Below, piece after piece: positions 1 through 64,000 of a stretch of 64,000 bases of DNA; position 1 is the stretch's first letter, and each line of letters begins with the position of its first letter. A program made the translations under genes and the position numbers. The notes beneath the pieces were generated by a model. It ran no database searches and was not told the origin of the DNA. It was given only the letters and a program-made list of their open reading frames with translations. This DNA is from Daejeonella sp. H1SJ63 (GTDB lineage Bacteria > Bacteroidota > Bacteroidia > Sphingobacteriales > Sphingobacteriaceae): NCBI RefSeq assembly GCF_029360775.1, contig NZ_JARKMZ010000018.1:21946-85945 (forward strand). Direction: 5' to 3'.

Positions 1-1407
1 AAAACGAATATGCTGAAGCGAATAAACCGAAGTATTCAAATAGCTCGACTTGTCAGGATACAATCCCCGAAGTACTGTTACAGATCCATCCTGAATATTG
101 ATATTATTCCGGATACTGCTTACCTCATCTTTATAATACTCAATACCACTGTTCGCAGTCCAGAAGCGGCTCAGATCAGAGAACACTTCTACTGCTAAAT
201 TTGAGGTTTGTATCTTGTCCCGCTCAAGTCCGCGAACCTGACTGCTGTTCTTCTGACTATTTCTCTCTTCAATAGTAGAATTCAATGAGCCTGTAAATTG
301 AATCCTGTTTAAAACAGCAGAATTTTGATCAATACTATACTTCAGATAACTGAGATTTCTGCCCTGAACCCCCATCTTATTGACTTTAAAATTCTCAAGC
401 CTTACTTTATGAAAAACATCTACATCCTTTTGCTGAACAAACTGGTTTGCAATAATCAATTCCGATTTACCGGAGATCTTCAATTTTAATTTTAAGCTGG
501 CATCTGATTCAGTATATCCGGAAGGCGATTGCCTTCCGGTAGTATCTCCACCTATCAGATCACCGAAATCCTTCATTCCCAAAATTCCTGAAAAAGCCAT
601 TTTTGAGGTTGAATATTCAAATTCAGTACTTCCTGAGCGTTCCATATTACCGCTACCATATCTTCCGCTTAAACTCCCTTTAAAAGTCTTGGCAGATGAA
701 TAAGAAGGCTCTTTAGTAAATACCTGTATCACACCTCCCATGGCATCAGAACCATACTGGACTGAACCGCTTCCTCTCAAGACCTCGATTTTACTGACTG
801 AAAAGGGGTCTACGGTGTTCATATACTGATTGGGCCCATACCTGAAAGTAGAGTTGTTCAATCTGATCCCATCAATCAGGATCAGCGTCTGATTACCGGT
901 CAGGCCCCTGATAAATGGCGATCCTCCGCCATGATTGGTTTTTTGAACAAAAACTCCGGGAATGATGCTTAAAGATTCTGGTGTTGTACGGGGAATATTC
1001 TCTGACTGTGCAGGCAAATTCAAAACGCCCGAAGCAAAGGGTAAATTAAGTGATGGGCTGTTTCTGCGGGAAGCTGAAATCACCTCTACCTCAGGAAGTG
1101 AGCCTGCCTGAGGTACTAAAAATATCTCCAGATCAAGATCCTTCTGCCCCAGCTCAACAGTGGTTTGATAGGATTCAAAACTAAGGTGGCTAACTTTTAA
1201 CTGATAGACTCCGGGCTGAATATTCTTAAAACTAAAATCTCCATTAATCCCGGTACCCGAACTTGCCGATACAGGGCCCTCCAGACTGATACTCACTCCC
1301 CTGATTACATTCCTGTTCAGCTGATTATAAACAGTTCCTTTTATAGTCTGAGCGGACAGAGTTACAGAAAGTAAAATAGCAGAGAGTAGAATAAAATACC
1401 TTTTCAT
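1..1407 (-). CDS. TonB-dependent outer-membrane receptor (N-terminal part; cut by window edge)
   Basis: I translated this frame by hand from the ATG at 1407. It stays open to base 1, so the C-terminal barrel lies outside the window. The visible 469 residues begin with a signal peptide ending ...LSVTLSAQ. Next comes a carboxypeptidase-regulatory-like beta-sandwich (about 21-105), then a TonB plug domain (about 115-225) with the segments FIRGLTGNQTLILIDGIRL and IEVLRGSGSVQYGSDAMGG, and then the first barrel strands. This is the BtuB/siderophore-receptor type rather than SusC, because the plug lacks the SusC-like extended N-terminus. The substrate cannot be read from the sequence. It lies 32 bp downstream of the YncE/phosphoesterase gene on the same strand and is probably co-transcribed with it. 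Confidence 0.93.
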   Translation of the reverse strand, partial: MKRYFILLSAILLSVTLSAQTIKGTVYNQLNRNVIRGVSISLEGPVSASSGTGINGDFSFKNIQPGVYQLKVSHLSFESYQTTVELGQKDLDLEIFLVPQAGSLPEVEVISASRRNSPSLNLPFASGVLNLPAQSENIPRTTPESLSIIPGVFVQKTNHGGGSPFIRGLTGNQTLILIDGIRLNNSTFRYGPNQYMNTVDPFSVSKIEVLRGSGSVQYGSDAMGGVIQVFTKEPSYSSAKTFKGSLSGRYGSGNMERSGSTEFEYSTSKMAFSGILGMKDFGDLIGGDTTGRQSPSGYTESDASLKLKLKISGKSELIIANQFVQQKDVDVFHKVRLENFKVNKMGVQGRNLSYLKYSIDQNSAVLNRIQFTGSLNSTIEERNSQKNSSQVRGLERDKIQTSNLAVEVFSDLSRFWTANSGIEYYKDEVSSIRNNINIQDGSVTVLRGLYPDKSSYLNTSVYSLQHIRF

Positions 1408-1439
1408 ATTAATATTAAAAATCAAAAACCGGAACGAAT

Positions 1440-3905
1440 TTAATCGTCATCGTCTTTCCTCTTTTGTTCAAGCTTCAAAAATGCGCTTCTGCGCGGAGCA
1501 GGCATAACAGAACCTTCACCCCTGACAGATTTCCAGACCACTTCATTCAGATCAAGGTCGGGTGCTGCGTCCTCTCTTGCAAAATTCCATTCCTGTGAAC
1601 GTTCAGCACTCTTATTCCATGCAGTGTTACGCTGTTCAAGATCAATGTTTGCAGGTTTAACTTTATACGGTTTGAAATCAGGGTTTGAGGTGAAACAATC
1701 AGACATCGGAATAGCTGCAGCATCATACTGACTCATTGGAGGTAATCCAAGTATCAGTTCAATGGTTCTGAGCATCCCTGAGGTTGAATACATATTACTG
1801 TTCACTGAATTCCTTTTTACATAAGGACTAATTACAAAGGCCGGCGAACGGTGGGCATCAATATGATCCGGACCGTTCTGAGCATCATCCTCAAGTACAA
1901 AAATTGCAGATTCCTTCCAGATACTGCTATTGGAAATTATTTCTACCAACTGCCCGAGAGCCAGATCATTATCAGCAACTGCAGCGGTTGGTGTTATTTT
2001 ACCAATCCTTTGTCCGCTGGTATGGTCATTCCCAATCCTGATCGTATTAAAGCGCGGAACCGCATTTTTAGAAAGTAATGAGTCAAAATCTTCCTTAAAT
2101 GCCGCTATTCTGTCTATGTCCTTAATATCCAGATTATAACTCGGGAACTTCGGAGCAATATGCCCGACGAGTGATTTCAATGTTGCTCCGTCTTTGGTTG
2201 TAAATTCACCATAGCTGCGATAGCTTATACCAGCACGTTTGCAATAATCCCAGATAAACCCATCGCGCGGATAAGCAATCTTTCTGCTTCCTTCATAATC
2301 ATAAGTACCACCACGGCTCCCATAACTGGTAGGCCATGACTTTTCTACATAATCATTGGCATATGCAGCCATACTCCAGTTATGCCCATCAGCACTTACC
2401 TCAGCATCTACATAAAAATTATCAAGCAGAACAAACTCTCTTGCCAGAGCATGATGGTTCGGTGTTACCTTTTCAGGGAAAATACATAAATTCGGATCAC
2501 CATTGCCTTCTTTAATATCTCCAAAGACCTGATCATAAGTACGGTTTTCCTTGATCACATAGAACACATATTTAATTGGTGATTTCCCTCCCTGGATATT
2601 GGGGACGGGATTATTAACTGCGCCTTTGGATTTGGTCTCTTTTTCCTTATTGTAGGGAGTGTTGGCATAAACCTGCTTTGAGAAAACCTCAAGCTGCGCA
2701 TCGCCGGGCTGATCAATGATAGATAATGAGCCCTTAAATAATCCTCCGATATACTGAACTTCTTTCTGCTCAGTGATTCCCTGATGCACCCCACTGTTAT
2801 CTGTCTTCTTAACCGGCTGCGGTCCATTGGGATTAGCCAGAGAAGTAAAGCCCTTTCCGTTAGAAACAAATATCTTTTTACCTGCTACACGTACATTGGT
2901 AGGATACCATCCGGTAGGGATAAAACCCTTTGAACTGCTCTTTCCCGGAGTTAAAACATTGAAAACAGCCAGACAATTATTATCTGCATTTGCCACAAAA
3001 AGTGTCTTTTCATCTTCAGACAATGCCAATCCGTTAGTGGTTGAACCGGTTAATCTGGTCGGGTAGAGAGAGGTAGAAATAACTTCAATTACTTTATGAG
3101 ACTTTGTATCAATGACAGATACTGAATTATCATTGGCATTTGCTACAAACAGATATTTTCCACTTTTATTCTGAATAAGCTCATTCGGATGACTTTCAGT
3201 GGCTATCTCTGATGTGATACGATTTGCCTTTATATCATAAACAGCAACCTTATCTGCTCCCCATAAAGAGATATATAGTTTACTTTTATCTGCTGAGAGA
3301 AGGCAGTCATAAGCCTCAGCACTCAGATCAACTTTATTCAGAATTTTCTTACTGAGCAGATCAAAAACATACAGGGAATTATTCTCCTTTGTTACAGTAT
3401 ATAAACGGTTTGCTGCATCGTCGAGCTCAATACCCGTCGGACCGATCTTTTCTGTTGGCCAGGCTTTTCCAAGAACCAGGGTATCAGCCTTCCCAAGCTT
3501 TTTATTGACTATAGGATAAGCCAGAATAATATTATCATTCGCACCTGAAGCATATAACTTCTTCTCATCAGCACTAAATTTTAAACCATACCATGCCTTT
3601 GCGATGGGCTGCTCATGCAATACCTTTTCAGACTGAGGGTCTATCAGCTGAATGCTATGCTTGCTCTGCCCGTTATTTGTAACGGCCAATAGCTTTTGCG
3701 ATCCGGAGATCTGAATATTCAAAGGCAAATCTCCCAGTGGCAATGAGCGGCCGGCCGGATTTAATGACCAGCCATTGGGCAGCGTTAATCTGGCAGGTTT
3801 AGTATTATTAGAAATATTCTGAGCTGATGTACTTATCGTTGCCAGTACAAATGCAATTAGCGGAACAATGGATCCGGCAATCCTTAAGCTTTTAAAAAAA
3901 TTCAT
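1440..3905 (-). CDS. Secreted YncE-type beta-propeller / phosphoesterase fusion protein
   Basis: This is an 821-residue exported protein. The signal peptide ends near ...ISTSAQ (about 29). Residues about 45-400 form repeated propeller blades of the YVTN/YncE type (for example FVANANDNSVSVID and LFVANADNNCLAVF). Residues about 445-760 match the PF04185 phosphoesterase family, which includes phospholipase C and acid phosphatase: ENRTYDQ near 455, then DDAQNGPDHIDAHRSP near 675, which carries the metal-binding Asp/His set. The family hydrolyses phosphomonoesters or phospholipids in the periplasm or outside the cell; the substrate here is unknown. The acidic tail KRKDDDD is unusual. Its position directly upstream of a TonB-dependent receptor suggests that a released product, perhaps phosphate-linked, is imported; this is inference. 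Confidence 0.88.
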   Translation of the reverse strand: MNFFKSLRIAGSIVPLIAFVLATISTSAQNISNNTKPARLTLPNGWSLNPAGRSLPLGDLPLNIQISGSQKLLAVTNNGQSKHSIQLIDPQSEKVLHEQPIAKAWYGLKFSADEKKLYASGANDNIILAYPIVNKKLGKADTLVLGKAWPTEKIGPTGIELDDAANRLYTVTKENNSLYVFDLLSKKILNKVDLSAEAYDCLLSADKSKLYISLWGADKVAVYDIKANRITSEIATESHPNELIQNKSGKYLFVANANDNSVSVIDTKSHKVIEVISTSLYPTRLTGSTTNGLALSEDEKTLFVANADNNCLAVFNVLTPGKSSSKGFIPTGWYPTNVRVAGKKIFVSNGKGFTSLANPNGPQPVKKTDNSGVHQGITEQKEVQYIGGLFKGSLSIIDQPGDAQLEVFSKQVYANTPYNKEKETKSKGAVNNPVPNIQGGKSPIKYVFYVIKENRTYDQVFGDIKEGNGDPNLCIFPEKVTPNHHALAREFVLLDNFYVDAEVSADGHNWSMAAYANDYVEKSWPTSYGSRGGTYDYEGSRKIAYPRDGFIWDYCKRAGISYRSYGEFTTKDGATLKSLVGHIAPKFPSYNLDIKDIDRIAAFKEDFDSLLSKNAVPRFNTIRIGNDHTSGQRIGKITPTAAVADNDLALGQLVEIISNSSIWKESAIFVLEDDAQNGPDHIDAHRSPAFVISPYVKRNSVNSNMYSTSGMLRTIELILGLPPMSQYDAAAIPMSDCFTSNPDFKPYKVKPANIDLEQRNTAWNKSAERSQEWNFAREDAAPDLDLNEVVWKSVRGEGSVMPAPRRSAFLKLEQKRKDDDD

Positions 3906-3939
3906 TGAAGAAAATTAATTAAGATTATAAATACTAAAA

Positions 3940-3977
3940 GCAAGAAAGGCTCTGCTTTATACAAAAGAGGCCTTTCC
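3940..3977 (-). terminator. Rho-independent terminator after the GMC oxidoreductase pair
   Basis: On the minus strand GAAAGGC (3970-3976) pairs with GCCTTTC (3944-3950). The loop itself can partly pair (CTCTTTT with an A-rich stretch), and the stem is followed by TTGCTTTT. It lies about 100 bp past the end of the gluconate dehydrogenase subunit 3-like gene and before the YncE/phosphoesterase gene, so it separates the two minus-strand transcription units. Confidence 0.6.
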
Positions 3978-4077
3978 ATATTAATTCTTCATTAATAAAA
4001 TATCAATAAACAGAATATACTATTTGTACCTATCTATTCAATATGGTACAAATTCAGATCTGTGTTTACGGCAAGAC

Positions 4078-4761
4078 TCAGCTTTCCCAGGTCATCATCT
4101 TTCCTCTGTCTTCCTTTTTCAAACACTGATCAAGGGTTTTCTGATCATATTCAAGTCCGTACTGCTTCAGTACATCATCCGGCACCCCATCCCACTCATT
4201 TGGCTGATTTCCCTTATATCCCATATCTTCAATTCCTATTTTACTGGTAAAAAATCCAGTTGCTGTCAGGTTACGCATAGTATTGAAAAAGCTTACACCA
4301 GCGGCATTCTCCGGAGCAGCCTTTTGGGGATATGCGATCAGATCTACAAGCTCGATTTGCTGCGCTTTGGATGCCTCAGCAAAAGATTTTTTAAACAGTT
4401 TTAAAGATTTTACATCCAGCCATTTCAGGCCACCCCTAAGGGGTAATTGATATCTGGGCTGATCTTTTGCTATAAATTCAATAAACTCAGGAACTTTAGC
4501 ATCGCTGGCACTTCCTGAATGGTCATCCTTCGGAATAATGATATCTGCAAGGATTGTAATGGTTCCCATCTCGGCTGCCGTAAAAAAAGTTTCCGACATC
4601 AGTTTTTCATCGATCAGCTTTTCTTCAGGAGTACGGCCATAGACCCCGGCCTTCCCGCTTCCGGCAGATTTGCTTCCATCTTTTTTATCACATGAAGTTA
4701 ATATAGTTCCGACGCTTACAGTTCCTACTGCCAGTGCCTTTAGTGAATCTCTTCTATTCAT
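4078..4761 (-). CDS. Gluconate 2-dehydrogenase subunit 3-family protein (small subunit of GMC dehydrogenase)
   Basis: This 227-residue protein starts MNRRDSLKALAVG, a twin-arginine-like export signal, and is followed by a lipobox-like ILTSC at about 20-24, so it may be both Tat-exported and lipid-anchored. The remainder (about 45-220) resembles the gluconate 2-dehydrogenase subunit 3 family: ETFFTAAEMGTITILADIII and a C-terminal GYKGNQP motif. Such small subunits accompany FAD-binding GMC subunits that lack their own signal, and carry them across the membrane as a folded complex. The GMC gene lies 3 bp upstream. The exact role of this family in electron transfer is not visible from sequence. 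Confidence 0.88.
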   Translation of the reverse strand: MNRRDSLKALAVGTVSVGTILTSCDKKDGSKSAGSGKAGVYGRTPEEKLIDEKLMSETFFTAAEMGTITILADIIIPKDDHSGSASDAKVPEFIEFIAKDQPRYQLPLRGGLKWLDVKSLKLFKKSFAEASKAQQIELVDLIAYPQKAAPENAAGVSFFNTMRNLTATGFFTSKIGIEDMGYKGNQPNEWDGVPDDVLKQYGLEYDQKTLDQCLKKEDRGKMMTWES

Positions 4762-4764
4762 CTG

Positions 4765-6504
4765 TTAAATATTACGCTTTTTTAACTGATCTACAATATA
4801 CTCTGATGCTCTCAATGACAGGGCAAGAATAGTCCAGGTAGGATTTTTATCTGCCTGAGATACAAATGATCCGCCATCAACCACAAAAAGATTTTTAACA
4901 TCATGTGCCTGATTGTATTTATTTAAAACCGATTTGTTACGGTCATTCCCCATACGGGTAGTTCCAACCTCATGAATAATCCTTCCCGGCGCTTCCAATC
5001 CATATTTCCTGTCTTCACCCGGTTTTTCGCCATTTGCAATTCCACCCATTGAATGAATAATCTCTTCAAAGGTATCCTGCATATGTTTGGCCTGTTTGAT
5101 CTCCTGATCTGTCCAGTTATAATTAAATCTTAAAACAGGAATTCCATATTTATCAACAACACCGGGATCTATTTCGCAGTAATTATCAATACGTGGAATA
5201 CTCTCACCGCGACCGGCAAAACCTACCGTAGAGCCATAGTATCTCCGGTAATCGTCTTTCAGTGAAGCGCCATAGCCGCCTGCTGCTTTCATCTTGCCAT
5301 CTTTCCCCGGGAATTTTCCATTGTTATTTTCCATACCGAAACCGAATCCATATGCCGGCATTCCCAGTCCACCCCAGAATTCAATATGATAACCACGGGC
5401 AAAATCAAGTTTTTTATTATCAAGCCACCAGGGAATATACAGGTGTAGTCCTCCAACACCATCTTCATTATAGCGCTTTCTGTCCATCAACTGTGGAATA
5501 AATGCACCGCGTGAAGAGCCAGTTGAGTCATGAAGATATTTGCCAACCATTCCGCTTGAATTAGCGAGACCGTTTGGATGAGCTGAAGACCTGGAGTTTA
5601 GCAATAAACGGGCAGACTCACAAGCACTTGCTGCCAGAACAACCACTTTTGCATTTACCTGATATTCCTGCATATCTGTCTTATCAACATAAGAAACACC
5701 GGTAGCAAGGCCTTCACTATTGGTCAGCACCTCTCTTGCCATTGCATTTACATATACATCAGCATTCCCCGTTTTTCTTGCAGGTTTTACAAGACAGGTC
5801 GATGAAGAAAAATCGGCATGTACAGAACACCCACGATTACACTGATTACAGAAAAAACAGGATCCGCGATCTTTATTAACCGGTCTGGTTAAAATGGAAA
5901 GCCTTGAAGGTATAACCGGGATTCCAATTTTGTTTGCTGCCTGCTTGACCATCAGCTCATGCAATCTGGGCTTTGGAGGAGGAAGAAAATGTCCATCCGG
6001 TTCATTATAGATGCCCTCTTTGGTTCCAAAAATCCCTATCATTTTATCGATCCGGTCGTAATATGGCTTTACATCATCATAGCCAATTGGCCAGTTATCG
6101 CCTAAACCATCAAAATCCCTGCGCTTAAAATCATTTGGGCCAAATCTTAACGATATCCTGCCCCAATGATTAGTACGGCCACCAAGCATACGCGAACGGA
6201 ACCAGTCGAATTCTGTACCATTCTTCCTCGTATAAGGTTCACCATCAATCTCCCAACCGCCATAAGCGGCATCAAAGTCGCCAAATGCACGGTTTGTTGA
6301 AGCACCTCTTCGCGGCGATTCATAAGACCATTTAAGTTGCGTTTGTTGCTCCGGATTTGCTGGATCATAATCAGGACCTGCCTCAAGCAGAGCCACCTTA
6401 AGACCTGCCTCTGTAAGTACTTTCGCAGCCATACCCCCACCTGCACCTGACCCAACAATACATACATCGTATAACTCGCCCTTAGTTTTAATTTCTATTG
6501 CCAT
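4765..6504 (-). CDS. GMC-family FAD-dependent oxidoreductase (sugar/glucoside dehydrogenase type)
   Basis: The protein is 579 residues. The N-terminal dinucleotide-binding loop GSGAGGG is at 18-24, followed by the second FAD contact GGRTNHWGR. The C-terminal GMC signature HEVGTTRMG with NPTWTILAL supplies the usual active-site histidine region. A cysteine cluster, CFFCNQCNRGC, lies near the middle (about 217-227). Similar clusters are reported to bind an Fe-S centre in FAD-dependent glucoside 3-dehydrogenases. There is no signal peptide, so export would depend on the Tat-like partner encoded 3 bp downstream. The likely reaction is oxidation of a sugar or sugar glycoside in the periplasm with electrons passed to the respiratory chain. 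Substrate is inferred, not shown. Confidence 0.9.
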   Translation of the reverse strand: MAIEIKTKGELYDVCIVGSGAGGGMAAKVLTEAGLKVALLEAGPDYDPANPEQQTQLKWSYESPRRGASTNRAFGDFDAAYGGWEIDGEPYTRKNGTEFDWFRSRMLGGRTNHWGRISLRFGPNDFKRRDFDGLGDNWPIGYDDVKPYYDRIDKMIGIFGTKEGIYNEPDGHFLPPPKPRLHELMVKQAANKIGIPVIPSRLSILTRPVNKDRGSCFFCNQCNRGCSVHADFSSSTCLVKPARKTGNADVYVNAMAREVLTNSEGLATGVSYVDKTDMQEYQVNAKVVVLAASACESARLLLNSRSSAHPNGLANSSGMVGKYLHDSTGSSRGAFIPQLMDRKRYNEDGVGGLHLYIPWWLDNKKLDFARGYHIEFWGGLGMPAYGFGFGMENNNGKFPGKDGKMKAAGGYGASLKDDYRRYYGSTVGFAGRGESIPRIDNYCEIDPGVVDKYGIPVLRFNYNWTDQEIKQAKHMQDTFEEIIHSMGGIANGEKPGEDRKYGLEAPGRIIHEVGTTRMGNDRNKSVLNKYNQAHDVKNLFVVDGGSFVSQADKNPTWTILALSLRASEYIVDQLKKRNI

Positions 6505-6584
6505 CAGATAAATATTGCGTTACTTTCCAACAAATTTTCTTGAAAATAAACAATATTTAATTGCCTGAAGAAATATAATTTAAT

Positions 6585-6617
6585 GAAAAAACTGCAGCTT
6601 GAATTCTAACTGCAAAA
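6585..6617 (-). terminator. Probable terminator after the biotin carrier gene
   Basis: On the minus strand TGCAG (about 6609-6613) can pair with CTGCA (about 6592-6596) around a GAATTC-containing loop. It is followed by TTTTTTC, just past the stop codon at 6620. The stem is short, so it is moderately supported. Confidence 0.45.
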
Positions 6618-6619
6618 AC

Positions 6620-7120
6620 TCAGGAAAAGATCATCATCACCTGATTCTTTTCAACCTTATCACCTGCTTTAACCTTTATCATTTTAACCACAACATCTGC
6701 CGGTGCCTTAATGATATTTTCCATTTTCATGGCTTCCAGAACCAGAAGATTTCCTCCTTTAGGTACAGATTCTCCATCAGTAGTCAGAACCCTTAGAACA
6801 AGCCCGGGCATAGGCGCCCTGAGCTCAGATACCTTAGCCGAACTCAGATTATCCATCCCCAACTGATGTAAAAGTTCATCGTGACTGTCAGTAAGTTTCA
6901 TTGTGTAAACAGATGAACCTACTTTTATCGAACAGGTCTTTTCAGATCTGTCGATTTCAATAAGTTCGGCATTATACGACTTATTGTTATGAAGTATATG
7001 AAAGGTTCCTGAATTCACTTTCAAGAAATCTGCTTCAACAGAAATACCATTAATATAATGATGCTCCTTCTCAGAAGTAATCTCAAAGTTGTATTTATCG
7101 TTAACCTTTACCTTATACAT
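6620..7120 (-). CDS. Biotin carboxyl carrier protein (biotin/lipoyl attachment domain)
   Basis: This is a 166-residue protein. The C-terminal domain (about 98-166) is a biotinyl domain with the biotinylation motif EAMKM; the acceptor lysine is K132. It is preceded by APMPGLVL and followed by the GDKVEKNQ hairpin. Residues 1-95 form a small beta-rich region typical of carrier subunits of acyl-CoA (propionyl/methylmalonyl-type) carboxylases in Bacteroidota. The biotin carboxylase and carboxyltransferase partners are not adjacent in this window. The neighbour 3 bp upstream is a DUF4159 gene, an unrelated function as far as can be judged. An oxaloacetate decarboxylase gamma/alpha role is possible but less likely. 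Confidence 0.85.
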   Translation of the reverse strand: MYKVKVNDKYNFEITSEKEHHYINGISVEADFLKVNSGTFHILHNNKSYNAELIEIDRSEKTCSIKVGSSVYTMKLTDSHDELLHQLGMDNLSSAKVSELRAPMPGLVLRVLTTDGESVPKGGNLLVLEAMKMENIIKAPADVVVKMIKVKAGDKVEKNQVMMIFS

Positions 7121-7123
7121 AAT

Positions 7124-7795
7124 TTACTGTGTTAATGCATACTGAATTAAATTTGCACCCATTCTAAGTGCTTTTTGCCTTGTCTCAGCCGAATCACCGG
7201 GATAAGTACCGGCATCCTCCCAGCCATTTCCAAGATCCGATTCAAATGTATAATAACAAACAATCCGGCCTTGATATATTAAAGCAAAACCTTGCGGCCT
7301 CCTGGCATCATGCTCATGAATTTTGGGAAGGCCGTTCGGAAATTTGAATTTTTGATTGTAGAGGAGGTGATTTACCGGAAGTTCAACAAAGTCAAGCTCC
7401 GGAAAAACGCGTTTCATCTGAGGACGGATAAATTTATCCAGCCCATAGTTATCATCAATATGCAAAAATCCACCCCCGATCAGGTATTTCCTCAAATTCT
7501 GTGCTTCTGCATCAGAAAAAACAATATTCCCATGCCCCGTAAGATAAATAAAAGGATAATTGAATAGTTCTGCACTTCCTGCCTCAACAACTGCTTCCTC
7601 CTTATCAAAATTAGTCCCGAGATTTGAATTGCAAAAGCTTATCAGATTTGGCAATGCCGTCCTGTTTGCATACCAGTCGCCACCTCCATTGTATTTTAAC
7701 TTGGCAATCTTATAAGATGGGGCATAAAATGAAAGGAATATCCCTGAGAGAACAAACACAGAAAGAAAAAAGTAACTACTCTTCAGACTTTTCAT
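7124..7795 (-). CDS. DUF4159 domain-containing protein
   Basis: The protein has 223 residues with an N-terminal hydrophobic segment (about 8-25) that could be a signal peptide or anchor. The rest matches the DUF4159 pattern: GGGDWYANRTALPNLI near 37-52, YLTGHGNIVFS, and GGGFLHIDDNYG, the last resembling a glutamine-amidotransferase-like or ThuA-like fold. In Bacteroidota such proteins often occur near von Willebrand-domain and MoxR gene sets, which are absent here. No function is established. It overlaps no gene and ends 3 bp before the biotin carrier gene. Confidence 0.8.
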   Translation of the reverse strand: MKSLKSSYFFLSVFVLSGIFLSFYAPSYKIAKLKYNGGGDWYANRTALPNLISFCNSNLGTNFDKEEAVVEAGSAELFNYPFIYLTGHGNIVFSDAEAQNLRKYLIGGGFLHIDDNYGLDKFIRPQMKRVFPELDFVELPVNHLLYNQKFKFPNGLPKIHEHDARRPQGFALIYQGRIVCYYTFESDLGNGWEDAGTYPGDSAETRQKALRMGANLIQYALTQ

Positions 7796-7831
7796 CCGTT
7801 TATTTTTTGTTTTTAAAAGGTGATGAACCTA

Positions 7832-7863
7832 CCTGCCGGTATGCAGGCCTGCCTACCGGCAGG
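7832..7863. repeat. 32-bp near-perfect GC-rich palindrome (REP-like)
   Basis: Two 16-nt arms meet at 7847/7848 and read CCTGCCGGTATGCAGG and its complement, with one mismatch at the eleventh position. The element is strikingly GC-rich against the AT-rich spacer between the DUF4159 gene and rsmE. Immediately beside it a 9-bp inverted pair, ATCATGATT (7871-7879) and AATCATGAT (7911-7919), forms a second hairpin. Palindromes of this composition recur in Bacteroidota intergenic DNA, so a dispersed REP-like element is likely. It could also act as a transcript 3'-end structure for rsmE. Confidence 0.7.
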
Positions 7864-7923
7864 CATGGCGATCATGATTTAATAATCATACCCTCTGCGG
7901 GTTTTGGCAAAATCATGATAGTT

Positions 7924-8625
7924 TCATCGGTTTAAAAAATTGATCTCAAAACAAGCTTCAAGGGCTGCGGTTTCAGTTCGAAGCCTTGAATCTCCAAGGC
8001 TGACCGGAATAAAATTATTCTTTAATGCCAGATTAATTTCTTCCTGACTAAAATCACCTTCCGGCCCGATCAATACAAGATAATCAGAATTTAAGCTGAT
8101 CTCCTCTTTCAATGAGTTTTTCTTAGCAGGGATACAATGTGCAATGAACTTCTGTGATGAGGGGTTCTTCGAAACTAATTCTGAAAAACGAACAGGCTCA
8201 TTTAATTTAGGACAATAGGCTTTAATAGATTGTTTAACTGCCGAAACAATTACCTTATTCAAACGTTCAGTTTTAACATCCCGGCGTTCAGAACGATCGC
8301 AAATGACCAGGGTGATTTCATCAATCCCAATCTCAGTTGCTTTTTCAAGAAACCACTCAATCCGTTCAATATTTTTAGTGGGGGCAACTGCGATATGCAG
8401 ATAATGATTTCGCTTCCCATAATTTTTCAAATGAGAAATTACTTTCAGACCTGTTCTTTTGGGATGAGGATCCACAATTACAGCTTCATAGAAACCCCCT
8501 TTACCGTCTACCAGATTCAACTTTGATCCGGTATCAAGTCTGAGTACTTTGATGCAATGCTTGCTTTCTTCTTCGCTCAGAGTATATTTTTCCGACTGAA
8601 TATCTGGCGTATAGAAAATATGCAT
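7924..8625 (-). CDS. rsmE: 16S rRNA (uracil-1498-N3)-methyltransferase
   Basis: The 233-residue length is typical of RsmE, which methylates U1498 of 16S rRNA using S-adenosylmethionine. The N-terminal PUA-like part (about 1-70) is followed by a SPOUT/trefoil-knot methyltransferase domain. Family landmarks visible are KNIERIEWFLEKATEIGID near 100-118, RSERR near 135, LIGPEGDFSQEEI near 183-195 and the knot motif SLGDSRLRTETAA near 207-219. It ends in a short spacer holding GC-rich palindromes and begins 15 bp after the CNNM/CorC-type gene. Confidence 0.95.
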   Translation of the reverse strand: MHIFYTPDIQSEKYTLSEEESKHCIKVLRLDTGSKLNLVDGKGGFYEAVIVDPHPKRTGLKVISHLKNYGKRNHYLHIAVAPTKNIERIEWFLEKATEIGIDEITLVICDRSERRDVKTERLNKVIVSAVKQSIKAYCPKLNEPVRFSELVSKNPSSQKFIAHCIPAKKNSLKEEISLNSDYLVLIGPEGDFSQEEINLALKNNFIPVSLGDSRLRTETAALEACFEINFLNR

Positions 8626-8640
8626 AAGCCGGGGTCAGTG

Positions 8641-9960
8641 TTAATGAATATCTACAGCGTCTGAACTATTAATGACCATCTCAAGCTTAACAGATTCAAC
8701 ATTCTGATCTGCTTTCTTAAGAATAGTAATGATATACCCGTTAAAATCGCTCGCTTCACCAACCTCAGGAATCTTTCCGAAAATTTCACTTACCAAACCT
8801 GCTACTGTATCATAATCACCATCTTCCGGAAGATCATGAGGCAGGTATTCATTTACATCGTAAATTGAGGCAGTAGCATCAATAATAAATTCAGTATCTG
8901 AAACTTTCTCTACGATAGGTTTTTCTTCGTCATATTCATCCTGAATTTCACCTACCAGCTCTTCAACAATATCCTCAAGAGTAACCATACCTGCCGTTCC
9001 TCCAAATTCATCAAGAACAATAGCAATTTGAATGCGCTTCAGCTGAAGCTCACTTAACAGATCATTAATCTTTTTGGTTTCAGGAATAAAATATGGCTTA
9101 CGGATAATATCCTTAAGAATACATTCCTTATTTTCTGCCAGCAATGGAAGAATATCCTTTGCATGAACAATACCTACAATTTTGTCTATTGTTTCATCAT
9201 AGACAGGGATTCTGGAATAACCTTCGCGAATAATGACATCCAATAATTCTTTATGTGGTGTCCCAATTTCAATTCCTGAAATTTTGGTTCGGGGAACCAT
9301 GATATTCTTAACCACTCGCTCATTAAAGTCAAATACATTTTTAATCAGTTCATGCTCATTAGTTTCAAGAGCGCCGCTTTCTTTACCCTGATCCAACAGG
9401 TATTGCAATTCTTCGGAACTATGATGCGCTTCATGCCCACCGATTGTGCTGATACCCAATAAGCGAAGGATAAAATTGGCAAATCCGTTAAGCAACCAGA
9501 TGAATGGTCTGAATATCAAATAGAAAAAATGAAGTGGCAGGGCAATACTCATTGTTGTTCCTATCGGTCTCTGAATGGCAAGTGATTTTGGTGCAAGTTC
9601 TCCAAATACAATATGCATCACTGTTATTGTGGCAAATGCAAGTACATGACCTATATTAGTGGCTACCCCTGTCGACATATCTACATTCAGCAGATGAAAG
9701 AAACGTGTAACAATGTCTGTCATTACGGCTTCACCTACCCAACCTAAGCCAAGAGATGCCAAGGTAATTCCCAGCTGAGTGGCGGCCAGATACCCATCAA
9801 GATGCTGGGTCATGTGTTTAGCAATTTTAGCTACACGACTACCTGATTTTGCCTTAATCTCAATCTGTGAGGCACGAACCTTCACCAAAGCAAATTCTGC
9901 AGCAACAAAAAAACCGTTTAAAAAAACAAGGAAAAATGTAAAAAACAGTGCGAGGCCCAT
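8641..9960 (-). CDS. CNNM/CorC-type membrane protein (hemolysin family, DUF21-CBS-CorC_HlyC)
   Basis: This 439-residue protein has an N-terminal DUF21/CNNM transmembrane domain (about 1-200, with the start MGLALFFTFFLVFLNGFFVAA). A tandem CBS pair follows (about 205-335, with VPRTKISGIE and DEFGGTAGMVTLEDIVEELVGEI). The last part is a C-terminal transporter-associated CorC_HlyC domain (about 350-435). The family is implicated in Mg2+/Co2+ efflux or homeostasis; the hemolysin label is historical. It lies 5 bp downstream of the pyrophosphatase gene on the same strand. Confidence 0.92.
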   Translation of the reverse strand: MGLALFFTFFLVFLNGFFVAAEFALVKVRASQIEIKAKSGSRVAKIAKHMTQHLDGYLAATQLGITLASLGLGWVGEAVMTDIVTRFFHLLNVDMSTGVATNIGHVLAFATITVMHIVFGELAPKSLAIQRPIGTTMSIALPLHFFYLIFRPFIWLLNGFANFILRLLGISTIGGHEAHHSSEELQYLLDQGKESGALETNEHELIKNVFDFNERVVKNIMVPRTKISGIEIGTPHKELLDVIIREGYSRIPVYDETIDKIVGIVHAKDILPLLAENKECILKDIIRKPYFIPETKKINDLLSELQLKRIQIAIVLDEFGGTAGMVTLEDIVEELVGEIQDEYDEEKPIVEKVSDTEFIIDATASIYDVNEYLPHDLPEDGDYDTVAGLVSEIFGKIPEVGEASDFNGYIITILKKADQNVESVKLEMVINSSDAVDIH

Positions 9961-9965
9961 AGTGA

Positions 9966-10508
9966 TTATAAATTTACAAAAGTAGACTTATACAATTCAA
10001 GACTTTCTTTGATAACCTTATATGCATAGTTCTTACCCAGCAAATGCTCAATACTGACGTTCTTGTGTTCAAGTGCTTTATAGTCCTGAAAAAATCTGAC
10101 GATTTCCGTCATGGTATGCGGAGGTAGTTCCTTCAGATCTTCAATATAATTCACAGACATATCATTTTTGGCAACAGCAATGATCTTATCATCCTGCTCA
10201 CCATTATCTACCATGTGCATTACACCTACAACTTTTGCCTCAACAATTGCCATCGGATACACATCAACTGAACATAAAACTAATATATCCAATGGATCTT
10301 TATCATCACAATAAGTTTGTGGTATAAACCCATAATTTGCAGGATACATTACAGAAGAGAACAACACACGGTCAAGACGAATAAGTCCTGAATCTTTATC
10401 TATCTCATACTTTGCTTTAGAACCTTTAGGGATTTCTATAATCGCATTAACGATGGAGGGGATATTATCTCCGGGAGAAACACTATGCCAGGGGTGATCT
10501 TTATTCAT
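9966..10508 (-). CDS. ppa: Inorganic pyrophosphatase (family I)
   Basis: The protein is 180 residues, close to the bacterial family I length of about 175. It hydrolyses pyrophosphate in the cytoplasm, pulling biosynthetic reactions forward. The active site is recognisable as [13 protein letters not shown] (about 27-39), [11 protein letters not shown] (about 56-66) and the metal-binding [11 protein letters not shown] (about 69-79). The gene is packed between a DedA gene (4 bp upstream) and a CNNM gene (5 bp downstream), which suggests one transcript. Confidence 0.96.
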
Positions 10509-10512
10509 TTTA

Positions 10513-11172
10513 TTAAGGATTTAACTCTTCTTCTTCACCTGAATCTTTTCCTATCTTTCGCTTTAAATAGGTTACAATAAGCGGGATTGCAGTAATCAAT
10601 ATAAAACCTACGATAATGTAAAGCAGATAATCATTGATCTCCTTTTCAAAACTTCTGCCAAGAAAGAACCCAAGCAAAGTTAAGGATGTAACCCACAGAA
10701 AAGCACCTGTTACATTATAAAATGCAAATTTATTAAAATCAAGCCTAACGATTCCTGCAATAATTGGCGCAAAAGTTCTGACAATAGGTATAAATCTACC
10801 CATGATTAATGCAAAAGCTCCCTGCTTTTTATAATAGATTTCGGCTGACCTTAGATATTTTTTTTTGAAAAACAAGGTATCCTTCCTCTGATAAAGTACC
10901 GGACCAGTCTTCTTTCCAAACCAATATCCGACAAAATTACCACATATTGCAGCAGTCATCAAACCGGCTAACAGCACATAGATAGAAACATCCAGCTTAT
11001 CTGTAGCTACGAACATCCCCGCCAGAAACAGCAAATAATCTCCGGGAAGAAAAAAGCCGAAAAACAACCCCGTCTCAGCAAAAACAACAAAAAGGAGAAG
11101 GTAAAATCCTCCTTCCCGCAGTAGTTTTACCGGATCAATAAGATGTTGAAGGTAATCCCAGATCTCGTGCAT
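10513..11172 (-). CDS. DedA-family membrane protein
   Basis: This 219-residue polytopic protein carries the DedA/SNARE-associated (VTT) signature: [20 protein letters not shown] near 33-52, then the conserved [16 protein letters not shown] near 124-139 with the arginines needed for activity in characterised members. About five hydrophobic segments and a charged C-terminus ([13 protein letters not shown]) are visible. DedA proteins take part in lipid-carrier (undecaprenyl phosphate or phosphatidylethanolamine) translocation. It follows nuoN by 44 bp on the same strand and may be a read-through passenger of the nuo transcript. Confidence 0.92.
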
Positions 11173-11216
11173 AATTTATATATGCGTAAAGCTACAATAT
11201 TTTAAGCTGAAATAAC

Positions 11217-12596
11217 TTAGAAAAGGTTGGATATCAGAGCAGGATATACTCCTGCAAGAATTGTAAGCACTGCCGACAAACCAAGTACAAAGTTGAAATA
11301 AGAGGATGATTGAACCTCGTTACGCTCAGCAGATTTAAAATACATCGCTACAATTACTCTCAGATAATAGAAAATACCAATTACGGCATTAACAACTGCT
11401 AGAACAACCAAAACGATATGATATTCAGTAAGTGCTGTAGAGAACATCATGAATTTTCCGATAAATCCGGCAGTTAAAGGAATACCAGCCAGTGAAAGCA
11501 TCGAAACGGTAAGAGTAAATGCAATAAATGGATTTTTCCGTGCCAAACCATTAAAACTGTCAAATGTATCAGATCCGGTCTGACGTTTAACAAGGATAAG
11601 CACTGCAAAAGCAATAATTGAAGCTATGGAATATGCACTGGCATAAACAAAGACGGCATTGCCTGAAAGAGGGCCTAAAGCCACCAATGCAAAAAGCATA
11701 TAGCCTGCATGTGAGATACTGCTGAATGCAAGCATTCTCTTAAAGCTTTGCTGATATAACGCAGTTACGTTTCCGATGAAAAGCGTAAGAACTGAAATCA
11801 CTAAAAGCACTGGCATCCAGTAATCATGCAATGGCGCAAAACACATCATGAACAGTCTGAGAAATGCAGCAAAACCTGCAGTTTTGACAACAGTGCTCAT
11901 AAAAGCAGTAATAAGTGTTGGCGAGCCTTCATACACATCGGGAGTCCAGAAATGAAAAGGAGCTGCACCAATCTTGAAGCTGAGTCCGATAATCATCAGT
12001 ACCAGTCCGCTATAAAACAAAGGAGAAATACCCGATGGATTGGCTACTACGTATTCTTTAATTGCTGCAAGGTCAAAGCTGGCTGTTGCACCATACAGGA
12101 AGGCAATGCCCAGCAATAAAAAACCTGTTGAGAAAGCACCCATCAGAAAATATTTAAGGGCGGCTTCATTCGACTTAAAATCATTTTTACGGATGCCCGC
12201 AAGAATATATAAACTCACAGACATAATCTCTATACCGATGAACAGCATTGAAAGATTATGGAACGAAACCATAACCAGTATACCAATCAGGGCAAACAAT
12301 ATAATTGTATAATATTCAGCTACATGCTCTGAAATATGTTCAAAGTAATCTTTAGAGATAAGAAGGATCAACATTGTTGAAATAATGCAAATCGAAGTAA
12401 ATGCGACAGCAAAATTATCAAACAACATCATTCCACTAAAAATTGGGGCAGATCCTGAATTCCATTCAATGACACTGAATGCCAGTGCAGCTGCCAGTCC
12501 GAGCAAAGTAACCGGTAACAAAGCATTTTTTGCCTTATACAAGCCTAAGTAAAGAACCAGAATGGCTAAAACAGATAGGGTTATTAATGCGTTCAT
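11217..12596 (-). CDS. nuoN: NADH-quinone oxidoreductase subunit N
   Basis: At 459 residues with about 13-14 hydrophobic segments, this is a Mrp-type antiporter-like subunit of complex I. Landmarks are the TM5 glutamate region in IEIMSVSLYILAGI (about 122-135), PFHFWTPDVYEGSPT (about 213-227) and the lysine in SFKRMLAFSSISHAGYMLF (about 283-301). It forms part of the membrane arm that couples quinone reduction to proton transfer. It is the last gene of the nuo operon and starts 4 bp after nuoM ends. Confidence 0.97.
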   Translation of the reverse strand: MNALITLSVLAILVLYLGLYKAKNALLPVTLLGLAAALAFSVIEWNSGSAPIFSGMMLFDNFAVAFTSICIISTMLILLISKDYFEHISEHVAEYYTIILFALIGILVMVSFHNLSMLFIGIEIMSVSLYILAGIRKNDFKSNEAALKYFLMGAFSTGFLLLGIAFLYGATASFDLAAIKEYVVANPSGISPLFYSGLVLMIIGLSFKIGAAPFHFWTPDVYEGSPTLITAFMSTVVKTAGFAAFLRLFMMCFAPLHDYWMPVLLVISVLTLFIGNVTALYQQSFKRMLAFSSISHAGYMLFALVALGPLSGNAVFVYASAYSIASIIAFAVLILVKRQTGSDTFDSFNGLARKNPFIAFTLTVSMLSLAGIPLTAGFIGKFMMFSTALTEYHIVLVVLAVVNAVIGIFYYLRVIVAMYFKSAERNEVQSSSYFNFVLGLSAVLTILAGVYPALISNLF

Positions 12597-12600
12597 GCTT

Positions 12601-14064
12601 TTATTTAACTAAAATCTTTTGGTTGACCTGATCTAACAGGTTAATAACAGCTGATTCTGAAATATTCAGAACCGGCTGGGGGTAAACCCCGATGAATAGG
12701 ATAAGAATTGAAATGATGATCAGCACTGACTTTTCAGTCGTGTCGAGATCGCTGAAGGCAGAAGTTCTGATGTTTACCCCGCCAAGCATTACTTTTTGAT
12801 ACATTCTGAGCATATATACCGCACCAAGTATAATGGTTAAACCGGCTATGGCAGAGTATCCGATATTATAATTAAATATCCCCATCAGCAGGAGAAACTC
12901 GCCAACAAAACCATTGGTTAATGGCAATGCTACTGTTCCCAGAAGTACAATCAGAAATGTAATCGCTAGTACAGGTGCGGGTTTGGCAATACCACCCATA
13001 TCACTGAGTTCTCTGGTGTTCATTCTGCGTATAATAATATCAGCGATGAAAAACATACCAACTACGTTGATCCCGTGATTGAGCATCTGTATCATTGCTC
13101 CCTGAACACCCTGAACATTCCAGGCAAAAATACCCGCTGAAATGAGTCCAACGTGCGCTATTGAGGAATAAGCTATTAAACGCTTAATATCATTCTGGGT
13201 AAAGGCAATTATTGAAGCATAAACAACACCGATAATGGAAAGAATTAATGCTGTTTCGCCCCAGGCATTGAAACCAAGCGGTGCAACCGGAATTAACCAG
13301 CGGATTACTCCGTAAATACCCATTTTAAGCATGATACCTGAAAGCAGCATCGTACCGGCGGTAGGTGCTTCAGTATACGTATCAGGCTGCCAGGTATGGA
13401 AAGGAAAGACAGGCATCTTTATTGCAAAGGCAATAAAGAAAGCCCAGAATATCCATGACTGCGTAGCAGCATCAAGCTCCAGTTTGTAGAATTCAGCTAT
13501 ATCGTAGCTGTTACCCGGAGTCTGTAAATGCAGATAGATAATTGCAAGCAGCATCAAAAGACTACCTGCTATAGTATAGACAAAGAACTTAAGGTTTACA
13601 CGTATACGATTTTCTCCACCCCATAATGCGCAAATAAAGTAAACCGGGATCAGGGCAATTTCCCATCCAACATAGAAAAGAAATGCATCCAGAGCGGTAA
13701 ATACAAGCAATAAGCCACTTTGCATGAATAATATCAATGCATAAAATGCACTCTGATCTTTGATATCCTGTTTATAGCTCGATAAAATTATCAGCGGAAT
13801 AAGAATATTAGTTAACAGCAGCAGCACCATACTGATACCATCAACTCCGGCTTTAAAGTGTATGCCGAACTGAGGTATCCATGCCATATTTACAAGAAAC
13901 TGAGTACTTGCATCGGGAATAAAATTCAGATAAAGATAAACCGTGATAAGCAGTGATACTAAAGAGAAGGCACCAGCAAGACCTCTTGCTGCGGATTTAC
14001 CCGCCACAAGTATGATTAGTGCAGCAATCAGCGGAATAAAAAGCTGTAATAGTAAAATTTCCAT
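12601..14064 (-). CDS. nuoM: NADH-quinone oxidoreductase subunit M
   Basis: This is a 487-residue polytopic antiporter-like subunit of complex I. Signature pieces are VGWEIALIPVYFICALWG (with the TM5 glutamate, near 131-148), PVFPFHTWQPDTYTEAPT near 219-236 and NDIKRLIAYSSIAHVGL near 288-304. It starts 23 bp downstream of nuoL and is followed by nuoN after 4 bp, the usual L-M-N order. Confidence 0.97.
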   Translation of the reverse strand: MEILLLQLFIPLIAALIILVAGKSAARGLAGAFSLVSLLITVYLYLNFIPDASTQFLVNMAWIPQFGIHFKAGVDGISMVLLLLTNILIPLIILSSYKQDIKDQSAFYALILFMQSGLLLVFTALDAFLFYVGWEIALIPVYFICALWGGENRIRVNLKFFVYTIAGSLLMLLAIIYLHLQTPGNSYDIAEFYKLELDAATQSWIFWAFFIAFAIKMPVFPFHTWQPDTYTEAPTAGTMLLSGIMLKMGIYGVIRWLIPVAPLGFNAWGETALILSIIGVVYASIIAFTQNDIKRLIAYSSIAHVGLISAGIFAWNVQGVQGAMIQMLNHGINVVGMFFIADIIIRRMNTRELSDMGGIAKPAPVLAITFLIVLLGTVALPLTNGFVGEFLLLMGIFNYNIGYSAIAGLTIILGAVYMLRMYQKVMLGGVNIRTSAFSDLDTTEKSVLIIISILILFIGVYPQPVLNISESAVINLLDQVNQKILVK

Positions 14065-14087
14065 TTAATTCGTTCTACTCCTTAATA

Positions 14088-15995
14088 TTAAAGTTTGTAC
14101 ATACTATAAACCAGTAATGCTATAATTCCGGCAACCATCATCAAAATATAGAAGCCTACCATACCCGATTGAAGCAGTCTGAAACCCTTACTAGCCTCAA
14201 CCGCACCCTTACCAAAGCCGTTTACTATTCCATCGATACCCAGCTTATCCACTGTTCTGTAGAAGAAGGCAGATAATGAATCCAAAGGGCGGCTGATTAA
14301 TGAATCATAAATCTCATCGATATAAAATTTATGGTATGATAAACGGGAAAGCGTACCACGTTCTGTTCTGTCATCAGCAGGAACATGCCCCTGCTTTACG
14401 TAACGGCTGTAAGCATAAAGCATAGAAATAAGTGCGGCAGTAACTGAAACAGCCATCAGGATATATTCAGTTGTATGATCTAAAGTAAGGTGACCGGCTT
14501 TGGCATTCGAAGCTTCAAATACCGGAGCCAGAAATGAAGCCAGCCAGTGACCACCACCTAAAACGGCAGGAATACCAATTAAACCTCCTGCTGCAGATAA
14601 AACTGCCAGAACAATCAGAGGGATAGTCATTGAGGAAGGTGATTCATGTAAATGGTGTTCCTGATCTGAGGTACCACGGAAACTGCCGTTAAAAGTCAGA
14701 TACATCATTCTGAACATATAGAACGAGGTGAACATGGCACCAACAACCGCTATTACCCAGAATACTTTGTTATGCTCGTAAACATGCGCAAGAATCTCAT
14801 CTTTTGAAAAGAAGCCTGAGAAAGGCGGCAAACCTGCAATAGCGATCGTGCCGATCATCATAGTCAGGAAAGTGACCGGAAGTTTCTTTTTTAGTCCGCC
14901 CATATTTCTCATATCCTGCTCATTGCTCATTGCATGAATAACAGAACCTGCTCCAAGGAACAATAATGCTTTAAAAAATGCATGAGTAATTACATGGAAG
15001 AAAGCTCCTGTATAAGCGCCTACACCCAAACCTAAAAACATATACCCCAGCTGAGACACTGTTGAATAAGCCAGAACCTTTTTAATATCAGTTTGAGAAA
15101 GCGCAATTGAAGCTGCAAGGAATAAAGTAGCCAAACCAATAACTGAGATTAACCCCAATGTTGAAGGTGCAAGAGTAAACAGAATGTTTGAACGGGCGAT
15201 CATATAAATACCCGCAGTTACCATGGTTGCAGCGTGAATAAGAGCTGAAACAGGAGTTGGTCCTGCCATTGCATCAGGCAACCAGGTGAATAATGGAATT
15301 TGTGCAGATTTACCTACTGCTCCAACAAAGAGCAGGGTGGTAATCAGAATCAACATTGAATCGCCGGAAGCCATGGCAGCTGCCTGCGGAAATACATTAG
15401 CGAATTCTACACTGTTAAACGTTGTAAAAATCAGGAATACTGCAATAAGGAATCCAAGATCTCCGATACGGTTCATCACAAATGCCTTTTTTGCAGCACT
15501 TGCATAAGATGAATTGGTAAACCAAAATCCAATAAGAAGATAAGAGCATAGTCCTACGCCTTCCCAGCCTATGAACATAACAACGTAGTTAGATCCAAGT
15601 ACCAGAAGAAGCATAAAGAATATAAACAGATTCAGGTATGAGAAAAACTTCCCGAAACCTGCGTCATGATGCATATACCCGGTTGAATAAACATGGATCA
15701 AAAAGCCTATACCTGTTACAATAAGCAACATTAATGCGCTCAGAGGGTCTACCAGAAATGAAAACGGTACTTTTACATTACCCGCACTGATCCAGTCAAA
15801 TACCGGGATCAGAAAAGATTTTGCCTCTGAAGAGTTCAGTTCAAAGAATATCCCCAGACTCACAGCAAATGAAGCAAGTACTGCAAGACATCCCGTAAAA
15901 CCAATAATGGTTTTCGAAAGCGTATTACGCCCTAAACCGTTAATAAGGAATCCTAAAAGTGGAAATAATGGAACTAACCAGACTAAATTTATCAT
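14088..15995 (-). CDS. nuoL: NADH-quinone oxidoreductase subunit L
   Basis: At 635 residues this is the largest antiporter-like subunit, at the distal end of the complex I membrane arm. It shows the family motifs FIGWEGVGLCSYLLIGFW (about 141-158), PLFTWLPDAMAGPTPVSALIHAATMV (about 235-260, shown in part) and QTDIKKVLAYSTVSQLGYM (about 302-320). The C-terminus (about 545-635) corresponds to the long lateral helix and last transmembrane helix. It follows nuoK by 67 bp. Confidence 0.97.
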   Translation of the reverse strand: MINLVWLVPLFPLLGFLINGLGRNTLSKTIIGFTGCLAVLASFAVSLGIFFELNSSEAKSFLIPVFDWISAGNVKVPFSFLVDPLSALMLLIVTGIGFLIHVYSTGYMHHDAGFGKFFSYLNLFIFFMLLLVLGSNYVVMFIGWEGVGLCSYLLIGFWFTNSSYASAAKKAFVMNRIGDLGFLIAVFLIFTTFNSVEFANVFPQAAAMASGDSMLILITTLLFVGAVGKSAQIPLFTWLPDAMAGPTPVSALIHAATMVTAGIYMIARSNILFTLAPSTLGLISVIGLATLFLAASIALSQTDIKKVLAYSTVSQLGYMFLGLGVGAYTGAFFHVITHAFFKALLFLGAGSVIHAMSNEQDMRNMGGLKKKLPVTFLTMMIGTIAIAGLPPFSGFFSKDEILAHVYEHNKVFWVIAVVGAMFTSFYMFRMMYLTFNGSFRGTSDQEHHLHESPSSMTIPLIVLAVLSAAGGLIGIPAVLGGGHWLASFLAPVFEASNAKAGHLTLDHTTEYILMAVSVTAALISMLYAYSRYVKQGHVPADDRTERGTLSRLSYHKFYIDEIYDSLISRPLDSLSAFFYRTVDKLGIDGIVNGFGKGAVEASKGFRLLQSGMVGFYILMMVAGIIALLVYSMYKL

Positions 15996-16062
15996 TCTTA
16001 TATTCTATTTGTCCTGATCAGATTTAGATTCAAAAAATCTTCGCCTGACTCAGAATTCGCTA

Positions 16063-16392
16063 TTACCACTTAAGTTTATTCAAAATATTTACATCAGTAG
16101 AATTAGTATTTCTGTAGATCATCACAATGATCGCCAAACCTACCGCCACCTCTGCTGCGGCCAATGCCATAATAAAAAATACAAATACCTGTCCTGAAGG
16201 ATCATTATGATGAACTGAAAATGCTGTAAGCAATAAATTAACTGCATTAAGCATCAGCTCAACTGACATGAAAATTACGATCGCATTACGACGGATCAAA
16301 ACACCAATAACCCCTATGGTAAAGATGATTGAACTAAGCAGGATATAATGATTTAAAGGAACGCCCTGAAGTGTCTGAGTTAAATTTTCCAT
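16063..16392 (-). CDS. nuoK: NADH-quinone oxidoreductase subunit K
   Basis: The protein has 109 residues and three transmembrane helices. The two conserved membrane glutamates are visible in FMSVELMLNAVNLL (about 40-53) and AAAEVAVGLAI (about 77-87), which are part of the proton path near the quinone module. It starts 2 bp after nuoJ ends. Confidence 0.96.
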   Translation of the reverse strand: MENLTQTLQGVPLNHYILLSSIIFTIGVIGVLIRRNAIVIFMSVELMLNAVNLLLTAFSVHHNDPSGQVFVFFIMALAAAEVAVGLAIIVMIYRNTNSTDVNILNKLKW

Positions 16393-16394
16393 TA

Positions 16395-16898
16395 TTATAC
16401 CTGTTTAATATCCTTTTTAGCTAATAAAACCGCTCCAACCATTGCTGAAAGCAGGAGTATAGATGAAATTTCAAATGGCAATAAGAATTTGCTGAACAAA
16501 ACTTTACCAAGATTTTTAACCAATCCGAGATCCTGAGTCTGAAGCACCAATGGATCAGAAGCATTTAATGCCTTAACAGATCCAACCAGTGTAATCACCA
16601 GACACATCCCGGCTATTAATCCAACCATTTTCATGATGTTGGATCTGTATTCAGTAGAAGATTCATTGAGATTAAGCAACATGAGCACAAACAGGAAAAG
16701 AACCATGATCGCACCCATATAAACTATGAAGTTAACTATTGCCAGAAACTGTGCATTCAATAAAATATAATGAATGGTAAAGGTGAAGAATGTGACAATA
16801 AGATAAAGCACGCTATGTACCGGATTCTTCGAAAAAATCACCATAAGGGCGAAGAATATGGATAATAAAGCAACTAAATAAAAAAGAGATATACTCAT
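16395..16898 (-). CDS. nuoJ: NADH-quinone oxidoreductase subunit J
   Basis: This 167-residue membrane subunit has five hydrophobic segments. The conserved segment around LAIVNFIVYMGAIMVLFLFV (about 52-71) corresponds to TM3, with its pi-bulge, in characterised complex I. It is separated from nuoI by a 110-bp spacer, the longest gene-free spacer in the operon apart from the F/G insertion. That spacer holds a possible internal promoter. Confidence 0.95.
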   Translation of the reverse strand: MSISLFYLVALLSIFFALMVIFSKNPVHSVLYLIVTFFTFTIHYILLNAQFLAIVNFIVYMGAIMVLFLFVLMLLNLNESSTEYRSNIMKMVGLIAGMCLVITLVGSVKALNASDPLVLQTQDLGLVKNLGKVLFSKFLLPFEISSILLLSAMVGAVLLAKKDIKQV

Positions 16899-16933
16899 TT
16901 ATACTATATTTTAATCTTCACTCCGAATCGGGG

Positions 16934-16941
16934 CAAAGGTA
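16934..16941 (-). promoter_or_regulatory. nuoJ: Possible internal -7 element upstream of nuoJ
   Basis: Minus-strand TACCTTTG fits the Bacteroidota -7 consensus TAnnTTTG and lies about 36 bp before the nuoJ start codon in an otherwise empty 110-bp spacer. No clear TTTG box is present at the -33 position, so support is partial. It could give the membrane-arm genes J to N an extra start. Confidence 0.35.
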
Positions 16942-17008
16942 TAATTTCTGCCGAAATTTTAACAGGATCCGGCTTTCCCAAATATTATTTTATCAGGTCA
17001 GAAAATGC

Positions 17009-17509
17009 TTATGATAACTTCATTGGTTCTTCAACCAATTTATCCTTACCGTAAATAAAGTCTTTTCTTAAGTAATCAGCAGGAACAATAGGTCCATCCA
17101 GATAAATAGCCTCCTTAGGACATGCCTCCTCACAAAGTCCGCAGAAAATACACCTCAGCATGTTGATCTCATATACTGCTGCATATTTCTCTTCGCGGTA
17201 CAGCTGTTCTTCACCTTTTTGCCTTTCAGCGGCTATCATGGTAATAGCTTCAGCCGGACATGAAAGTGCACATAATCCGCAGGCAGTACAACGCTCGCGA
17301 CCCTGCTCATCCCTTTTCAGCGAATGCATGCCTCTCCAATTCTCGGAAAACTCACGCTGAACTTCAGGATAAAAAACAGTTTCTTTTTTCTTGAACATAT
17401 GCCTGAAAGTAATTCCCATACCCTGAAAAATTGCAGGGAGATATAAACGCTCCCAGAAATTCATCGGTTTCTGTTCTAAAACTTTTTTCCTGTTACTTAA
17501 TGGTTCCAT
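17009..17509 (-). CDS. nuoI: NADH-quinone oxidoreductase subunit I (2x 4Fe-4S)
   Basis: The protein has 166 residues with two ferredoxin-type motifs that ligate clusters N6a and N6b: CTACGLCALSCPAEA (about 73-87) and CIFCGLCEEACPKEA (about 120-134). It joins the hydrophilic electron chain to the quinone module. It is preceded by a 67-bp spacer containing a palindromic repeat remnant after nuoH. Residues 1-30 include an amphipathic stretch expected to lie on the membrane. Confidence 0.96.
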   Translation of the reverse strand: MEPLSNRKKVLEQKPMNFWERLYLPAIFQGMGITFRHMFKKKETVFYPEVQREFSENWRGMHSLKRDEQGRERCTACGLCALSCPAEAITMIAAERQKGEEQLYREEKYAAVYEINMLRCIFCGLCEEACPKEAIYLDGPIVPADYLRKDFIYGKDKLVEEPMKLS

Positions 17510-17511
17510 AG

Positions 17512-17546
17512 ACCCTAAATCCTCCTAAAAGGGGTTTTTATTTATA
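17512..17546. repeat. Degenerate palindromic repeat in the nuoH/nuoI spacer
   Basis: The spacer reads GACCCTAAATCCTCC and then AAAAGGGGTTTTTA, an imperfect inverted pair of the CCCTAAA-CCCC/GGGG class that is scattered through many Bacteroidota genomes. It lies between two co-transcribed complex I genes, so it is unlikely to be a full terminator. A REP-like remnant is the simplest reading. Confidence 0.45.
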
Positions 17547-17576
17547 ATTTTTTTCTTTCCTCTTCAGGACAAGCTT

Positions 17577-18614
17577 TTATAGTTTATCAATAATCGTGAT
17601 CACAATACCGGTAATTACAATATTAGCAATTGCCAGAGGGATCAGTACTTTCCATCCAAGATTCATCAACTGATCATATCTGAAACGCGGAACAGTCCAC
17701 CTCACCCACATAAAGAAGAATATAAATGCAAATATTTTCAGAATCAGTACAGCCATTCCAACAAGCGGGCCGAACAATGGACCAGCCATACTGTTTACCC
17801 AATCCATTCCGGGATAATTATAACCGCCGAAATAAAGAGTAGACATTACCGCTGATGAAACAAACATATTGATGTATTCTGAAAACATGAATGCTCCCAT
17901 TTTGAATCCGGAATATTCGGTATGATACCCTCCAACCAGCTCAGTTTCACATTCCGGAAGGTCAAACGGAGTACGGTTAGTTTCTGCAAATGAACAAACC
18001 AGGAAAATCAGAAATCCAAGCGGCTGATAGAAAATATTCCAGTTGATGCCATGCTGCTGCTCAGCAATTTCCTTCATACTTAAGGTATTTGTGGTCATCA
18101 GCAATGCAATTATAGATAAGCCCATCGGAATCTCATAACTGATACTCTGAGATGCTGCACGTATTGCACCCATCAAAGAGAATTTATTATTAGATGCCCA
18201 TCCACCAATCATAATACCGTAAACACCAAGGGATACAACACCAAAAATATAAAGAATCCCCACATTGATATCCGTTACCTGCAAACTAACCAGAGTACCG
18301 GCAATCTGAACACTTTCTCCCCATGGAATAACCGCACTACCAATTAATGCCGTTAACAAAGCAAGAGAAGGTCCGAGAATAAACAGAGTAGTACTTGACT
18401 CTGCCGGAATAATTTCTTCCTTAAAAAACATCTTTAAACCATCGGCAAGCGGCTGAAACATCCCCCCCGGTCCAGCTCTGTTAGGTCCAACCCTGTCCTG
18501 AAGGAACCCTGCAATTTTCCTCTCAGCAAGTGTTGAATAGGCTGCAATAGTCAGGGTGATCAAAAATATGACCGTAATTAAAATAAATTTTTCTATTATA
18601 AATGCTAGTTCCAT
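17577..18614 (-). CDS. nuoH: NADH-quinone oxidoreductase subunit H
   Basis: This 345-residue membrane subunit helps form the quinone-binding cavity. Conserved segments are AERKIAGFLQDRVGPNRAGP (about 30-49), FAETNRTPFDLPECETELVGG (about 208-228) and the C-terminal WVRWTVPRFRYDQLMNLGWK (about 301-320). Its start overlaps the nuoG stop by one base, showing tight translational linkage. Confidence 0.97.
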   Translation of the reverse strand: MELAFIIEKFILITVIFLITLTIAAYSTLAERKIAGFLQDRVGPNRAGPGGMFQPLADGLKMFFKEEIIPAESSTTLFILGPSLALLTALIGSAVIPWGESVQIAGTLVSLQVTDINVGILYIFGVVSLGVYGIMIGGWASNNKFSLMGAIRAASQSISYEIPMGLSIIALLMTTNTLSMKEIAEQQHGINWNIFYQPLGFLIFLVCSFAETNRTPFDLPECETELVGGYHTEYSGFKMGAFMFSEYINMFVSSAVMSTLYFGGYNYPGMDWVNSMAGPLFGPLVGMAVLILKIFAFIFFFMWVRWTVPRFRYDQLMNLGWKVLIPLAIANIVITGIVITIIDKL

Positions 18615-19615
18615 CAGACCTTAGTTGCTCTGTCAAATTCTATTTTATTGGCTTCGATCAATACCTGATTCTTTTTGATCACAGGAGTCGGAGCTATTTC
18701 ATAATGATTAGCGGAAATTACAGAAGTATGCGCAATATGACGCGGCCCCTCAATTACCCAATCACTTGTATTTTTTGTTTCAAAACGGCAGGTATTGCAG
18801 ATAAAATCTTCAACCTCGCCAAACTGATCCTTACGGCCGGTAACACGCAAAACCTCTTCTCCTTTATACCATAAGGTTACTTTTCCTTTACATTTCGGAC
18901 AATCTCTGTGTGCATCTACCGGCTTTGTAAACCAAACACGGTTCTTAAAGCGGAAAGTTTTATCTGTTAAAGCTCCCACCGGACAAACATCAATTACGTT
19001 TCCGGAGAAGTCATTATCAATTGCCTTTTCGATATAGGTTGAAATTTCAGAAGCGTCACCACGGCCTAAAACTCCATGCACGCGTCCTTCCGTGATCTGA
19101 TCTGCAGTGTAAACACATCTGTAACATAAAATACAGCGGTTCATGTGAAGCTGGATCTTGTCGCCAATATCAATTCTTTCAAAAGTACGGCGTTCAAACT
19201 CATAACGGGTATCAGCAACACCATGTTCAAAGGAAAGATCCTGTAAATGACATTCACCGGCCTGATCGCAAACAGGGCAATCCAGGGGATGATTGATCAA
19301 AAGAATCTCGACAACACCCTTTCTTGCCTCAATCACTTCAGGCGAAGTAATATTTTGCACCTCCATGCCGTCCATTACACCTGTACGGCAGGATGCAACC
19401 AATTTTGGCATGGGACGCGGGTCTTTTTCAGACCCCTTACTCACTTTCACCAGACAGGTACGGCACTTACCACCGCTTCCTTCAAGTTTAGAATAATAGC
19501 ACATAGCTGGAGGAACAATATCTCCTCCAATCTGACGTGCAGCATTGAGAATACTTGTTCCCGGTTCTACTTCGACCGTTATTCCATCTATTGTAACTTT
19601 AACTTTTTCGCTCAT
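18614..19615 (-). CDS. nuoG: NADH-quinone oxidoreductase subunit G, short form
   Basis: At 333 residues this is far shorter than the 680-900 residues of canonical NuoG. Present are the N-terminal 2Fe-2S domain (CYYSKLEGSGGKCRTC, about 39-54), the His-Cys 4Fe-4S motif HPLDCPVCDQAGECHLQDL (about 108-126), the 4Fe-4S motif CILCYRC with CPVGALTDK, and a C-terminal zinc/Fe-S-like CPKC...CNTC segment (about 240-272). The large molybdopterin-oxidoreductase-like domain is missing. The end is a normal stop overlapping nuoH by one base, so this is an evolved short form and not a break. Confidence 0.92.
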   Translation of the reverse strand: MSEKVKVTIDGITVEVEPGTSILNAARQIGGDIVPPAMCYYSKLEGSGGKCRTCLVKVSKGSEKDPRPMPKLVASCRTGVMDGMEVQNITSPEVIEARKGVVEILLINHPLDCPVCDQAGECHLQDLSFEHGVADTRYEFERRTFERIDIGDKIQLHMNRCILCYRCVYTADQITEGRVHGVLGRGDASEISTYIEKAIDNDFSGNVIDVCPVGALTDKTFRFKNRVWFTKPVDAHRDCPKCKGKVTLWYKGEEVLRVTGRKDQFGEVEDFICNTCRFETKNTSDWVIEGPRHIAHTSVISANHYEIAPTPVIKKNQVLIEANKIEFDRATKV

Positions 19616-19620
19616 TGTTT

Positions 19621-19655
19621 AAAATTCAAAAGTCAAAATTCAAAAAGTCAAAACT
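19621..19655. repeat. Left inverted repeat of the S23-type element
   Basis: The plus strand carries AAGTCAAAATT (19630-19640) and AAAAAGTCAAAA (19642-19653). The same two words occur in inverted orientation on the far side of the four-helix-bundle ORF (20019-20050). The repeat lies between the ORF stop (19654) and the nuoG start codon (19615). Confidence 0.7.
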
Positions 19656-20018
19656 ACTTATTAAGATTAATAATAATTGCAGCTATAATTTTTGAAATCT
19701 CGTCAGCTTCTTTTAATAAACTATCTAATTCTTCTTTATCAACCTTTGATAATCCTATATCTCTAATAAGACAAATCCAATATTTTGTTTCATTTGCAGA
19801 TTTTAAGGCTATTGTATAAAAATTCTTAAAATCCTTTCTTGAACTACCGGACTTTCCTTCAACAACATCGGCTCCAATTGATGTAGCACTCCTCTCCTTA
19901 AAAGCTGGTCAAATATTGAAAAATGTATTTTTTCTATTTGTGCCTCAGATATAATTGAAATGATATCTTTTGAAAAATGATAACACCTGTGCTTAATATC
20001 AAAGGGCTTTCCGTCCAA
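19654..20018 (-). pseudogene. Frameshifted four-helix-bundle (S23/TIGR02436-type) protein inside the nuo operon
   Basis: From a TTG start at 20018 the frame reads GKPFDIKHRCYHFSKDIISI ... FDQLLR, the N-terminus of S23-type four-helix-bundle proteins encoded in 23S rRNA intervening sequences. At 19889-19898 a 5-bp tandem duplication (minus-strand AGGAG AGGAG) shifts the frame, so the continuous ORF ends at 19809 with nonsense sequence. Removing one copy restores RSATSIGADVVEGKSGSSRK and the rest of the family sequence through ANETKYWICLIRD to a stop at 19654-19656. The intact product would be about 120 residues. No ATG start is present, and the TTG may be the native start or itself decayed. 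Flanking inverted repeats bound the unit. Confidence 0.85.
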
Positions 20019-20050
20019 ATTTTTGACTTTTTAATTTTTAATTTTGACTT
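20019..20050. repeat. Right inverted repeat of the S23-type element (overlaps the nuoF stop)
   Basis: Read on the minus strand this is AAGTCAAAATT, a short spacer, then AAAAAGTCAAAA, the same words as the left repeat but in opposite orientation. The repeat includes the last codons and stop of nuoF (AGT CAA AAT TAA, 20038-20049), so the element boundary sits within the coding end of nuoF. Confidence 0.7.
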
Positions 20051-21408
20051 GCAACCTCTTCCAGTTTTGGCAATGGATCTGCATACTTTGCCAATCCATA
20101 ATTCCGCTCCATCGCTTCCTTTGGATTGTTTACATGCCATTCAAATTCATCCCTGAAATGACGGATTGCACTGGCAACAGGCCAGGCAGCTGCGTCACCC
20201 AAAGGGCAAATTGTATTTCCTTCAATCTTTTTCGATACATCAACCAGCAGGTCGATATCGCTCATTTTGCCATGACCATATTCCAGGCGGTGAAGCACTT
20301 TCTCCATCCATCCGGTACCCTCACGACATGGAGAACACTGACCACAGCTCTCATGGTGATAAAATCTTGAGAAGTTCCAGGTATTTCTTACAATACACTG
20401 ATCTTCATCAAAAGCAATAAAACCACCTGAACCAAGCATAGTTCCGGTTTGGAATCCGCCATCGGATAGTGATTCATACGTCATTAAACGCGGCTGGCCA
20501 TTAATGGTATTGAGGATCAGATTAGCCGGAAGAATTGGTACAGAAGATCCCCCCGCAACAACCGCCTTTAATCTTTTGCCATTTGCAATACCACCACAAT
20601 ATTCTTCTGAGTAAATAAATTCTTCAACAGGAAGTCCGAGTTCAATCTCATATACTCCGGGCTTCTTCAGATTACCTGAAGCAGAAATCAGTTTAGTACC
20701 TGTACTTCTTCCAACACCAAACTTGGCGTATTCTTCACCACCGTCATTAATGATCGGAACAACTGCTGCGATGGTTTCCACGTTATTTACTACTGTAGGA
20801 CATGCATATAAACCTGAAATAGCAGGAAATGGTGGTTTAATCCTTGGATTACCACGCTTACCTTCCAGAGATTCAATTAATGCAGTTTCCTCACCGCAGA
20901 TATAAGCTCCACCACCCGGCTGTACATATAACTCAAGGTCGTAACCCGATCCCAGTATATTTTTTCCTAATAATCCTGCATTCTTTGCTTCAGCAATTGC
21001 TCTTTCAAGAATACGGATCTGTGGCATCATCTCGCCCCGCACATAGATATAAGATGTTTTAGCCCCAAGTGCATAGCTGGCAACAATCATTCCCTCAATC
21101 AGTAAGTGAGGAATATGGGTCATCAGATAACGATCTTTAAACGTTCCCGGTTCAGACTCATCACCATTACATACCAGGTAACGCTCTTTCCCTTCAGGCT
21201 TTGCCAGAAAGCTCCACTTCATGCCGGTAGGAAAACCCGCACCTCCGCGACCGCGTAAGCCCGAGGTCTTAACCTCCTCAACCACAGCCTCGGGGGTCAT
21301 GGTCTTTAAAGCCTTCTCTACCGACCGGTATCCGCCATGCTGACGATAAACCTCCAGAGTATGGATACCCGGTACATTAATATTCTCAAATAATAACTTG
21401 CGCGCCAT
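20038..21408 (-). CDS. nuoF: NADH-quinone oxidoreductase subunit F (NADH/FMN site)
   Basis: This 456-residue subunit oxidises NADH with FMN and passes electrons to a 4Fe-4S cluster (N3). The NADH/FMN loop is GLRGRGGAGFPTGMKWSFL (about 51-69), the FMN region GGGAYICGEETALIESLEG (about 164-182), and the cluster ligands are CGQCSPC (about 349-355) plus the later Cys in NTICPLGD (about 391-398). The last four codons fall in an inverted repeat of the downstream S23-type element, so the natural C-terminus may have been altered by the insertion. Confidence 0.97.
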   Translation of the reverse strand: MARKLLFENINVPGIHTLEVYRQHGGYRSVEKALKTMTPEAVVEEVKTSGLRGRGGAGFPTGMKWSFLAKPEGKERYLVCNGDESEPGTFKDRYLMTHIPHLLIEGMIVASYALGAKTSYIYVRGEMMPQIRILERAIAEAKNAGLLGKNILGSGYDLELYVQPGGGAYICGEETALIESLEGKRGNPRIKPPFPAISGLYACPTVVNNVETIAAVVPIINDGGEEYAKFGVGRSTGTKLISASGNLKKPGVYEIELGLPVEEFIYSEEYCGGIANGKRLKAVVAGGSSVPILPANLILNTINGQPRLMTYESLSDGGFQTGTMLGSGGFIAFDEDQCIVRNTWNFSRFYHHESCGQCSPCREGTGWMEKVLHRLEYGHGKMSDIDLLVDVSKKIEGNTICPLGDAAAWPVASAIRHFRDEFEWHVNNPKEAMERNYGLAKYADPLPKLEEVASQN

Positions 21409-21416
21409 GCTTATTT

Positions 21417-21492
21417 AGATATGAAACTGAGATTTAAGATTGGGGAACAGATTTGATATAAAATCATTTCCCTCATCTGATATCTCATATCT
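21417..21492. repeat. Long imperfect hairpin filling the nuoE/nuoF spacer
   Basis: The outer arms AGATATGA (21417-21424) and TCATATCT (21485-21492) are perfectly complementary. Further inward GGGGAA can pair with TTTCCC, and GATTT with AAATC near the tip, so almost the whole spacer folds on itself. The inner arm runs into the stop codon of nuoE. It resembles a small palindromic repeat element rather than a terminator, because no T-run follows and nuoF must be transcribed through it. Confidence 0.55.
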
Positions 21493-22000
21493 TATTTTTT
21501 AAATTTTCTATCAGTTTATCAACGCTCTCTTCGGTAAGATTCTCATAAAAAGTGTATTCCGGACCGATTTGCAATACAGGAGCCATTCCACAGGCAGCAA
21601 GACATTCAACACCTCTCCAGCTAAATTTACCATCAGGAGTAACCTCTCCCTCTTTTACACCCAGAGTTTTTTCAATATGGTTCATGATCTTTTCTGCACC
21701 TACCAGACAACACGGGCCTGTACGGCAGACTTCGAGTACATATTTACCCTGCGGACGAAGAAAGAACATGGTATAAAAAGTAGCCACCTCATAAACTTCG
21801 ATCGGGTTGATCTGAAGGTAAGCAGCAACTTTATCCATGGCCTCGGGACTAACCCAGCCGTATTCAGCCTGCACCAAATGAAGTACCGGCAGTAATGCTG
21901 ATTTTTGTTTTCCCTGAGGATAACGACTTACAATCTCATCAAACTGTTTAATCAGGTCTGATGAAAATTCAATTTCCTTATGTTCAGTTACACTAAGCAT
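21485..22000 (-). CDS. nuoE: NADH-quinone oxidoreductase subunit E (2Fe-2S)
   Basis: The protein has 171 residues with a thioredoxin-like 2Fe-2S fold (cluster N1a). The four cysteine ligands fall in CRTGPCCLVGA (about 96-106) and ECLAACGMAP (about 133-142). It works with NuoF in the NADH-oxidising module. The start overlaps the end of nuoD by 8 bp. Confidence 0.96.
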   Translation of the reverse strand: MLSVTEHKEIEFSSDLIKQFDEIVSRYPQGKQKSALLPVLHLVQAEYGWVSPEAMDKVAAYLQINPIEVYEVATFYTMFFLRPQGKYVLEVCRTGPCCLVGAEKIMNHIEKTLGVKEGEVTPDGKFSWRGVECLAACGMAPVLQIGPEYTFYENLTEESVDKLIENLKNKI

Positions 22001-23204
22001 CTAATTCTCCTGCAATTACGTTCAAGCTACTCATATTGATGATGGCATCAGATAATAACATACCTGCGCTCATCGGGGCATACATCTGGTAGTTGATGAA
22101 ACTTGGTCTTCTGAAATGCAAACGATACGGCGATCTGCCCCCGTCATTTACAAGGTAAAAACCTAATTCACCGTTACCACCCTCCACTGCATGATAAACT
22201 TCAGTTTTGGGAGTATCGATCTCGCCCATTACAATTTTAAAATGGTAGATCAGGGCTTCCATATTATTATATACCTGTTCTTTCGGAGGCAGGTAAAACT
22301 CAGGAACATCCGCATGAAAAACACCCTTAGGCTCGTTCTGAAGTTTTTGCATAGCCTGTCTGATAATACTCAGACTCTGCCACATTTCCTCGTTTCTAAC
22401 AATAAAACGATCATAAACATCACCGCTGGTGCCTACCGGAATTTCAAAATCAAAATCCTGATAGGAAGAATAAGGTTCATTGACCCTGACATCATAATCA
22501 ACACCGGTTGCGCGCAGAATCGGTCCGCTCCAGCTGTAATTCAAAGCGGTTTCAGGATCTACAGTAGCTACACCTGAGGTACGTTCAATGAAGATTCTGT
22601 TTCGGTTAAACAATGTTTCAAACTCCTTCAGAATCGGAGGGAATTTTTCCAGAAATCTGTTGATCTTGGCAAAGGCAATGTCGTTGAAATCACGTTCAAA
22701 TCCGCCAATACGTCCGATATTTGTTGTCAGACGTGCACCACAGATTTCTTCATAAATCTCATAGATATGTTCTCTTTCTTCCATCAGATAAAGGAAGCCA
22801 GAGTATGCACCGGTATCTACACCCAAAATACCATTACAGATCAGATGATCAGAAATACGGGCAAGTTCCATTACTATCACCCTCAGGTAATCTACACGCT
22901 TTGGTGTTTCAATGCCCAATAGCTTTTCAACCGTCATATGCCATCCCATATTGTTGATAGGAGACGAACAATAATTCAGACGATCAGTAAGAGGAGTAAT
23001 CTGGTAAAAAGGACGGTGCTCTGCAATTTTTTCAAATGCACGGTGAATATAACCGATAGTAGAAACACCACTTACAATCCGCTCGCCATCCATTTCCAGT
23101 ACGTTCTGGAATACACCATGAGTTGCAGGGTGAGTAGGACCAAGATTCAGAGTGATTGTTTCCTTCTGAGGGTCGTTATCTGTGAATATAGGGTGATTCG
23201 TCAT
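21993..23204 (-). CDS. nuoD: NADH-quinone oxidoreductase subunit D
   Basis: This 403-residue 49-kDa subunit lines the quinone-binding pocket with NuoB. Conserved segments include NLGPTHPATHGVF (about 20-32), with the quinone-site histidine, GYIHRAFEKIAEHRPF (about 51-66) and GGNGELGFYLVNDGG (about 346-360). It overlaps nuoC by 4 bp and nuoE by 8 bp. C and D are separate genes here, not fused as in Escherichia coli. Confidence 0.97.
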   Translation of the reverse strand: MTNHPIFTDNDPQKETITLNLGPTHPATHGVFQNVLEMDGERIVSGVSTIGYIHRAFEKIAEHRPFYQITPLTDRLNYCSSPINNMGWHMTVEKLLGIETPKRVDYLRVIVMELARISDHLICNGILGVDTGAYSGFLYLMEEREHIYEIYEEICGARLTTNIGRIGGFERDFNDIAFAKINRFLEKFPPILKEFETLFNRNRIFIERTSGVATVDPETALNYSWSGPILRATGVDYDVRVNEPYSSYQDFDFEIPVGTSGDVYDRFIVRNEEMWQSLSIIRQAMQKLQNEPKGVFHADVPEFYLPPKEQVYNNMEALIYHFKIVMGEIDTPKTEVYHAVEGGNGELGFYLVNDGGRSPYRLHFRRPSFINYQMYAPMSAGMLLSDAIINMSSLNVIAGELDA

Positions 23205-23704
23205 CTTCCGAAGAAATAATCCTTTTTATCAACACGATTCGGGTCTTCAAGCGGATGCTCTCTGCGCATTGGAAAAACCTCCATCTCATCTACATTTAAT
23301 ATTCTTTTCAAATCCGGATGTCCGTCAAACATAATTCCGAAGAAATCATAGGTCTCACGTTCCATCCAGTTAGCGCCATTCCATAAAGGGGTGGCACTTG
23401 GTATATGCGGGTTCTTACCGTCAATAAACACTTTAACTCTGACACGAACATTATTATAAAGGCTGTGAAGGTGATAAATTACACCAATTGACAGTTCCTG
23501 CTCAGGAAAATGAATTCCTGTAATATCGGTCAGATAATTAAACTTCAGGTCCTTATCCTCTTTGAGGAAACGGAGCACTTCGCTGATATTCTCAGCACTT
23601 GTTTCAAATGTAAGTAAGCCAAAAGGTTCAGCAGGAACAGAAATTCTGTCTCCAAATGCTGAAGTTATACTTTGTATGACCTGTTGATTGCTGAGCTTGC
23701 CCAT
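23201..23704 (-). CDS. nuoC: NADH-quinone oxidoreductase subunit C
   Basis: The protein has 167 residues (the 30-kDa subunit). The family signature is visible near the C-terminus as NWMERETYDFFGIMFDGHPDL (about 111-131), followed by RREHPLEDP. It bridges the peripheral arm subunits NuoD and NuoB. The start codon shares one base with the nuoB stop, and the end overlaps nuoD by 4 bp. Confidence 0.96.
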   Translation of the reverse strand: MGKLSNQQVIQSITSAFGDRISVPAEPFGLLTFETSAENISEVLRFLKEDKDLKFNYLTDITGIHFPEQELSIGVIYHLHSLYNNVRVRVKVFIDGKNPHIPSATPLWNGANWMERETYDFFGIMFDGHPDLKRILNVDEMEVFPMRREHPLEDPNRVDKKDYFFGR

Positions 23705-24246
23705 TACTGGATTCCGTATCTACTTAGTAATTCTTTATATTCAGGAGAATCCCTTCTGCGAAGTGATTCATTCTTTACGAGTTCCTGTATTTTATTGAAG
23801 CCATCAATAATTGCTTCAGGACGTGGAGGGCAACCCGGCACATAAACATCAACAGGAATAATTTCGTCTATCCCCTGCATTACTGAATATGTATCAAATA
23901 TACCACCGCTGCTTGCACAGGCACCAACAGCTATAACCCAACGGGGTTCGGCCATTTGAAGATAAACCTGCTTCAATACTGGTCCCATTTTCTTGGCAAT
24001 GGTTCCCATAACCATCAAAAGATCTGCCTGACGGGGCGAGAAGCTTGGTCTTTCAGAACCAAAACGAGCAAAATCATAGTGCGATCCCATGGTTGCCATG
24101 AATTCAATTCCACAGCAGGAAGTTGCAAAAGGCAAAGGCCACATGGAATGTGATCTTGCCAGCCCCACTACCTTATCCAAAGATGTTGCAAAGAAACCCG
24201 ATCCTTCAATACCCGGAGGCGCTTCTACTAATTTTACTTCACTCAT
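23704..24246 (-). CDS. nuoB: NADH-quinone oxidoreductase subunit B (cluster N2)
   Basis: I start this gene at the ATG at 24246 ([10 protein letters not shown]). The upstream in-frame ATG at 24270 would add MGFFFRET, which is not family-like. The 180-residue product carries the N2 cluster ligands [10 protein letters not shown] (about 42-51), the single Cys in VGACASSGG (about 109-117) and VPGCPPRPE (about 136-144). N2 is the last Fe-S centre before quinone. It is preceded by nuoA with a 108-bp spacer. Confidence 0.95.
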
Positions 24247-24354
24247 AGTCTCTCTAAAGAAAAAGCCCAATTCAAACTAGTCTGAAATGAGCCCAAATTT
24301 ATGAATTTAAATGCTTTCAATTCCTTAAACCATTATTTAGAAACAGTCTAAATG

Positions 24355-24726
24355 CTATTCCCAGTCCAGTGCTTTCTTCTTAATGATGTAAATAAAGCCC
24401 AGGAGAAGCGTTCCCATAAATACAAACATCTCAATCAACCCATTTACACCAAATTCCCTGAAATTGACGGCCCATGGATACATGAAAATTACCTCAATAT
24501 CAAAAAGGACAAATAAAATGGCTACTAAGAAATACTTAATAGAAAATGGCTGACGTGCATTACCAACTGACTTAATTCCTGATTCAAAAGCAACAAGTTT
24601 ATCAGAAGTCTTACGTTTAGGCCCGATTAAGTGCGTAATAGACATCGTCATAACAACAAAACCTAATGCCACGAGAATCTGAAAAATTATAGGCAAATAA
24701 TTAAGGGAGGTACTTTGTGCTTCCAT
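24355..24726 (-). CDS. nuoA: NADH-quinone oxidoreductase subunit A
   Basis: This 123-residue, three-helix subunit is the first gene of the nuo operon. Conserved segments are KLVAFESGIKSVGNARQPFS (about 43-62) in the cytoplasmic loop and FDIEVIFMYPWAV (about 73-85), with the conserved acidic residues. Its start lies about 18 bp downstream of a good -7 element, so the 5' leader is very short. Confidence 0.95.
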   Translation of the reverse strand: MEAQSTSLNYLPIIFQILVALGFVVMTMSITHLIGPKRKTSDKLVAFESGIKSVGNARQPFSIKYFLVAILFVLFDIEVIFMYPWAVNFREFGVNGLIEMFVFMGTLLLGFIYIIKKKALDWE

Positions 24727-24743
24727 TTTTAAGTTTTACGACG

Positions 24744-24773
24744 CAAATATAAAAAAAAGAAGCCCCTAAACAA
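24744..24773 (-). promoter_or_regulatory. nuoA: nuo operon promoter (Bacteroidota type)
   Basis: The minus strand shows TATATTTG at 24744-24751 (-7, consensus TAnnTTTG) and TTG at 24771-24773 (-33), separated by 19 nt. The -33 box falls in the loop of the terminator of the preceding TPR gene, so termination and initiation signals are interleaved in about 40 bp. Confidence 0.65.
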
Positions 24774-24787
24774 TGTTCAGAGGCTTC
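24751..24787 (-). terminator. Rho-independent terminator after the TPR gene
   Basis: Minus-strand AGAAGCC and GGCTTCT form the stem, with a loop of about 17 nt, followed by an eight-T run into the nuo promoter. It closes the exbB-to-TPR transcription unit. Confidence 0.8.
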
Positions 24788-24808
24788 TCTTATTTATATT
24801 TTTTAATT

Positions 24809-26497
24809 TTATTTACTTCCGTCAATCGCCTTTACAGCCTGTGTAGCAGTAACGTTGGCAGGATCTAATGCAAGAACTTTATCAAAGTATTCTTTAGCCT
24901 TAACATTATTGCCATCCTTTCTTGCGGCAACAGAGCCCAAATAATTATATGCTTCAATCAGACCAACCGAACTCTTAGCTGCAAGTTCAGGTTTTTCAAC
25001 AGTAACAAGATTTACATATCTTTCATAGAATGGCACTGCCAAACCCTGACTATCGTTCTCATCGTCCATTAAGCGATTAATGCGGCCACGATACTGCCAG
25101 CCAGCCTGAGTTGTTGGAGAACGCTGAACAAGATAACTGAAAGCTGTATCTGCCTTTACAAGAAGATCTTTAGGAGGATTAAGGTTAGCTGCTTTCTGAG
25201 CACCGTAGGTAAAGTAGTATGACATACCTAACCAATAGTAGTCAAGAAGCGCTCTTTCAGGATTCTTAATAGCTATTTCGTAAGCCTTAGCAGCTTCAAC
25301 ATATTTTTTGGCTTTATATAAGCTCTGACCAATCTCACTCATTACAACTGCATTACTTGAATCAAGTTCAACCGCCTTAGTAATATTAGCCATACCTTCT
25401 GTAAACATGGTAGTATCTTTCATCTGGGCTCTTCCCAGGTAAAGATAATCCTGAGGAATTATACGTGAAGGCTCTACTTTAGAAATGAATTCTTTCAGGG
25501 CCTGTGCAGTTGAAGCAAAATTTCCATTTTCAAAAGCAGAATAAGCCAGATAACGTAATACTCTTGGATTTACTTTATCAAGTTTTGCCATTTCATTAGC
25601 TTCTCTTTCCAGAGATTTAAAATCCTTCGCTAAGAAAAGGAAGTCTGCATGACGTAAGCGGGAATCTAATGAACGGTCAGTAAGATCCATATACTTCTCA
25701 TAAAACTGTAATGCTTTCTGCATACGATCAGCATATTCCTTTTTAGACTCCCATGCCCATAAATAATAAGTCTCAGCCAATTCGCGATATGCCGGAGCAT
25801 AATTAGCATCAAGTGCTATTACACTGTTAAACTCCTCATTTGCTTCAGGGAATGCTTTAGACATTTTATTAATCTTTCCTAACTCTACCTTAGATCTCAG
25901 GAAAGTCTTATCCAGATCAAATGCACTTCTGTATGCACTGAATGCTTCACCATTTTTTTGCAGCGTGCGGTATGCATCACCAAGCACTAAATATAGCTGA
26001 GCGTCTTTGTCATTTAAAGCTTTGGCTTTTTCAAGATGCACCAAACCCTCTGAAATCATAGGAGTTGGGGCATTAACATAAGCTCTTCCAATGTAAAGGT
26101 CAGTCATGTGATCCTTTTTCTTTGTCAGAGAAATAGCCTTATCAAAGTTTGCCTTTGGGCTTCCTTTTTTAGCAAGCTCAACTGCACCCAATCCAACATA
26201 GTTTAATGCATATTCTGCATTAGCTGTAATCCCTTTGCTGAATGCGGTTTTAGCTGAATCAATATAATCAGGTCTGATATATATTGATGATGTAGTGAGG
26301 TAAAGGTTACCTAAATAGAAAAAGTTTTCAGCATTTGTTGGCTGAGAACTGGTTAATGAATTTAAAATAGCCTTACCTTTTTGATACTGTTCTGCATCAA
26401 TAGCCTTCCTGGCATCAGTTAAACTCTGAGCAAAAACTGCTGAACCAACTAATATCAAACCCAGGGTTATCTTAACTGCCTTGTTCATCTTATTCAA
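24809..26497 (-). CDS. Secreted tetratricopeptide repeat protein
   Basis: This 562-residue protein has a signal peptide (cleavage near ...VGSAVFAQS, about 24). The body is almost entirely TPR-like helix pairs, for example YNYLGSVAARKDGNNVKAKEYFDKVLALDP at the C-terminus and several ...AYRELAETYYLWAW-type units. It is expected in the periplasm as a scaffold for protein contacts. It is the last gene of the ExbB-ExbD-ExbD-TonB cluster, 8 bp after the PstS-like lipoprotein gene, so it probably works with that envelope system. No enzymatic motif is visible. Confidence 0.85.
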   Translation of the reverse strand: MNKMNKAVKITLGLILVGSAVFAQSLTDARKAIDAEQYQKGKAILNSLTSSQPTNAENFFYLGNLYLTTSSIYIRPDYIDSAKTAFSKGITANAEYALNYVGLGAVELAKKGSPKANFDKAISLTKKKDHMTDLYIGRAYVNAPTPMISEGLVHLEKAKALNDKDAQLYLVLGDAYRTLQKNGEAFSAYRSAFDLDKTFLRSKVELGKINKMSKAFPEANEEFNSVIALDANYAPAYRELAETYYLWAWESKKEYADRMQKALQFYEKYMDLTDRSLDSRLRHADFLFLAKDFKSLEREANEMAKLDKVNPRVLRYLAYSAFENGNFASTAQALKEFISKVEPSRIIPQDYLYLGRAQMKDTTMFTEGMANITKAVELDSSNAVVMSEIGQSLYKAKKYVEAAKAYEIAIKNPERALLDYYWLGMSYYFTYGAQKAANLNPPKDLLVKADTAFSYLVQRSPTTQAGWQYRGRINRLMDDENDSQGLAVPFYERYVNLVTVEKPELAAKSSVGLIEAYNYLGSVAARKDGNNVKAKEYFDKVLALDPANVTATQAVKAIDGSK

Positions 26498-26505
26498 TTT
26501 TTAGT

Positions 26506-27408
26506 TTAATTTACAATATTTATTTCACGGGAAGGAATACTATCAGGCAACAATCCTGATTTAAGTACAATTCTCTGTCCGCGATCTCCTGCAAGAAACG
26601 AAGCAAAACCTGTGCCTAAACCAGCTCCTCCCTCGCAATTAATAATATATAATGACCGTGTCAATGGATAAAGTCCCAAAGCAATGTCATTTTGATTAGG
26701 TTTATAATAAGCATCCGATCCCGGTTTACCCTTTACATTCCTAACACTTAATATTTTTAAATTCTCAACTATACCTTCAAGTTCAACCGGTGGCTGTACT
26801 ATCCAGTTGACACCAACCACTCCAATAGCCCCCGGGTTATCATTGATATACTTAAGTACATCACTATTGGATTTAAGAGCATAAATACCTGTTGAAGGTA
26901 TTTCCTTAACTCCTGCCAGATCTTTAAAATATCTGATTGTACTTGAATTCGCATTATCAAAAACCAGACTTTTAATTGCTGAGTTTTGTCCCTTCAGTCT
27001 ACTGATAATATCAGCTACATCAACAGTAGAATCAATGGATGACTTATGCGAAATAAGTGCTATTCCGTCGATCGCAAAACGATTAATCCGGATTTTAATG
27101 TTCTTAGACTCAAAATATTTACTTTCTTCCTTTGTAAGCAGCCTTGACAACACCGCAACCTGAGCACTATCGCTTAAAAACAAATTTAATAATTCATTTT
27201 CAGATTTCATGATCAGATCAAGACTGGCATCGGGATAAGCACTTTCAAATATATATTCTTCATCTTCGAGTATAGGAGCAAAAGATTCATCAACAAGAAT
27301 GCTTTCCTTACCGCTGGTATAAGATTGCTCTTTTACTTCTTTTTCATTTCTGCACGAAAGAAGTATAAGGGTTAATACCGTAAAAAATATTGGCTTTAAA
27401 TTTTTCAT
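26506..27408 (-). CDS. PstS-like substrate-binding lipoprotein
   Basis: The protein has 300 residues. The N-terminus MKNLKPIFFTVLTLILLSC is a lipoprotein signal with acylated Cys at 19. The body is a type II periplasmic-binding fold of the phosphate-binding (PstS) family, with segments such as NRFAIDGIALISH (about 107-119), GAIGVVGVNWI and the C-terminal LYPLTRSLYIINCEGGAGLGTGFASFL-type helix region. No pstCAB transport genes are nearby. Its position next to tonB/exbBD suggests a role as an envelope sensor or ligand-binding component; phosphate binding is not established. Confidence 0.8.
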   Translation of the reverse strand: MKNLKPIFFTVLTLILLSCRNEKEVKEQSYTSGKESILVDESFAPILEDEEYIFESAYPDASLDLIMKSENELLNLFLSDSAQVAVLSRLLTKEESKYFESKNIKIRINRFAIDGIALISHKSSIDSTVDVADIISRLKGQNSAIKSLVFDNANSSTIRYFKDLAGVKEIPSTGIYALKSNSDVLKYINDNPGAIGVVGVNWIVQPPVELEGIVENLKILSVRNVKGKPGSDAYYKPNQNDIALGLYPLTRSLYIINCEGGAGLGTGFASFLAGDRGQRIVLKSGLLPDSIPSREINIVN

Positions 27409-27409
27409 A

Positions 27410-27637
27410 TCAGGTATTAGAACGAAGTAATCTTACAAATCTGATAAAAGAATAAACTACCAGAAGAACTGCAAAAGCAATTCTGTACTTAAATTCAAGA
27501 TTTAATGGAAAATCTTTCCAAAAAATAATCGCAATCCCTAATGCAAAGTAAAGGGAGAACATCCCCAGCCCTAAAATAAACAGAAATCGCTTTGCGGGCG
27601 ATTTCTGTTTTTTCTGCTCTTTATTAAAAGATGACAT
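27410..27637 (-). CDS. Small two-helix membrane protein
   Basis: I start it at the ATG at 27637 (MSSFNKEQKKQKSPAKRF). The open frame extends upstream, but only into the C-terminal coding region of tonB. The 75-residue product has a basic N-terminus and two hydrophobic helices (about 19-38 and 49-66), ending RFVRLLRSNT. The topology is presumably both ends in the cytoplasm. No family is recognised. It is 5 bp after tonB and 1 bp before the PstS-like gene, so it is surely in the same operon. Confidence 0.7.
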   Translation of the reverse strand: MSSFNKEQKKQKSPAKRFLFILGLGMFSLYFALGIAIIFWKDFPLNLEFKYRIAFAVLLVVYSFIRFVRLLRSNT

Positions 27638-27642
27638 CAATA

Positions 27643-28467
27643 CTATTGTCCTGCCAACTGGAAGAATATAGGCATTGTATAGGCAACCCTTACCGGGCGA
27701 CCATTTTGTATACCTGGTTTCCATGCTGGTGCATTTTTCAATACACGGATAGCTTCTTCGTCGCAACCACCACCGATACCTCTTAGAACTTTGATATCAG
27801 TTAACTGGCCATTTTTCTCTACAACGAAACTCATAATAACACGACCTGTGATATTATTTTCACGAGCCATTGGAGGATATTTCAGGTTTTTCTGAAGATA
27901 CTTACCCCATCCTGCCATTCCACCCTGGAATTCAGGAAGAACCTCAACACTCGCAAAATCGCGGATATTGTTATCCTCAACAACTTCAGCTTCTTTCGGA
28001 GCTTCACCAACAGGCTCATCAATTACGATATCAGCGTTTGGATCACCTTCAATAGTTTTCTGACCAGGGTCAGCAACTTTCAGCTCTTCAACTGTAGGAG
28101 GCTCTTCATCCCTAACTTCAGCTGCCGGAACAACTACAGGAGGAGGGAACTTAATCTGATCAATTTTAGGCTTTGGTGGCTCCGGTGGAGGCGGAGGCAA
28201 CTCTTCTTTGTTAATTGGAGGTGGAGGTTGAAGAACCACTTCGGTGATTTTCACCTTTTCTTCTTCTGGCATGATTCCGGAGATATATCTTATAATCAGC
28301 GGTAATGAAACCACTAAAATAAAGAGTATAGAACCAATAATCACTGCGCGGCTTGTAGTTTTGGAATTTGATTTCCTCAACTCATACGCCCCATAGCTTT
28401 TATTTCTCCCTGCGAATACAACATCCAGCCATTGCGGGTTGAATAAATCTATTTTAGACCCTAACAT
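27643..28467 (-). CDS. tonB: Energy transducer TonB
   Basis: This 274-residue protein has a cytoplasmic segment (1-45, containing GRNKSYGAYELRK), one transmembrane anchor (about 44-63), a proline-rich periplasmic spacer (about 80-125, PPPPEPPKPK type) and a C-terminal TonB_C domain (about 180-272) with YPPMARENNITGRV and GCDEEAIRVLKNAPAWKPG. It transmits proton-motive force from ExbB/ExbD to outer-membrane receptors. The long pre-anchor segment is characteristic of Bacteroidota TonB proteins. Confidence 0.93.
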   Translation of the reverse strand: MLGSKIDLFNPQWLDVVFAGRNKSYGAYELRKSNSKTTSRAVIIGSILFILVVSLPLIIRYISGIMPEEEKVKITEVVLQPPPPINKEELPPPPPEPPKPKIDQIKFPPPVVVPAAEVRDEEPPTVEELKVADPGQKTIEGDPNADIVIDEPVGEAPKEAEVVEDNNIRDFASVEVLPEFQGGMAGWGKYLQKNLKYPPMARENNITGRVIMSFVVEKNGQLTDIKVLRGIGGGCDEEAIRVLKNAPAWKPGIQNGRPVRVAYTMPIFFQLAGQ

Positions 28468-28506
28468 ACTATACTTTTTTAAAGGGTTAATACTTGTTTT
28501 AAACTA

Positions 28507-29058
28507 TTACTTGTAGATTCCATCACGCTTCAACAAAGCAATATCCGGATCAGAGATCTCAACGATCGCATATCTGTCAATATTGGTAACCTTCATTTCA
28601 TCAAGGATATCCACAAAATTTCTGTAATTTGACTGATCACTCGGTTTGATCAAAACGATTAATCCTTTACTTGGATCACCAGTAGTAGCTATAACTTTCT
28701 TAGCATTTTCAATTAAAGCCTTTCTGATTCCATTCCTTCCATAATTATCAACCTGGGGAGGAGTTAGGGGTTTATCAACAAGTCCCATATACCACTCAAT
28801 ACGATTATTCGCACCGAGTAAAATGGTCATTGTTCTGTTATCAGCAATCGTCAATTCCTGCTGATCTTGTTTTTCCTTATCAGGCATGGCCAAATCCATT
28901 GCCTGAGGTTTAGCCAGTGTAGTGGTAAGCATGAAGAAGGTAATCAAAAGGAAAGCCAAATCCACCATTGCGGTTAAATCCACACGTGTTGATTGCTTCT
29001 TACTTCTAACTTTCCCGCCTTTACCCTTACCCCCGCCGGAGGTGTCTAATTCTGCCAT
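28507..29058 (-). CDS. exbD: Biopolymer transport protein ExbD (second copy)
   Basis: The protein has 183 residues. The N-terminal basic cytoplasmic part (KVRSKKQSTRVDLTAMVD) leads into a single transmembrane helix with the conserved Asp at its entry (about 28-33) and LAFLLITFFMLTTT. The periplasmic part is the ExbD/TolR-type domain. It is 24 bp downstream of the first exbD and 40 bp before tonB. The two ExbDs differ in length and periplasmic sequence, so a heterodimer is possible. Confidence 0.92.
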   Translation of the reverse strand: MAELDTSGGGKGKGGKVRSKKQSTRVDLTAMVDLAFLLITFFMLTTTLAKPQAMDLAMPDKEKQDQQELTIADNRTMTILLGANNRIEWYMGLVDKPLTPPQVDNYGRNGIRKALIENAKKVIATTGDPSKGLIVLIKPSDQSNYRNFVDILDEMKVTNIDRYAIVEISDPDIALLKRDGIYK

Positions 29059-29082
29059 CGTGTTTTATATTAATTATACGAT

Positions 29083-29706
29083 TTATTCTTCGCCTGCCCT
29101 CAGAGAGGTAATCAGACTAAATTTGTTAATATTCTGATCCTGAAGGATTCCCAATATTTTCTTGATTGAAGGGTATTCTTCCCTTGCATCACCCTTAATA
29201 CTGACACGCATATCAACATTGTTAAGCTCTTTAGTGGCATAACGGGCTGATAACAACCAATCGTGCAATTCAGATGGACGCTGGCCTACAGAATCAGTAG
29301 GAATACCTGGCTGTAATCCGGCTTTATTACGCTCATCACCTTTCATCATGATGATCTGCTTCAGATTACCAATTGGTACTCCGAAACTCTCAATTAGTGA
29401 GAAACGCTTTTTCTCTTCGTCAGAGAACTGAATCTGGTATTTTTCGCCCATCAATTCCAGGGTGCGGATACGGATCGGTTGACCCGGTACTCCAAAAAAC
29501 ACCTTTTTCTGACCAACAGTCAGTGTTGCTATATCCAAATCAGGCAGCTTGAACTTTACTGTTGATGCCGGAGTATCAACAGGGAGTGCTTCTGGCTGAC
29601 GAGCTGTTGCTGTCAGGATAAAGAAGGTAAGCAACAAAAACGCCACATCACACATAGCTGTCATGTCGATAGCTGTACTTTTTCTGGCAACTTTAATTCT
29701 AGGCAT
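29083..29706 (-). CDS. exbD: Biopolymer transport protein ExbD (first copy)
   Basis: The protein has 207 residues. MPRIKVARKSTAIDMTAMCDVAFLLLTFFIL contains the cytoplasmic basic segment and the transmembrane helix with its conserved Asp near 20. The periplasmic domain (about 45-205) contains an insertion relative to short ExbDs (around 95-145). With ExbB it makes the proton-driven motor for TonB. A terminator-like hairpin sits between it and exbB. Confidence 0.92.
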   Translation of the reverse strand: MPRIKVARKSTAIDMTAMCDVAFLLLTFFILTATARQPEALPVDTPASTVKFKLPDLDIATLTVGQKKVFFGVPGQPIRIRTLELMGEKYQIQFSDEEKKRFSLIESFGVPIGNLKQIIMMKGDERNKAGLQPGIPTDSVGQRPSELHDWLLSARYATKELNNVDMRVSIKGDAREEYPSIKKILGILQDQNINKFSLITSLRAGEE

Positions 29707-29745
29707 TGCTTCTTTTTAAATTATAAACTATTTACTATAGAGATG

Positions 29746-29775
29746 AAAAAAAACCGGGTTTTCCATAAACCCGGA
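29746..29775 (-). terminator. Intra-operon terminator/attenuator between exbB and exbD
   Basis: On the minus strand CCGGGTT (29768-29774) pairs with AACCCGG (29754-29760), with a 7-nt loop, followed by eight T residues. It is a textbook intrinsic terminator placed 20 bp after the exbB stop and before exbD, so only part of the transcripts would extend into exbD-exbD-tonB. This fits the excess of ExbB over ExbD and TonB in characterised complexes. Confidence 0.75.
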
Positions 29776-29794
29776 ATATATTTTTCAAAACCTA

Positions 29795-30622
29795 TTATTT
29801 ATGAGTACTTGCGTATGTTTGAACGATTGAGAAACCTGCCTCATCGATAGCATACGTCAATTTATCAATTTTAGAAGTAAATACGTTATACATAACGATT
29901 GCAATAGCTGAAGTAGCAATACCTGTTGCAGTATTGATCAGCGCTTCAGAGATACCGTTTGCAAGAGCTGCCTGGTCAGGAGAACCTGCACTTGACAATG
30001 CCGCGAATGCCTTGATCATACCTGTTACTGTACCTAACAGACCCATCAATGTACCAATTGATACCAAAGTTGCAATTACTGTTAAGTTTTGCTCTAACAT
30101 CGGCATTTCCAAAGCAGTTGCTTCTTCGATGTCTTTCTGAATAGCCAAACATTTTTGCTCAGTATCCATTTTAGCCTCAACTTCCATTTCCTTGTATTTC
30201 TTAAGGCCAGACTTGATTACGTTAGCAACTGAACCTTCCTGCTTATCGCATTCTGCAATTGCTGAATCAACATTACCAGCTCCGATAAGAGACTGAATCT
30301 TCTTAACAAAAGTGTCTACGTTTCCTTTTCCGGTAGCTTTTCCAATAACAAAGAAACGCTCGAAAGAAAACACAACAACCATTAATAATAATCCCATCAG
30401 AAGAGGAACGATATATCCTCCTTTGTAAACCATTCCGAAATAGTTACCAGGTAGCGGGTGACCATTCTCAGGATCTCCACCTTCAAAGTTTGCAGGATCT
30501 CCCATTACGAATTTCCATAATAGTATTCCAACAAGAATACACATCACGATAGACATACTTGCAAAAATGCTTGAACCAGAGCTTTCCTTTTTAGCTGTTG
30601 TTGGTTTTGGTGCGTTCGCCAT
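29795..30622 (-). CDS. exbB: ExbB/TolQ/MotA-type proton channel protein
   Basis: This 275-residue protein has three main transmembrane segments: about 18-40, about 74-94 (LLMGLLLMVVVFSFERFFV) and a conserved C-terminal pair (about 175-255) with LGTVTGMIKAFAALSSAG and NTATGIATSAIAIVMYNVF. These match the ExbB/MotA proton-channel domain. The N-terminal extra helix is usual for Bacteroidota. It is the first gene of the exbB-exbD-exbD-tonB-small-PstS-TPR cluster. Confidence 0.93.
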   Translation of the reverse strand: MANAPKPTTAKKESSGSSIFASMSIVMCILVGILLWKFVMGDPANFEGGDPENGHPLPGNYFGMVYKGGYIVPLLMGLLLMVVVFSFERFFVIGKATGKGNVDTFVKKIQSLIGAGNVDSAIAECDKQEGSVANVIKSGLKKYKEMEVEAKMDTEQKCLAIQKDIEEATALEMPMLEQNLTVIATLVSIGTLMGLLGTVTGMIKAFAALSSAGSPDQAALANGISEALINTATGIATSAIAIVMYNVFTSKIDKLTYAIDEAGFSIVQTYASTHK

Positions 30623-30728
30623 TTTTTTAAATTTTAGTTTTTAGTTGTTGAAAAATATAAGTTAATTGATTTTGTTTGGTATTGTTAGTAAATATTACTC
30701 TAAATTAATTTAAATACAATTTTGTGTC

Positions 30729-30745
30729 TCCCGATTTAATCGGGA
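30729..30745. repeat. 17-bp perfect palindrome
   Basis: TCCCGATT, one central T, then AATCGGGA gives 8-bp perfect arms. It lies in the exbB upstream spacer about 107-123 bp before the start codon. It may be an operator-like site or a small dispersed palindrome; nothing in the sequence decides between the two. Confidence 0.5.
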
Positions 30746-31144
30746 TAACAAAAATAAAATTTTCGACTTAATAAAAAATTATTTGTGAATTTATTAATTC
30801 TATTAATTCAATCCTGTCAAAGCCATCCCTAGAATTAAGCAAGAAACATGCTGTTCTAAAAGAAGATTGCTCTCAAACCAGGCAATCATTTTACAATGAA
30901 AACTATTTTTTATTGCAATTGCAAATTTCCAATGTTATTTTAATGTTTAATCAGCCGAAGCATTGTCAATTTTATTCATAACTAATTAATTATCAGTACT
31001 TTTTACATAATGTTTAAAATTTGATACAATTGCAATGCCAGAGATCAGGTATCAGAATTTTTCCTGATTTTAATTGATTGCTTAAAATTTCAGAATCAGA
31101 ATTTCTAACATAAGTCAAAGAAAAAGGCTTAATAACTAACAGGT

Positions 31145-31176
31145 AAAAAGACTACATTTTTGATAGAAAATGTAGT
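31145..31176 (-). terminator. Terminator after the SUI1/YciH gene
   Basis: The 10-bp perfect stem ACTACATTTT/AAAATGTAGT (31151-31160 with 31167-31176) has a 6-nt loop and is followed on the minus strand by CTTTTT. It lies about 43 bp past the SUI1-domain gene. Confidence 0.7.
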
Positions 31177-31218
31177 TTAAGCCATATTATAGGGGTATAA
31201 TGATAAATTGTTAAATAT

Positions 31219-31563
31219 TCAGGAACCAATTTTTTTTACTTTGTACCCGTCTGCGATGAGTATATTCATAACCTTCTCACGAAAGTCCCCCTGTATAATA
31301 ATCTCAGCATCTTTTGCCGATCCACCTACACCACATTTTTGTTTCAATTTTTTTCCCAGAATTTCAAGGTCATCTGAAGTACCTATAAATCCGGTAACCA
31401 GAGTCACAGCTTTACCGCCCCGTTGTTTTCTGTCAAGCTGCACCCTCAAATCCTGAAAACGGGGCTCCAAAGTTTCCATTGTTGCGGAATCATCAGAGAT
31501 ATATTCAAAATCAGGATCTGTAGAATATACAACTCCCTGAAGGCCCTTGTTTTTTTTAGACAT
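31219..31563 (-). CDS. SUI1-domain translation factor (YciH/eIF1-like)
   Basis: The protein has 114 residues. The SUI1 domain occupies about 40-112, with [36 protein letters not shown], a typical basic loop plus KCGVGG turn, and a final [17 protein letters not shown]. Bacterial YciH resembles eukaryotic initiation factor eIF1 and is thought to affect initiation fidelity. It is 4 bp after the lipid-kinase gene. Confidence 0.9.
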
Positions 31564-31567
31564 AGAA

Positions 31568-32440
31568 TTAATTAAGTATAGTTAATGAATTAGGGTTGAT
31601 TCCAATACTCAACTCGGTTCCCATATTAAAGGGATCACCATCAAGGTGAACTGCTGCAGCAATCTCTCTGATAATAGTAATTTTACTGCCCTGAATGATC
31701 TCCAGATAGTTTGATCTATGTGTATTCTTTCTGAACATTCTAAGCGCTAATGCAGGAAATTTATACAGAGGGAATGGTTTTAAGATGCAAATATCCAGCA
31801 TTCCATCATTCAGGGAGGCGAAAGGAGAAATATGTGCATTATTACCGTATTGCGATGAGTTGGCAACACTAATCATAAAGGCCTGATGCTTATATTCTTT
31901 CCCGTCTATCAAAAGACGATAATGCTGGGAACGATAATTGGAAACTTCTGAGAAAGCTATTTTAACGTAGCTACTGAGACCGCGCTTAACATTTTCAGCA
32001 AAACGTGCACTGATCTGTGCATCAAATCCGATACCAGCCATATTAAAGAATTTCCTGCCGTTAAATGTGCCTGAATCAATTTTACTGGTATGAAGCTCAT
32101 TTATTCTTTTTATAGCCTGCACATCGCCAAGCGGGATCCCTAAAGATCTGGCCAGCCCATTCCCTGATCCAAATGGTATTATCCCCATTATTTTATCGGT
32201 TCCTTCCACTACAGATGCCACTTCATTTATTGTTCCATCGCCTCCTACTGCAACAAGAATATCGACCCCATTTCTGAGCGCCTCATTTGCAATAACAGAT
32301 CCGTGACCATGATATTCTGTAAAGACACATTCAGAGTCAAATTTGCTGTTATCCAGATATTTATTAACCTTTTCCGGGAAATTATATTTGGTCTTCCCGC
32401 CTGAAATTGGATTGATAACGAATAAAATTTTTCTTTTCAA
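31568..32440 (-). CDS. YegS/DgkB-type lipid (diacylglycerol) kinase
   Basis: The 290-residue protein belongs to the diacylglycerol-kinase catalytic family. Present are [11 protein letters not shown] (about 10-20), the nucleotide-binding [13 protein letters not shown] (about 64-76) and [18 protein letters not shown] (about 86-103). The C-terminal YegS-like beta domain includes [14 protein letters not shown] and HLDGDPF. It phosphorylates diacylglycerol or a related lipid at the membrane surface. It is transcribed away from metK, with a divergent regulatory spacer between them. Confidence 0.92.
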
Positions 32441-32501
32441 CTAAATTTAGATTTTGGCTCCAAAAATACTCTTATTTTTTTTTAGAACTTAAAATTTATC
32501 C

Positions 32502-32509
32502 TACTTTTG
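32502..32509 (+). promoter_or_regulatory. metK: metK promoter -7 element
   Basis: TACTTTTG fits TAnnTTTG perfectly and ends about 12 nt before the first stem of the SAM-II aptamer, so the transcript would start right at the riboswitch. The expected -33 region is a T-run without a clear TTTG. Confidence 0.55.
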
Positions 32510-32520
32510 CCATGCAAAAA

Positions 32521-32575
32521 AGTGGATCGATTTGCGTTGATTGCAACCACGTAAAAAAAAGTGCTAAAACAATTT
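32521..32575 (+). ncRNA. SAM-II riboswitch upstream of metK
   Basis: The leader fits the SAM-II (metA motif) consensus. Stem P1 is GTGG (32522-32525) with CCAC (32547-32550). Its loop carries the conserved GATTT and ATTGCAA words at the same spacing as in the described SAM-II class. Downstream come the A-rich strand GTAAAAAAAAG and the near-invariant GTGCTAAAA (32561-32569). GTTG in the loop can pair with CAAT after that word to make the pseudoknot, differing from but compensating the usual pair. The ligand would be S-adenosylmethionine, controlling its own synthetase. I recognised this from memory of the consensus; a covariance search has not been run. Confidence 0.75.
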
Positions 32576-32664
32576 GCCGATTTTTACTCCGATCAATCTT
32601 CTTTCCACTTCATTCTGCTTTAAATTACTGGTCATTACTTTTTTAAATAATTAATTAAATCACT

Positions 32665-33921
32665 ATGCCATATTTATTCACATCAGAATCAGTATCAGAA
32701 GGACACCCGGATAAGGTGGCTGATCAAATTTCGGACGCATTAATTGATAATTTCTTAGCCTGGGATCCCGATTCCAAAGTTGCCTGCGAAACTTTAGTAA
32801 CAACAGGACTTGCAGTTTTAGCTGGTGAGGTAAAGTCGCAGACTTATCTTGATGTTCAGAGAATTGCCCGTGATGTAATCCGTAAAATTGGTTACACCAA
32901 GTCTGAATATATGTTTGAAGCCGATTCATGCGGTGTTATCTCAGCAATTCACGAGCAGTCTGCAGATATTAATCAGGGTGTTGACCGTGTTAAGAAGCAG
33001 GATCAGGGTGCAGGTGACCAGGGTATGATGTTTGGTTATGCAACAAACGAAACTGAGAATTATATGCCGCTGGCTCTTGATCTTGCCCATAAGATCTTAG
33101 TTGAGCTTGCTGCACTTCGCAGAGAAAACTCATCAATCAAATATCTTCGTCCGGATGCTAAATCACAGGTAACTATTGAATACAGTGATGACCATAAGCC
33201 GGTTCGTATTGATGCAATTGTAGTATCGACCCAGCACGACGACTTCGATACTGAAGCAAACATGCAAAAGAAGATTCAGGATGATATCATCTCAATTCTG
33301 ATTCCAAGAGTTAAGGCTCAGTTAAAACCTGAACTTCAGGCATTATTTACAGATGCTATCAAATATCATATCAATCCAACCGGTAAATTCGTTATTGGCG
33401 GACCGCATGGCGACACAGGATTAACCGGCCGTAAGATCATAGTTGATACTTATGGGGGTAAAGGTGCGCATGGAGGTGGAGCATTTTCAGGTAAAGATCC
33501 TTCCAAAGTGGATCGTTCAGCTGCTTATGCAACCCGTCACATTGCCAAAAACCTTGTTGCTGCCGGAGTATGCGATGAAATTCTTGTACAGGTTTCATAT
33601 GCTATTGGTGTAAAAGATCCGATGGGAATTTTTGTAGATACTTACGGAACTGCTAAAGTTGGTTTAAATGACGGAGAGATTGCTCAAAAGATCTCTGCAA
33701 TTTTTGACATGACTCCTTACGGAATTGAGACCCGCTTAAAACTGCGTAATCCGATTTATTCTGAAACTGCTGCTTATGGACACATGGGCCGTCAGAGTGA
33801 AGTGGTAAGCAAAACTTTCGCAGGAACAAACGGCGAAAGCAAAACTGTTGAAGTTGAATTGTTTACCTGGGAAAAATTAGATTATACAGATCAGGTGAAA
33901 AAAGCGTTCAATCTGGCTTAA
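32665..33921 (+). CDS. metK: S-adenosylmethionine synthetase
   Basis: The protein has 418 residues. MetK makes SAM from methionine and ATP in the cytoplasm. Landmarks are [20 protein letters not shown] (about 5-24), [10 protein letters not shown] (about 116-125, the GAGDQG region), [20 protein letters not shown] (about 236-255) and [19 protein letters not shown] (about 262-280). It starts 90 bp after the predicted SAM-II aptamer and ends before a clear terminator. Confidence 0.98.
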
Positions 33922-33942
33922 TCTGCCAAAAAATATCAAAAG

Positions 33943-33980
33943 AGCCTTGTTTCCTTTACCGGAGAGAAGGCTTTTTTATT
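33943..33980 (+). terminator. metK terminator
   Basis: AGCCTT and AAGGCT form the outer stem and TTTCC with GGAGA extends it inward, followed by TTTTTTATTT. It lies 22 bp past the metK stop and 14 bp before the NUDIX start codon. Confidence 0.8.
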
Positions 33981-33993
33981 TAACATTGTATTG

Positions 33994-34548
33994 ATGAATG
34001 AATTCGATATTAATCCATGGCAAATACTTTCAAGTGAAAAAATCTATGAAAATCCATGGATCAGTCTCACTGAACATCAGGTAATCAATCCCGGGGGAGG
34101 CAAAGGTATTTACGGAGAAGTGCATTTTAAAAACCTTGCGATAGGCATCATTGCGCTCGATGAGAATAACAATACCTGGCTTGTTGGGCAATACAGGTTT
34201 CCTCTTAAAAAATATAGCTGGGAAATACCGGAAGGAGGCTGTCCGGAAGGAACCGATCCGCTTGAATCAGCAAGGAGAGAACTACTTGAAGAAACAGGAA
34301 TTACTGCAAATTCCTGGACTGAAATTCAAAGAATCCATCTCTCCAATTCAGTAAGTGATGAACTGGGGATTATCTATCTCGCCCGGGAGCTCAGCTTCGG
34401 CGAATCAAGCCCTGAAGAAAGTGAGGAACTTTCAGTTAGAAAAATGCCTTTCGAAACAGCGTTTCAAATGGTCATGAATGGTGAAATTACAGACTCAATA
34501 AGTGTTGCTGCAATTTTGAAACTTAAGCTGATGCTAATTAAAGGTTAA
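33994..34548 (+). CDS. NUDIX hydrolase (ADP-sugar pyrophosphatase type)
   Basis: I start it at the ATG at 33994 instead of the TTG one codon earlier. The 184-residue product carries the Nudix box, EGGCPEGTDPLESARRELLEETG (about 84-106; shown in part as GCPEGTD and RRELLEETG), with the REXXEE metal ligands. The core VGQYRFPLKKYSWEIPEGG resembles ADP-ribose/ADP-sugar pyrophosphatases of the NudF group. The exact nucleotide-sugar substrate is not decided. Confidence 0.9.
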   Translation: MNEFDINPWQILSSEKIYENPWISLTEHQVINPGGGKGIYGEVHFKNLAIGIIALDENNNTWLVGQYRFPLKKYSWEIPEGGCPEGTDPLESARRELLEETGITANSWTEIQRIHLSNSVSDELGIIYLARELSFGESSPEESEELSVRKMPFETAFQMVMNGEITDSISVAAILKLKLMLIKG

Positions 34549-34581
34549 ACTTTAATTTTGAACCTATTCAACAAAGAATCA

Positions 34582-35313
34582 ATGAATAAAATTTTAGGCT
34601 ATATTTTCAGTCCGCTACACTACTTATTATTTGGTTTGATATTATGTGTTTTCCATCCGGTTCAATGGCTCTCTTTAAAACTTGGCGGATATAAAGCACA
34701 TAAGAAGTCTGTTGATTTAATGAATTTACTTCTCCTGAGTACTTATTACGCTATGGGTAGCAGGATCAGTTTCAAAAACCCTTTTCAGTTGCCCGAGAAC
34801 CGGCCGATAATTTTCATATCCAATCATCAGAGTATGTACGATATACCTCCGCTGATCTGGTTTTTGAGAAGGAATCATGCAAAGTTTATCTCAAAAATAG
34901 AGCTTACAAAAGGAATACCAAGCGTATCATTCAATTTGAAATATGGCGGCGGAGCTAATATTGACAGGAAGGACAGTAAGCAGGCAGTTGCAGAAATATT
35001 AAGACTGTCCGAGCGGATGAAGGTCAACAATTGGTCGGCAGTAATTTTTCCGGAAGGAACACGCTCCAGAAACGGAAAGCTTAAGCCATTTGCAATAGGT
35101 GGAATTGCGACCATCCTTAAAAAAGTACCGCACGCATTAATTGTACCGATTGCCATCAAAGGCTCCTGGAAATTTGTACAATACGGCTCTTTCCCCCTAA
35201 GTTTTGGCGAAAAAATGAGCTGGGAAGTGCTGGAACCCATTGAACCCCCGGGAAAGTCTATTGAAGATTTGGTTTCAATTGCTGAGCAGGCTATTAAAAA
35301 AGCTATTGATTGA
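34582..35313 (+). CDS. plsC: 1-acyl-sn-glycerol-3-phosphate acyltransferase
   Basis: The start chosen is the ATG at 34582 (MNKILGYIFSPLHYLLFGL). A TTG eight codons upstream is also in frame but less likely. The 243-residue PlsC-type enzyme converts lysophosphatidic acid to phosphatidic acid. The catalytic NHQSMYD (HX4D) is near 81-87 and FPEGTRSRNGKL near 155-166. One N-terminal hydrophobic helix anchors it in the membrane. It is convergent with the LytTR regulator: only 3 bp separate the two genes. Confidence 0.9.
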   Translation: MNKILGYIFSPLHYLLFGLILCVFHPVQWLSLKLGGYKAHKKSVDLMNLLLLSTYYAMGSRISFKNPFQLPENRPIIFISNHQSMYDIPPLIWFLRRNHAKFISKIELTKGIPSVSFNLKYGGGANIDRKDSKQAVAEILRLSERMKVNNWSAVIFPEGTRSRNGKLKPFAIGGIATILKKVPHALIVPIAIKGSWKFVQYGSFPLSFGEKMSWEVLEPIEPPGKSIEDLVSIAEQAIKKAID

Positions 35314-35316
35314 GGC

Positions 35317-36036
35317 TTAACCTATATTTTTATCCTCAATCTGCTTGAAGAAATACTCGCGGTAAGTATCACCGATTGGAATGATTTTATCACCAATCTG
35401 AATTCGGCTTCTTTCGATACTTTCAATTTTACCCAAAGCTATAATATAAGATTTATGAACCCGGATGAAGGACTTTGAAGGCAAAGACTCCTCCATCTTT
35501 TTCATATTCTGAAGGGTGATAATCCGTTCGGTTCTGGTGAAAATTGAAATATAATCCTTTAGCCCCTCAATGTATAAAATATCATTAAGGTATATCTTCT
35601 GAATCTTATGTTCGGTCTTTACAAAGATAAAGTCATGGCTGTTTTGAACCTGGGCAGGTTCAGGAGCTGTCAGCTGATTATTCCCCGAATTCTGCAGTAC
35701 TTTCTGGGCAGCCTTGTAGAAACGATCGAAAGCAATAGGTTTAAGCAGGTAATCAACCACATCCAATTCATATCCATCAAGAGCATATTGTGAGTAGGCT
35801 GTAGTAAGAATAACATCACATTTACCATTGATAATTTTCAGAAACTGAATTCCTGTAAGTTCGGGCATCTGAACATCAAGAAAAACAAGGTCAATAGCAT
35901 CACTTTGTACCAGAGATAAGCCTTCAATTGCACTGGTTGTAGTTTTCACCAAAGTCAGAAAAGGGACCTTGCTGATATAATCTTCCAATATATCCAGAGC
36001 CAATGGCTCATCATCTACCACAAGACAACGTATCAT
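35317..36036 (-). CDS. LytTR-family response regulator
   Basis: The protein has 239 residues. The receiver domain (about 1-120) has the acidic pair VDDEPLA, the phosphoacceptor Asp in LVFLDVQMPELTG (D about 55) and LLKPIAFDRF. The DNA-binding LytTR domain (about 140-235) has FIFVKTEHKIQKIYLNDILYIEG and FIRVHKSYIIALGKIE. It is 1 bp downstream of the sensor kinase gene and its product is the obvious output partner. Confidence 0.95.
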   Translation of the reverse strand: MIRCLVVDDEPLALDILEDYISKVPFLTLVKTTTSAIEGLSLVQSDAIDLVFLDVQMPELTGIQFLKIINGKCDVILTTAYSQYALDGYELDVVDYLLKPIAFDRFYKAAQKVLQNSGNNQLTAPEPAQVQNSHDFIFVKTEHKIQKIYLNDILYIEGLKDYISIFTRTERIITLQNMKKMEESLPSKSFIRVHKSYIIALGKIESIERSRIQIGDKIIPIGDTYREYFFKQIEDKNIG

Positions 36037-36037
36037 T

Positions 36038-37048
36038 TTATAAATTTAGATATAATTCACAATTATAAATATCATTAGTATCGTCAATGTTTAAACGATA
36101 GTGGTTCTTATAAATCAGATCCAATCGTCTTTGCACATTTTTCAATCCGATACCACCAGTGTCATCTTTATTCAGATTGCTTTTTTTATTAACTACCTGA
36201 AAGAATAATTTGTCAGATGTAATATTGAGGATAATCGTTATAGGATTATCGGTATCAGTAGCCAATCCGTGTTTGAATGCATTCTCAACGAAAGAGATTA
36301 ATACCAATGGAGTAACTTTCTGACCTTCGGGATCGCCATTGATCTCAAATTTAACACATGGCTTATCTTTAAAACGTAGTTTCTGAAGTTCGATATAATT
36401 TTCAAGATACCTGATCTCATCAGAAAGCGGAACCTTATCGACATTACTTTCATAAAGCATATACCGCATTATTTCTGAGAGCTTTAGGATTGCCTCCGGA
36501 GTTTTCTCAGCTTTCTGATATGCCAGAGAATAAATATTATTCAGGGAATTGAATAAAAAATGAGGGTTGATCTGAGATTTCAGAAAGGCCAGTTCAGCAA
36601 TAAGCTTTTCATTTTCAAGCTGACTTTTAATTTTTTCATTATTAAACCAGTCCTGCATAAATTTCAAAGCCGTACTCAGAAAAATAAAGAAACAACTTAC
36701 AAATGCTGCACTGAAACAATAGTCCCAAAAGTCCATAATATGCTTGCCTCCCTCTCTCCTGATTACAATATCATAGAAATAGTAGGCAAGTCCGCATTTA
36801 ATAAATGCAGAAATAATGACCAGAATAAGCATGGCAGTTGCACACCATAAATATTTCTTTTTATCCAGAAATGCCGGCAGTATAAGCAGATAATTGATGT
36901 AGAAAAGGACGATATTAATCAGTCCGAAATAAACAAAAACAACAATGGTTCTATACACAATTTTGCCATTGGTTCCCATGTACATAAAAAGAAACAAAAT
37001 GATAGCCCAGATAAAAGTATGAAGAGCTATCTGTCTTAATTTATTCAT
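36038..37048 (-). CDS. LytS-type sensor histidine kinase
   Basis: The protein has 336 residues with four N-terminal transmembrane helices (about 8-30, 36-58, 70-92, 106-128). A short coiled linker (NEKIKSQLENEKLIAELAFLKSQ) leads to the His_kinase domain with QINPHFLFNSLNNIYSLA (phosphoacceptor His about 163) and an HATPase region (LVLISFVENAFKHG and GGIGLKNVQRRLDL). The signal is unknown; the sensor is purely membrane-embedded, as in many Bacteroidota LytS-like kinases. Confidence 0.94.
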   Translation of the reverse strand: MNKLRQIALHTFIWAIILFLFMYMGTNGKIVYRTIVVFVYFGLINIVLFYINYLLILPAFLDKKKYLWCATAMLILVIISAFIKCGLAYYFYDIVIRREGGKHIMDFWDYCFSAAFVSCFFIFLSTALKFMQDWFNNEKIKSQLENEKLIAELAFLKSQINPHFLFNSLNNIYSLAYQKAEKTPEAILKLSEIMRYMLYESNVDKVPLSDEIRYLENYIELQKLRFKDKPCVKFEINGDPEGQKVTPLVLISFVENAFKHGLATDTDNPITIILNITSDKLFFQVVNKKSNLNKDDTGGIGLKNVQRRLDLIYKNHYRLNIDDTNDIYNCELYLNL

Positions 37049-37249
37049 CCTTTAAAAGTAATGTTTGTGATAATCTGAGCACATCGGTTTCGACGAACAG
37101 GCGAAAGCAATCTGCCAACAAGCCAATATAAGCTATTAATCGTCAGACCCGGAAAAAATACCGTTTGTCTTCAAAAAAAGGGGCTTGGTCTAATAGATTT
37201 CAGGGAGATTTCAATAAAATATTTCTTTGTTCTATCAAAACTCAGAATT

Positions 37250-37426
37250 ATGAAAAAGCTTAGCAACTGTATATCTCCGTTCATCATGCTGCTTGTGCCT
37301 CTTTTCCTTTTAATCGGAATATTGGCCACAAATATGAACAAAGAACTTCCGGCAGACAGGCTGAATGCAGGATTAAGATTACAAATTCCGTCTATAAAAA
37401 TGATTATCCTTGCTGCTATCAAATAG
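37250..37426 (+). CDS. Possible small membrane protein, 58 residues
   Basis: I translated this short plus-strand frame by hand: MKKLSNCISPFIMLLVPLFL, then LIGILATNMNKELPADRLNA and a hydrophobic C-terminus ending IKMIILAAIK. It has a basic start, one strong hydrophobic helix (about 10-28) and a second weaker one. It lies in an otherwise empty 465-bp spacer between the histidine kinase and M28 genes and is followed by hairpins. No Shine-Dalgarno sequence or family match is visible. An antisense frame covers the same DNA but looks less protein-like. Confidence 0.35.
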   Translation: MKKLSNCISPFIMLLVPLFLLIGILATNMNKELPADRLNAGLRLQIPSIKMIILAAIK

Positions 37427-37447
37427 TTGATAGAATCTGATAGCAGC
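37412..37447. repeat. 10-bp inverted repeat at the end of the small ORF
   Basis: GCTGCTATCA (37412-37421) and TGATAGCAGC (37438-37447) are perfect complements with a 16-nt loop. The left arm covers the last codons of the 58-residue ORF. No T-run follows, so it is either a weak terminator or a mobile palindrome. Confidence 0.5.
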
Positions 37448-37459
37448 AATTAGTCCCGA

Positions 37460-37499
37460 TCATCATAAATCAGCCTTAATCAGCTTTTTCTTATGATGA
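37460..37499. repeat. 9-bp inverted repeat downstream of the M28 peptidase gene
   Basis: TCATCATAA (37460-37468) and TTATGATGA (37491-37499) are perfect complements. It lies 15 bp past the M28 peptidase stop (minus strand), so it may mark the 3' end of that transcript, although there is no clear T-run. Confidence 0.45.
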
Positions 37500-37513
37500 A
37501 TTCTTTGTTTATG

Positions 37514-38863
37514 TTAACGAACAGATGCCGGTATAACTACCAGACTTTCATGTCCGTCTGCATCGACAGATTGAACACCGAAGTAATAATTATCCTTAGA
37601 GTAATTTAAAATTGCTTTGGTATCCATTACAAAAAACTTCTTTTCCCAAACCGGACTGCTGGTTTCTCTCATTACAACATAATATCCTGAAGGTTTTTCG
37701 CCCTGCGGAGCCTGCCATTTCAATTCAGTCCTGTTGGTCAGTCCGCTGGTTATTATTCCAACATTTACAGGTTCGCGGGGGGCAAGGGCAAGATTTGCCA
37801 AAGCTGCAAGATTCATTCGGGTTACCTTCTGAGCATATTCATAATCAACAAAATCAGGTAAATCGCCAAAGCTTATTCCATTTTCGTTACGGACAGTCTG
37901 GTGTTGCCTTTCAAAGTTTTCATTCATCTCGGTAATTCGTATGCCGGCAAAGCCCTGCTGCGAGAATGGAGTATGATCACCGCCACGAAGATATCTGTCG
38001 CGACGATAGATCAATTTCACATCTAGCTGATCAACATATCTTTCAGCAACTTCCTTCACATAGCGTGCAAACTGCCTGGCCTTCCCATCATTTTCTGCAC
38101 CTGTACTTGCTCGACGGGCAGCTTCTTCTGAAGTTTCAGCAGCCGAAACTCCCTCACTGAACACCCTTACCGACCTGTTATCCTTTATACCGGTCTCCAT
38201 GGCGTAGGTATTTCCAATAATATCATTGGTGATCATTCCTGCAACATTCCATTTTTCAGCTTTCGCTCTTTTAGCAAGATTCGCTGCGCCATATAATCCC
38301 TGCTCTTCGGCTACCATAGCCACAAAAATGATTGTAGCATTGAACTTATGCTTACTCATTACTCTGGCAAGCTCCATGGCCGCTGCGGTACCCGAAGCAT
38401 CATCATTAGCACCGGGAGCAAATATCTTTGAATCATTTACATCAGTTGCCCGCGAATCATAATGGCCTGAAACAATAAAAATACGATCATCCGCCGGATC
38501 AGTTCCCGGCAATATGCCCAATACATTCTTCATGACTGTCGGAACTGCCACTCTTCTGCCATCAGCAGGCTGGGTAAAGGTATCAAACTCCACTTTGAGA
38601 CGACCACCGGAAGACTTAGAATAAGATTCGAGCTCAGATCTTATCCAGTTACGGGCTGCACCAATACCGGTCTTAGAACTAAGGGTATCGCTCATACTAT
38701 GCCGCGTTTCAAAAGAAACCAGTTTTCTGACTATGGATTCAATATTCTTTGAGGAAACCTCATCGACCATACTTTTGATCTGCTGATCCTGACGAACAAT
38801 GCTTGTCTGCGATTGACTATTGATTGAAACTGCCAAAAGCAGCATTATTAATATATTTCTCAT
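37514..38863 (-). CDS. Secreted M28-family metallopeptidase with C-terminal fibronectin-like domain
   Basis: The protein has 449 residues with a signal peptide (MRNILIMLLLAVSINSQS). The M28 zinc-aminopeptidase domain (about 40-365) contains GHYDSRATD (about 146-154), the bridging Asp in GANDDASGTAA (about 165-175), the catalytic Glu pair in AEEQGLYGA (about 199-207) and the last His in GGDHTPFSQQG (about 308-318). Residues about 370-449 look like a fibronectin type III-like fold (ELKWQAPQGEKPSGYYVVMRE). It is likely a periplasmic or secreted aminopeptidase; the preferred substrate is unknown. Confidence 0.92.
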   Translation of the reverse strand: MRNILIMLLLAVSINSQSQTSIVRQDQQIKSMVDEVSSKNIESIVRKLVSFETRHSMSDTLSSKTGIGAARNWIRSELESYSKSSGGRLKVEFDTFTQPADGRRVAVPTVMKNVLGILPGTDPADDRIFIVSGHYDSRATDVNDSKIFAPGANDDASGTAAAMELARVMSKHKFNATIIFVAMVAEEQGLYGAANLAKRAKAEKWNVAGMITNDIIGNTYAMETGIKDNRSVRVFSEGVSAAETSEEAARRASTGAENDGKARQFARYVKEVAERYVDQLDVKLIYRRDRYLRGGDHTPFSQQGFAGIRITEMNENFERQHQTVRNENGISFGDLPDFVDYEYAQKVTRMNLAALANLALAPREPVNVGIITSGLTNRTELKWQAPQGEKPSGYYVVMRETSSPVWEKKFFVMDTKAILNYSKDNYYFGVQSVDADGHESLVVIPASVR

Positions 38864-38904
38864 TTATAAAAGATTATCATTTGAATTTGCTTAGCCCCTA
38901 AGTT

Positions 38905-40308
38905 TTAATCAAGAATATATTCCTGATGCACTTCAGGAATCTCAACACTGGCGTACCCTTTGGCAATTATTTTCTCTTTAAAATTTTGCTGAACATCATA
39001 TTCACCATGAATTATAAAAAGCTTTTTAACCTTCGAAGGATCCTGACAAGATATAAACTGCAGCAGATCGTCATAGTCGCCATGGGCACTCATTGAACGA
39101 ATGGACCTCACTTCTGCCTTCACATTGTACTCCTCTCCGTAAATACTTACAGTAGTATATCCGGCCATCAAACGGCCACCCAGTGAATTTGGTTCACAAT
39201 AGCCCACCATCAGAATAGTGTTCTTCTCATCGCCAATATTGTTCCTGATATGATGCTTTACCCGTCCCGCCTCTGCCATTCCGGAAGCAGAAATGATTAC
39301 ACAGGGATCATGCTGAGTATTGAGAGCTTTTGATTCACTGACATCCTGAATAAAAGTCAGGTTCTTAAAACTAAACGGATCATCATCGTGCAGCATCACA
39401 TCCTGTACATGTTTATTGAAATTTTCAGGGTGACTTCTCACTACATCGGTAGCCTTAATTGAAAGAGGGCTGTCTACATAATATCTTACATCAGGAAGCA
39501 CTCCCCTTTCTTCCAGATGATTCAGTGAATAAAGTATCTCCTGCGTACGGCCTACACTAAATGCCGGAATAATAACCTTACCCCCACGCAAAATACAGGT
39601 CTGATGAATAATTTCTTTCAAAAGCTCTTCGGCCGGTTCTGCATCATCGTGCAAACTGTCGCCATAAGTTGATTCGAGGAAAATATAATCTGACTGAGGA
39701 AAGTTCTCAGGTGACTTAAGGATAAGATCACCATAACGTCCAACATCACCACTATAGGTTATGCGGGTTGTCTTTCCATTCTCTGTGATACTGAGATGAA
39801 CTGCAGAACTGCCAATAATATGGCCTACGTCAGTGAGCAAAAATTGAATGTCATCTGAGATTTGATGAACTGTATTGTACTTCACAATTCTAAACTGACG
39901 CAAACATTCTATTGCATCATCTTCGGTATATAAAGGCTTGAGTAATGGCATCCCCTTACGTTCCCTTCGCTTATTGCTGAATTCGCAATCCTTTTGCTGG
40001 ATATTGGCTGAATCCATAAGCAATATTCTGGCAAGATCCATTGTTGCTGCCGTACAGAATACTTCACCCTTAAAGCCTTGCGCAACCAGGCGGGGTATCA
40101 GACCACTATGATCGATATGTGCATGACTTAATATAAGGTAATTTACTTCTGCCGGATTAAATCCGAAATGCTCGTTAAGTTTATCTGTATCCTCTCCCAT
40201 GCCCTGATACATTCCGCAGTCGAGTAGTATTTGAGTACCATTTTCTAATGTTATTAAATGCTTGCTCCCGGTTACATTTCTGGCAGCTCCATGAAAATTA
40301 ATGCGCAT
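38905..40308 (-). CDS. Metallo-beta-lactamase/beta-CASP RNA-processing exonuclease family protein
   Basis: The protein has 467 residues. The metallo-beta-lactamase fold has the metal motif SHAHIDHSG (about 60-68). The beta-CASP insertion includes VIISASGMAEAGRVKHHIRN (about 338-357), and the C-terminal RMMBL part has MSAHGDYDDLL. The family includes CPSF73-like endo- and exonucleases acting on RNA. It is monocistronic in appearance, 41 bp upstream of the M28 gene on the same strand. Confidence 0.9.
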   Translation of the reverse strand: MRINFHGAARNVTGSKHLITLENGTQILLDCGMYQGMGEDTDKLNEHFGFNPAEVNYLILSHAHIDHSGLIPRLVAQGFKGEVFCTAATMDLARILLMDSANIQQKDCEFSNKRRERKGMPLLKPLYTEDDAIECLRQFRIVKYNTVHQISDDIQFLLTDVGHIIGSSAVHLSITENGKTTRITYSGDVGRYGDLILKSPENFPQSDYIFLESTYGDSLHDDAEPAEELLKEIIHQTCILRGGKVIIPAFSVGRTQEILYSLNHLEERGVLPDVRYYVDSPLSIKATDVVRSHPENFNKHVQDVMLHDDDPFSFKNLTFIQDVSESKALNTQHDPCVIISASGMAEAGRVKHHIRNNIGDEKNTILMVGYCEPNSLGGRLMAGYTTVSIYGEEYNVKAEVRSIRSMSAHGDYDDLLQFISCQDPSKVKKLFIIHGEYDVQQNFKEKIIAKGYASVEIPEVHQEYILD

Positions 40309-40460
40309 GATATTCTGGTTTTGAGATATGGTAAAATTACGCGAATAAACGGAATTGTGCTAAGAAGAACCGAAAGAATACGTGAACAGCTTACCCGGTG
40401 GTTTCCTCTAATAAGAATTGCGTGAGGAAAATAAACAAACCGAAAAACTTTAGTGAAAAC

Positions 40461-40497
40461 AAAAAACTCAGACATGTTTTATACGTCTGAGTTTTTT
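40461..40497. terminator. Bidirectional terminator downstream of sdhB
   Basis: AACTCAGAC (40465-40473) pairs with GTCTGAGTT (40485-40493), flanked by an A-run on one side and a T-run on the other, so it reads as an intrinsic terminator on both strands. It ends the sdhCAB transcript 24 bp after the sdhB stop. Confidence 0.85.
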
Positions 40498-40520
40498 ATC
40501 CCTGCAGGAAATACAGAAAA

Positions 40521-41285
40521 TTATTCTTCGTTCTTAATCAATGTTGCATTGAAATAATCGCGGTTCATTCTTGCAATATTGGTGATTGATATTTCTTTAG
40601 GACATTCAGCTTCGCAGGCTCCAGTATTTGTACAACTACCGAAACCTTCTGCGTCCATCTGCGCAACCATAGCCTGAACACGACGATAACGCTCAGGTTG
40701 TCCCTGAGGTAATAAAGCCATCTGTGATACTTTAGCCGAAACGAACAGCATTGCAGAAGCATTTTTACATGCTGCGACACAGGCTCCGCAACCAATACAG
40801 GTTGCTGAGTTAAATGCCTCATCGGCTACAACTTTCGGAATCGGAATCGAGTTGGCATCAGGAACACCACCAGTATTTACTGAAATGAATCCTCCTGCAG
40901 CCTGAATACGATCAAATGAAGTACGGTCAACGGCAAGATCCCTGATAACCGGGAAGGCAGAAGCACGCCAAGGCTCAATAACAACGATCTCATTGTCATT
41001 AAAGCTTCTCATATGTAACTGACAGGTTGTGATACCATGTTTCGGACCATGAGGCCGGCCATTAATGTGAAGCGAGCAGGCTCCGCAGATACCTTCACGG
41101 CAATCATGGTCAAAGTGAATAGGATCTTCTCCCTTTTTGATCAGGCCCTCGTTTACCACATCAAGCATCTCCAGAAATGACATATCCGGAGAAACCTGCT
41201 CAGCTTTATAAGTAACGAATTTACCTTGTGATTCAGCATTTTTCTGGCGCCAAACCTTTAATGTCAAATTCATATTTCCACTCAT
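40521..41285 (-). CDS. sdhB: Succinate dehydrogenase/fumarate reductase iron-sulfur subunit
   Basis: The protein has 254 residues. The N-terminal 2Fe-2S domain has [15 protein letters not shown] (about 62-76). The C-terminal dicluster ferredoxin part has [16 protein letters not shown] (about 157-172) and [15 protein letters not shown] (about 216-230). It carries electrons from the SdhA flavin to the membrane quinone site. An alternative start at MNLTLKV, four residues in, is possible. It is the last gene of the C-A-B operon, 106 bp after sdhA. Confidence 0.96.
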
Positions 41286-41391
41286 TATTATAAGTATTTA
41301 GTATTTAGCAATAAGTACTCAGTATTTAACTCTTTGGGCTTAGCAGATAATATTCATATTATTAAATATTATTTACTCCCATACTTCCGTA

Positions 41392-43326
41392 CTATTTATA
41401 ACTTCTCTGTGTTAGTTTAACATTCTCAAACACCAACTCTTCCTTGTGAAGTACTTCCGGCTCATTATCTCCTTTATACTCCCAGGCAGCTGCATATGCA
41501 AACTGATCGTCGTCGCGTAAAGCTTCTCCCTCTTCTGTCTGGCTTTCCAAACGGAAATGACCACCACATGATTCTTTTCTGTTCAACGCATCATCTACCA
41601 TTAATTCTCCAAGCTCAAGGAAATCAGCCACACGGCCTGCATTTTCAAGATTCTGATTAAATTCTTCGTTGGTTCCTGTTACCTGTGCATTCTTCCAGAA
41701 ATCTTCACGAAGCTGGCGGATAAGTCCTTTAGCTTTAGTAAGTCCTTCTTCAGTTCTTGCCATTCCGCAATATTCCCACATAATATGACCCAATTCACGA
41801 TGATATTCATTAACAGTCTTAGTGCCTGTTAAGGATAATAGTTTGTTGATCCTTTCCTGAACACTTTTCTTAGTTTCTTCAAATGCAGGATGCGAATTGT
41901 CAACTGCTTTTGGTCCGATCGTAGCCAGATAATCGCCCAAAGTGTAAGGAACCACGAAATATCCATCAGCAAGTCCCTGCATCAATGCAGAAGCCCCTAA
42001 ACGGTTAGCACCGTGATCCGAGAAGTTTGCCTCTCCTAAACAATATAGTCCCGGAACTGTGGTCTGCAGATTATAATCTACCCAAAGTCCACCCATAGTA
42101 TAATGAACAGCAGGATAAATACGCATTGGCTGCTTATAAGGATTCTCGTCTGTGATCTGCATGTACATATCAAACAGGTTTCCATATTTCGCACGAACTG
42201 CATCTTCGCCCAGACGGGAGATTGCTTCAGCAAAATCAAGGAATACTGCAACACCTGAAGCCCCAACTCCACGACCCTCGTCTACCATTTCCTTCGCATT
42301 ACGTGATGCCACGTCGCGCGGAACCAGGTTACCAAAAGAAGGATATTTACGTTCAAGGAAATAATCACGATCCTCTTCTTTGAGGTCAGTTACTTTCAAT
42401 TCGCCTTTACGTAATTTTTGAGCTAATTCAACCGTTTTTGGAACCCATACACGTCCATCATTTCTCAATGACTCAGACATTAGTGTCAGCTTCGACTGGT
42501 GATCACCCGTAACCGGAATACAGGTAGGGTGAATCTGGGTAAAGCAAGGATTTGCGAACAATGCACCACGCTTATGAGCTTTCCATGCAGCGGTAACATT
42601 ACATCCCATGGCATTGGTTGAAAGATAAAATACGTTACCGTATCCACCGGTACAAAGCAATACTGCATGCGCCGAATGAGTTTCAATCTTACCATTGATC
42701 AGATCGCGGGTTACGATACCCTTTGCCTGACCATCAACAGTTACCACATCCATCATTTCATGACGGGTGTACATTTTTACTTTCCCCAGATTGATCTGAC
42801 GGTTCAATGCTGAATATGCCCCCAGTAATAATTGCTGTCCGGTCTGACCTCTGGCGTAGAAAGTACGTGATACCTGAGAGCCACCGAATGAACGGTTATC
42901 AAGTAAACCCCCGTACTCACGTGCAAACGGAACACCCTGAGCCACACACTGGTCAATAATATTTACAGAAACTTCGGCCAAACGATAAACGTTAGCTTCA
43001 CGGGCACGATAGTCGCCACCTTTAATAGTATCGTAGAACAGGCGGTAAACACTGTCGCCGTCATTCTGATAATTTTTTGCAGCATTAATACCGCCCTGAG
43101 CAGCAATTGAGTGTGCACGGCGCGGACTGTCCTGATAGCAAAAAGCTTTAACATTATAACCCAATTCTGCCAGAGAAGCAGCTGCAGAAGCTCCGGCCAA
43201 ACCTGTACCTACTACAATAACCGTATATTTACGTTTATTGGCAGGGTTAACCAGTTTAAGGTTAAATTTATGTTTGGACCATTTCTCGGCTAAAGGGCCT
43301 GCTGGAATTTTAGCATCTAATTTCAT
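41392..43326 (-). CDS. sdhA: Succinate dehydrogenase/fumarate reductase flavoprotein subunit
   Basis: This 644-residue protein contains an FAD-binding loop [19 protein letters not shown] (about 37-55), the covalent-FAD histidine in [14 protein letters not shown] (about 71-84) and the substrate region around HPTCIP. The C-terminal region holds [15 protein letters not shown] (about 438-452). It oxidises succinate to fumarate in the TCA cycle. The long form, about 640 residues, is the one paired with single-subunit cytochrome b anchors. It is 47 bp after sdhC. Confidence 0.97.
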
Positions 43327-43373
43327 CTCAGAAATTTATTTATAATCCTGATTGCTCAGAAAATGTGATAATC

Positions 43374-44159
43374 TTATTTAAATAGGAAAAAATATACCGG
43401 CATAGCTGCAAATGCTATCGGAACTAATAATCCGAAGATCCATACGCTGATAAACCGTACCAAAGGCAAATACCTGTTATTATTCCATCCGATGGTTTGA
43501 AAAGCACTTTTAAAACCATGAATCAAATGGAATGCAAGTGCAGCCATCGCAATTACGTACAAAGCAACGTACCACCATGTCTGGAATGCATTCTGAACTA
43601 CCTTGTAAAGATCTTTTGAAATAACGATCTTCTTTCCTGCCTGAATGTCAACAACTTCTGAATGCACCAATCGGTTTGCATCGTATGGAACTTCTGAAAC
43701 CTGAATATCATTCGGGTTATCCAGACTGATCTCATACTTAGCATAAGGTAATTCAGCATTGTGATATTTCCACCAGAAATCACCCATATGCACTACAATA
43801 AAGATTAAAAGAATAGTACCAAGAATACCCATATTACGGGATGTCCATGCACTGTTCTGATTACCTGCCTGCATAGCATAAGCAACCGGGCGGGCTTTTT
43901 TGTTTCCTGCAGTGATCATCAATGCATAGAGTGCATGGACAATAATTGAGGCATACAATAAATAAGATACGACCTTGATCGGTGTGAAATGGGTCATGAA
44001 ATAGGCGTAGGCATTGAATGCCTGTCCTGCATCATCCTTAAACAACTGAAGGTTACCTACCAGATGCACAATCAGGAATGTACACAGGAAGATTCCTGTC
44101 AGGGCCATTACCAGTTTTTTTCCCAATGAGGATGAGAACGTTTTTGCGAAATTGCTCAT
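43374..44159 (-). CDS. sdhC: Succinate dehydrogenase cytochrome b subunit (fused single anchor)
   Basis: The protein has 261 residues and five hydrophobic segments. It belongs to the fused SdhC/FrdC-type anchor binding two hemes, seen with menaquinone-linked enzymes. Candidate axial histidines fall in LIVHLVGNLQLF (about 29-40), IIVHALYALMI, VVHMGDFWWKYH and FHLIHGFKSAFQTIGW. The extra loop between helices 3 and 4 (about 140-180, ISLDNPNDIQ...) is periplasmic or cytoplasmic by prediction only. First gene of sdhCAB. Confidence 0.94.
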   Translation of the reverse strand: MSNFAKTFSSSLGKKLVMALTGIFLCTFLIVHLVGNLQLFKDDAGQAFNAYAYFMTHFTPIKVVSYLLYASIIVHALYALMITAGNKKARPVAYAMQAGNQNSAWTSRNMGILGTILLIFIVVHMGDFWWKYHNAELPYAKYEISLDNPNDIQVSEVPYDANRLVHSEVVDIQAGKKIVISKDLYKVVQNAFQTWWYVALYVIAMAALAFHLIHGFKSAFQTIGWNNNRYLPLVRFISVWIFGLLVPIAFAAMPVYFFLFK

Positions 44160-44189
44160 TACCTTGTGTTATTTTTATTATTCAGGGAG

Positions 44190-44197
44190 CAAATTTA
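44190..44197 (-). promoter_or_regulatory. sdhC: Possible sdhCAB promoter -7 element
   Basis: Minus-strand TAAATTTG fits the TAnnTTTG consensus and lies 30 bp before the sdhC start. No good -33 box is seen. Confidence 0.4.
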
Positions 44198-44377
44198 TCA
44201 TTATATGGTAAAAATCGTACAGATATCTGCGTGCAGGACAAAGAATTTATCTATTTAGAACCAATCTAAATTTTTCCCGGCAAAATCAAGAACCCGTACA
44301 CGCATAAACCCGGCAGGGTTTAAGCACAATTCACTGTCTTTTCAAAACACTCAGAAGATTACCTAAAGTATGGAAAA

Positions 44378-44409
44378 TAAAAAGGCCTTCCTGTTAATCG
44401 GGAAGGCCT
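44378..44409 (-). terminator. Terminator downstream of degQ
   Basis: On the minus strand GGCCTTCC (44401-44408) pairs with GGAAGGCC (44384-44391), with a 9-nt loop, followed by TTTTTATTTT. It is 25 bp past the degQ stop. Confidence 0.85.
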
Positions 44410-44433
44410 GTATAAATATTATGAATCAGCGTC

Positions 44434-45939
44434 TTACCTCACCTGAAACTGGTATCTGATCTGCATTCCGTCAGGAGTAATACCGCTTATAGTAGCCATA
44501 TTATTTCTGCCTGACGCGATTGCTTTTTCTACATCCGCAGAATTGTAGACAGAGGTTCCGTTAACTGTTGTAATTACTGTTCCCTTAGGCAGATCCAGCT
44601 GATCGAAATAACCACCGGGTTTCACATTGCTTACAACCACCCCTGAACTGATCTTAAATTTCTTCTTGATACTTTCTGATGCCGGGGCAAAGCTTGCACC
44701 CAAATTTTCTACGGCAGTACCGGAAGTATTGTTTGCAGTGCGTAATGACTCTTCACCCTTCAGTGTCACATTTGCTGACAGGGTCTTTCCATCTCTTAAA
44801 TAAGATAACTGGACCTTATCGCCCGGACCAAGACGGCCGATACGCTCCTGAAGATCGGCTGGAGAAAGAATGGTATTCCCTTCTACTTTTGTGATGATAT
44901 CTCCTTCCTTTAATCCGGCCTGAGCAGCACCACCACCCGGAATTACTTCATTAACATAGAGTCCGTTAATCTCTTTAACCCCAAGTCGTTTTGACTGTTC
45001 AGCATCCAGACCTGTAAAGTTGATTCCAATATATCCACGGCGAACAGAGCCAAACTGCTTAAAATCGTTCAATACTTTCTTAGCCAGATTGATTGGAATA
45101 GCAAAACCATAGCCTTCATAACTTCCGCTTTGGGAAGCAATAGCCGCATTTACACCAATCAGTTCGCCTTTGGTATTTACCAGTGCTCCGCCGCTGTTAC
45201 CGCGGTTAATTGCAGCATCAGTCTGAATAAATGACTCAATAGCCGTTCTTGCCTGAGGTCGGCCATCATCTCCGGGTTCGGTACCCTGATCAAGGATTCC
45301 AATCTGTCTGCCCTTTGCACTTACAATACCTGCAGTAACTGTAGTGTTCAATGCAAAAGGATAACCTACGGCAAGAACCCATTCTCCAACACGGACATCA
45401 TCTGAATTACCCAATTTCACAACAGGAAACCCTGAACCTTCAATTTTCAGAAGCGCAAGGTCTGTATTTGCATCAGAACCAATAACTTTTGCAGATAAAG
45501 AACGCTTATCAGGAAGTACCACATCAATTTTATCGGCATCATCCACCACGTGATTATTAGTTACAATATAACCATCATCAGAAATAATCACCCCTGAACC
45601 AGACCCCATGGCCGGACCCTGCTGACGGCGGCGGCCTCCGAAGAAATCTTCAAACAGATCCTGCATCTGATCACGGCCTGAATAACCCCTGTCATTTGCA
45701 TTATAGGTTGTTTTAATATGAACTACTGCAGGCGTTACAGCAGCTGCGGCCTGAGTAAAATCCAGTGAACCGGTTGATGAATTGATTACAGGAGCAGCAG
45801 GGTTATTGGTAAAATAGACTTTCTGCTTATCCTCTAAAGACAATGAATTCTCAAATCTGCTTTCTATTAACTTATAGGACCCGATTGCAACCGCCCCGCC
45901 CAGGCAGGCTGTCAAAAAAGTTATTCCAATCTTTCTCAT
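44434..45939 (-). CDS. degQ: Do-family serine endopeptidase (DegP/DegQ/HtrA)
   Basis: The protein has 501 residues. An N-terminal signal or anchor (MRKIGITFLTACLGGAVAIG) precedes a trypsin-like protease domain. The catalytic triad is visible in VTNNHVVDD (His about 130), NTDLALLKIE (Asp about 160) and INRGNSGGAL (Ser about 245). Two PDZ domains follow (about 285-375 and 410-495; GYIGINFTGLD and SSGVVVSNVKPGG). It acts in the periplasm on misfolded proteins. The symbol is a family assignment (DegP/DegQ not distinguished). Confidence 0.93.
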   Translation of the reverse strand: MRKIGITFLTACLGGAVAIGSYKLIESRFENSLSLEDKQKVYFTNNPAAPVINSSTGSLDFTQAAAAVTPAVVHIKTTYNANDRGYSGRDQMQDLFEDFFGGRRRQQGPAMGSGSGVIISDDGYIVTNNHVVDDADKIDVVLPDKRSLSAKVIGSDANTDLALLKIEGSGFPVVKLGNSDDVRVGEWVLAVGYPFALNTTVTAGIVSAKGRQIGILDQGTEPGDDGRPQARTAIESFIQTDAAINRGNSGGALVNTKGELIGVNAAIASQSGSYEGYGFAIPINLAKKVLNDFKQFGSVRRGYIGINFTGLDAEQSKRLGVKEINGLYVNEVIPGGGAAQAGLKEGDIITKVEGNTILSPADLQERIGRLGPGDKVQLSYLRDGKTLSANVTLKGEESLRTANNTSGTAVENLGASFAPASESIKKKFKISSGVVVSNVKPGGYFDQLDLPKGTVITTVNGTSVYNSADVEKAIASGRNNMATISGITPDGMQIRYQFQVR

Positions 45940-46171
45940 ATGTGTAATTTATCTTTTTTCAATTTGTTTAAATCCTGATCAAAATTAATACCACTTAAAC
46001 GTTATTTGAAGAATAAGTATATTCATTTTGTGTTAAAAAATGTTAAATACACAATTCTGAAATCAGAATTATAAGGCTCAATAATTATCAGGTATTTCAA
46101 ATTATAATTCCGAAATTTATAAAATCTTTCTTTAGCGGATGTGGCTGGATCATCCGGAAGTACATTATATC

Positions 46172-46975
46172 ATGGCTATGCAACTTAATTTTTTCAAATA
46201 CGAAGGCGCGGGGAACGACTTTATACTTGTTGATAACAGGAATAACACATTTCCATTATTAGAGAAGCCTGAAGTAATTAAAAAATTATGCAACCGCCAT
46301 TTTGGTATCGGAGCTGATGGATTAATGGTTTTGCAGCTAAAAGAAGGTTACGACTTCGAGATGATCTACTTTAATGCAGATGGTCGCGAGGGCAGTATGT
46401 GCGGTAATGGCGGAAGATGTATAGTTGCATTTGCGAACCGCCTTGGATTGATAAAGAACGAGACTAACTTTTTGGCAGTTGATGGTCCGCATTATGCCAG
46501 AATTTCAGAAAACGGAGATCGTGTCAGTCTGCAAATGATTGATGTTCAAAGCGTCATGAACGATGGTGATGCATTTGTGCTGAATACAGGATCGCCTCAC
46601 TATGTACTTCCCGTTGTTGATCTTGAACATAAAGATGTATATACTGAGGGGAAAAATATACGTTATAACGATACCTATAAAAGTGCAGGTATTAATGTAA
46701 ATTTTGTAGAAGATCAGGGCGATCACCTGTTTGTCAGAACCTATGAAAGGGGTGTTGAAGATGAAACCTATGCTTGTGGGACCGGAGTCACTGCAGTGGC
46801 AATGGTTATGGCAGCAAAAAAGGGACTCAAGGGCAAAGTACACACCTCAATCAAAGTACCCGGCGGAGATCTCAATGTTGATTTTCAGTATGACGGGAAA
46901 AATTACAATCATGTATTTTTAGAAGGCCCGGCAACTTTTGTATTTCAGGGGAGCATAGATATAAAATCTATATAA
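46172..46975 (+). CDS. dapF: Diaminopimelate epimerase
   Basis: I start at the ATG at 46172 (MAMQLNFFKYEGAGNDFIL); the ATG at 46178 is equally plausible, and the longer frame from 46139 adds a non-family leader. The 267-residue enzyme interconverts LL- and meso-diaminopimelate for lysine and peptidoglycan. The catalytic Cys pair appears in MCGNGGRC (about 81-88) and YACGTGVTA (about 210-218). Confidence 0.95.
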   Translation: MAMQLNFFKYEGAGNDFILVDNRNNTFPLLEKPEVIKKLCNRHFGIGADGLMVLQLKEGYDFEMIYFNADGREGSMCGNGGRCIVAFANRLGLIKNETNFLAVDGPHYARISENGDRVSLQMIDVQSVMNDGDAFVLNTGSPHYVLPVVDLEHKDVYTEGKNIRYNDTYKSAGINVNFVEDQGDHLFVRTYERGVEDETYACGTGVTAVAMVMAAKKGLKGKVHTSIKVPGGDLNVDFQYDGKNYNHVFLEGPATFVFQGSIDIKSI

Positions 46976-47019
46976 ACCATTTTTGGGGAACCGGGCTTCT
47001 TCCTGATTTCAATTTCAAC

Positions 47020-47048
47020 AAAAAGACCTTCATTCAGGGCTCTTTTAT
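47020..47048 (+). terminator. Weak terminator after dapF
   Basis: AAAAGACC and GG(GC)TCTTTT can pair around a short loop, with the T-run as the distal arm. The stem is bulged, so support is limited. Confidence 0.35.
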
Positions 47049-47182
47049 TGCGATTTTTACATAATTATAATGCCTTCTGCAAAAAGGTGGCATTAATTCA
47101 ATACTTTTTAGATTACAGGGAAATTCTGTTTAGATTTAGAATTTTTTATTGGTGAGCTTGCCAATATTTTTTTCGAATCCCT

Positions 47183-50083
47183 ATGTTAAGAGTTGACAGC
47201 GCGAAGCCCTGCAAGATCGTATATTCTATTTGTAAACACGATTTCCTGGGATATCTGATTGAGCCTCATGTTGTTCAGCTAAACCCAAATGAAGGCTTCT
47301 CTCTTACTTACCAGCGCCTGTTCAGTACTACCGCAGCAGAGTTTTCATCTATCCTGGACGAAAAAGATCTGAAACTGATAAAGCTACTTGAAGAAATTGA
47401 ACAGGGGCATATCATCAAACGCTATCATAAGAAATCCATTAGGCCGCTGGAGTATTTCAGTACCATCTTTGATGAAAAGATATATGATTTCATAAGACCA
47501 AAAATCGAAAAGAGACTGGTAGAAGCATTAAGTCTGCTGGAAGACAAGGAGCTTTATCTGATGAGCAAGGAAGGATGGCCGGTTGAAAGAAAACTAAAAA
47601 TTGCATCTGAGCCGGCGTCCGTATTATTTCACTTCAGAAGATCTGATACAGAAACACGTTATTTCCCGACTATTAAATTTCAGGGACTTCGGATTGAATT
47701 TATGTTTAAGGATGCACAGATAATTTGTAACCATCCGGCATGGATGCTTCTTGATGATGTGCTGTATTATTTTGAGGAAGATGTTGAAGGTAAAAAACTT
47801 CAGCCCTTCCTGAATAAACGTTTTATTTCAATCCCTAAATCATCAGAGAAAACATATTTTGAGAAGTTTGTTGCACCATTGATTGAAAAACATGCCGTAT
47901 ATGCCGAAGGTTTTGAAATCAAAACTGAAAAATTTGAGGCAATTCCTGTGTTAAAATTACTGCACAGTAATAGCGAAGCACCTCAGCTCCAGCTATATTT
48001 CAGGTATGGCGATTATATTTTCCCGGCGGGAAGCGACCGCAGAGTAACTGTCAGAACTGAAAAACGCGACAATGATTATATCTTCCATCGCATCAAACGT
48101 TCGCTAAGCTGGGAGAAAAACAAGATTAATACCCTGCAGGAACTTGGGCTGAAATCCTCCGGTTCTTTATTCTCAGATGTTTACAATCCGGTTAGCACAG
48201 ATCAGGATACAGGGGGTGCTGAATTTAGTATCATTAACTGGCTGAATGAAAATCACGATGAACTCGAATCCAGGGGATTTACTTTTGAACAAAGCGAAGG
48301 CAGTAAAAGATATGTGATTGGCAAAAGCAAAATTGACCTGGAGATTCGTGAAAACAATGACTGGTTCGATATTCATGCTGTTGTACACTTTGGCCCGTAT
48401 CAGATTCCTTTTATCGAACTGAAAAATCATATTCTGAATAAGATCAGGGAATTTAAACTGCCAAACGGAGAAATTGCAGTTATTCCTGAGCAATGGTTCT
48501 CTCAATACAGTAACCTTCTTCAGTTTTCGGAAGGTACAAAGAACCTCAAACTGAAGAAGCATCATATCGGTCTGGTGAATGATTTCAGTAACAGTGAACT
48601 GGCAACAGTAAGTATGGACAGAAAACTTCAAAAGCTTGCCGACTTTGAAGAAATTGAAGACACCGATATTCCCAGGGCATTCAAAGGAACCCTGAGACCA
48701 TACCAGAAAGCCGGCTATAACTGGTTTCACTTTTTACGTAAATACAATTTCGGAGGATGCCTGGCTGATGACATGGGTTTAGGCAAAACTGTACAAACCA
48801 TTGCATTACTTCAAAAAATTAAAGAAGAAAACGAAGCTGCGGGCATTCATACTACTTCGCTCATCATCATGCCCACCTCACTGGTTTATAACTGGATGAA
48901 TGAAGCTAAAAAATTTGCACCGGGTCTTAAAATTCATCCGCATACAGGTAGTTTCAGGAATAAAGACGTTGAGATTTTTTCAAAATATGATGTAGTATTC
49001 ACCACCTACGGAATCAGCAGAGTGGATATCGAAATATTGAAGACTTTCTATTTCGATTATATCATTCTGGATGAAAGCCAGAACATCAAGAATCCTGCGT
49101 CGAAATCATTCAGGGCTGTAAAATCGCTAAAGTCTAAACAAAAATTAATCCTTAGCGGAACACCGGTAGAAAATACGGTCAACGACCTCTGGACACAGAT
49201 GTCATTCATCAATCCGGGTTTATTAGGAAGTCAGAGTTTATTCTATTCTGAATTCGTGGTTCCTATTGAAAAGAAAAAAGACGAGGAAAAGGCAGCTAAA
49301 CTACAGGCATTAATAAAACCTTTTGTACTCAGAAGAACCAAAACCCAGGTTGCCACCGAACTGCCACCTAAAACAGAAAATCTGTTCTATTGTGAAATGA
49401 GCGAGGATCAGAAGGAATATTATGAAAAAGTAAAGTCTGAATACCGGAATGCACTTCTTCAGAACCTTGAGGAAGGGACATTCAAAAAATCTCAGATTCA
49501 GGTATTACAGGGCCTGACTAAATTACGTCAGATTGCCAATCATCCTGAAATGATTGATGAGGGTTATGAGGGCGATTCAGGCAAATTTGAAAACGTAATT
49601 CATACACTTGAAAATGTACTTTCAAGAGGACATAAGGTATTGGTATTTTCGCAGTTTGTTAAACATCTCGAAATCTACAAAAGGTATTTTAAAGCACAGG
49701 ATACGCCTTTCACTTACCTGGATGGTGCAACCGGCAACCGTGGTGAGGTAGTCAGGGAGTTTCAGGCAAACAAAGACATCAAACTTTTCCTGATCTCCAT
49801 TAAAGCCGGTGGCGTTGGCCTGAACCTTACCGAAGCCGATTATGTTTTCATTCTTGATCCCTGGTGGAACCCGGCTGTTGAACAACAGGCAATTGACCGT
49901 ACGCACCGCATCGGACAAAACAAAAATGTATTTATCTATAAGTTTATCACCAAAGATACTGTGGAAGAAAAGATTCTCGCTTTACAAAACCGTAAGCGTA
50001 AGGTTGCCGAATCATTGATTACCACCGAAGAAAGTTTCGTAAAATCATTAACTGCTTCTGATATTAAAGAGATCCTCAGCTGA
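47183..50083 (+). CDS. SNF2-family DNA helicase/translocase
   Basis: The protein has 966 residues. The SNF2 ATPase core spans about 510-960: Walker A DDMGLGKT (529-536), Walker B DESQ (630-633, with IILDESQNIKN), motif III SGTPVEN (about 656-662) and motif VI DRTHRIGQ (905-912). The N-terminal 500 residues contain no recognised DNA-binding or SWIM domain, only alternating basic/acidic beta-rich segments. SNF2 proteins move along DNA and displace bound proteins, often in repair or RNA-polymerase recycling. It ends immediately against the convergent UPF0126 gene, with no spacer. Confidence 0.92.
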   Translation: MLRVDSAKPCKIVYSICKHDFLGYLIEPHVVQLNPNEGFSLTYQRLFSTTAAEFSSILDEKDLKLIKLLEEIEQGHIIKRYHKKSIRPLEYFSTIFDEKIYDFIRPKIEKRLVEALSLLEDKELYLMSKEGWPVERKLKIASEPASVLFHFRRSDTETRYFPTIKFQGLRIEFMFKDAQIICNHPAWMLLDDVLYYFEEDVEGKKLQPFLNKRFISIPKSSEKTYFEKFVAPLIEKHAVYAEGFEIKTEKFEAIPVLKLLHSNSEAPQLQLYFRYGDYIFPAGSDRRVTVRTEKRDNDYIFHRIKRSLSWEKNKINTLQELGLKSSGSLFSDVYNPVSTDQDTGGAEFSIINWLNENHDELESRGFTFEQSEGSKRYVIGKSKIDLEIRENNDWFDIHAVVHFGPYQIPFIELKNHILNKIREFKLPNGEIAVIPEQWFSQYSNLLQFSEGTKNLKLKKHHIGLVNDFSNSELATVSMDRKLQKLADFEEIEDTDIPRAFKGTLRPYQKAGYNWFHFLRKYNFGGCLADDMGLGKTVQTIALLQKIKEENEAAGIHTTSLIIMPTSLVYNWMNEAKKFAPGLKIHPHTGSFRNKDVEIFSKYDVVFTTYGISRVDIEILKTFYFDYIILDESQNIKNPASKSFRAVKSLKSKQKLILSGTPVENTVNDLWTQMSFINPGLLGSQSLFYSEFVVPIEKKKDEEKAAKLQALIKPFVLRRTKTQVATELPPKTENLFYCEMSEDQKEYYEKVKSEYRNALLQNLEEGTFKKSQIQVLQGLTKLRQIANHPEMIDEGYEGDSGKFENVIHTLENVLSRGHKVLVFSQFVKHLEIYKRYFKAQDTPFTYLDGATGNRGEVVREFQANKDIKLFLISIKAGGVGLNLTEADYVFILDPWWNPAVEQQAIDRTHRIGQNKNVFIYKFITKDTVEEKILALQNRKRKVAESLITTEESFVKSLTASDIKEILS

Positions 50084-50695
50084 TTATTTATAGTCGACCT
50101 TAGGCAGTGTATACCTGTATTTTACGGCAAGTGTTCGAATCAGGATGATAGCAAGCACACTGATAAAGGAATTAATATTATCATCAACATTAAAAATCTT
50201 GAGCAACACAAATACTGCTGCACCAAATAAACATGCTGTGGCATAAATCTCTTTTCGGAAAATAAGGGGAATCTCATTAATCAGTGTATCACGGATTACG
50301 CCACCCATTACTGCCGAAAACATTCCCATAATAATCGCTGCCAGAGGTGATACATCATGTTCCAGAGATTTTTGAACGCCAACAACAGTATAAAGGGCAA
50401 TCCCCAGAGTATCAAACAAAAAGAACGTACGTCTATATTTAAGAATATAATATTTGAAAAAAATTGCAATTAATACCCCAATGGTAATGGCGATAAGATA
50501 ATTACCATCTGCTACCCATACCGGCCGTGTACCGAGAATCATATCTCTCAATGTTCCTCCGCCTACTGCCGTTACGAAACCGGTAAATGTAACTCCGAAA
50601 ATATCACGGTACATATTTTTATCCGATGCCGCCAGAGCTCCGGAAGTAGCAAACACAAGAGTGCCCAATAAATCAATATAATATGGTAACTGCAT
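50084..50695 (-). CDS. UPF0126/TRIC-type membrane protein
   Basis: The 203-residue protein has seven or so hydrophobic segments and two related halves: GTLVFATSGALAA with GGGTLRDMILGTRP (about 11-56) and LGIALYTVVGVQKS with GGVIRDTLINEIPLIF (about 95-148). These match bacterial TRIC cation channels (UPF0126, YicG). Ion selectivity in this protein is not known from sequence. It is convergent and abutting with the SNF2 gene. Confidence 0.92.
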   Translation of the reverse strand: MQLPYYIDLLGTLVFATSGALAASDKNMYRDIFGVTFTGFVTAVGGGTLRDMILGTRPVWVADGNYLIAITIGVLIAIFFKYYILKYRRTFFLFDTLGIALYTVVGVQKSLEHDVSPLAAIIMGMFSAVMGGVIRDTLINEIPLIFRKEIYATACLFGAAVFVLLKIFNVDDNINSFISVLAIILIRTLAVKYRYTLPKVDYK

Positions 50696-50743
50696 GATCT
50701 AATCCTAAAATAAGAAAATTATATATGAATCAGGAAAGGGATC

Positions 50744-51379
50744 TTAATGGTTGAGTAAATACTTACGGTAATCATCCATACTGATAAAATCCGTACCCAT
50801 GCTTTCAAGATGAGCGGTATGAACCTGACAATCGATCAGAGTATAGCTTTTATTCCGACACAGCCATATCAGGGCAGCTTTTGAAGCATTACTCACCTTA
50901 CTGAACATGCTTTCTCCGCAGAACACAGAACCGATCTGCACGCCATACAGTCCGCCAACCAAAATGCCGTTTTCCCATACTTCAACTGAATGGGCATGCC
51001 CCATTTCAAACAAATTAATATATGCTTTTTGCATATCTGCAGTAATCCAGGTTCCGTCCTGGTCAGATCTTCTGATTTCAGCACATGCTCTGATTACCTC
51101 CGGAAACGCCTGATCGAATGTAATTTGGAACTTATCAGAATTAATAATTTTCCTCATACTGACTGATATCTTCAAATTCTCAGGAAATAGCACAAATCGA
51201 CGATGTGGTGCATACCATAAAATCGGGCTATCATCTGAGTACCAGGGGAAGATTCCGCTTTTATAGGCCAATAGTAATCTTTCGGAAGATAGATCGCCTC
51301 CAATGGCAAGCAGACCATCGGACCCGGCAAATTCTGTTTCAGGGAACCAAAGCTTATCTTCTGGCAGGCGAAATATCAC
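50744..51379 (-). CDS. aat: Leucyl/phenylalanyl-tRNA--protein transferase
   Basis: At 211 residues this fits Aat, which adds Leu or Phe from tRNA to proteins starting with Arg or Lys as an N-degron for ClpAP. Family motifs are SGIFPWYSDDSPILWYAPHRR (about 39-59) and GGLYGVQIGSVFCGESMFS (about 143-161). The start overlaps the end of the next membrane-protein gene by 4 bp. Confidence 0.95.
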   Translation of the reverse strand: MIFRLPEDKLWFPETEFAGSDGLLAIGGDLSSERLLLAYKSGIFPWYSDDSPILWYAPHRRFVLFPENLKISVSMRKIINSDKFQITFDQAFPEVIRACAEIRRSDQDGTWITADMQKAYINLFEMGHAHSVEVWENGILVGGLYGVQIGSVFCGESMFSKVSNASKAALIWLCRNKSYTLIDCQVHTAHLESMGTDFISMDDYRKYLLNH

Positions 51380-51687
51380 TTTTGATCAATAATAAACTGC
51401 AAAATAGCCGGAATCAACAGCAAAATAGAATACAAAGCCATGGAACGGAAGTTGAATTTATCCTGAATCAGGAACAAAATTGATAACAGGGGCAACAATA
51501 ATATCAATACCAGCATGGGTAACCACAGTAATTCAAATATTGCCCCTGTAATTGCAAAATGATAGACATCGGTATTTTTGCCAATAAACCAATACAGAGA
51601 AGCAAGAATGCTAAGTATTAACACAATCCTGTTTCTTTGAGGATTCTCAAACGCACTATTTTGAGGAACAGAGGGTTTATTTTTCAT
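51376..51687 (-). CDS. Small membrane protein of unknown function
   Basis: I start it at the ATG at 51687 (MKNKPSVPQNSAFENPQRN). The upstream extension would run into the TonB-C gene. The 103-residue product has three hydrophobic segments (about 22-40, 45-68, 80-100). No family is recognised. It overlaps aat by 4 bp, so translational coupling is likely. Confidence 0.7.
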   Translation of the reverse strand: MKNKPSVPQNSAFENPQRNRIVLILSILASLYWFIGKNTDVYHFAITGAIFELLWLPMLVLILLLPLLSILFLIQDKFNFRSMALYSILLLIPAILQFIIDQK

Positions 51688-51701
51688 GTAAAAGCATTTA
51701 A

Positions 51702-52367
51702 TTATTTGCAATACTGATCAATAAACGGGGCCGATTTATCACTCCCCAGTCTACGGATGATTTGAAAATCTTCGCATGCTCCCTGCCTGTCTTCCTGCTT
51801 CAGCTTACGCTGTGCCTGCTTCAGCAAACGATCTATAAATTTATCATCATAGCCAAGTTGGGCTTTTAATGTCTGAATTCTCAATTCATCTGCAGCATCA
51901 GCGTTCCCTTCAACCTTCTTATCATAATAATTGAATATGACATTGCTAATCCCCATACGGGCATGATATGCATTTATGGCTGCATTAATCTCGTCCTTTG
52001 AACGCTCTTCACATTTAAAATCCTTCAAAGCAAAATTTACAGGAAGAACCATAGAAGTGAGTGTATCATGTTCAAAAGGCATTGTCCATTTTCCGGAAGT
52101 TAAACGGACTACCCGTAATGCCTCAGCATCAAGATCGGTTCCAAATCCCTTTTTTACTTCAGAATACCAGATCTTGCCCTGTTTATTAAGCTTAAAGCTG
52201 ATCTGAACTGTCCCCTGAAGGCAGTTCTCACGTGAATATTCGGGATAAATGAGGTTATTATAAATGAAAGTGAACAGGCTTTTTTGTCCCCCTTTAAAAA
52301 CGGGCTCATCCTCAGCAGGTAACATAGCCGGGTTAAATAGGAAAACAAAAAGGAGCTGAAACAACAT
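51702..52367 (-). CDS. Periplasmic protein with a TonB C-terminal domain
   Basis: The protein has 221 residues with a signal peptide (MLFQLLFVFLFNPAMLPA). TonB_C-type sequence (about 25-120, YPEYSRENCLQGTVQISFKLN) is followed by an alpha-helical C-terminal part (about 125-221) resembling SEL1/TPR helices. It lacks the proline-rich spacer and an obvious membrane anchor of a true TonB. It may bind TonB partners or act as an assembly factor. The N-terminus is hydrophobic enough to be uncleaved. Confidence 0.75.
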   Translation of the reverse strand: MLFQLLFVFLFNPAMLPAEDEPVFKGGQKSLFTFIYNNLIYPEYSRENCLQGTVQISFKLNKQGKIWYSEVKKGFGTDLDAEALRVVRLTSGKWTMPFEHDTLTSMVLPVNFALKDFKCEERSKDEINAAINAYHARMGISNVIFNYYDKKVEGNADAADELRIQTLKAQLGYDDKFIDRLLKQAQRKLKQEDRQGACEDFQIIRRLGSDKSAPFIDQYCK

Positions 52368-52421
52368 ATCCCAATTTAACGAATATTACCGAAATAAAAT
52401 TATCTAAAACATGCCGGGATG

Positions 52422-53051
52422 CTATGAGAACAAATAATAATAGTTGTAAACATAGTGAGACATTGCACCTGCAACTACGAACAGGTGCCATACTTCGTGG
52501 CTGTGAATATAACGCCCCATTGGCTTGTCTTTATAATAAAAATAGGTGCCTCCAATATAGAATACTCCCCCAAGCAGCATCCACCCAATAGCAGAAAAAG
52601 GAAGTTTCTCTGCCATTTGCTCCATCAATGGTACAATCAATGCACCCATTGAAATGTAAACAGCCAATGAAAGCCCGGTATGCTGTAATCTGTTAAATAT
52701 CTTGAGAAGGCACCCTGCCAGCGCAATAGCCCATATCATTCCGAACAGTGTCCAGCGGATCCATCCCTCAAAAACCAAGAGTGCGGTTGGCGTATACGAG
52801 CCAGCAATCATCAGATAAATACAACAGTGGTCAAACTTCTGCCAGAATCTTATTTCCTTTTCAGTGGAAGGATAACTATGATAAGTTGAACTAATTCCAA
52901 AAAGCACAAGGGTGCATATCCCATAGACCCATGCTGCTGTATGCTCAATTCCAGTATTCGCCCGTTCAATCAAAAAATAAGTGCCCGGAATTGCCAGAAT
53001 TGCAGGAATTATATGGGTATAAAAATTAACAGGCTCGCGAATAGTCCTCAT
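52422..53051 (-). CDS. Hemolysin III / TrhA-family membrane protein
   Basis: The 209-residue protein has seven transmembrane helices and belongs to the PAQR/HlyIII superfamily. Conserved metal-binding residues are SSTYHSYPS (about 54-62), KFDHCCIYLMIAGSYTPTAL (about 71-90) and HEVWHLFVVAGAMSHY (about 184-199). Despite its name the family is implicated in membrane-lipid homeostasis. It is 5 bp after rbfA. Confidence 0.9.
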   Translation of the reverse strand: MRTIREPVNFYTHIIPAILAIPGTYFLIERANTGIEHTAAWVYGICTLVLFGISSTYHSYPSTEKEIRFWQKFDHCCIYLMIAGSYTPTALLVFEGWIRWTLFGMIWAIALAGCLLKIFNRLQHTGLSLAVYISMGALIVPLMEQMAEKLPFSAIGWMLLGGVFYIGGTYFYYKDKPMGRYIHSHEVWHLFVVAGAMSHYVYNYYYLFS

Positions 53052-53056
53052 TCAAC

Positions 53057-53440
53057 TTAATCTTCCTGTTCTGGTTCTTCAGCCTGCCGTGGCTCCTTGC
53101 TGATTTTATCAAATAACTTGTCCATACGCTCTACATATTCACTGGTATCATCGATAAAAAATTCAAGATGAGGTACAATTCTTACCTGATCCTTGATACG
53201 ACTTCCAAGCTTATAACGGATCTCGTTAGAGTGCGCTTTGATCGTATTCAGGGCAAGTGTATTATTACCGCTGTTGAAGAAACTCAGAAACACTCTGGCT
53301 ATAGCCAGATCCGGGGTTACTCTTACCTTGGTAATGGTAACCATTATATTAGGCAGAAGGTTCATTCCTTCCCGCTGAAAGATTTCAGCCAGATCCTTCT
53401 GAATAACACCTGCAAACTTCTGTTGTCGTTTAGATTCCAT
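53057..53440 (-). CDS. rbfA: Ribosome-binding factor A
   Basis: The protein has 127 residues with a KH-like fold. It starts MESKRQQKFAGVIQKDLAEIFQRE and carries the conserved VTITKVRVTPDLAIARVFLSF (about 30-50) and LGSRIKDQVRIVPHLEFFIDD (about 76-96). RbfA matures the 30S subunit. The acidic C-terminal tail EAEEPEQED extends beyond the domain. Confidence 0.93.
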   Translation of the reverse strand: MESKRQQKFAGVIQKDLAEIFQREGMNLLPNIMVTITKVRVTPDLAIARVFLSFFNSGNNTLALNTIKAHSNEIRYKLGSRIKDQVRIVPHLEFFIDDTSEYVERMDKLFDKISKEPRQAEEPEQED

Positions 53441-53509
53441 AAGATGGGGAATTGAAAGCGTGAATTACTAATAAATTATATATCAAAAAGCCGTAGAGTT
53501 CTGCAAAAA

Positions 53510-54697
53510 TCAATAGAGCAGTTTATCATATGGGTAACGTTTTGTATGAATAGCTTTCACCTTCTCATATAAAACAGACCTGAATTCTTCTACATTCTCT
53601 TTATTTAAAGCCGATATAAATATTGCCGGGCTTTTGTCCTTACCCATCCAGCTTCTTTTAAAATCTTCAAGCGTCAGAGGAGGGTGTTCATCCTGCGGAT
53701 CAAAATCAGCGGGTTTATACGCATCGATCTTATTGAATACCGTAATCACCTCTTTGTCAATTGCACCCATATCCTTCAGCGTTTCATTTACTGTATTAAT
53801 CTGATCTTCAAAATTCGGATGCGATATATCAACAACATGAATCAGAATATCTGCTTCGCGCACTTCATCAAGCGTTGATTTGAAACACTCTATCAGGTGG
53901 TGCGGCAGCTTTCGGATGAATCCTACAGTATCAGATAAAAGAAAGGGCAAATTCTCAATAACGACCTTTCTTACGGTGGTATCCAGAGTAGCGAAAAGCT
54001 TATTCTCTGCAAAGACCTCTGATTTGGAGACCATATTCATGATGGTAGATTTACCAACATTCGTATATCCAACAAGAGAAACCCTGATCAGCTGATGTCT
54101 GTTCTTCCGCTGAGTTTCGTTCTGCTTGTCTATTTCTTTTAGCCGTTCCTTCAGAAGTGAAATCTTATTCAGAATCAAACGGCGGTCTGTCTCAATCTGA
54201 CTTTCACCCGGACCACGCATCCCGATTCCCCCTTTTTGACGTTCAAGGTGAGTCCATAAACGGGTTAATCTCGGAAGAAGATACTGAAGCTGGGCCAGCT
54301 CAACCTGAGTCTTAGCCTGAGAGGTCTGGGCCCTTTTGGCAAAAATATCGAGTATCAGATTACTTCGATCCAGAATCTTTACCTGTAATTCATTTTCAAT
54401 ATTCCTAAGCTGTGAAGGTGATAGTTCATCATCAAAAATGACCATATCTATCTCCTCAGCCTTCACATAGGCATTGATCTCTTCAAGCTTCCCTGTTCCA
54501 ACAAATGTGGCCCTGTCGGGGCGCTGCATTCTTTGTGTAAATGATTTTTGCGTCTGACCACCGGCAGTATCCACCAGAAACTTTAACTCATCCAGATATT
54601 CCTGAGTTTGTTCTTCGGTTTCGCCCGGAGTAATTATACCAACCAATACGGCTCTTTCCGGCTTGACAGTGGTATCAAAAAATTTTTGTCTTGGCAT
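53510..54697 (-). CDS. hflX: GTPase HflX
   Basis: The protein has 395 residues. The HflX N-terminal ribosome-binding domain (about 1-180) contains GTGKLEEINAYVKA, the GPGESQIETDRR helix (about 158-169) and a basic/coiled region. The GTPase domain (about 197-365) has G1 GYTNVGKST (about 204-212), G3 DTVGFIRKLP (about 247-256) and NKID (about 318-321). It rescues or splits stalled ribosomes in characterised bacteria. A -7 element, minus-strand TATCTTTG at 54716-54723, lies 19 bp upstream. Confidence 0.95.
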   Translation of the reverse strand: MPRQKFFDTTVKPERAVLVGIITPGETEEQTQEYLDELKFLVDTAGGQTQKSFTQRMQRPDRATFVGTGKLEEINAYVKAEEIDMVIFDDELSPSQLRNIENELQVKILDRSNLILDIFAKRAQTSQAKTQVELAQLQYLLPRLTRLWTHLERQKGGIGMRGPGESQIETDRRLILNKISLLKERLKEIDKQNETQRKNRHQLIRVSLVGYTNVGKSTIMNMVSKSEVFAENKLFATLDTTVRKVVIENLPFLLSDTVGFIRKLPHHLIECFKSTLDEVREADILIHVVDISHPNFEDQINTVNETLKDMGAIDKEVITVFNKIDAYKPADFDPQDEHPPLTLEDFKRSWMGKDKSPAIFISALNKENVEEFRSVLYEKVKAIHTKRYPYDKLLY

Positions 54698-54715
54698 TTA
54701 AATGTATTAACGATG

Positions 54716-54723
54716 CAAAGATA
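54716..54723 (-). promoter_or_regulatory. hflX: hflX promoter -7 element
   Basis: Minus-strand TATCTTTG matches TAnnTTTG and sits 19 bp before the hflX ATG. TTTG occurs 14 nt further upstream (closer than usual) and TTG 23 nt upstream, so the -33 box is ambiguous. Confidence 0.45.
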
Positions 54724-54775
54724 GGTGTTGATACGGTCAAATCGATCAATCGCCTGTCAGATTATCTGCTGTAAA

Positions 54776-55588
54776 TCAGATCTTCGACACAAAATCCTTC
54801 ATGGCTCCGCCCGGATTGCTCTCCTTCATGAAGTTCTCGCCGATTAAAAACCCATCGAAGCCCGCCTGCTTCAGCTCCCTTATTGTTTTTGGATCGCTTA
54901 TGCCACTTTCAGAGATTTTCAGAAACTGCGAAGGAATATGGTCTGCAAGATCATAAGAATGCTGTACCGATACCGAGAAATTTCCCAGATTACGGTTGTT
55001 TACTCCTACCGCATCCAGGTCATCACATAAACTTCTGTTTAACTCTTCCAGATTATGAACCTCCAGCAATACATTCAGGCCCAGGTTCTTTGCACATCTG
55101 GCAAGTTTCTGAACTTTAGCCGAACTTAAAATTGCTGCAATTAATAAAATGATATCGGCTCCCAGCGATTTGGCTTCAATGATCTGGAACTCATCCAGCA
55201 TAAAATCTTTTCTCAGAATCGGAATATCATTTGCCCTTCGGGCTGCGATCAGATCCTTTTTATGACCGCCAAAAAAACTCTCATCCGTCAGTACCGAAAG
55301 TGCTGAGGCTCCTGCAGCAACATAAGCGGTGGTTACTTCCTCAACAGTGTTTCTATCATTAATAATCCCTTTTGAAGGAGATTTACGCTTAAACTCTGCG
55401 ATGATACCGGTGAGTGAAGGATTTAAAATAAAATCTCTCATGGAGTAACAGTTCCGTGAAAAGAACTCAGACTCTTCCAATGATTTTATACTGATCTCAG
55501 TTTTGGCAATTTCTATCTCCTGCCATTTCTTTACTACGATCTTATCAAGAATATTTCCCTGTGCAGGACTATTTTCTGTATTATTCAT
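54776..55588 (-). CDS. trpC: Indole-3-glycerol-phosphate synthase
   Basis: The protein has 270 residues and a TIM-barrel fold. Conserved parts are IIAEFKRKSPSKGII (about 61-75, catalytic Lys), TDESFFGGHKKDL (about 101-113), ILRKDFMLDEFQI (about 125-137), NNRNLGNFSV (about 197-206) and SESGISDP (about 225-232). It makes indole-3-glycerol phosphate in tryptophan biosynthesis. It follows trpG by 12 bp. trpD, normally between G and C in this phylum, is not here. Confidence 0.96.
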   Translation of the reverse strand: MNNTENSPAQGNILDKIVVKKWQEIEIAKTEISIKSLEESEFFSRNCYSMRDFILNPSLTGIIAEFKRKSPSKGIINDRNTVEEVTTAYVAAGASALSVLTDESFFGGHKKDLIAARRANDIPILRKDFMLDEFQIIEAKSLGADIILLIAAILSSAKVQKLARCAKNLGLNVLLEVHNLEELNRSLCDDLDAVGVNNRNLGNFSVSVQHSYDLADHIPSQFLKISESGISDPKTIRELKQAGFDGFLIGENFMKESNPGGAMKDFVSKI

Positions 55589-55600
55589 ATCTGTTCAGAA

Positions 55601-56164
55601 TCAGCTAAGCCAGTTAGTAATCATTAATTTACCATATTCAGTCAGTACAGACTCGGGATGGAACTGCACACCCCTTACATCAAGAGTGCGATGGCTCAAA
55701 GCCATGATTACCCCATCAGGATCTGTTGCAGTAACCCTGATCGCATCAGGAACCATATCATTTCTTACCGCCCATGAATGGTAACGGCCAACATTGAAAT
55801 TCTTGGGACAGTTCTGAAAAAGTTTCTCATTTTCGTCAAGTACGGTAATCTCAGTTGCCCTGCCATGAACAGGCCTGGCAAGATTATAAAGCTCGCCTCC
55901 AAAAACTTCAGCAATTGCCTGAAGACCAAGGCAAATACCCAGAATGCTCTTTGTAGCAGAATAAGTGCGGATCACATCCAGCAATAGCCCTGACTCTGAT
56001 GGTATTCCCGGGCCGGGAGAAAGCAGGATCTTGTCAAATTCATTTACATCTTCCAGCTTGAATTTATCATTTCTCCATACTGTTGCTTCATGACCGGTTT
56101 CGTTCAGCAAATGAACCAGATTGAAGGTAAAGGAGTCGTAATTATCTATTACTAATATGTTCAT
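55601..56164 (-). CDS. trpG: Anthranilate synthase component II (glutamine amidotransferase)
   Basis: The 187-residue class I amidotransferase supplies ammonia to TrpE. The nucleophile elbow is LGICLGLQAIAEVFGG (catalytic Cys about 79), the oxyanion segment is SPGPG, and the His/Glu pair is in VQFHPESVLTE (about 166-176). PabA function in folate synthesis is often shared by the same protein; sequence alone does not separate them. Confidence 0.94.
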   Translation of the reverse strand: MNILVIDNYDSFTFNLVHLLNETGHEATVWRNDKFKLEDVNEFDKILLSPGPGIPSESGLLLDVIRTYSATKSILGICLGLQAIAEVFGGELYNLARPVHGRATEITVLDENEKLFQNCPKNFNVGRYHSWAVRNDMVPDAIRVTATDPDGVIMALSHRTLDVRGVQFHPESVLTEYGKLMITNWLS

Positions 56165-56239
56165 CAGTATATTTTTTTATCAGTTTATATTATCGAAGCC
56201 GGATTTTGATCTCCCCACCTCTGTGATTATGGCTATCAG

Positions 56240-57655
56240 TTATAATTCACCGGCCATTTCCAAAGCTTTTCTCAAAGCCATAATCTTATTATTTACTTCA
56301 TTCAATTCACTCTGAGGATCAGAATCTGCCACAATTCCGGCACCCGCCTGATAGTGCAGCACATTATTCTGGCTCAGGAATGAACGGATCATGATGGCAT
56401 GGTTAAAGTCGCCGTTAAACCCCATAAACCCGATTGCTCCACTATAAAACCCTCTTTGTTGTTTCTCAAATCTATCAATCAGCTGCATAGCCATATATTT
56501 CGGCGCACCACTCAGAGTTCCTGCAGGGTAAGTATCACCAACAACATCGAAAGAATCCACATCAGACTGAAGCTGACCGGTAACCTTAGAAACCATGTGA
56601 ATCAGGTGAGAGTAGTATTGAATCTCTTTAAAGGATCGTACTTCCACCCGATCGCAATGCCGGCTCAAATCATTTCTTGCAAGATCAACAAGCATCACAT
56701 GTTCGGCATTTTCCTTCGCATCTTTTTTCAGATTCTCTGCAAGTTCTGCGTCCAGAAGATCATTACCTGTTCTTTTGAAAGTTCCTGCAATCGGATAGAT
56801 CGTTGCCTCATTATTTTTAATGGTCAGCTGTGCTTCAGGAGAGGAACCAAATATTTTAAAATCTCCATAATCAAAATAGAACAAATATGGCGATGGATTT
56901 ATTGAGCGCAATGAACGGTAAACATTGAACTCATCACCTAGGAAAGGCTTGGAAAATGCTCTGGAAGGTACGATCTGAAAAACGTCTCCCCGATATATAT
57001 GTTTCTTTACATTTTCAACCAGCTCTATGAATTCTGCATCTGTAAAATTTGATTTTTCTTCTCCGTTCAAACTGAACTTATATTCCGGAAAATTCTTATT
57101 CTGAATAAGATACTGGATCTTATCGAGTCCGTCAGGAGCATTCTTGTCTGTGCGATGTTCAAGTAAAAACAACTCATTTTTAAAGTGATCGATCACAATG
57201 ATGTAGCGGTAAATATGATACTGCATCAGAGGAATTTCGCGCCCCCCGGCCGGCTGTGAATGAAACTTAATATCCTCGAAATGTTCAACAGTTTCGTAGG
57301 CAAAATATCCGAACATCCCGTTGATAACGAATTTAAAATCCTCCTCAGATACAGATTCGAACTGCTTTCTGAAATCAGAAACCTGTTTCTTAAGATTCAG
57401 ATCGGTTAAAGGGTACTGATCTCTTTCACCATCAGGATAATACGTTTCAAGTTTTTCATTGTTCAAAACAATTCCTGCAATCGGGTCACAGCACACATAA
57501 CTTAAACTATCCTCCCTGCTGTGATAATCTGAGCTCTCCAGCAAAATACTGTTCGGGAAAACATCGCGTAAACGCAGATAAATACTTACCGGTGTTGTTG
57601 TATCGGCAAGCAGCCTTCTGTGAGAAGTATATAACTTATAATTTTTCATATTCAT
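56240..57655 (-). CDS. trpE: Anthranilate synthase component I
   Basis: The protein has 471 residues. The N-terminal region carries the LLESSDYHSRED segment (about 38-49), corresponding to the LLES tryptophan feedback motif. The chorismate-binding domain (about 205-465) includes GTFKRTGNDLLDAELAENLKKD (shown in part as GTFKRTG), GTLSGAPKYMAMQLID and FYSGAIGFMGFNG. It converts chorismate and glutamine-derived ammonia to anthranilate. It is the first structural gene after the attenuator. Confidence 0.95.
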   Translation of the reverse strand: MNMKNYKLYTSHRRLLADTTTPVSIYLRLRDVFPNSILLESSDYHSREDSLSYVCCDPIAGIVLNNEKLETYYPDGERDQYPLTDLNLKKQVSDFRKQFESVSEEDFKFVINGMFGYFAYETVEHFEDIKFHSQPAGGREIPLMQYHIYRYIIVIDHFKNELFLLEHRTDKNAPDGLDKIQYLIQNKNFPEYKFSLNGEEKSNFTDAEFIELVENVKKHIYRGDVFQIVPSRAFSKPFLGDEFNVYRSLRSINPSPYLFYFDYGDFKIFGSSPEAQLTIKNNEATIYPIAGTFKRTGNDLLDAELAENLKKDAKENAEHVMLVDLARNDLSRHCDRVEVRSFKEIQYYSHLIHMVSKVTGQLQSDVDSFDVVGDTYPAGTLSGAPKYMAMQLIDRFEKQQRGFYSGAIGFMGFNGDFNHAIMIRSFLSQNNVLHYQAGAGIVADSDPQSELNEVNNKIMALRKALEMAGEL

Positions 57656-57696
57656 TATTTAAATAGGCCTGACAGCATTCAGAATGTTGCCAACCA

Positions 57697-57729
57697 CAAA
57701 AAAACCCGACGGGTTGAAGCGTCGGGTTT
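57697..57729 (-). terminator. trp attenuator terminator
   Basis: On the minus strand AACCCGAC (57721-57728) pairs with GTCGGGTT (57703-57710) through a 10-nt loop and is followed by a T-run. It sits 36 bp past the Trp-rich leader ORF and 42 bp before trpE, exactly the attenuator position. Confidence 0.88.
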
Positions 57730-57764
57730 CATATTGTTTAGGTTTTGGTTGATTATAAATTCAT

Positions 57765-57836
57765 TCAAAATACCTGAACCGCGCGCCACTCACCTGAAGT
57801 GCACCACCAATTGCCTGTATTTTGTTTATTGTTCAT
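57765..57836 (-). CDS. trp operon leader peptide
   Basis: I translated this by hand: 23 residues, MNNKQNTGNWWCTSGEWRAV followed by QVF and a stop. It contains three Trp codons (two adjacent, TGG TGG) and precedes an intrinsic terminator. Scarcity of charged tRNA-Trp would stall ribosomes at the WW or later W codons and favour an alternative fold that prevents the terminator from forming. TTGGT in the WW codons can pair with ACCAA downstream, supporting competing hairpins. The ATG is only about 6 nt after the -7 element, so the transcript may be leaderless. This fits the Bacteroid-trp type leader described for the phylum. Confidence 0.85.
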   Translation of the reverse strand: MNNKQNTGNWWCTSGEWRAVQVF

Positions 57837-57842
57837 CGATCA

Positions 57843-57872
57843 CAAAAATATAAAGAAAATTGAGATTACAAA
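57843..57872 (-). promoter_or_regulatory. trpE: trp operon promoter
   Basis: The minus strand shows TTTG (57869-57872) at -33, an 18-nt gap, and TATTTTTG (57843-57850) at -7: the best Bacteroidota-type promoter in the window. The leader peptide ATG begins six nucleotides beyond the -7 box. Confidence 0.75.
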
Positions 57873-57888
57873 TTTTTTGAGGATTTGT

Positions 57889-58332
57889 TTATGACATTCC
57901 TAAAAGAGGACGTCCGCTCTGATAGATTGCCACTACAATAACGAGTACCGCCAAGCCGTAATATAAAGCAATAGATCTGTGCTTGTTAAATGCTTCGGCA
58001 GCCTTCTTTGAGCGTGAGTGCCCTACAGTAATCAGAATAATTGCAAATAACATCATCACTGAGTGCTCAACTGTCCAGTAACGGCTCATAGCGTCTTTCA
58101 TGGCTTCGCCCATGTTCGAATAATTGACCATCGGACTGAAAAAATATAAAATCAATCCTACAAGAAACTGAGTATGCGTAAAGATCATAGCAAACAAATT
58201 GATCTTACGATTGCCTTCACTGTATGGTTTCTTACCAAATAAGCCGATAAGCGCTGTTAACAGGGCAAGGACTAATAAAATAAGGACTATATAGCGAAGT
58301 CCGGAATGCAGGCCTAATAATGTATTGTACAT
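57889..58332 (-). CDS. Four-helix membrane protein (cytochrome b-like, function unknown)
   Basis: The protein has 147 residues and four hydrophobic helices (about 10-29, 43-66, 87-106, 121-140). One histidine per region is present: LGLHSGLRY (about 7-15), FTHTQFLVGL (about 51-60), TVEHSVMML (about 87-95) and VGHSRSKK (about 102-109). That arrangement could coordinate heme but is not proof. Homologous proteins in Bacteroidota are often labelled cytochrome B. It ends 17 bp before the trp promoter. Confidence 0.75.
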   Translation of the reverse strand: MYNTLLGLHSGLRYIVLILLVLALLTALIGLFGKKPYSEGNRKINLFAMIFTHTQFLVGLILYFFSPMVNYSNMGEAMKDAMSRYWTVEHSVMMLFAIILITVGHSRSKKAAEAFNKHRSIALYYGLAVLVIVVAIYQSGRPLLGMS

Positions 58333-58394
58333 ATCTTTTTAATTTATATCCAAAGTAAAGAAAAAACCCTCATTAAATACAATCTTATAAAACT

Positions 58395-59408
58395 CTAGCG
58401 CGCATCAAGATAGATTGCCTCAGGACTGGAGCTCAAATCTGCTTTTACCAAAGGTGCGGTATTCCCTGTATCAGTATATTTGAATACAAGAATTTTCTTC
58501 CCCGCTTTCTCGGCAACGTAAACCAGATCCTTATCCGAACGCTCATCCCAGGCAATATCTGTAGGGTTTCCCAAAAGGGTGCTGGGGCCCTTAATCGTTT
58601 TAGTTGGAACAACAGCAGCTCCTGAAGGTGTAAATTTCGCCAATGCCCCGATGATAAAATGAACTGCGCCATCAGTATCATAGCCTGTATTTGTCGCCTC
58701 GGCAATATCGGTCAACAGCAGAATATCGCGCTGTGCAGAATAGCTAATGCCATGCAAACGAACAGCTCCGCTAAGGGTTAATTTCTTCTCAGGGGTAATG
58801 GTACCAACCTCAAGCTCTGATGCATCCTCAAACAATTGCACCTCGGTACGATCCTGATCGATAACAATAAAAAGCCGGTTACCATCCAGAAACATACCCC
58901 ATGGCTTACCATTCAGTTTTAGTTTTTTGGATGCAATAGCCGTACCGGTGAGCTTGCTAACGGTATTGTACACATAAACAGCACTATCAATATCACTTGA
59001 AACATACAGCAAATCCCTGCTCCTGTCAAATGCTATATCGCGGGCACTTAACAAGCCTTCATCAATAAATGAATCCTTTTTAATCAGGCTTCCGTCTGTA
59101 TTGACCTTGAATGTCCTGATATTTTTATTCCTTCTGCTTACCTGAAACACAATACCTGAAAAAGGATCAAATAATATTCCGTTTGCATCAGGTAACTGGG
59201 AACTGAACTTATACGGCTCGGGAAATTTGCTTTCATCGGCCCTGTCAAAGATCAATGTATTTACTACCGATGCATCAGTATCCGCATTTGAAACATACAA
59301 TCTGGAAACGGTACTCTGAGGCATAGGCTTATTATCATCCTTGGTACAGGCCACAGGCAGGATTAAAGGAAGCAGACAAATCAGCTGCAGAATAAATCTC
59401 TGTTTCAT
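58395..59408 (-). CDS. Beta-propeller lipoprotein
   Basis: The protein has 337 residues. The signal MKQRFILQLICLLPLILPVAC has a lipobox-like VAC with acylated Cys at 21. The rest is WD/NHL/lactonase-like propeller repeat: RLYVSNADTDAS, DIAFDRSRDLLYVSSDIDSAVYVYN and DIAWDERSDKDLVYVAEKAGKKILVF. No catalytic motif is evident. A minus-strand TAACTTTG at 59419-59426 is a possible -7 element 11 bp before the start, again suggesting a very short leader. Confidence 0.75.
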   Translation of the reverse strand: MKQRFILQLICLLPLILPVACTKDDNKPMPQSTVSRLYVSNADTDASVVNTLIFDRADESKFPEPYKFSSQLPDANGILFDPFSGIVFQVSRRNKNIRTFKVNTDGSLIKKDSFIDEGLLSARDIAFDRSRDLLYVSSDIDSAVYVYNTVSKLTGTAIASKKLKLNGKPWGMFLDGNRLFIVIDQDRTEVQLFEDASELEVGTITPEKKLTLSGAVRLHGISYSAQRDILLLTDIAEATNTGYDTDGAVHFIIGALAKFTPSGAAVVPTKTIKGPSTLLGNPTDIAWDERSDKDLVYVAEKAGKKILVFKYTDTGNTAPLVKADLSSSPEAIYLDAR

Positions 59409-59577
59409 AACGTTTGCCCAAAGTTAAGAGTTGAAATGCATAAATACGCTTCATTTTTAATTTACTGCATTTGCGTTGGGAACCAGGGGTCGTTGTGTAA
59501 CAGAAATATTATATTGCAGCTTCATGCTCATACCGAATAACTACTACTTTCGAAGTCCTAAAAACCAATTAGCTATT

Positions 59578-62500
59578 ATGAAAAAAATAATTCTGCTGTG
59601 CCTGATGGCCATACAGGCCATCACTGTATCTGCACAACAAACTTATCCGGTCAATGGATCACATGATAAAAGACCCGGATTATATGCCTTTACCAATGCA
59701 AACATTGTCGTCAGTTCAGAGCAAACGATAACAAATGGAATACTGCTTATAAAAAATGATAAGATAGAGGCAGTTGGGCAAGGCCTGAGCATTCCTAAAG
59801 GTTATATCAGAATTGACTTAAAGGGCAAATACATCTATCCATCTTTTGTGGATGCATTTACAACTTACGGACTCCCTTCGGGAACTGCACAACGTCAGGG
59901 CGGAGGTTTTGGCCGGACACAGTCGTTCATCTCAACCAAAGCGGGTGCATATTCATGGAATGAGGCAATAAGACCGGAAACTGCGGTTAAATCAATGTTT
60001 GCCATTGATTCCAAAAAAGCTGAAGAGTATAAGAAACTCGGATTCGGTACTGTCCAGACCATCAGCCGGGATGGAATTGCCAGAGGTGTATCCATCGTAA
60101 GCACACTCAATAACAGTGATGAAACCGGTGTAATTTTAAAAGATCAGGCAGCAGCTCATTACTCATTCAGTAAAGGAAGCTCTGCCAATAGCTATCCTAC
60201 ATCGCTGATGGGTTCAATTGCCTTATTGCGCCAAACCTACCTCGATGCCGCCTGGTATAAAAATCAAAAAAGTGAATACAATATCTCATTGGATGAATTC
60301 AACAAATCTCAGTCACTCAGTCAGATTTTTGAGGTAAGCGACGCACTCAGTATACTCAGGGCAGACAAAATCGGAGATGAGTTCGGGAAACAGTACATTT
60401 TTAAAACCGATGGAAAAGAATACCAGCGAATTGCAGAAGCAACAGCCACCAGAGGAAGTTTCATTATTCCACTAAGCTTTCCAAAACCTTTCGATATTGA
60501 AGATCCAGCGGATGCCAGAAATATCAGCTATACTCAACTGAAAGACTGGGAGATGGCACCCTCAAATCCATCTGCTCTGGAAAAAGCAGGAATTAAGTTT
60601 GCAATTACCAGCTTCGGACTTGAAGCTAATCCCAAAGATTTCTGGAACAATCTTCGTACAGCAATAAGATATGGATTGTCTGAAAAGCAGGCTTTAAAAT
60701 CACTTACTGAAGTACCTGCTGAGCTCCTCGGAATTACAGATATGCTTGGTACCCTCAGCAAAGGCAAACTGGCTAACTTCATTATCTGCTCAGACAATAT
60801 CTTCAAAAAAGATAACATTATTCATGAGAACTGGGTTCAGGGAAATCAATACATTGTTTCAAAAATGGATGTCAGTGATCTGAGAGGCACTTACGCACTC
60901 CAAATTGAAGGTTTGCCTGCACTCGAAATAAAAATTGGAGGCAGCATATCAGCTTACGACCTGAACATAGGACGCAGCGGACCGGATAGTGTTAAAACTA
61001 AAGGCAGTATCAACAGAACCGGAGACCTGCTGAGCATGAATTTTGATCTGAAAAAAAATCCTGCAGGAACCATTCGTCTGAGCGGATATATCAGTTCCGA
61101 TTCACCGCTGAATCTCAAAGGAGAGGCTGTTAAACCTGACGGAAGCAGCTCAAAATGGACTGCAACTTTCAGTGAATCATTTAAAGAAGCCACAAAAAAA
61201 GAAAGCCCTGAACCAATACCATCCATCGGAAAAGTTATTTACCCTTTCATGGCCTATGGTTATACCGAAGCACCGAAAAGTGAACAGGTGCTGTTCAGAA
61301 ATGCTACTGTCTGGACCAATGAAAAAGAGGGCAGGTTAAGCAATACCGATGTCCTTATCGAAGACGGAAAGATTAAAGCAATCGGCAAAAATCTGAGGGC
61401 AGCATCCGCTAAAGTCATCGACGCTAGCGGCAAACACCTTACTCCCGGAATTATTGATGAACATTCGCATATCGCCGGCACCGGAGGAATTAATGAAGGA
61501 GCACAATCGGTAAGTTCGGAAGTGAGAATCGCTGATATTATCACCTCTGAGGATATCAATATTTACCGTCAGCTGGCTGGTGGCGTAACCTCTTCTCATA
61601 TTCTGCACGGTTCAGCTAATGCCATTGGCGGACAAACCCAGCTGATCAAGCTTCGCTGGGGTAAAAACCCTGAGCAGATGAAATTTGAAGGCAGCGATGG
61701 CTTTATCAAATTTGCTTTGGGCGAGAATGTGAAGCAAAGTAATTTCCAGATACCCGGAGGAAACCTGCGCTTCCCTCAATCGAGAATGGGGGTTGAACAG
61801 GTGTTTATCGATGCCTTTACCCGTGCAAAGGAGTACAAAGCTGCCAGAGCGGTGAAAGGGAATACCGTCAGACGCGACCTGGAACTGGATGCTTTGGTAG
61901 AAATCCTTGACAATAAGCGATTTATCACCTGTCACTCCTATGTCCAGTCGGAGATTAATATGCTGATGCATGTGGCAGACTCGATGGGTTTTAAGATCAA
62001 TACATTTACCCATATCCTGGAGGGCTATAAAGTTGCCGATGGAATGGCAAAACGGGGAATCGCCGGATCTACATTCTCTGACTGGTGGGCATACAAAAAT
62101 GAAGTTGCAGAGGCTATTCCTTATAATGGCAAGATCATGCATGAAGTTGGTGTACTTACAGGCTTCAACTCTGACGATGCTGAAATGGCAAGAAGGCTGA
62201 ATCAGGAAGCCGCAAAAGCAATTACCTATGGTGGAATGAGTGAAGAAGATGCATTAAAACTTGTCACTCTTAACCCCGCAAAGATGTTACATATTGACAA
62301 TAAGGTTGGAAGTGTGAAGGTTGGTAAGGATGCGGATCTGGTTTTATGGTCTGATAATCCTTTATCCATCTATGCTAAGGCCGAAAAAACATTTGTGGAT
62401 GGCATTGCCTACTGGGATATGGATCAGGATGCAGAAAAACAGAAAGCATTGAAAGCTGATCAGGGCAGGATTATTCAGAAAATGATGGAAGCAAAAGGAA

Positions 62501-62595
62501 ACGGAAGCGCAACAGTAAGACCAGCGTTACAGCGTCTGCGCCTTTATGAATGCGAAACAATGGAGGATACTCACCATTCTTCACTAAGTCATTAA
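59578..62595 (+). CDS. Secreted tandem amidohydrolase-family protein
   Basis: I start at the ATG at 59578 (MKKIILLCLMAIQAITVSAQQ, a clear signal peptide); the frame is open upstream but unlikely to be coding. The 1005-residue product has two amidohydrolase-like modules. Module 1 (about 35-450) lacks the metal-binding HxH: the segment reads YIYPSFVDAFTTYG where the motif would be. A lipocalin-like linker (about 460-555) follows. Module 2 (about 565-985) has the HSH motif in GIIDEHSHIAG (about 627-637), GGVTSSHILHGSANAIGGQT and a conserved ...TGFNSDDAEMARR (Asp about 866). It is probably a periplasmic imidazolonepropionase/prolidase-like hydrolase; the substrate is unknown. Confidence 0.85.
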   Translation: MKKIILLCLMAIQAITVSAQQTYPVNGSHDKRPGLYAFTNANIVVSSEQTITNGILLIKNDKIEAVGQGLSIPKGYIRIDLKGKYIYPSFVDAFTTYGLPSGTAQRQGGGFGRTQSFISTKAGAYSWNEAIRPETAVKSMFAIDSKKAEEYKKLGFGTVQTISRDGIARGVSIVSTLNNSDETGVILKDQAAAHYSFSKGSSANSYPTSLMGSIALLRQTYLDAAWYKNQKSEYNISLDEFNKSQSLSQIFEVSDALSILRADKIGDEFGKQYIFKTDGKEYQRIAEATATRGSFIIPLSFPKPFDIEDPADARNISYTQLKDWEMAPSNPSALEKAGIKFAITSFGLEANPKDFWNNLRTAIRYGLSEKQALKSLTEVPAELLGITDMLGTLSKGKLANFIICSDNIFKKDNIIHENWVQGNQYIVSKMDVSDLRGTYALQIEGLPALEIKIGGSISAYDLNIGRSGPDSVKTKGSINRTGDLLSMNFDLKKNPAGTIRLSGYISSDSPLNLKGEAVKPDGSSSKWTATFSESFKEATKKESPEPIPSIGKVIYPFMAYGYTEAPKSEQVLFRNATVWTNEKEGRLSNTDVLIEDGKIKAIGKNLRAASAKVIDASGKHLTPGIIDEHSHIAGTGGINEGAQSVSSEVRIADIITSEDINIYRQLAGGVTSSHILHGSANAIGGQTQLIKLRWGKNPEQMKFEGSDGFIKFALGENVKQSNFQIPGGNLRFPQSRMGVEQVFIDAFTRAKEYKAARAVKGNTVRRDLELDALVEILDNKRFITCHSYVQSEINMLMHVADSMGFKINTFTHILEGYKVADGMAKRGIAGSTFSDWWAYKNEVAEAIPYNGKIMHEVGVLTGFNSDDAEMARRLNQEAAKAITYGGMSEEDALKLVTLNPAKMLHIDNKVGSVKVGKDADLVLWSDNPLSIYAKAEKTFVDGIAYWDMDQDAEKQKALKADQGRIIQKMMEAKGNGSATVRPALQRLRLYECETMEDTHHSSLSH

Positions 62596-62602
62596 TCTAA
62601 AC

Positions 62603-63922
62603 ATGAAAAACAACATGAAAAAATATTTAAGTATTGCGGGTTTATTGCTTTGTACTACACTCGCATTCGGACAGGCAAACATTGTACCTGCAAAGAAACA
62701 GGCTAAACCTGTAGCCATTACAGGAGCTATCATACATACCGGCACCGGGCAGCTTATAAATAACGGATACATTTCATTTGAAAATGGAAAAATTACAGGT
62801 ATTGGCGATGCAGGAAGCGTACGTTTCAATTCAGAAAGCACCACAATTATCCAGGCCAACGGTAAGCATGTTTATCCCGGATTTATTGCGCCTGTAACTT
62901 CACTCGGACTTATAGAGGTTGAGATGGGGGCGAAAGGAACCGACGATCAGAGCGATGTTGGTGAGATGAACCCACATATCCGTTCAATAATTGCCTACAA
63001 TACAGATTCAAAAGTAATTCCGACTCTGCGCTCAAATGGAGTATTGATGGCGCAACCTACTCCTGAAAGAGGATTATTTTCCGGACAATCATCAGTTGTT
63101 ATGCTCGACGGATGGAACTGGGAAGATGCTCTGTATAAAAATGATATTGGTATACATCTGAACTGGCCGGTGGTAAGAAGCGGCGGCGGGTTTTTCGGGC
63201 AAGTGGCCTCTGCACCCGCAACAGACCAGAAAGAAGCTCAGCAAAAGACAATTGCCAGTCTTGATAGCTATTTAACTGAAGCCAAAGCCTATTCAGAGCT
63301 TACTAAACCTGATGAAATTAACGGAAGGTTTGAAGCAATGAAAGGGCTATTCAACGGTAGCAAAAAATTGTTTATTCATGTAAATAGTGCAAAAGATATT
63401 ATACAGGCAGTTAATTTTTCAAAAAAGCATCATGTTAGTCCGGTGATCGTTGGTGGCACCGAATCTTATCTGGTAACTGATCTGCTCAGAGATAATCAGG
63501 TTCCGGTAATTCTGATTGAAACACAGACTTTACCTGACAAAACCGAAGATGATGTTTATCTGCCCTATAAACTTCCTAAGCTGCTCCATGATGGAGGAGT
63601 TCTTTATTCGCTGTCGGGCACCGGATACTGGAGACAACGTAACCTTCCATTTGAGGCGGGCACTGCCGCCGCATACGGACTAAGTAAAGAACAAGCGGTA
63701 TCGATGATCAGTCTGAACACTGCAAAAATCCTGGGTATTGATAAAACAACAGGAAGTCTTGAAATGGGAAAAGATGCAACATTATTCATCTCTGATGGTG
63801 ATGCACTTGACATGCTCGGCAATAAAGTAGAGACCGCTTTCATTCAGGGCAGATCAATTAATCTGGATAATCTGCATAAGCAGCTTTATAAAAAGTTTTC
63901 CGATAAATACGGTTCCAGATAA
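62603..63922 (+). CDS. Secreted amidohydrolase-like protein lacking metal ligands
   Basis: The protein has 439 residues with a signal peptide (MKNNMKKYLSIAGLLLCTTLAFG). The amidohydrolase architecture is present (GAIIHTGTGQLINNGYISFENGKITGIGD at the N-terminus, YPGFIAPVTSLGLIEVEMG where HxH normally lies, and a composite domain LDKTTGSLEMGKDATLFISDGD-type C-terminus), but the HxH and carboxylated-Lys signatures are missing. It starts 7 bp after the tandem amidohydrolase gene and so is co-transcribed. It resembles module 1 of that protein, suggesting a structural partner rather than an enzyme. Confidence 0.85.
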   Translation: MKNNMKKYLSIAGLLLCTTLAFGQANIVPAKKQAKPVAITGAIIHTGTGQLINNGYISFENGKITGIGDAGSVRFNSESTTIIQANGKHVYPGFIAPVTSLGLIEVEMGAKGTDDQSDVGEMNPHIRSIIAYNTDSKVIPTLRSNGVLMAQPTPERGLFSGQSSVVMLDGWNWEDALYKNDIGIHLNWPVVRSGGGFFGQVASAPATDQKEAQQKTIASLDSYLTEAKAYSELTKPDEINGRFEAMKGLFNGSKKLFIHVNSAKDIIQAVNFSKKHHVSPVIVGGTESYLVTDLLRDNQVPVILIETQTLPDKTEDDVYLPYKLPKLLHDGGVLYSLSGTGYWRQRNLPFEAGTAAAYGLSKEQAVSMISLNTAKILGIDKTTGSLEMGKDATLFISDGDALDMLGNKVETAFIQGRSINLDNLHKQLYKKFSDKYGSR

Positions 63923-64000
63923 GGACTTTTGGGATCAAGCATAATTCTTGGGGGTTAGAAAAAAAAAGAGTTGATTTGCGGTTACCAAATACGATACCGC

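Follow-up and report, generated by a model that had tools for sequence, protein, structure and literature searches.

The S23 reading frame that lies between nuoF and nuoG in Daejeonella sp. H1SJ63 is a defunct copy of an element that occurs across bacteria and in which an S23 gene is enclosed by two inverted arrays of 7-nt repeats, a larger finding than the one first noted. We consider the chances even that this frame-broken copy belongs to a widespread S23 and inverted-heptad element whose arms, predicted to base-pair with one another in nuo mRNA, would then probably be cleaved by RNase III in the manner of the intervening sequences (IVSs) of 23S rRNA. With moderate confidence, we regard this mRNA intervening-sequence reading as the best single explanation of the data, with readings at the level of DNA or of host regulation as the alternatives.

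The window analysed here is the whole stretch of 64,000 nt (contig NZ_JARKMZ010000018.1, positions 21,946 to 85,945). The upstream host gene nuoF (20038..21408, minus strand) ends at 20038 and the downstream nuoG-like gene (18614..19615, minus strand) starts at 19615, both names being taken from the first-pass annotation and from reading of the sequence. The S23 frame between them (PF05635, TIGR02436-type; 19654..20018, minus strand) has a TTG start directly after the 5' arm and a TAG stop directly before the 3' arm; the element therefore consists of arm, gene and arm, about 430 nt in all. The 5' arm (20019..20050, minus strand) is an inverted heptad array, of AGTCAAA/ATTAAAA type in the sense direction, and contains the nuoF stop codon, in line with the initial observation that the right-hand repeat overlaps it. 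The 3' arm (19618..19653, minus strand), which separates the S23 stop codon from the start of nuoG, is an inverted array carrying the complement of AGTCAAA/ATTCAAA. The repeats, initially described as inverted copies of 11-12-nt words, are instead arrays of the heptads AGTCAAA, ATTCAAA and ATTAAAA, which can be aligned in several overlapping registers, with 80-94% complementarity over 16-26 nt. Their match score is 40, against a maximum of 28 for the flanking sequences of 57 other window genes, and two of the four 7-nt-periodic arrays in the window are the arms of this element.

The PF05635 profile matches part of the window protein (locus L008; 64.9 bits at 19681-19896), the N-terminal S23 part being in a different frame. 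The 5-bp AGGAG duplication proposed in the first-pass annotation was confirmed by aligning the locus with the unbroken S23 gene of a relative in the genus; it is a frame-breaking 5-nt insertion at 19889..19898 (minus strand). The profile match and the repeat comparison likewise uphold that annotation's placing of an S23-type frame within inverted repeats between nuoF and nuoG. The intact nuo copy (L044, genome G008) scores 94.9 bits with TIGR02436 and 82.3 bits with PF05635, above the curated cut-offs, and its structural model (pLDDT 92.6) gives matches to 2rld and 2gsc, with a weak one to Avd. A search of 19400-21700 found no Rfam RNA family at E 0.1.

The arms are a general property of S23 loci. 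A profile search found eight PF05635 copies in the genome of the window, each with flanking repeats of its own. These copies and the best-ranked 80 of a longer list from relatives gave 88 loci, two of which were dropped for short flanks; for the remaining 86, the left and right flanks of the same locus matched each other with a median score of 37, versus 19 for arms swapped between genomes, and in 65 of the 86 the locus's own arms exceeded the 95th percentile of 997 swaps. Identity at a lag of 7 nt is 0.374 and 0.364 in the two S23 flanks, compared with 0.266 in the reading frame and 0.252 and 0.255 in distant flanks, and flank identity peaks at lags of 7, 14 and 21. Within 350 nt of S23 genes there are 87 period-7 arrays versus 4 of the other periods from 4 to 12; farther away the corresponding numbers are 6 and 0 per 95.5 kb. 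In the 5' arm the common heptad core is AG and then a position that leans towards pyrimidines; the 3' arm has the complement. The 5' arm is G-rich and the 3' arm C-rich, and this A-G core is present in relatives and across phyla, with a G frequency of 0.86-0.93. Further copies flanked by inverted repeats at varied sites, as anticipated, do carry inverted arms, but what they have in common is the 7-nt architecture and the AG-type consensus, not the sequence; an arm sequence common to all copies was rejected, the arms being copy-specific and poorly matched by swaps. One of the eight copies (L004, 1501-1809) adjoins a GTTGACA array that is long and almost perfect, and more TTGACAATTGATA-like arrays follow downstream.

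S23 loci that share their host genes make up a site (argC-argD, fadB-fadA, metH and its neighbour, and fadA-fadE), and at four well-sampled host sites both arms switch heptad jointly between species. At fadB-fadA, for example, the 5' arm and inverted 3' arm heptads of different species are AGTATTG/AGTATTG, AGATATG/AGATTTG, AGTACTT/AGTACTT and AGACAAT/AGACATT. Permutation of arms among species within sites gave p = 1e-4, 5e-5, 5e-5, 5e-5 and 0.016, and 60 of the 62 loci had own arms that scored above the median of the swaps; L004 was assigned to the metH site probably through its repeats alone. Distances between heptads correlate with distances between the S23 proteins, and do so between different sites and across phyla as well (partial r 0.50, 0.25 and 0.34, each p 0.001). 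Co-inheritance as a unit, recognition by S23 or arm-to-arm copying could each produce this joint switching. No co-switching was seen among the four species compared at nuoF-nuoG, where own arms were no better than swapped ones; the four have identical heptads, and the site is therefore uninformative on this point. The S23-less hairpins at nuoE-nuoF also showed none (13 junctions, p 0.79), with low power because heptads hardly differ there; this hints that the arm match is maintained only in the presence of S23. In the S23 tree, which leaves out L008 (frameshifted) and L106 and L126 (internal stop), the fadA-fadE proteins of three genera (G022, G031 and G032) nest among those of the adjacent fadB-fadA junction; this grouping speaks for recent movement of the element less clearly than other junctions speak for breakage and loss. 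On contig 95 of genome G012, two S23 elements (L134 and L090) lie about 1.7 kb apart, and the S23 protein of L134 clusters with argC-argD proteins from other genera.

Breakage and loss are evident at nuoF-nuoG itself. Among 20 genomes of the genus, nuoF was found in 18: one (G008) has the intact element and one, the genome of the window, the broken one; five (G019, G006, G017, G007 and G011) retain a remnant of the gene start together with the 3' arm; nine have no S23 gene, with short heptad-like scraps in three of these (G010, G002 and G001); and in two nuoG does not follow nuoF. Insert-free junctions, which the first-pass annotation had proposed to look for, thus exist. It had also held that an ORF at this site in all relatives, with no empty sites and no such repeats elsewhere, would speak against a mobile or intervening-sequence origin, which is not the pattern found. 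Mobility at this particular site nevertheless finds little support: two genomes of other genera in the family (G091 and G030) have open S23 frames at nuoF-nuoG, so the element is no recent arrival at this junction but has long resided there and has been broken or lost repeatedly. Read by eye for target-site duplications, the empty and filled junctions proved to be diverged, and the arms extend into the end of the host gene. The scoA-scoB junctions include full, partly deleted, degenerate, ORF-less and clean versions, the clean gap being 1-2 nt in G004 and G013, and fadB-fadA in G015 is reduced to 43 nt. The coexistence of intact, broken, remnant and absent versions, with the same site occupied in other genera, indicates that the elements are old residents, often broken and lost.

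Arms without an S23 gene also occur. The nuoE-nuoF junction of the window (21409-21517) holds an AGATATG-type heptad array with no S23 gene, and S23-less arms were found at 13 of 16 such junctions in the genus, the best hairpins being those of G003 and G006; the same junction is occupied in L225 (G116) by a complete S23 element with different heptads, and in L220 (G091) it is a gap of 1 nt. The ORF-less hairpins at scoA-scoB in G019 and G007 (L269 and L272) carry TTTGTCT-type heptads unlike those of S23-bearing relatives at this junction. An AGTATTT-type 7-nt array at 41285-41335 of the window, just upstream of a gene that follows another (we take the downstream gene to be sdhB and the one before it sdhA), is probably an ORF-less remnant.

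The same layout extends across bacteria. A scan of named genomes yielded 80 S23 loci from about 15 phyla, which we assigned from the record titles; three (L141, L187 and L190) were dropped, and own arms passed the swap test in 57 of the 77 usable loci (29/42 in Bacteroidota, 28/35 in the others). This set overlaps slightly with that of the relatives, since L212 and L073 (G002) have the same arms and appear to be one locus or two nearly identical ones. In a gammaproteobacterial class sample, 57 of 274 genomes had an S23 match, and own arms passed in 27 of 30 loci, one of the 27 (L325) being GC-rich and without clear heptads. S23 matches were present on 42 plasmid records, mostly of Nostocales, and 7 of the 10 cyanobacterial plasmid loci examined passed; a phage collection searched with one S23 query gave no match. 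On two cyanobacterial plasmids (L287 and L288, about 1501-1869), a CRISPR operon carries a heptad-armed S23 gene between its cas6 and cas4 genes.

One locus of the gammaproteobacterial class links the operon elements to rRNA. In L331 (1439-1891) a sense S23 frame with two stops lies inside a full-length LSU rRNA match, between arms of 45 nt that are 82% complementary and have a 7-nt period. These arms were seen by direct comparison; the locus is not among the swap-test passes because its broken frame extends beyond the 3' arm. It was the only one of the 30 loci of this class to match the 23S gene of the Daejeonella genome, and none of 217 other S23 loci did so. In the IVS of Coxiella, RNase III sites are described in the stem, and GACAGAT heptamers are reported to be repeated in tandem directly ahead of the S23p ORF (PMC4990558); these heptamers, together with the arms of L331, indicate that the operon elements and the rRNA insert have a common anatomy. 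As in the Coxiella-type IVS so described (PMC4990558), the nuo element has a sense S23 gene, complementary ends able to form a stem, heptamers before the ORF and a length of about 430 nt, but it lies between protein genes of an operon rather than in an rRNA gene, and its cutting is a prediction; the 23S gene of its genome is elsewhere and of full length. The rRNA-gene inserts reported in CPR bacteria likewise include 23S_rRNA_IVP ORFs, with ORF-less inserts at the same sites; unlike the S23 operon elements, these inserts are in 16S and 23S genes and, as reported, mostly encode homing endonucleases (PMC11270868).

Heptamer arrays and mobile elements offer further comparisons. Heptanucleotide repeats of cyanobacteria are known as STRRs. 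Short elements moved by transposases, such as MITEs, have terminal inverted repeats and several copies per genome; the S23 elements share these features, but their termini consist of tandem heptads and vary from copy to copy. Terminal repeats common to the copies, as in a MITE or insertion sequence, are not present, the arms differing among the eight copies of the Daejeonella genome. The TAACTGA arrays of Beggiatoaceae, cyanobacteria and Bacteroidetes are also intergenic 7-nt repeats, often right upstream of start codons, and the (GATAACT)n 3' arms of several S23 elements contain the same word in a different phase; the TAACTGA arrays are described as direct repeats, whereas the S23 arms are inverted (PMC4679880). 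A text search of that paper returned no mention of S23, and MacGregor (2015) saw no evident mechanism for horizontal transmission of such arrays (PMC4679880). Among the papers listed in searches of open-licence PMC texts, we found none that connects S23 genes as a family with heptad arms or with junctions in operons.

The S23 gene mostly reads with its host operon: of 168 loci, 131 have it in the same direction as the two flanking genes and 10 have it antisense to the two. Counted by site, the numbers are 18 and 2 of 27; neighbour strands were taken from a crude ORF caller. S23 is under purifying selection: 201 same-site pairs were compared and 30 kept, most of the other 171 having no usable dS, and in these 30 dN/dS lies between 0.04 and 0.19, with a median of 0.12. 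Minimum free energy folds pair the nuo arms, in keeping with the pairing of the ends suggested for the nuo mRNA; whole-element folds, however, barely exceed those of shuffled sequences (z-scores of -1.58 and -0.48). Forced arm duplexes fell below the 5th percentile of swaps in 40 of 165 cases. Base-by-base tuning of the sense RNA would predict more G-U wobbles than A-C mismatches between the arms; the counts were 92 versus 133 (80 loci) and 75 versus 80 (56 loci), and selection of arm pairing base by base at the RNA level is therefore unsupported.

The proposal of an intervening-sequence-like element in mRNAs thus appears largely right: the inverted arms at varied junctions, the sense orientation and the 23S insert with the same arms all favor it, despite the lack of a G-U excess and the weak folds. 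With the S23 element in sense between nuoF and nuoG, the two arrays would pair in the nuo mRNA, the arms acting as RNA, and, by analogy with the 23S IVSs, RNase III would probably cleave the paired arms; mRNAs may in this way be processed like the rRNA insert. S23, with its ring-forming fold, may bind the AG-type heptads of its own element, and the element may persist because a cut between cistrons would cost the host little.

An alternative that we think unlikely, although it deserves real weight, is that the arms work as DNA, as inverted binding-site arrays or as templates for arm-to-arm copying, used by S23 or a host recombinase during movement or upkeep, with sense transcription merely supplying S23. 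In its favour, the arms match as a repeat type with no wobble bias; heptad type also tracks S23 lineage between sites (partial r 0.25, p 0.001), the fadA-fadE proteins nest among the neighbouring fadB-fadA ones, and plasmid copies exist. It fits poorly with the sense orientation and the fixed strand polarity of the heptads, with the copy inside a 23S rRNA gene and with the RNase III processing reported for such inserts (PMC4990558). A domain search, moreover, found no recombinase domain in S23. Somewhat less probable again is a host regulator that has been kept for its function, with S23 rings binding, in a TRAP-like manner, the AG heptad RNA of the 5' arm and tuning the translation of S23 itself as well as the balance between the two host genes. 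AG-type heptads directly before the S23 start, a dN/dS of 0.12 and retention of the same site across genera and families agree with this idea, but patchy loss within a single genus, clean junctions included, and neighbours with many unrelated functions do not.

The S23 four-helix-bundle fold is also that of Avd, the accessory protein of diversity-generating retroelements, and Avd chains are among the Foldseek matches (4dwl, TM 0.74 by query, E 0.099); one S23 copy also has a weak match to the bAvd profile, below its cut-off. An element moving through RNA with an Avd-like partner reverse transcriptase supplied in trans is nonetheless highly improbable, as RVT_1 is present in only 3 of the 20 genus genomes and absent from that of the window. 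No reverse transcriptase, template or variable repeat was seen at the S23 element, and an identity of S23 as the Avd of a retroelement was rejected for want of a partner RVT_1 in this genome. That the repeats arose by slippage in AT-rich DNA and match by chance near an ordinary gene is scarcely credible: the nuo arms are AT-rich and S23-less heptad arrays exist elsewhere, but the swap, window-gene and lag controls refute this origin for the element class, and GC-rich genomes have GC-rich heptads in the same layout.

Taken together, the same design in many phyla and in one rRNA insert, with arms predicted to pair, suggests that the S23 family probably belongs to one widespread kind of element. 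We put forward more tentatively, at somewhat short of an even chance, that S23 proteins are ring-shaped readers of AG heptads, that S23 and its arms form a single bacteria-wide class of transcript residents found mostly in operon mRNAs, with the 23S IVSs as its rRNA branch, and that many orphan heptamer arrays and operon hairpins are its ORF-less remains. Genes for S23, annotated as 'four helix bundle protein', are common and have no assigned role; the heptad arms, operon junctions and 23S insert give the family one anatomy, and S23 elements could also account for the origin of many 7-nt repeat arrays.
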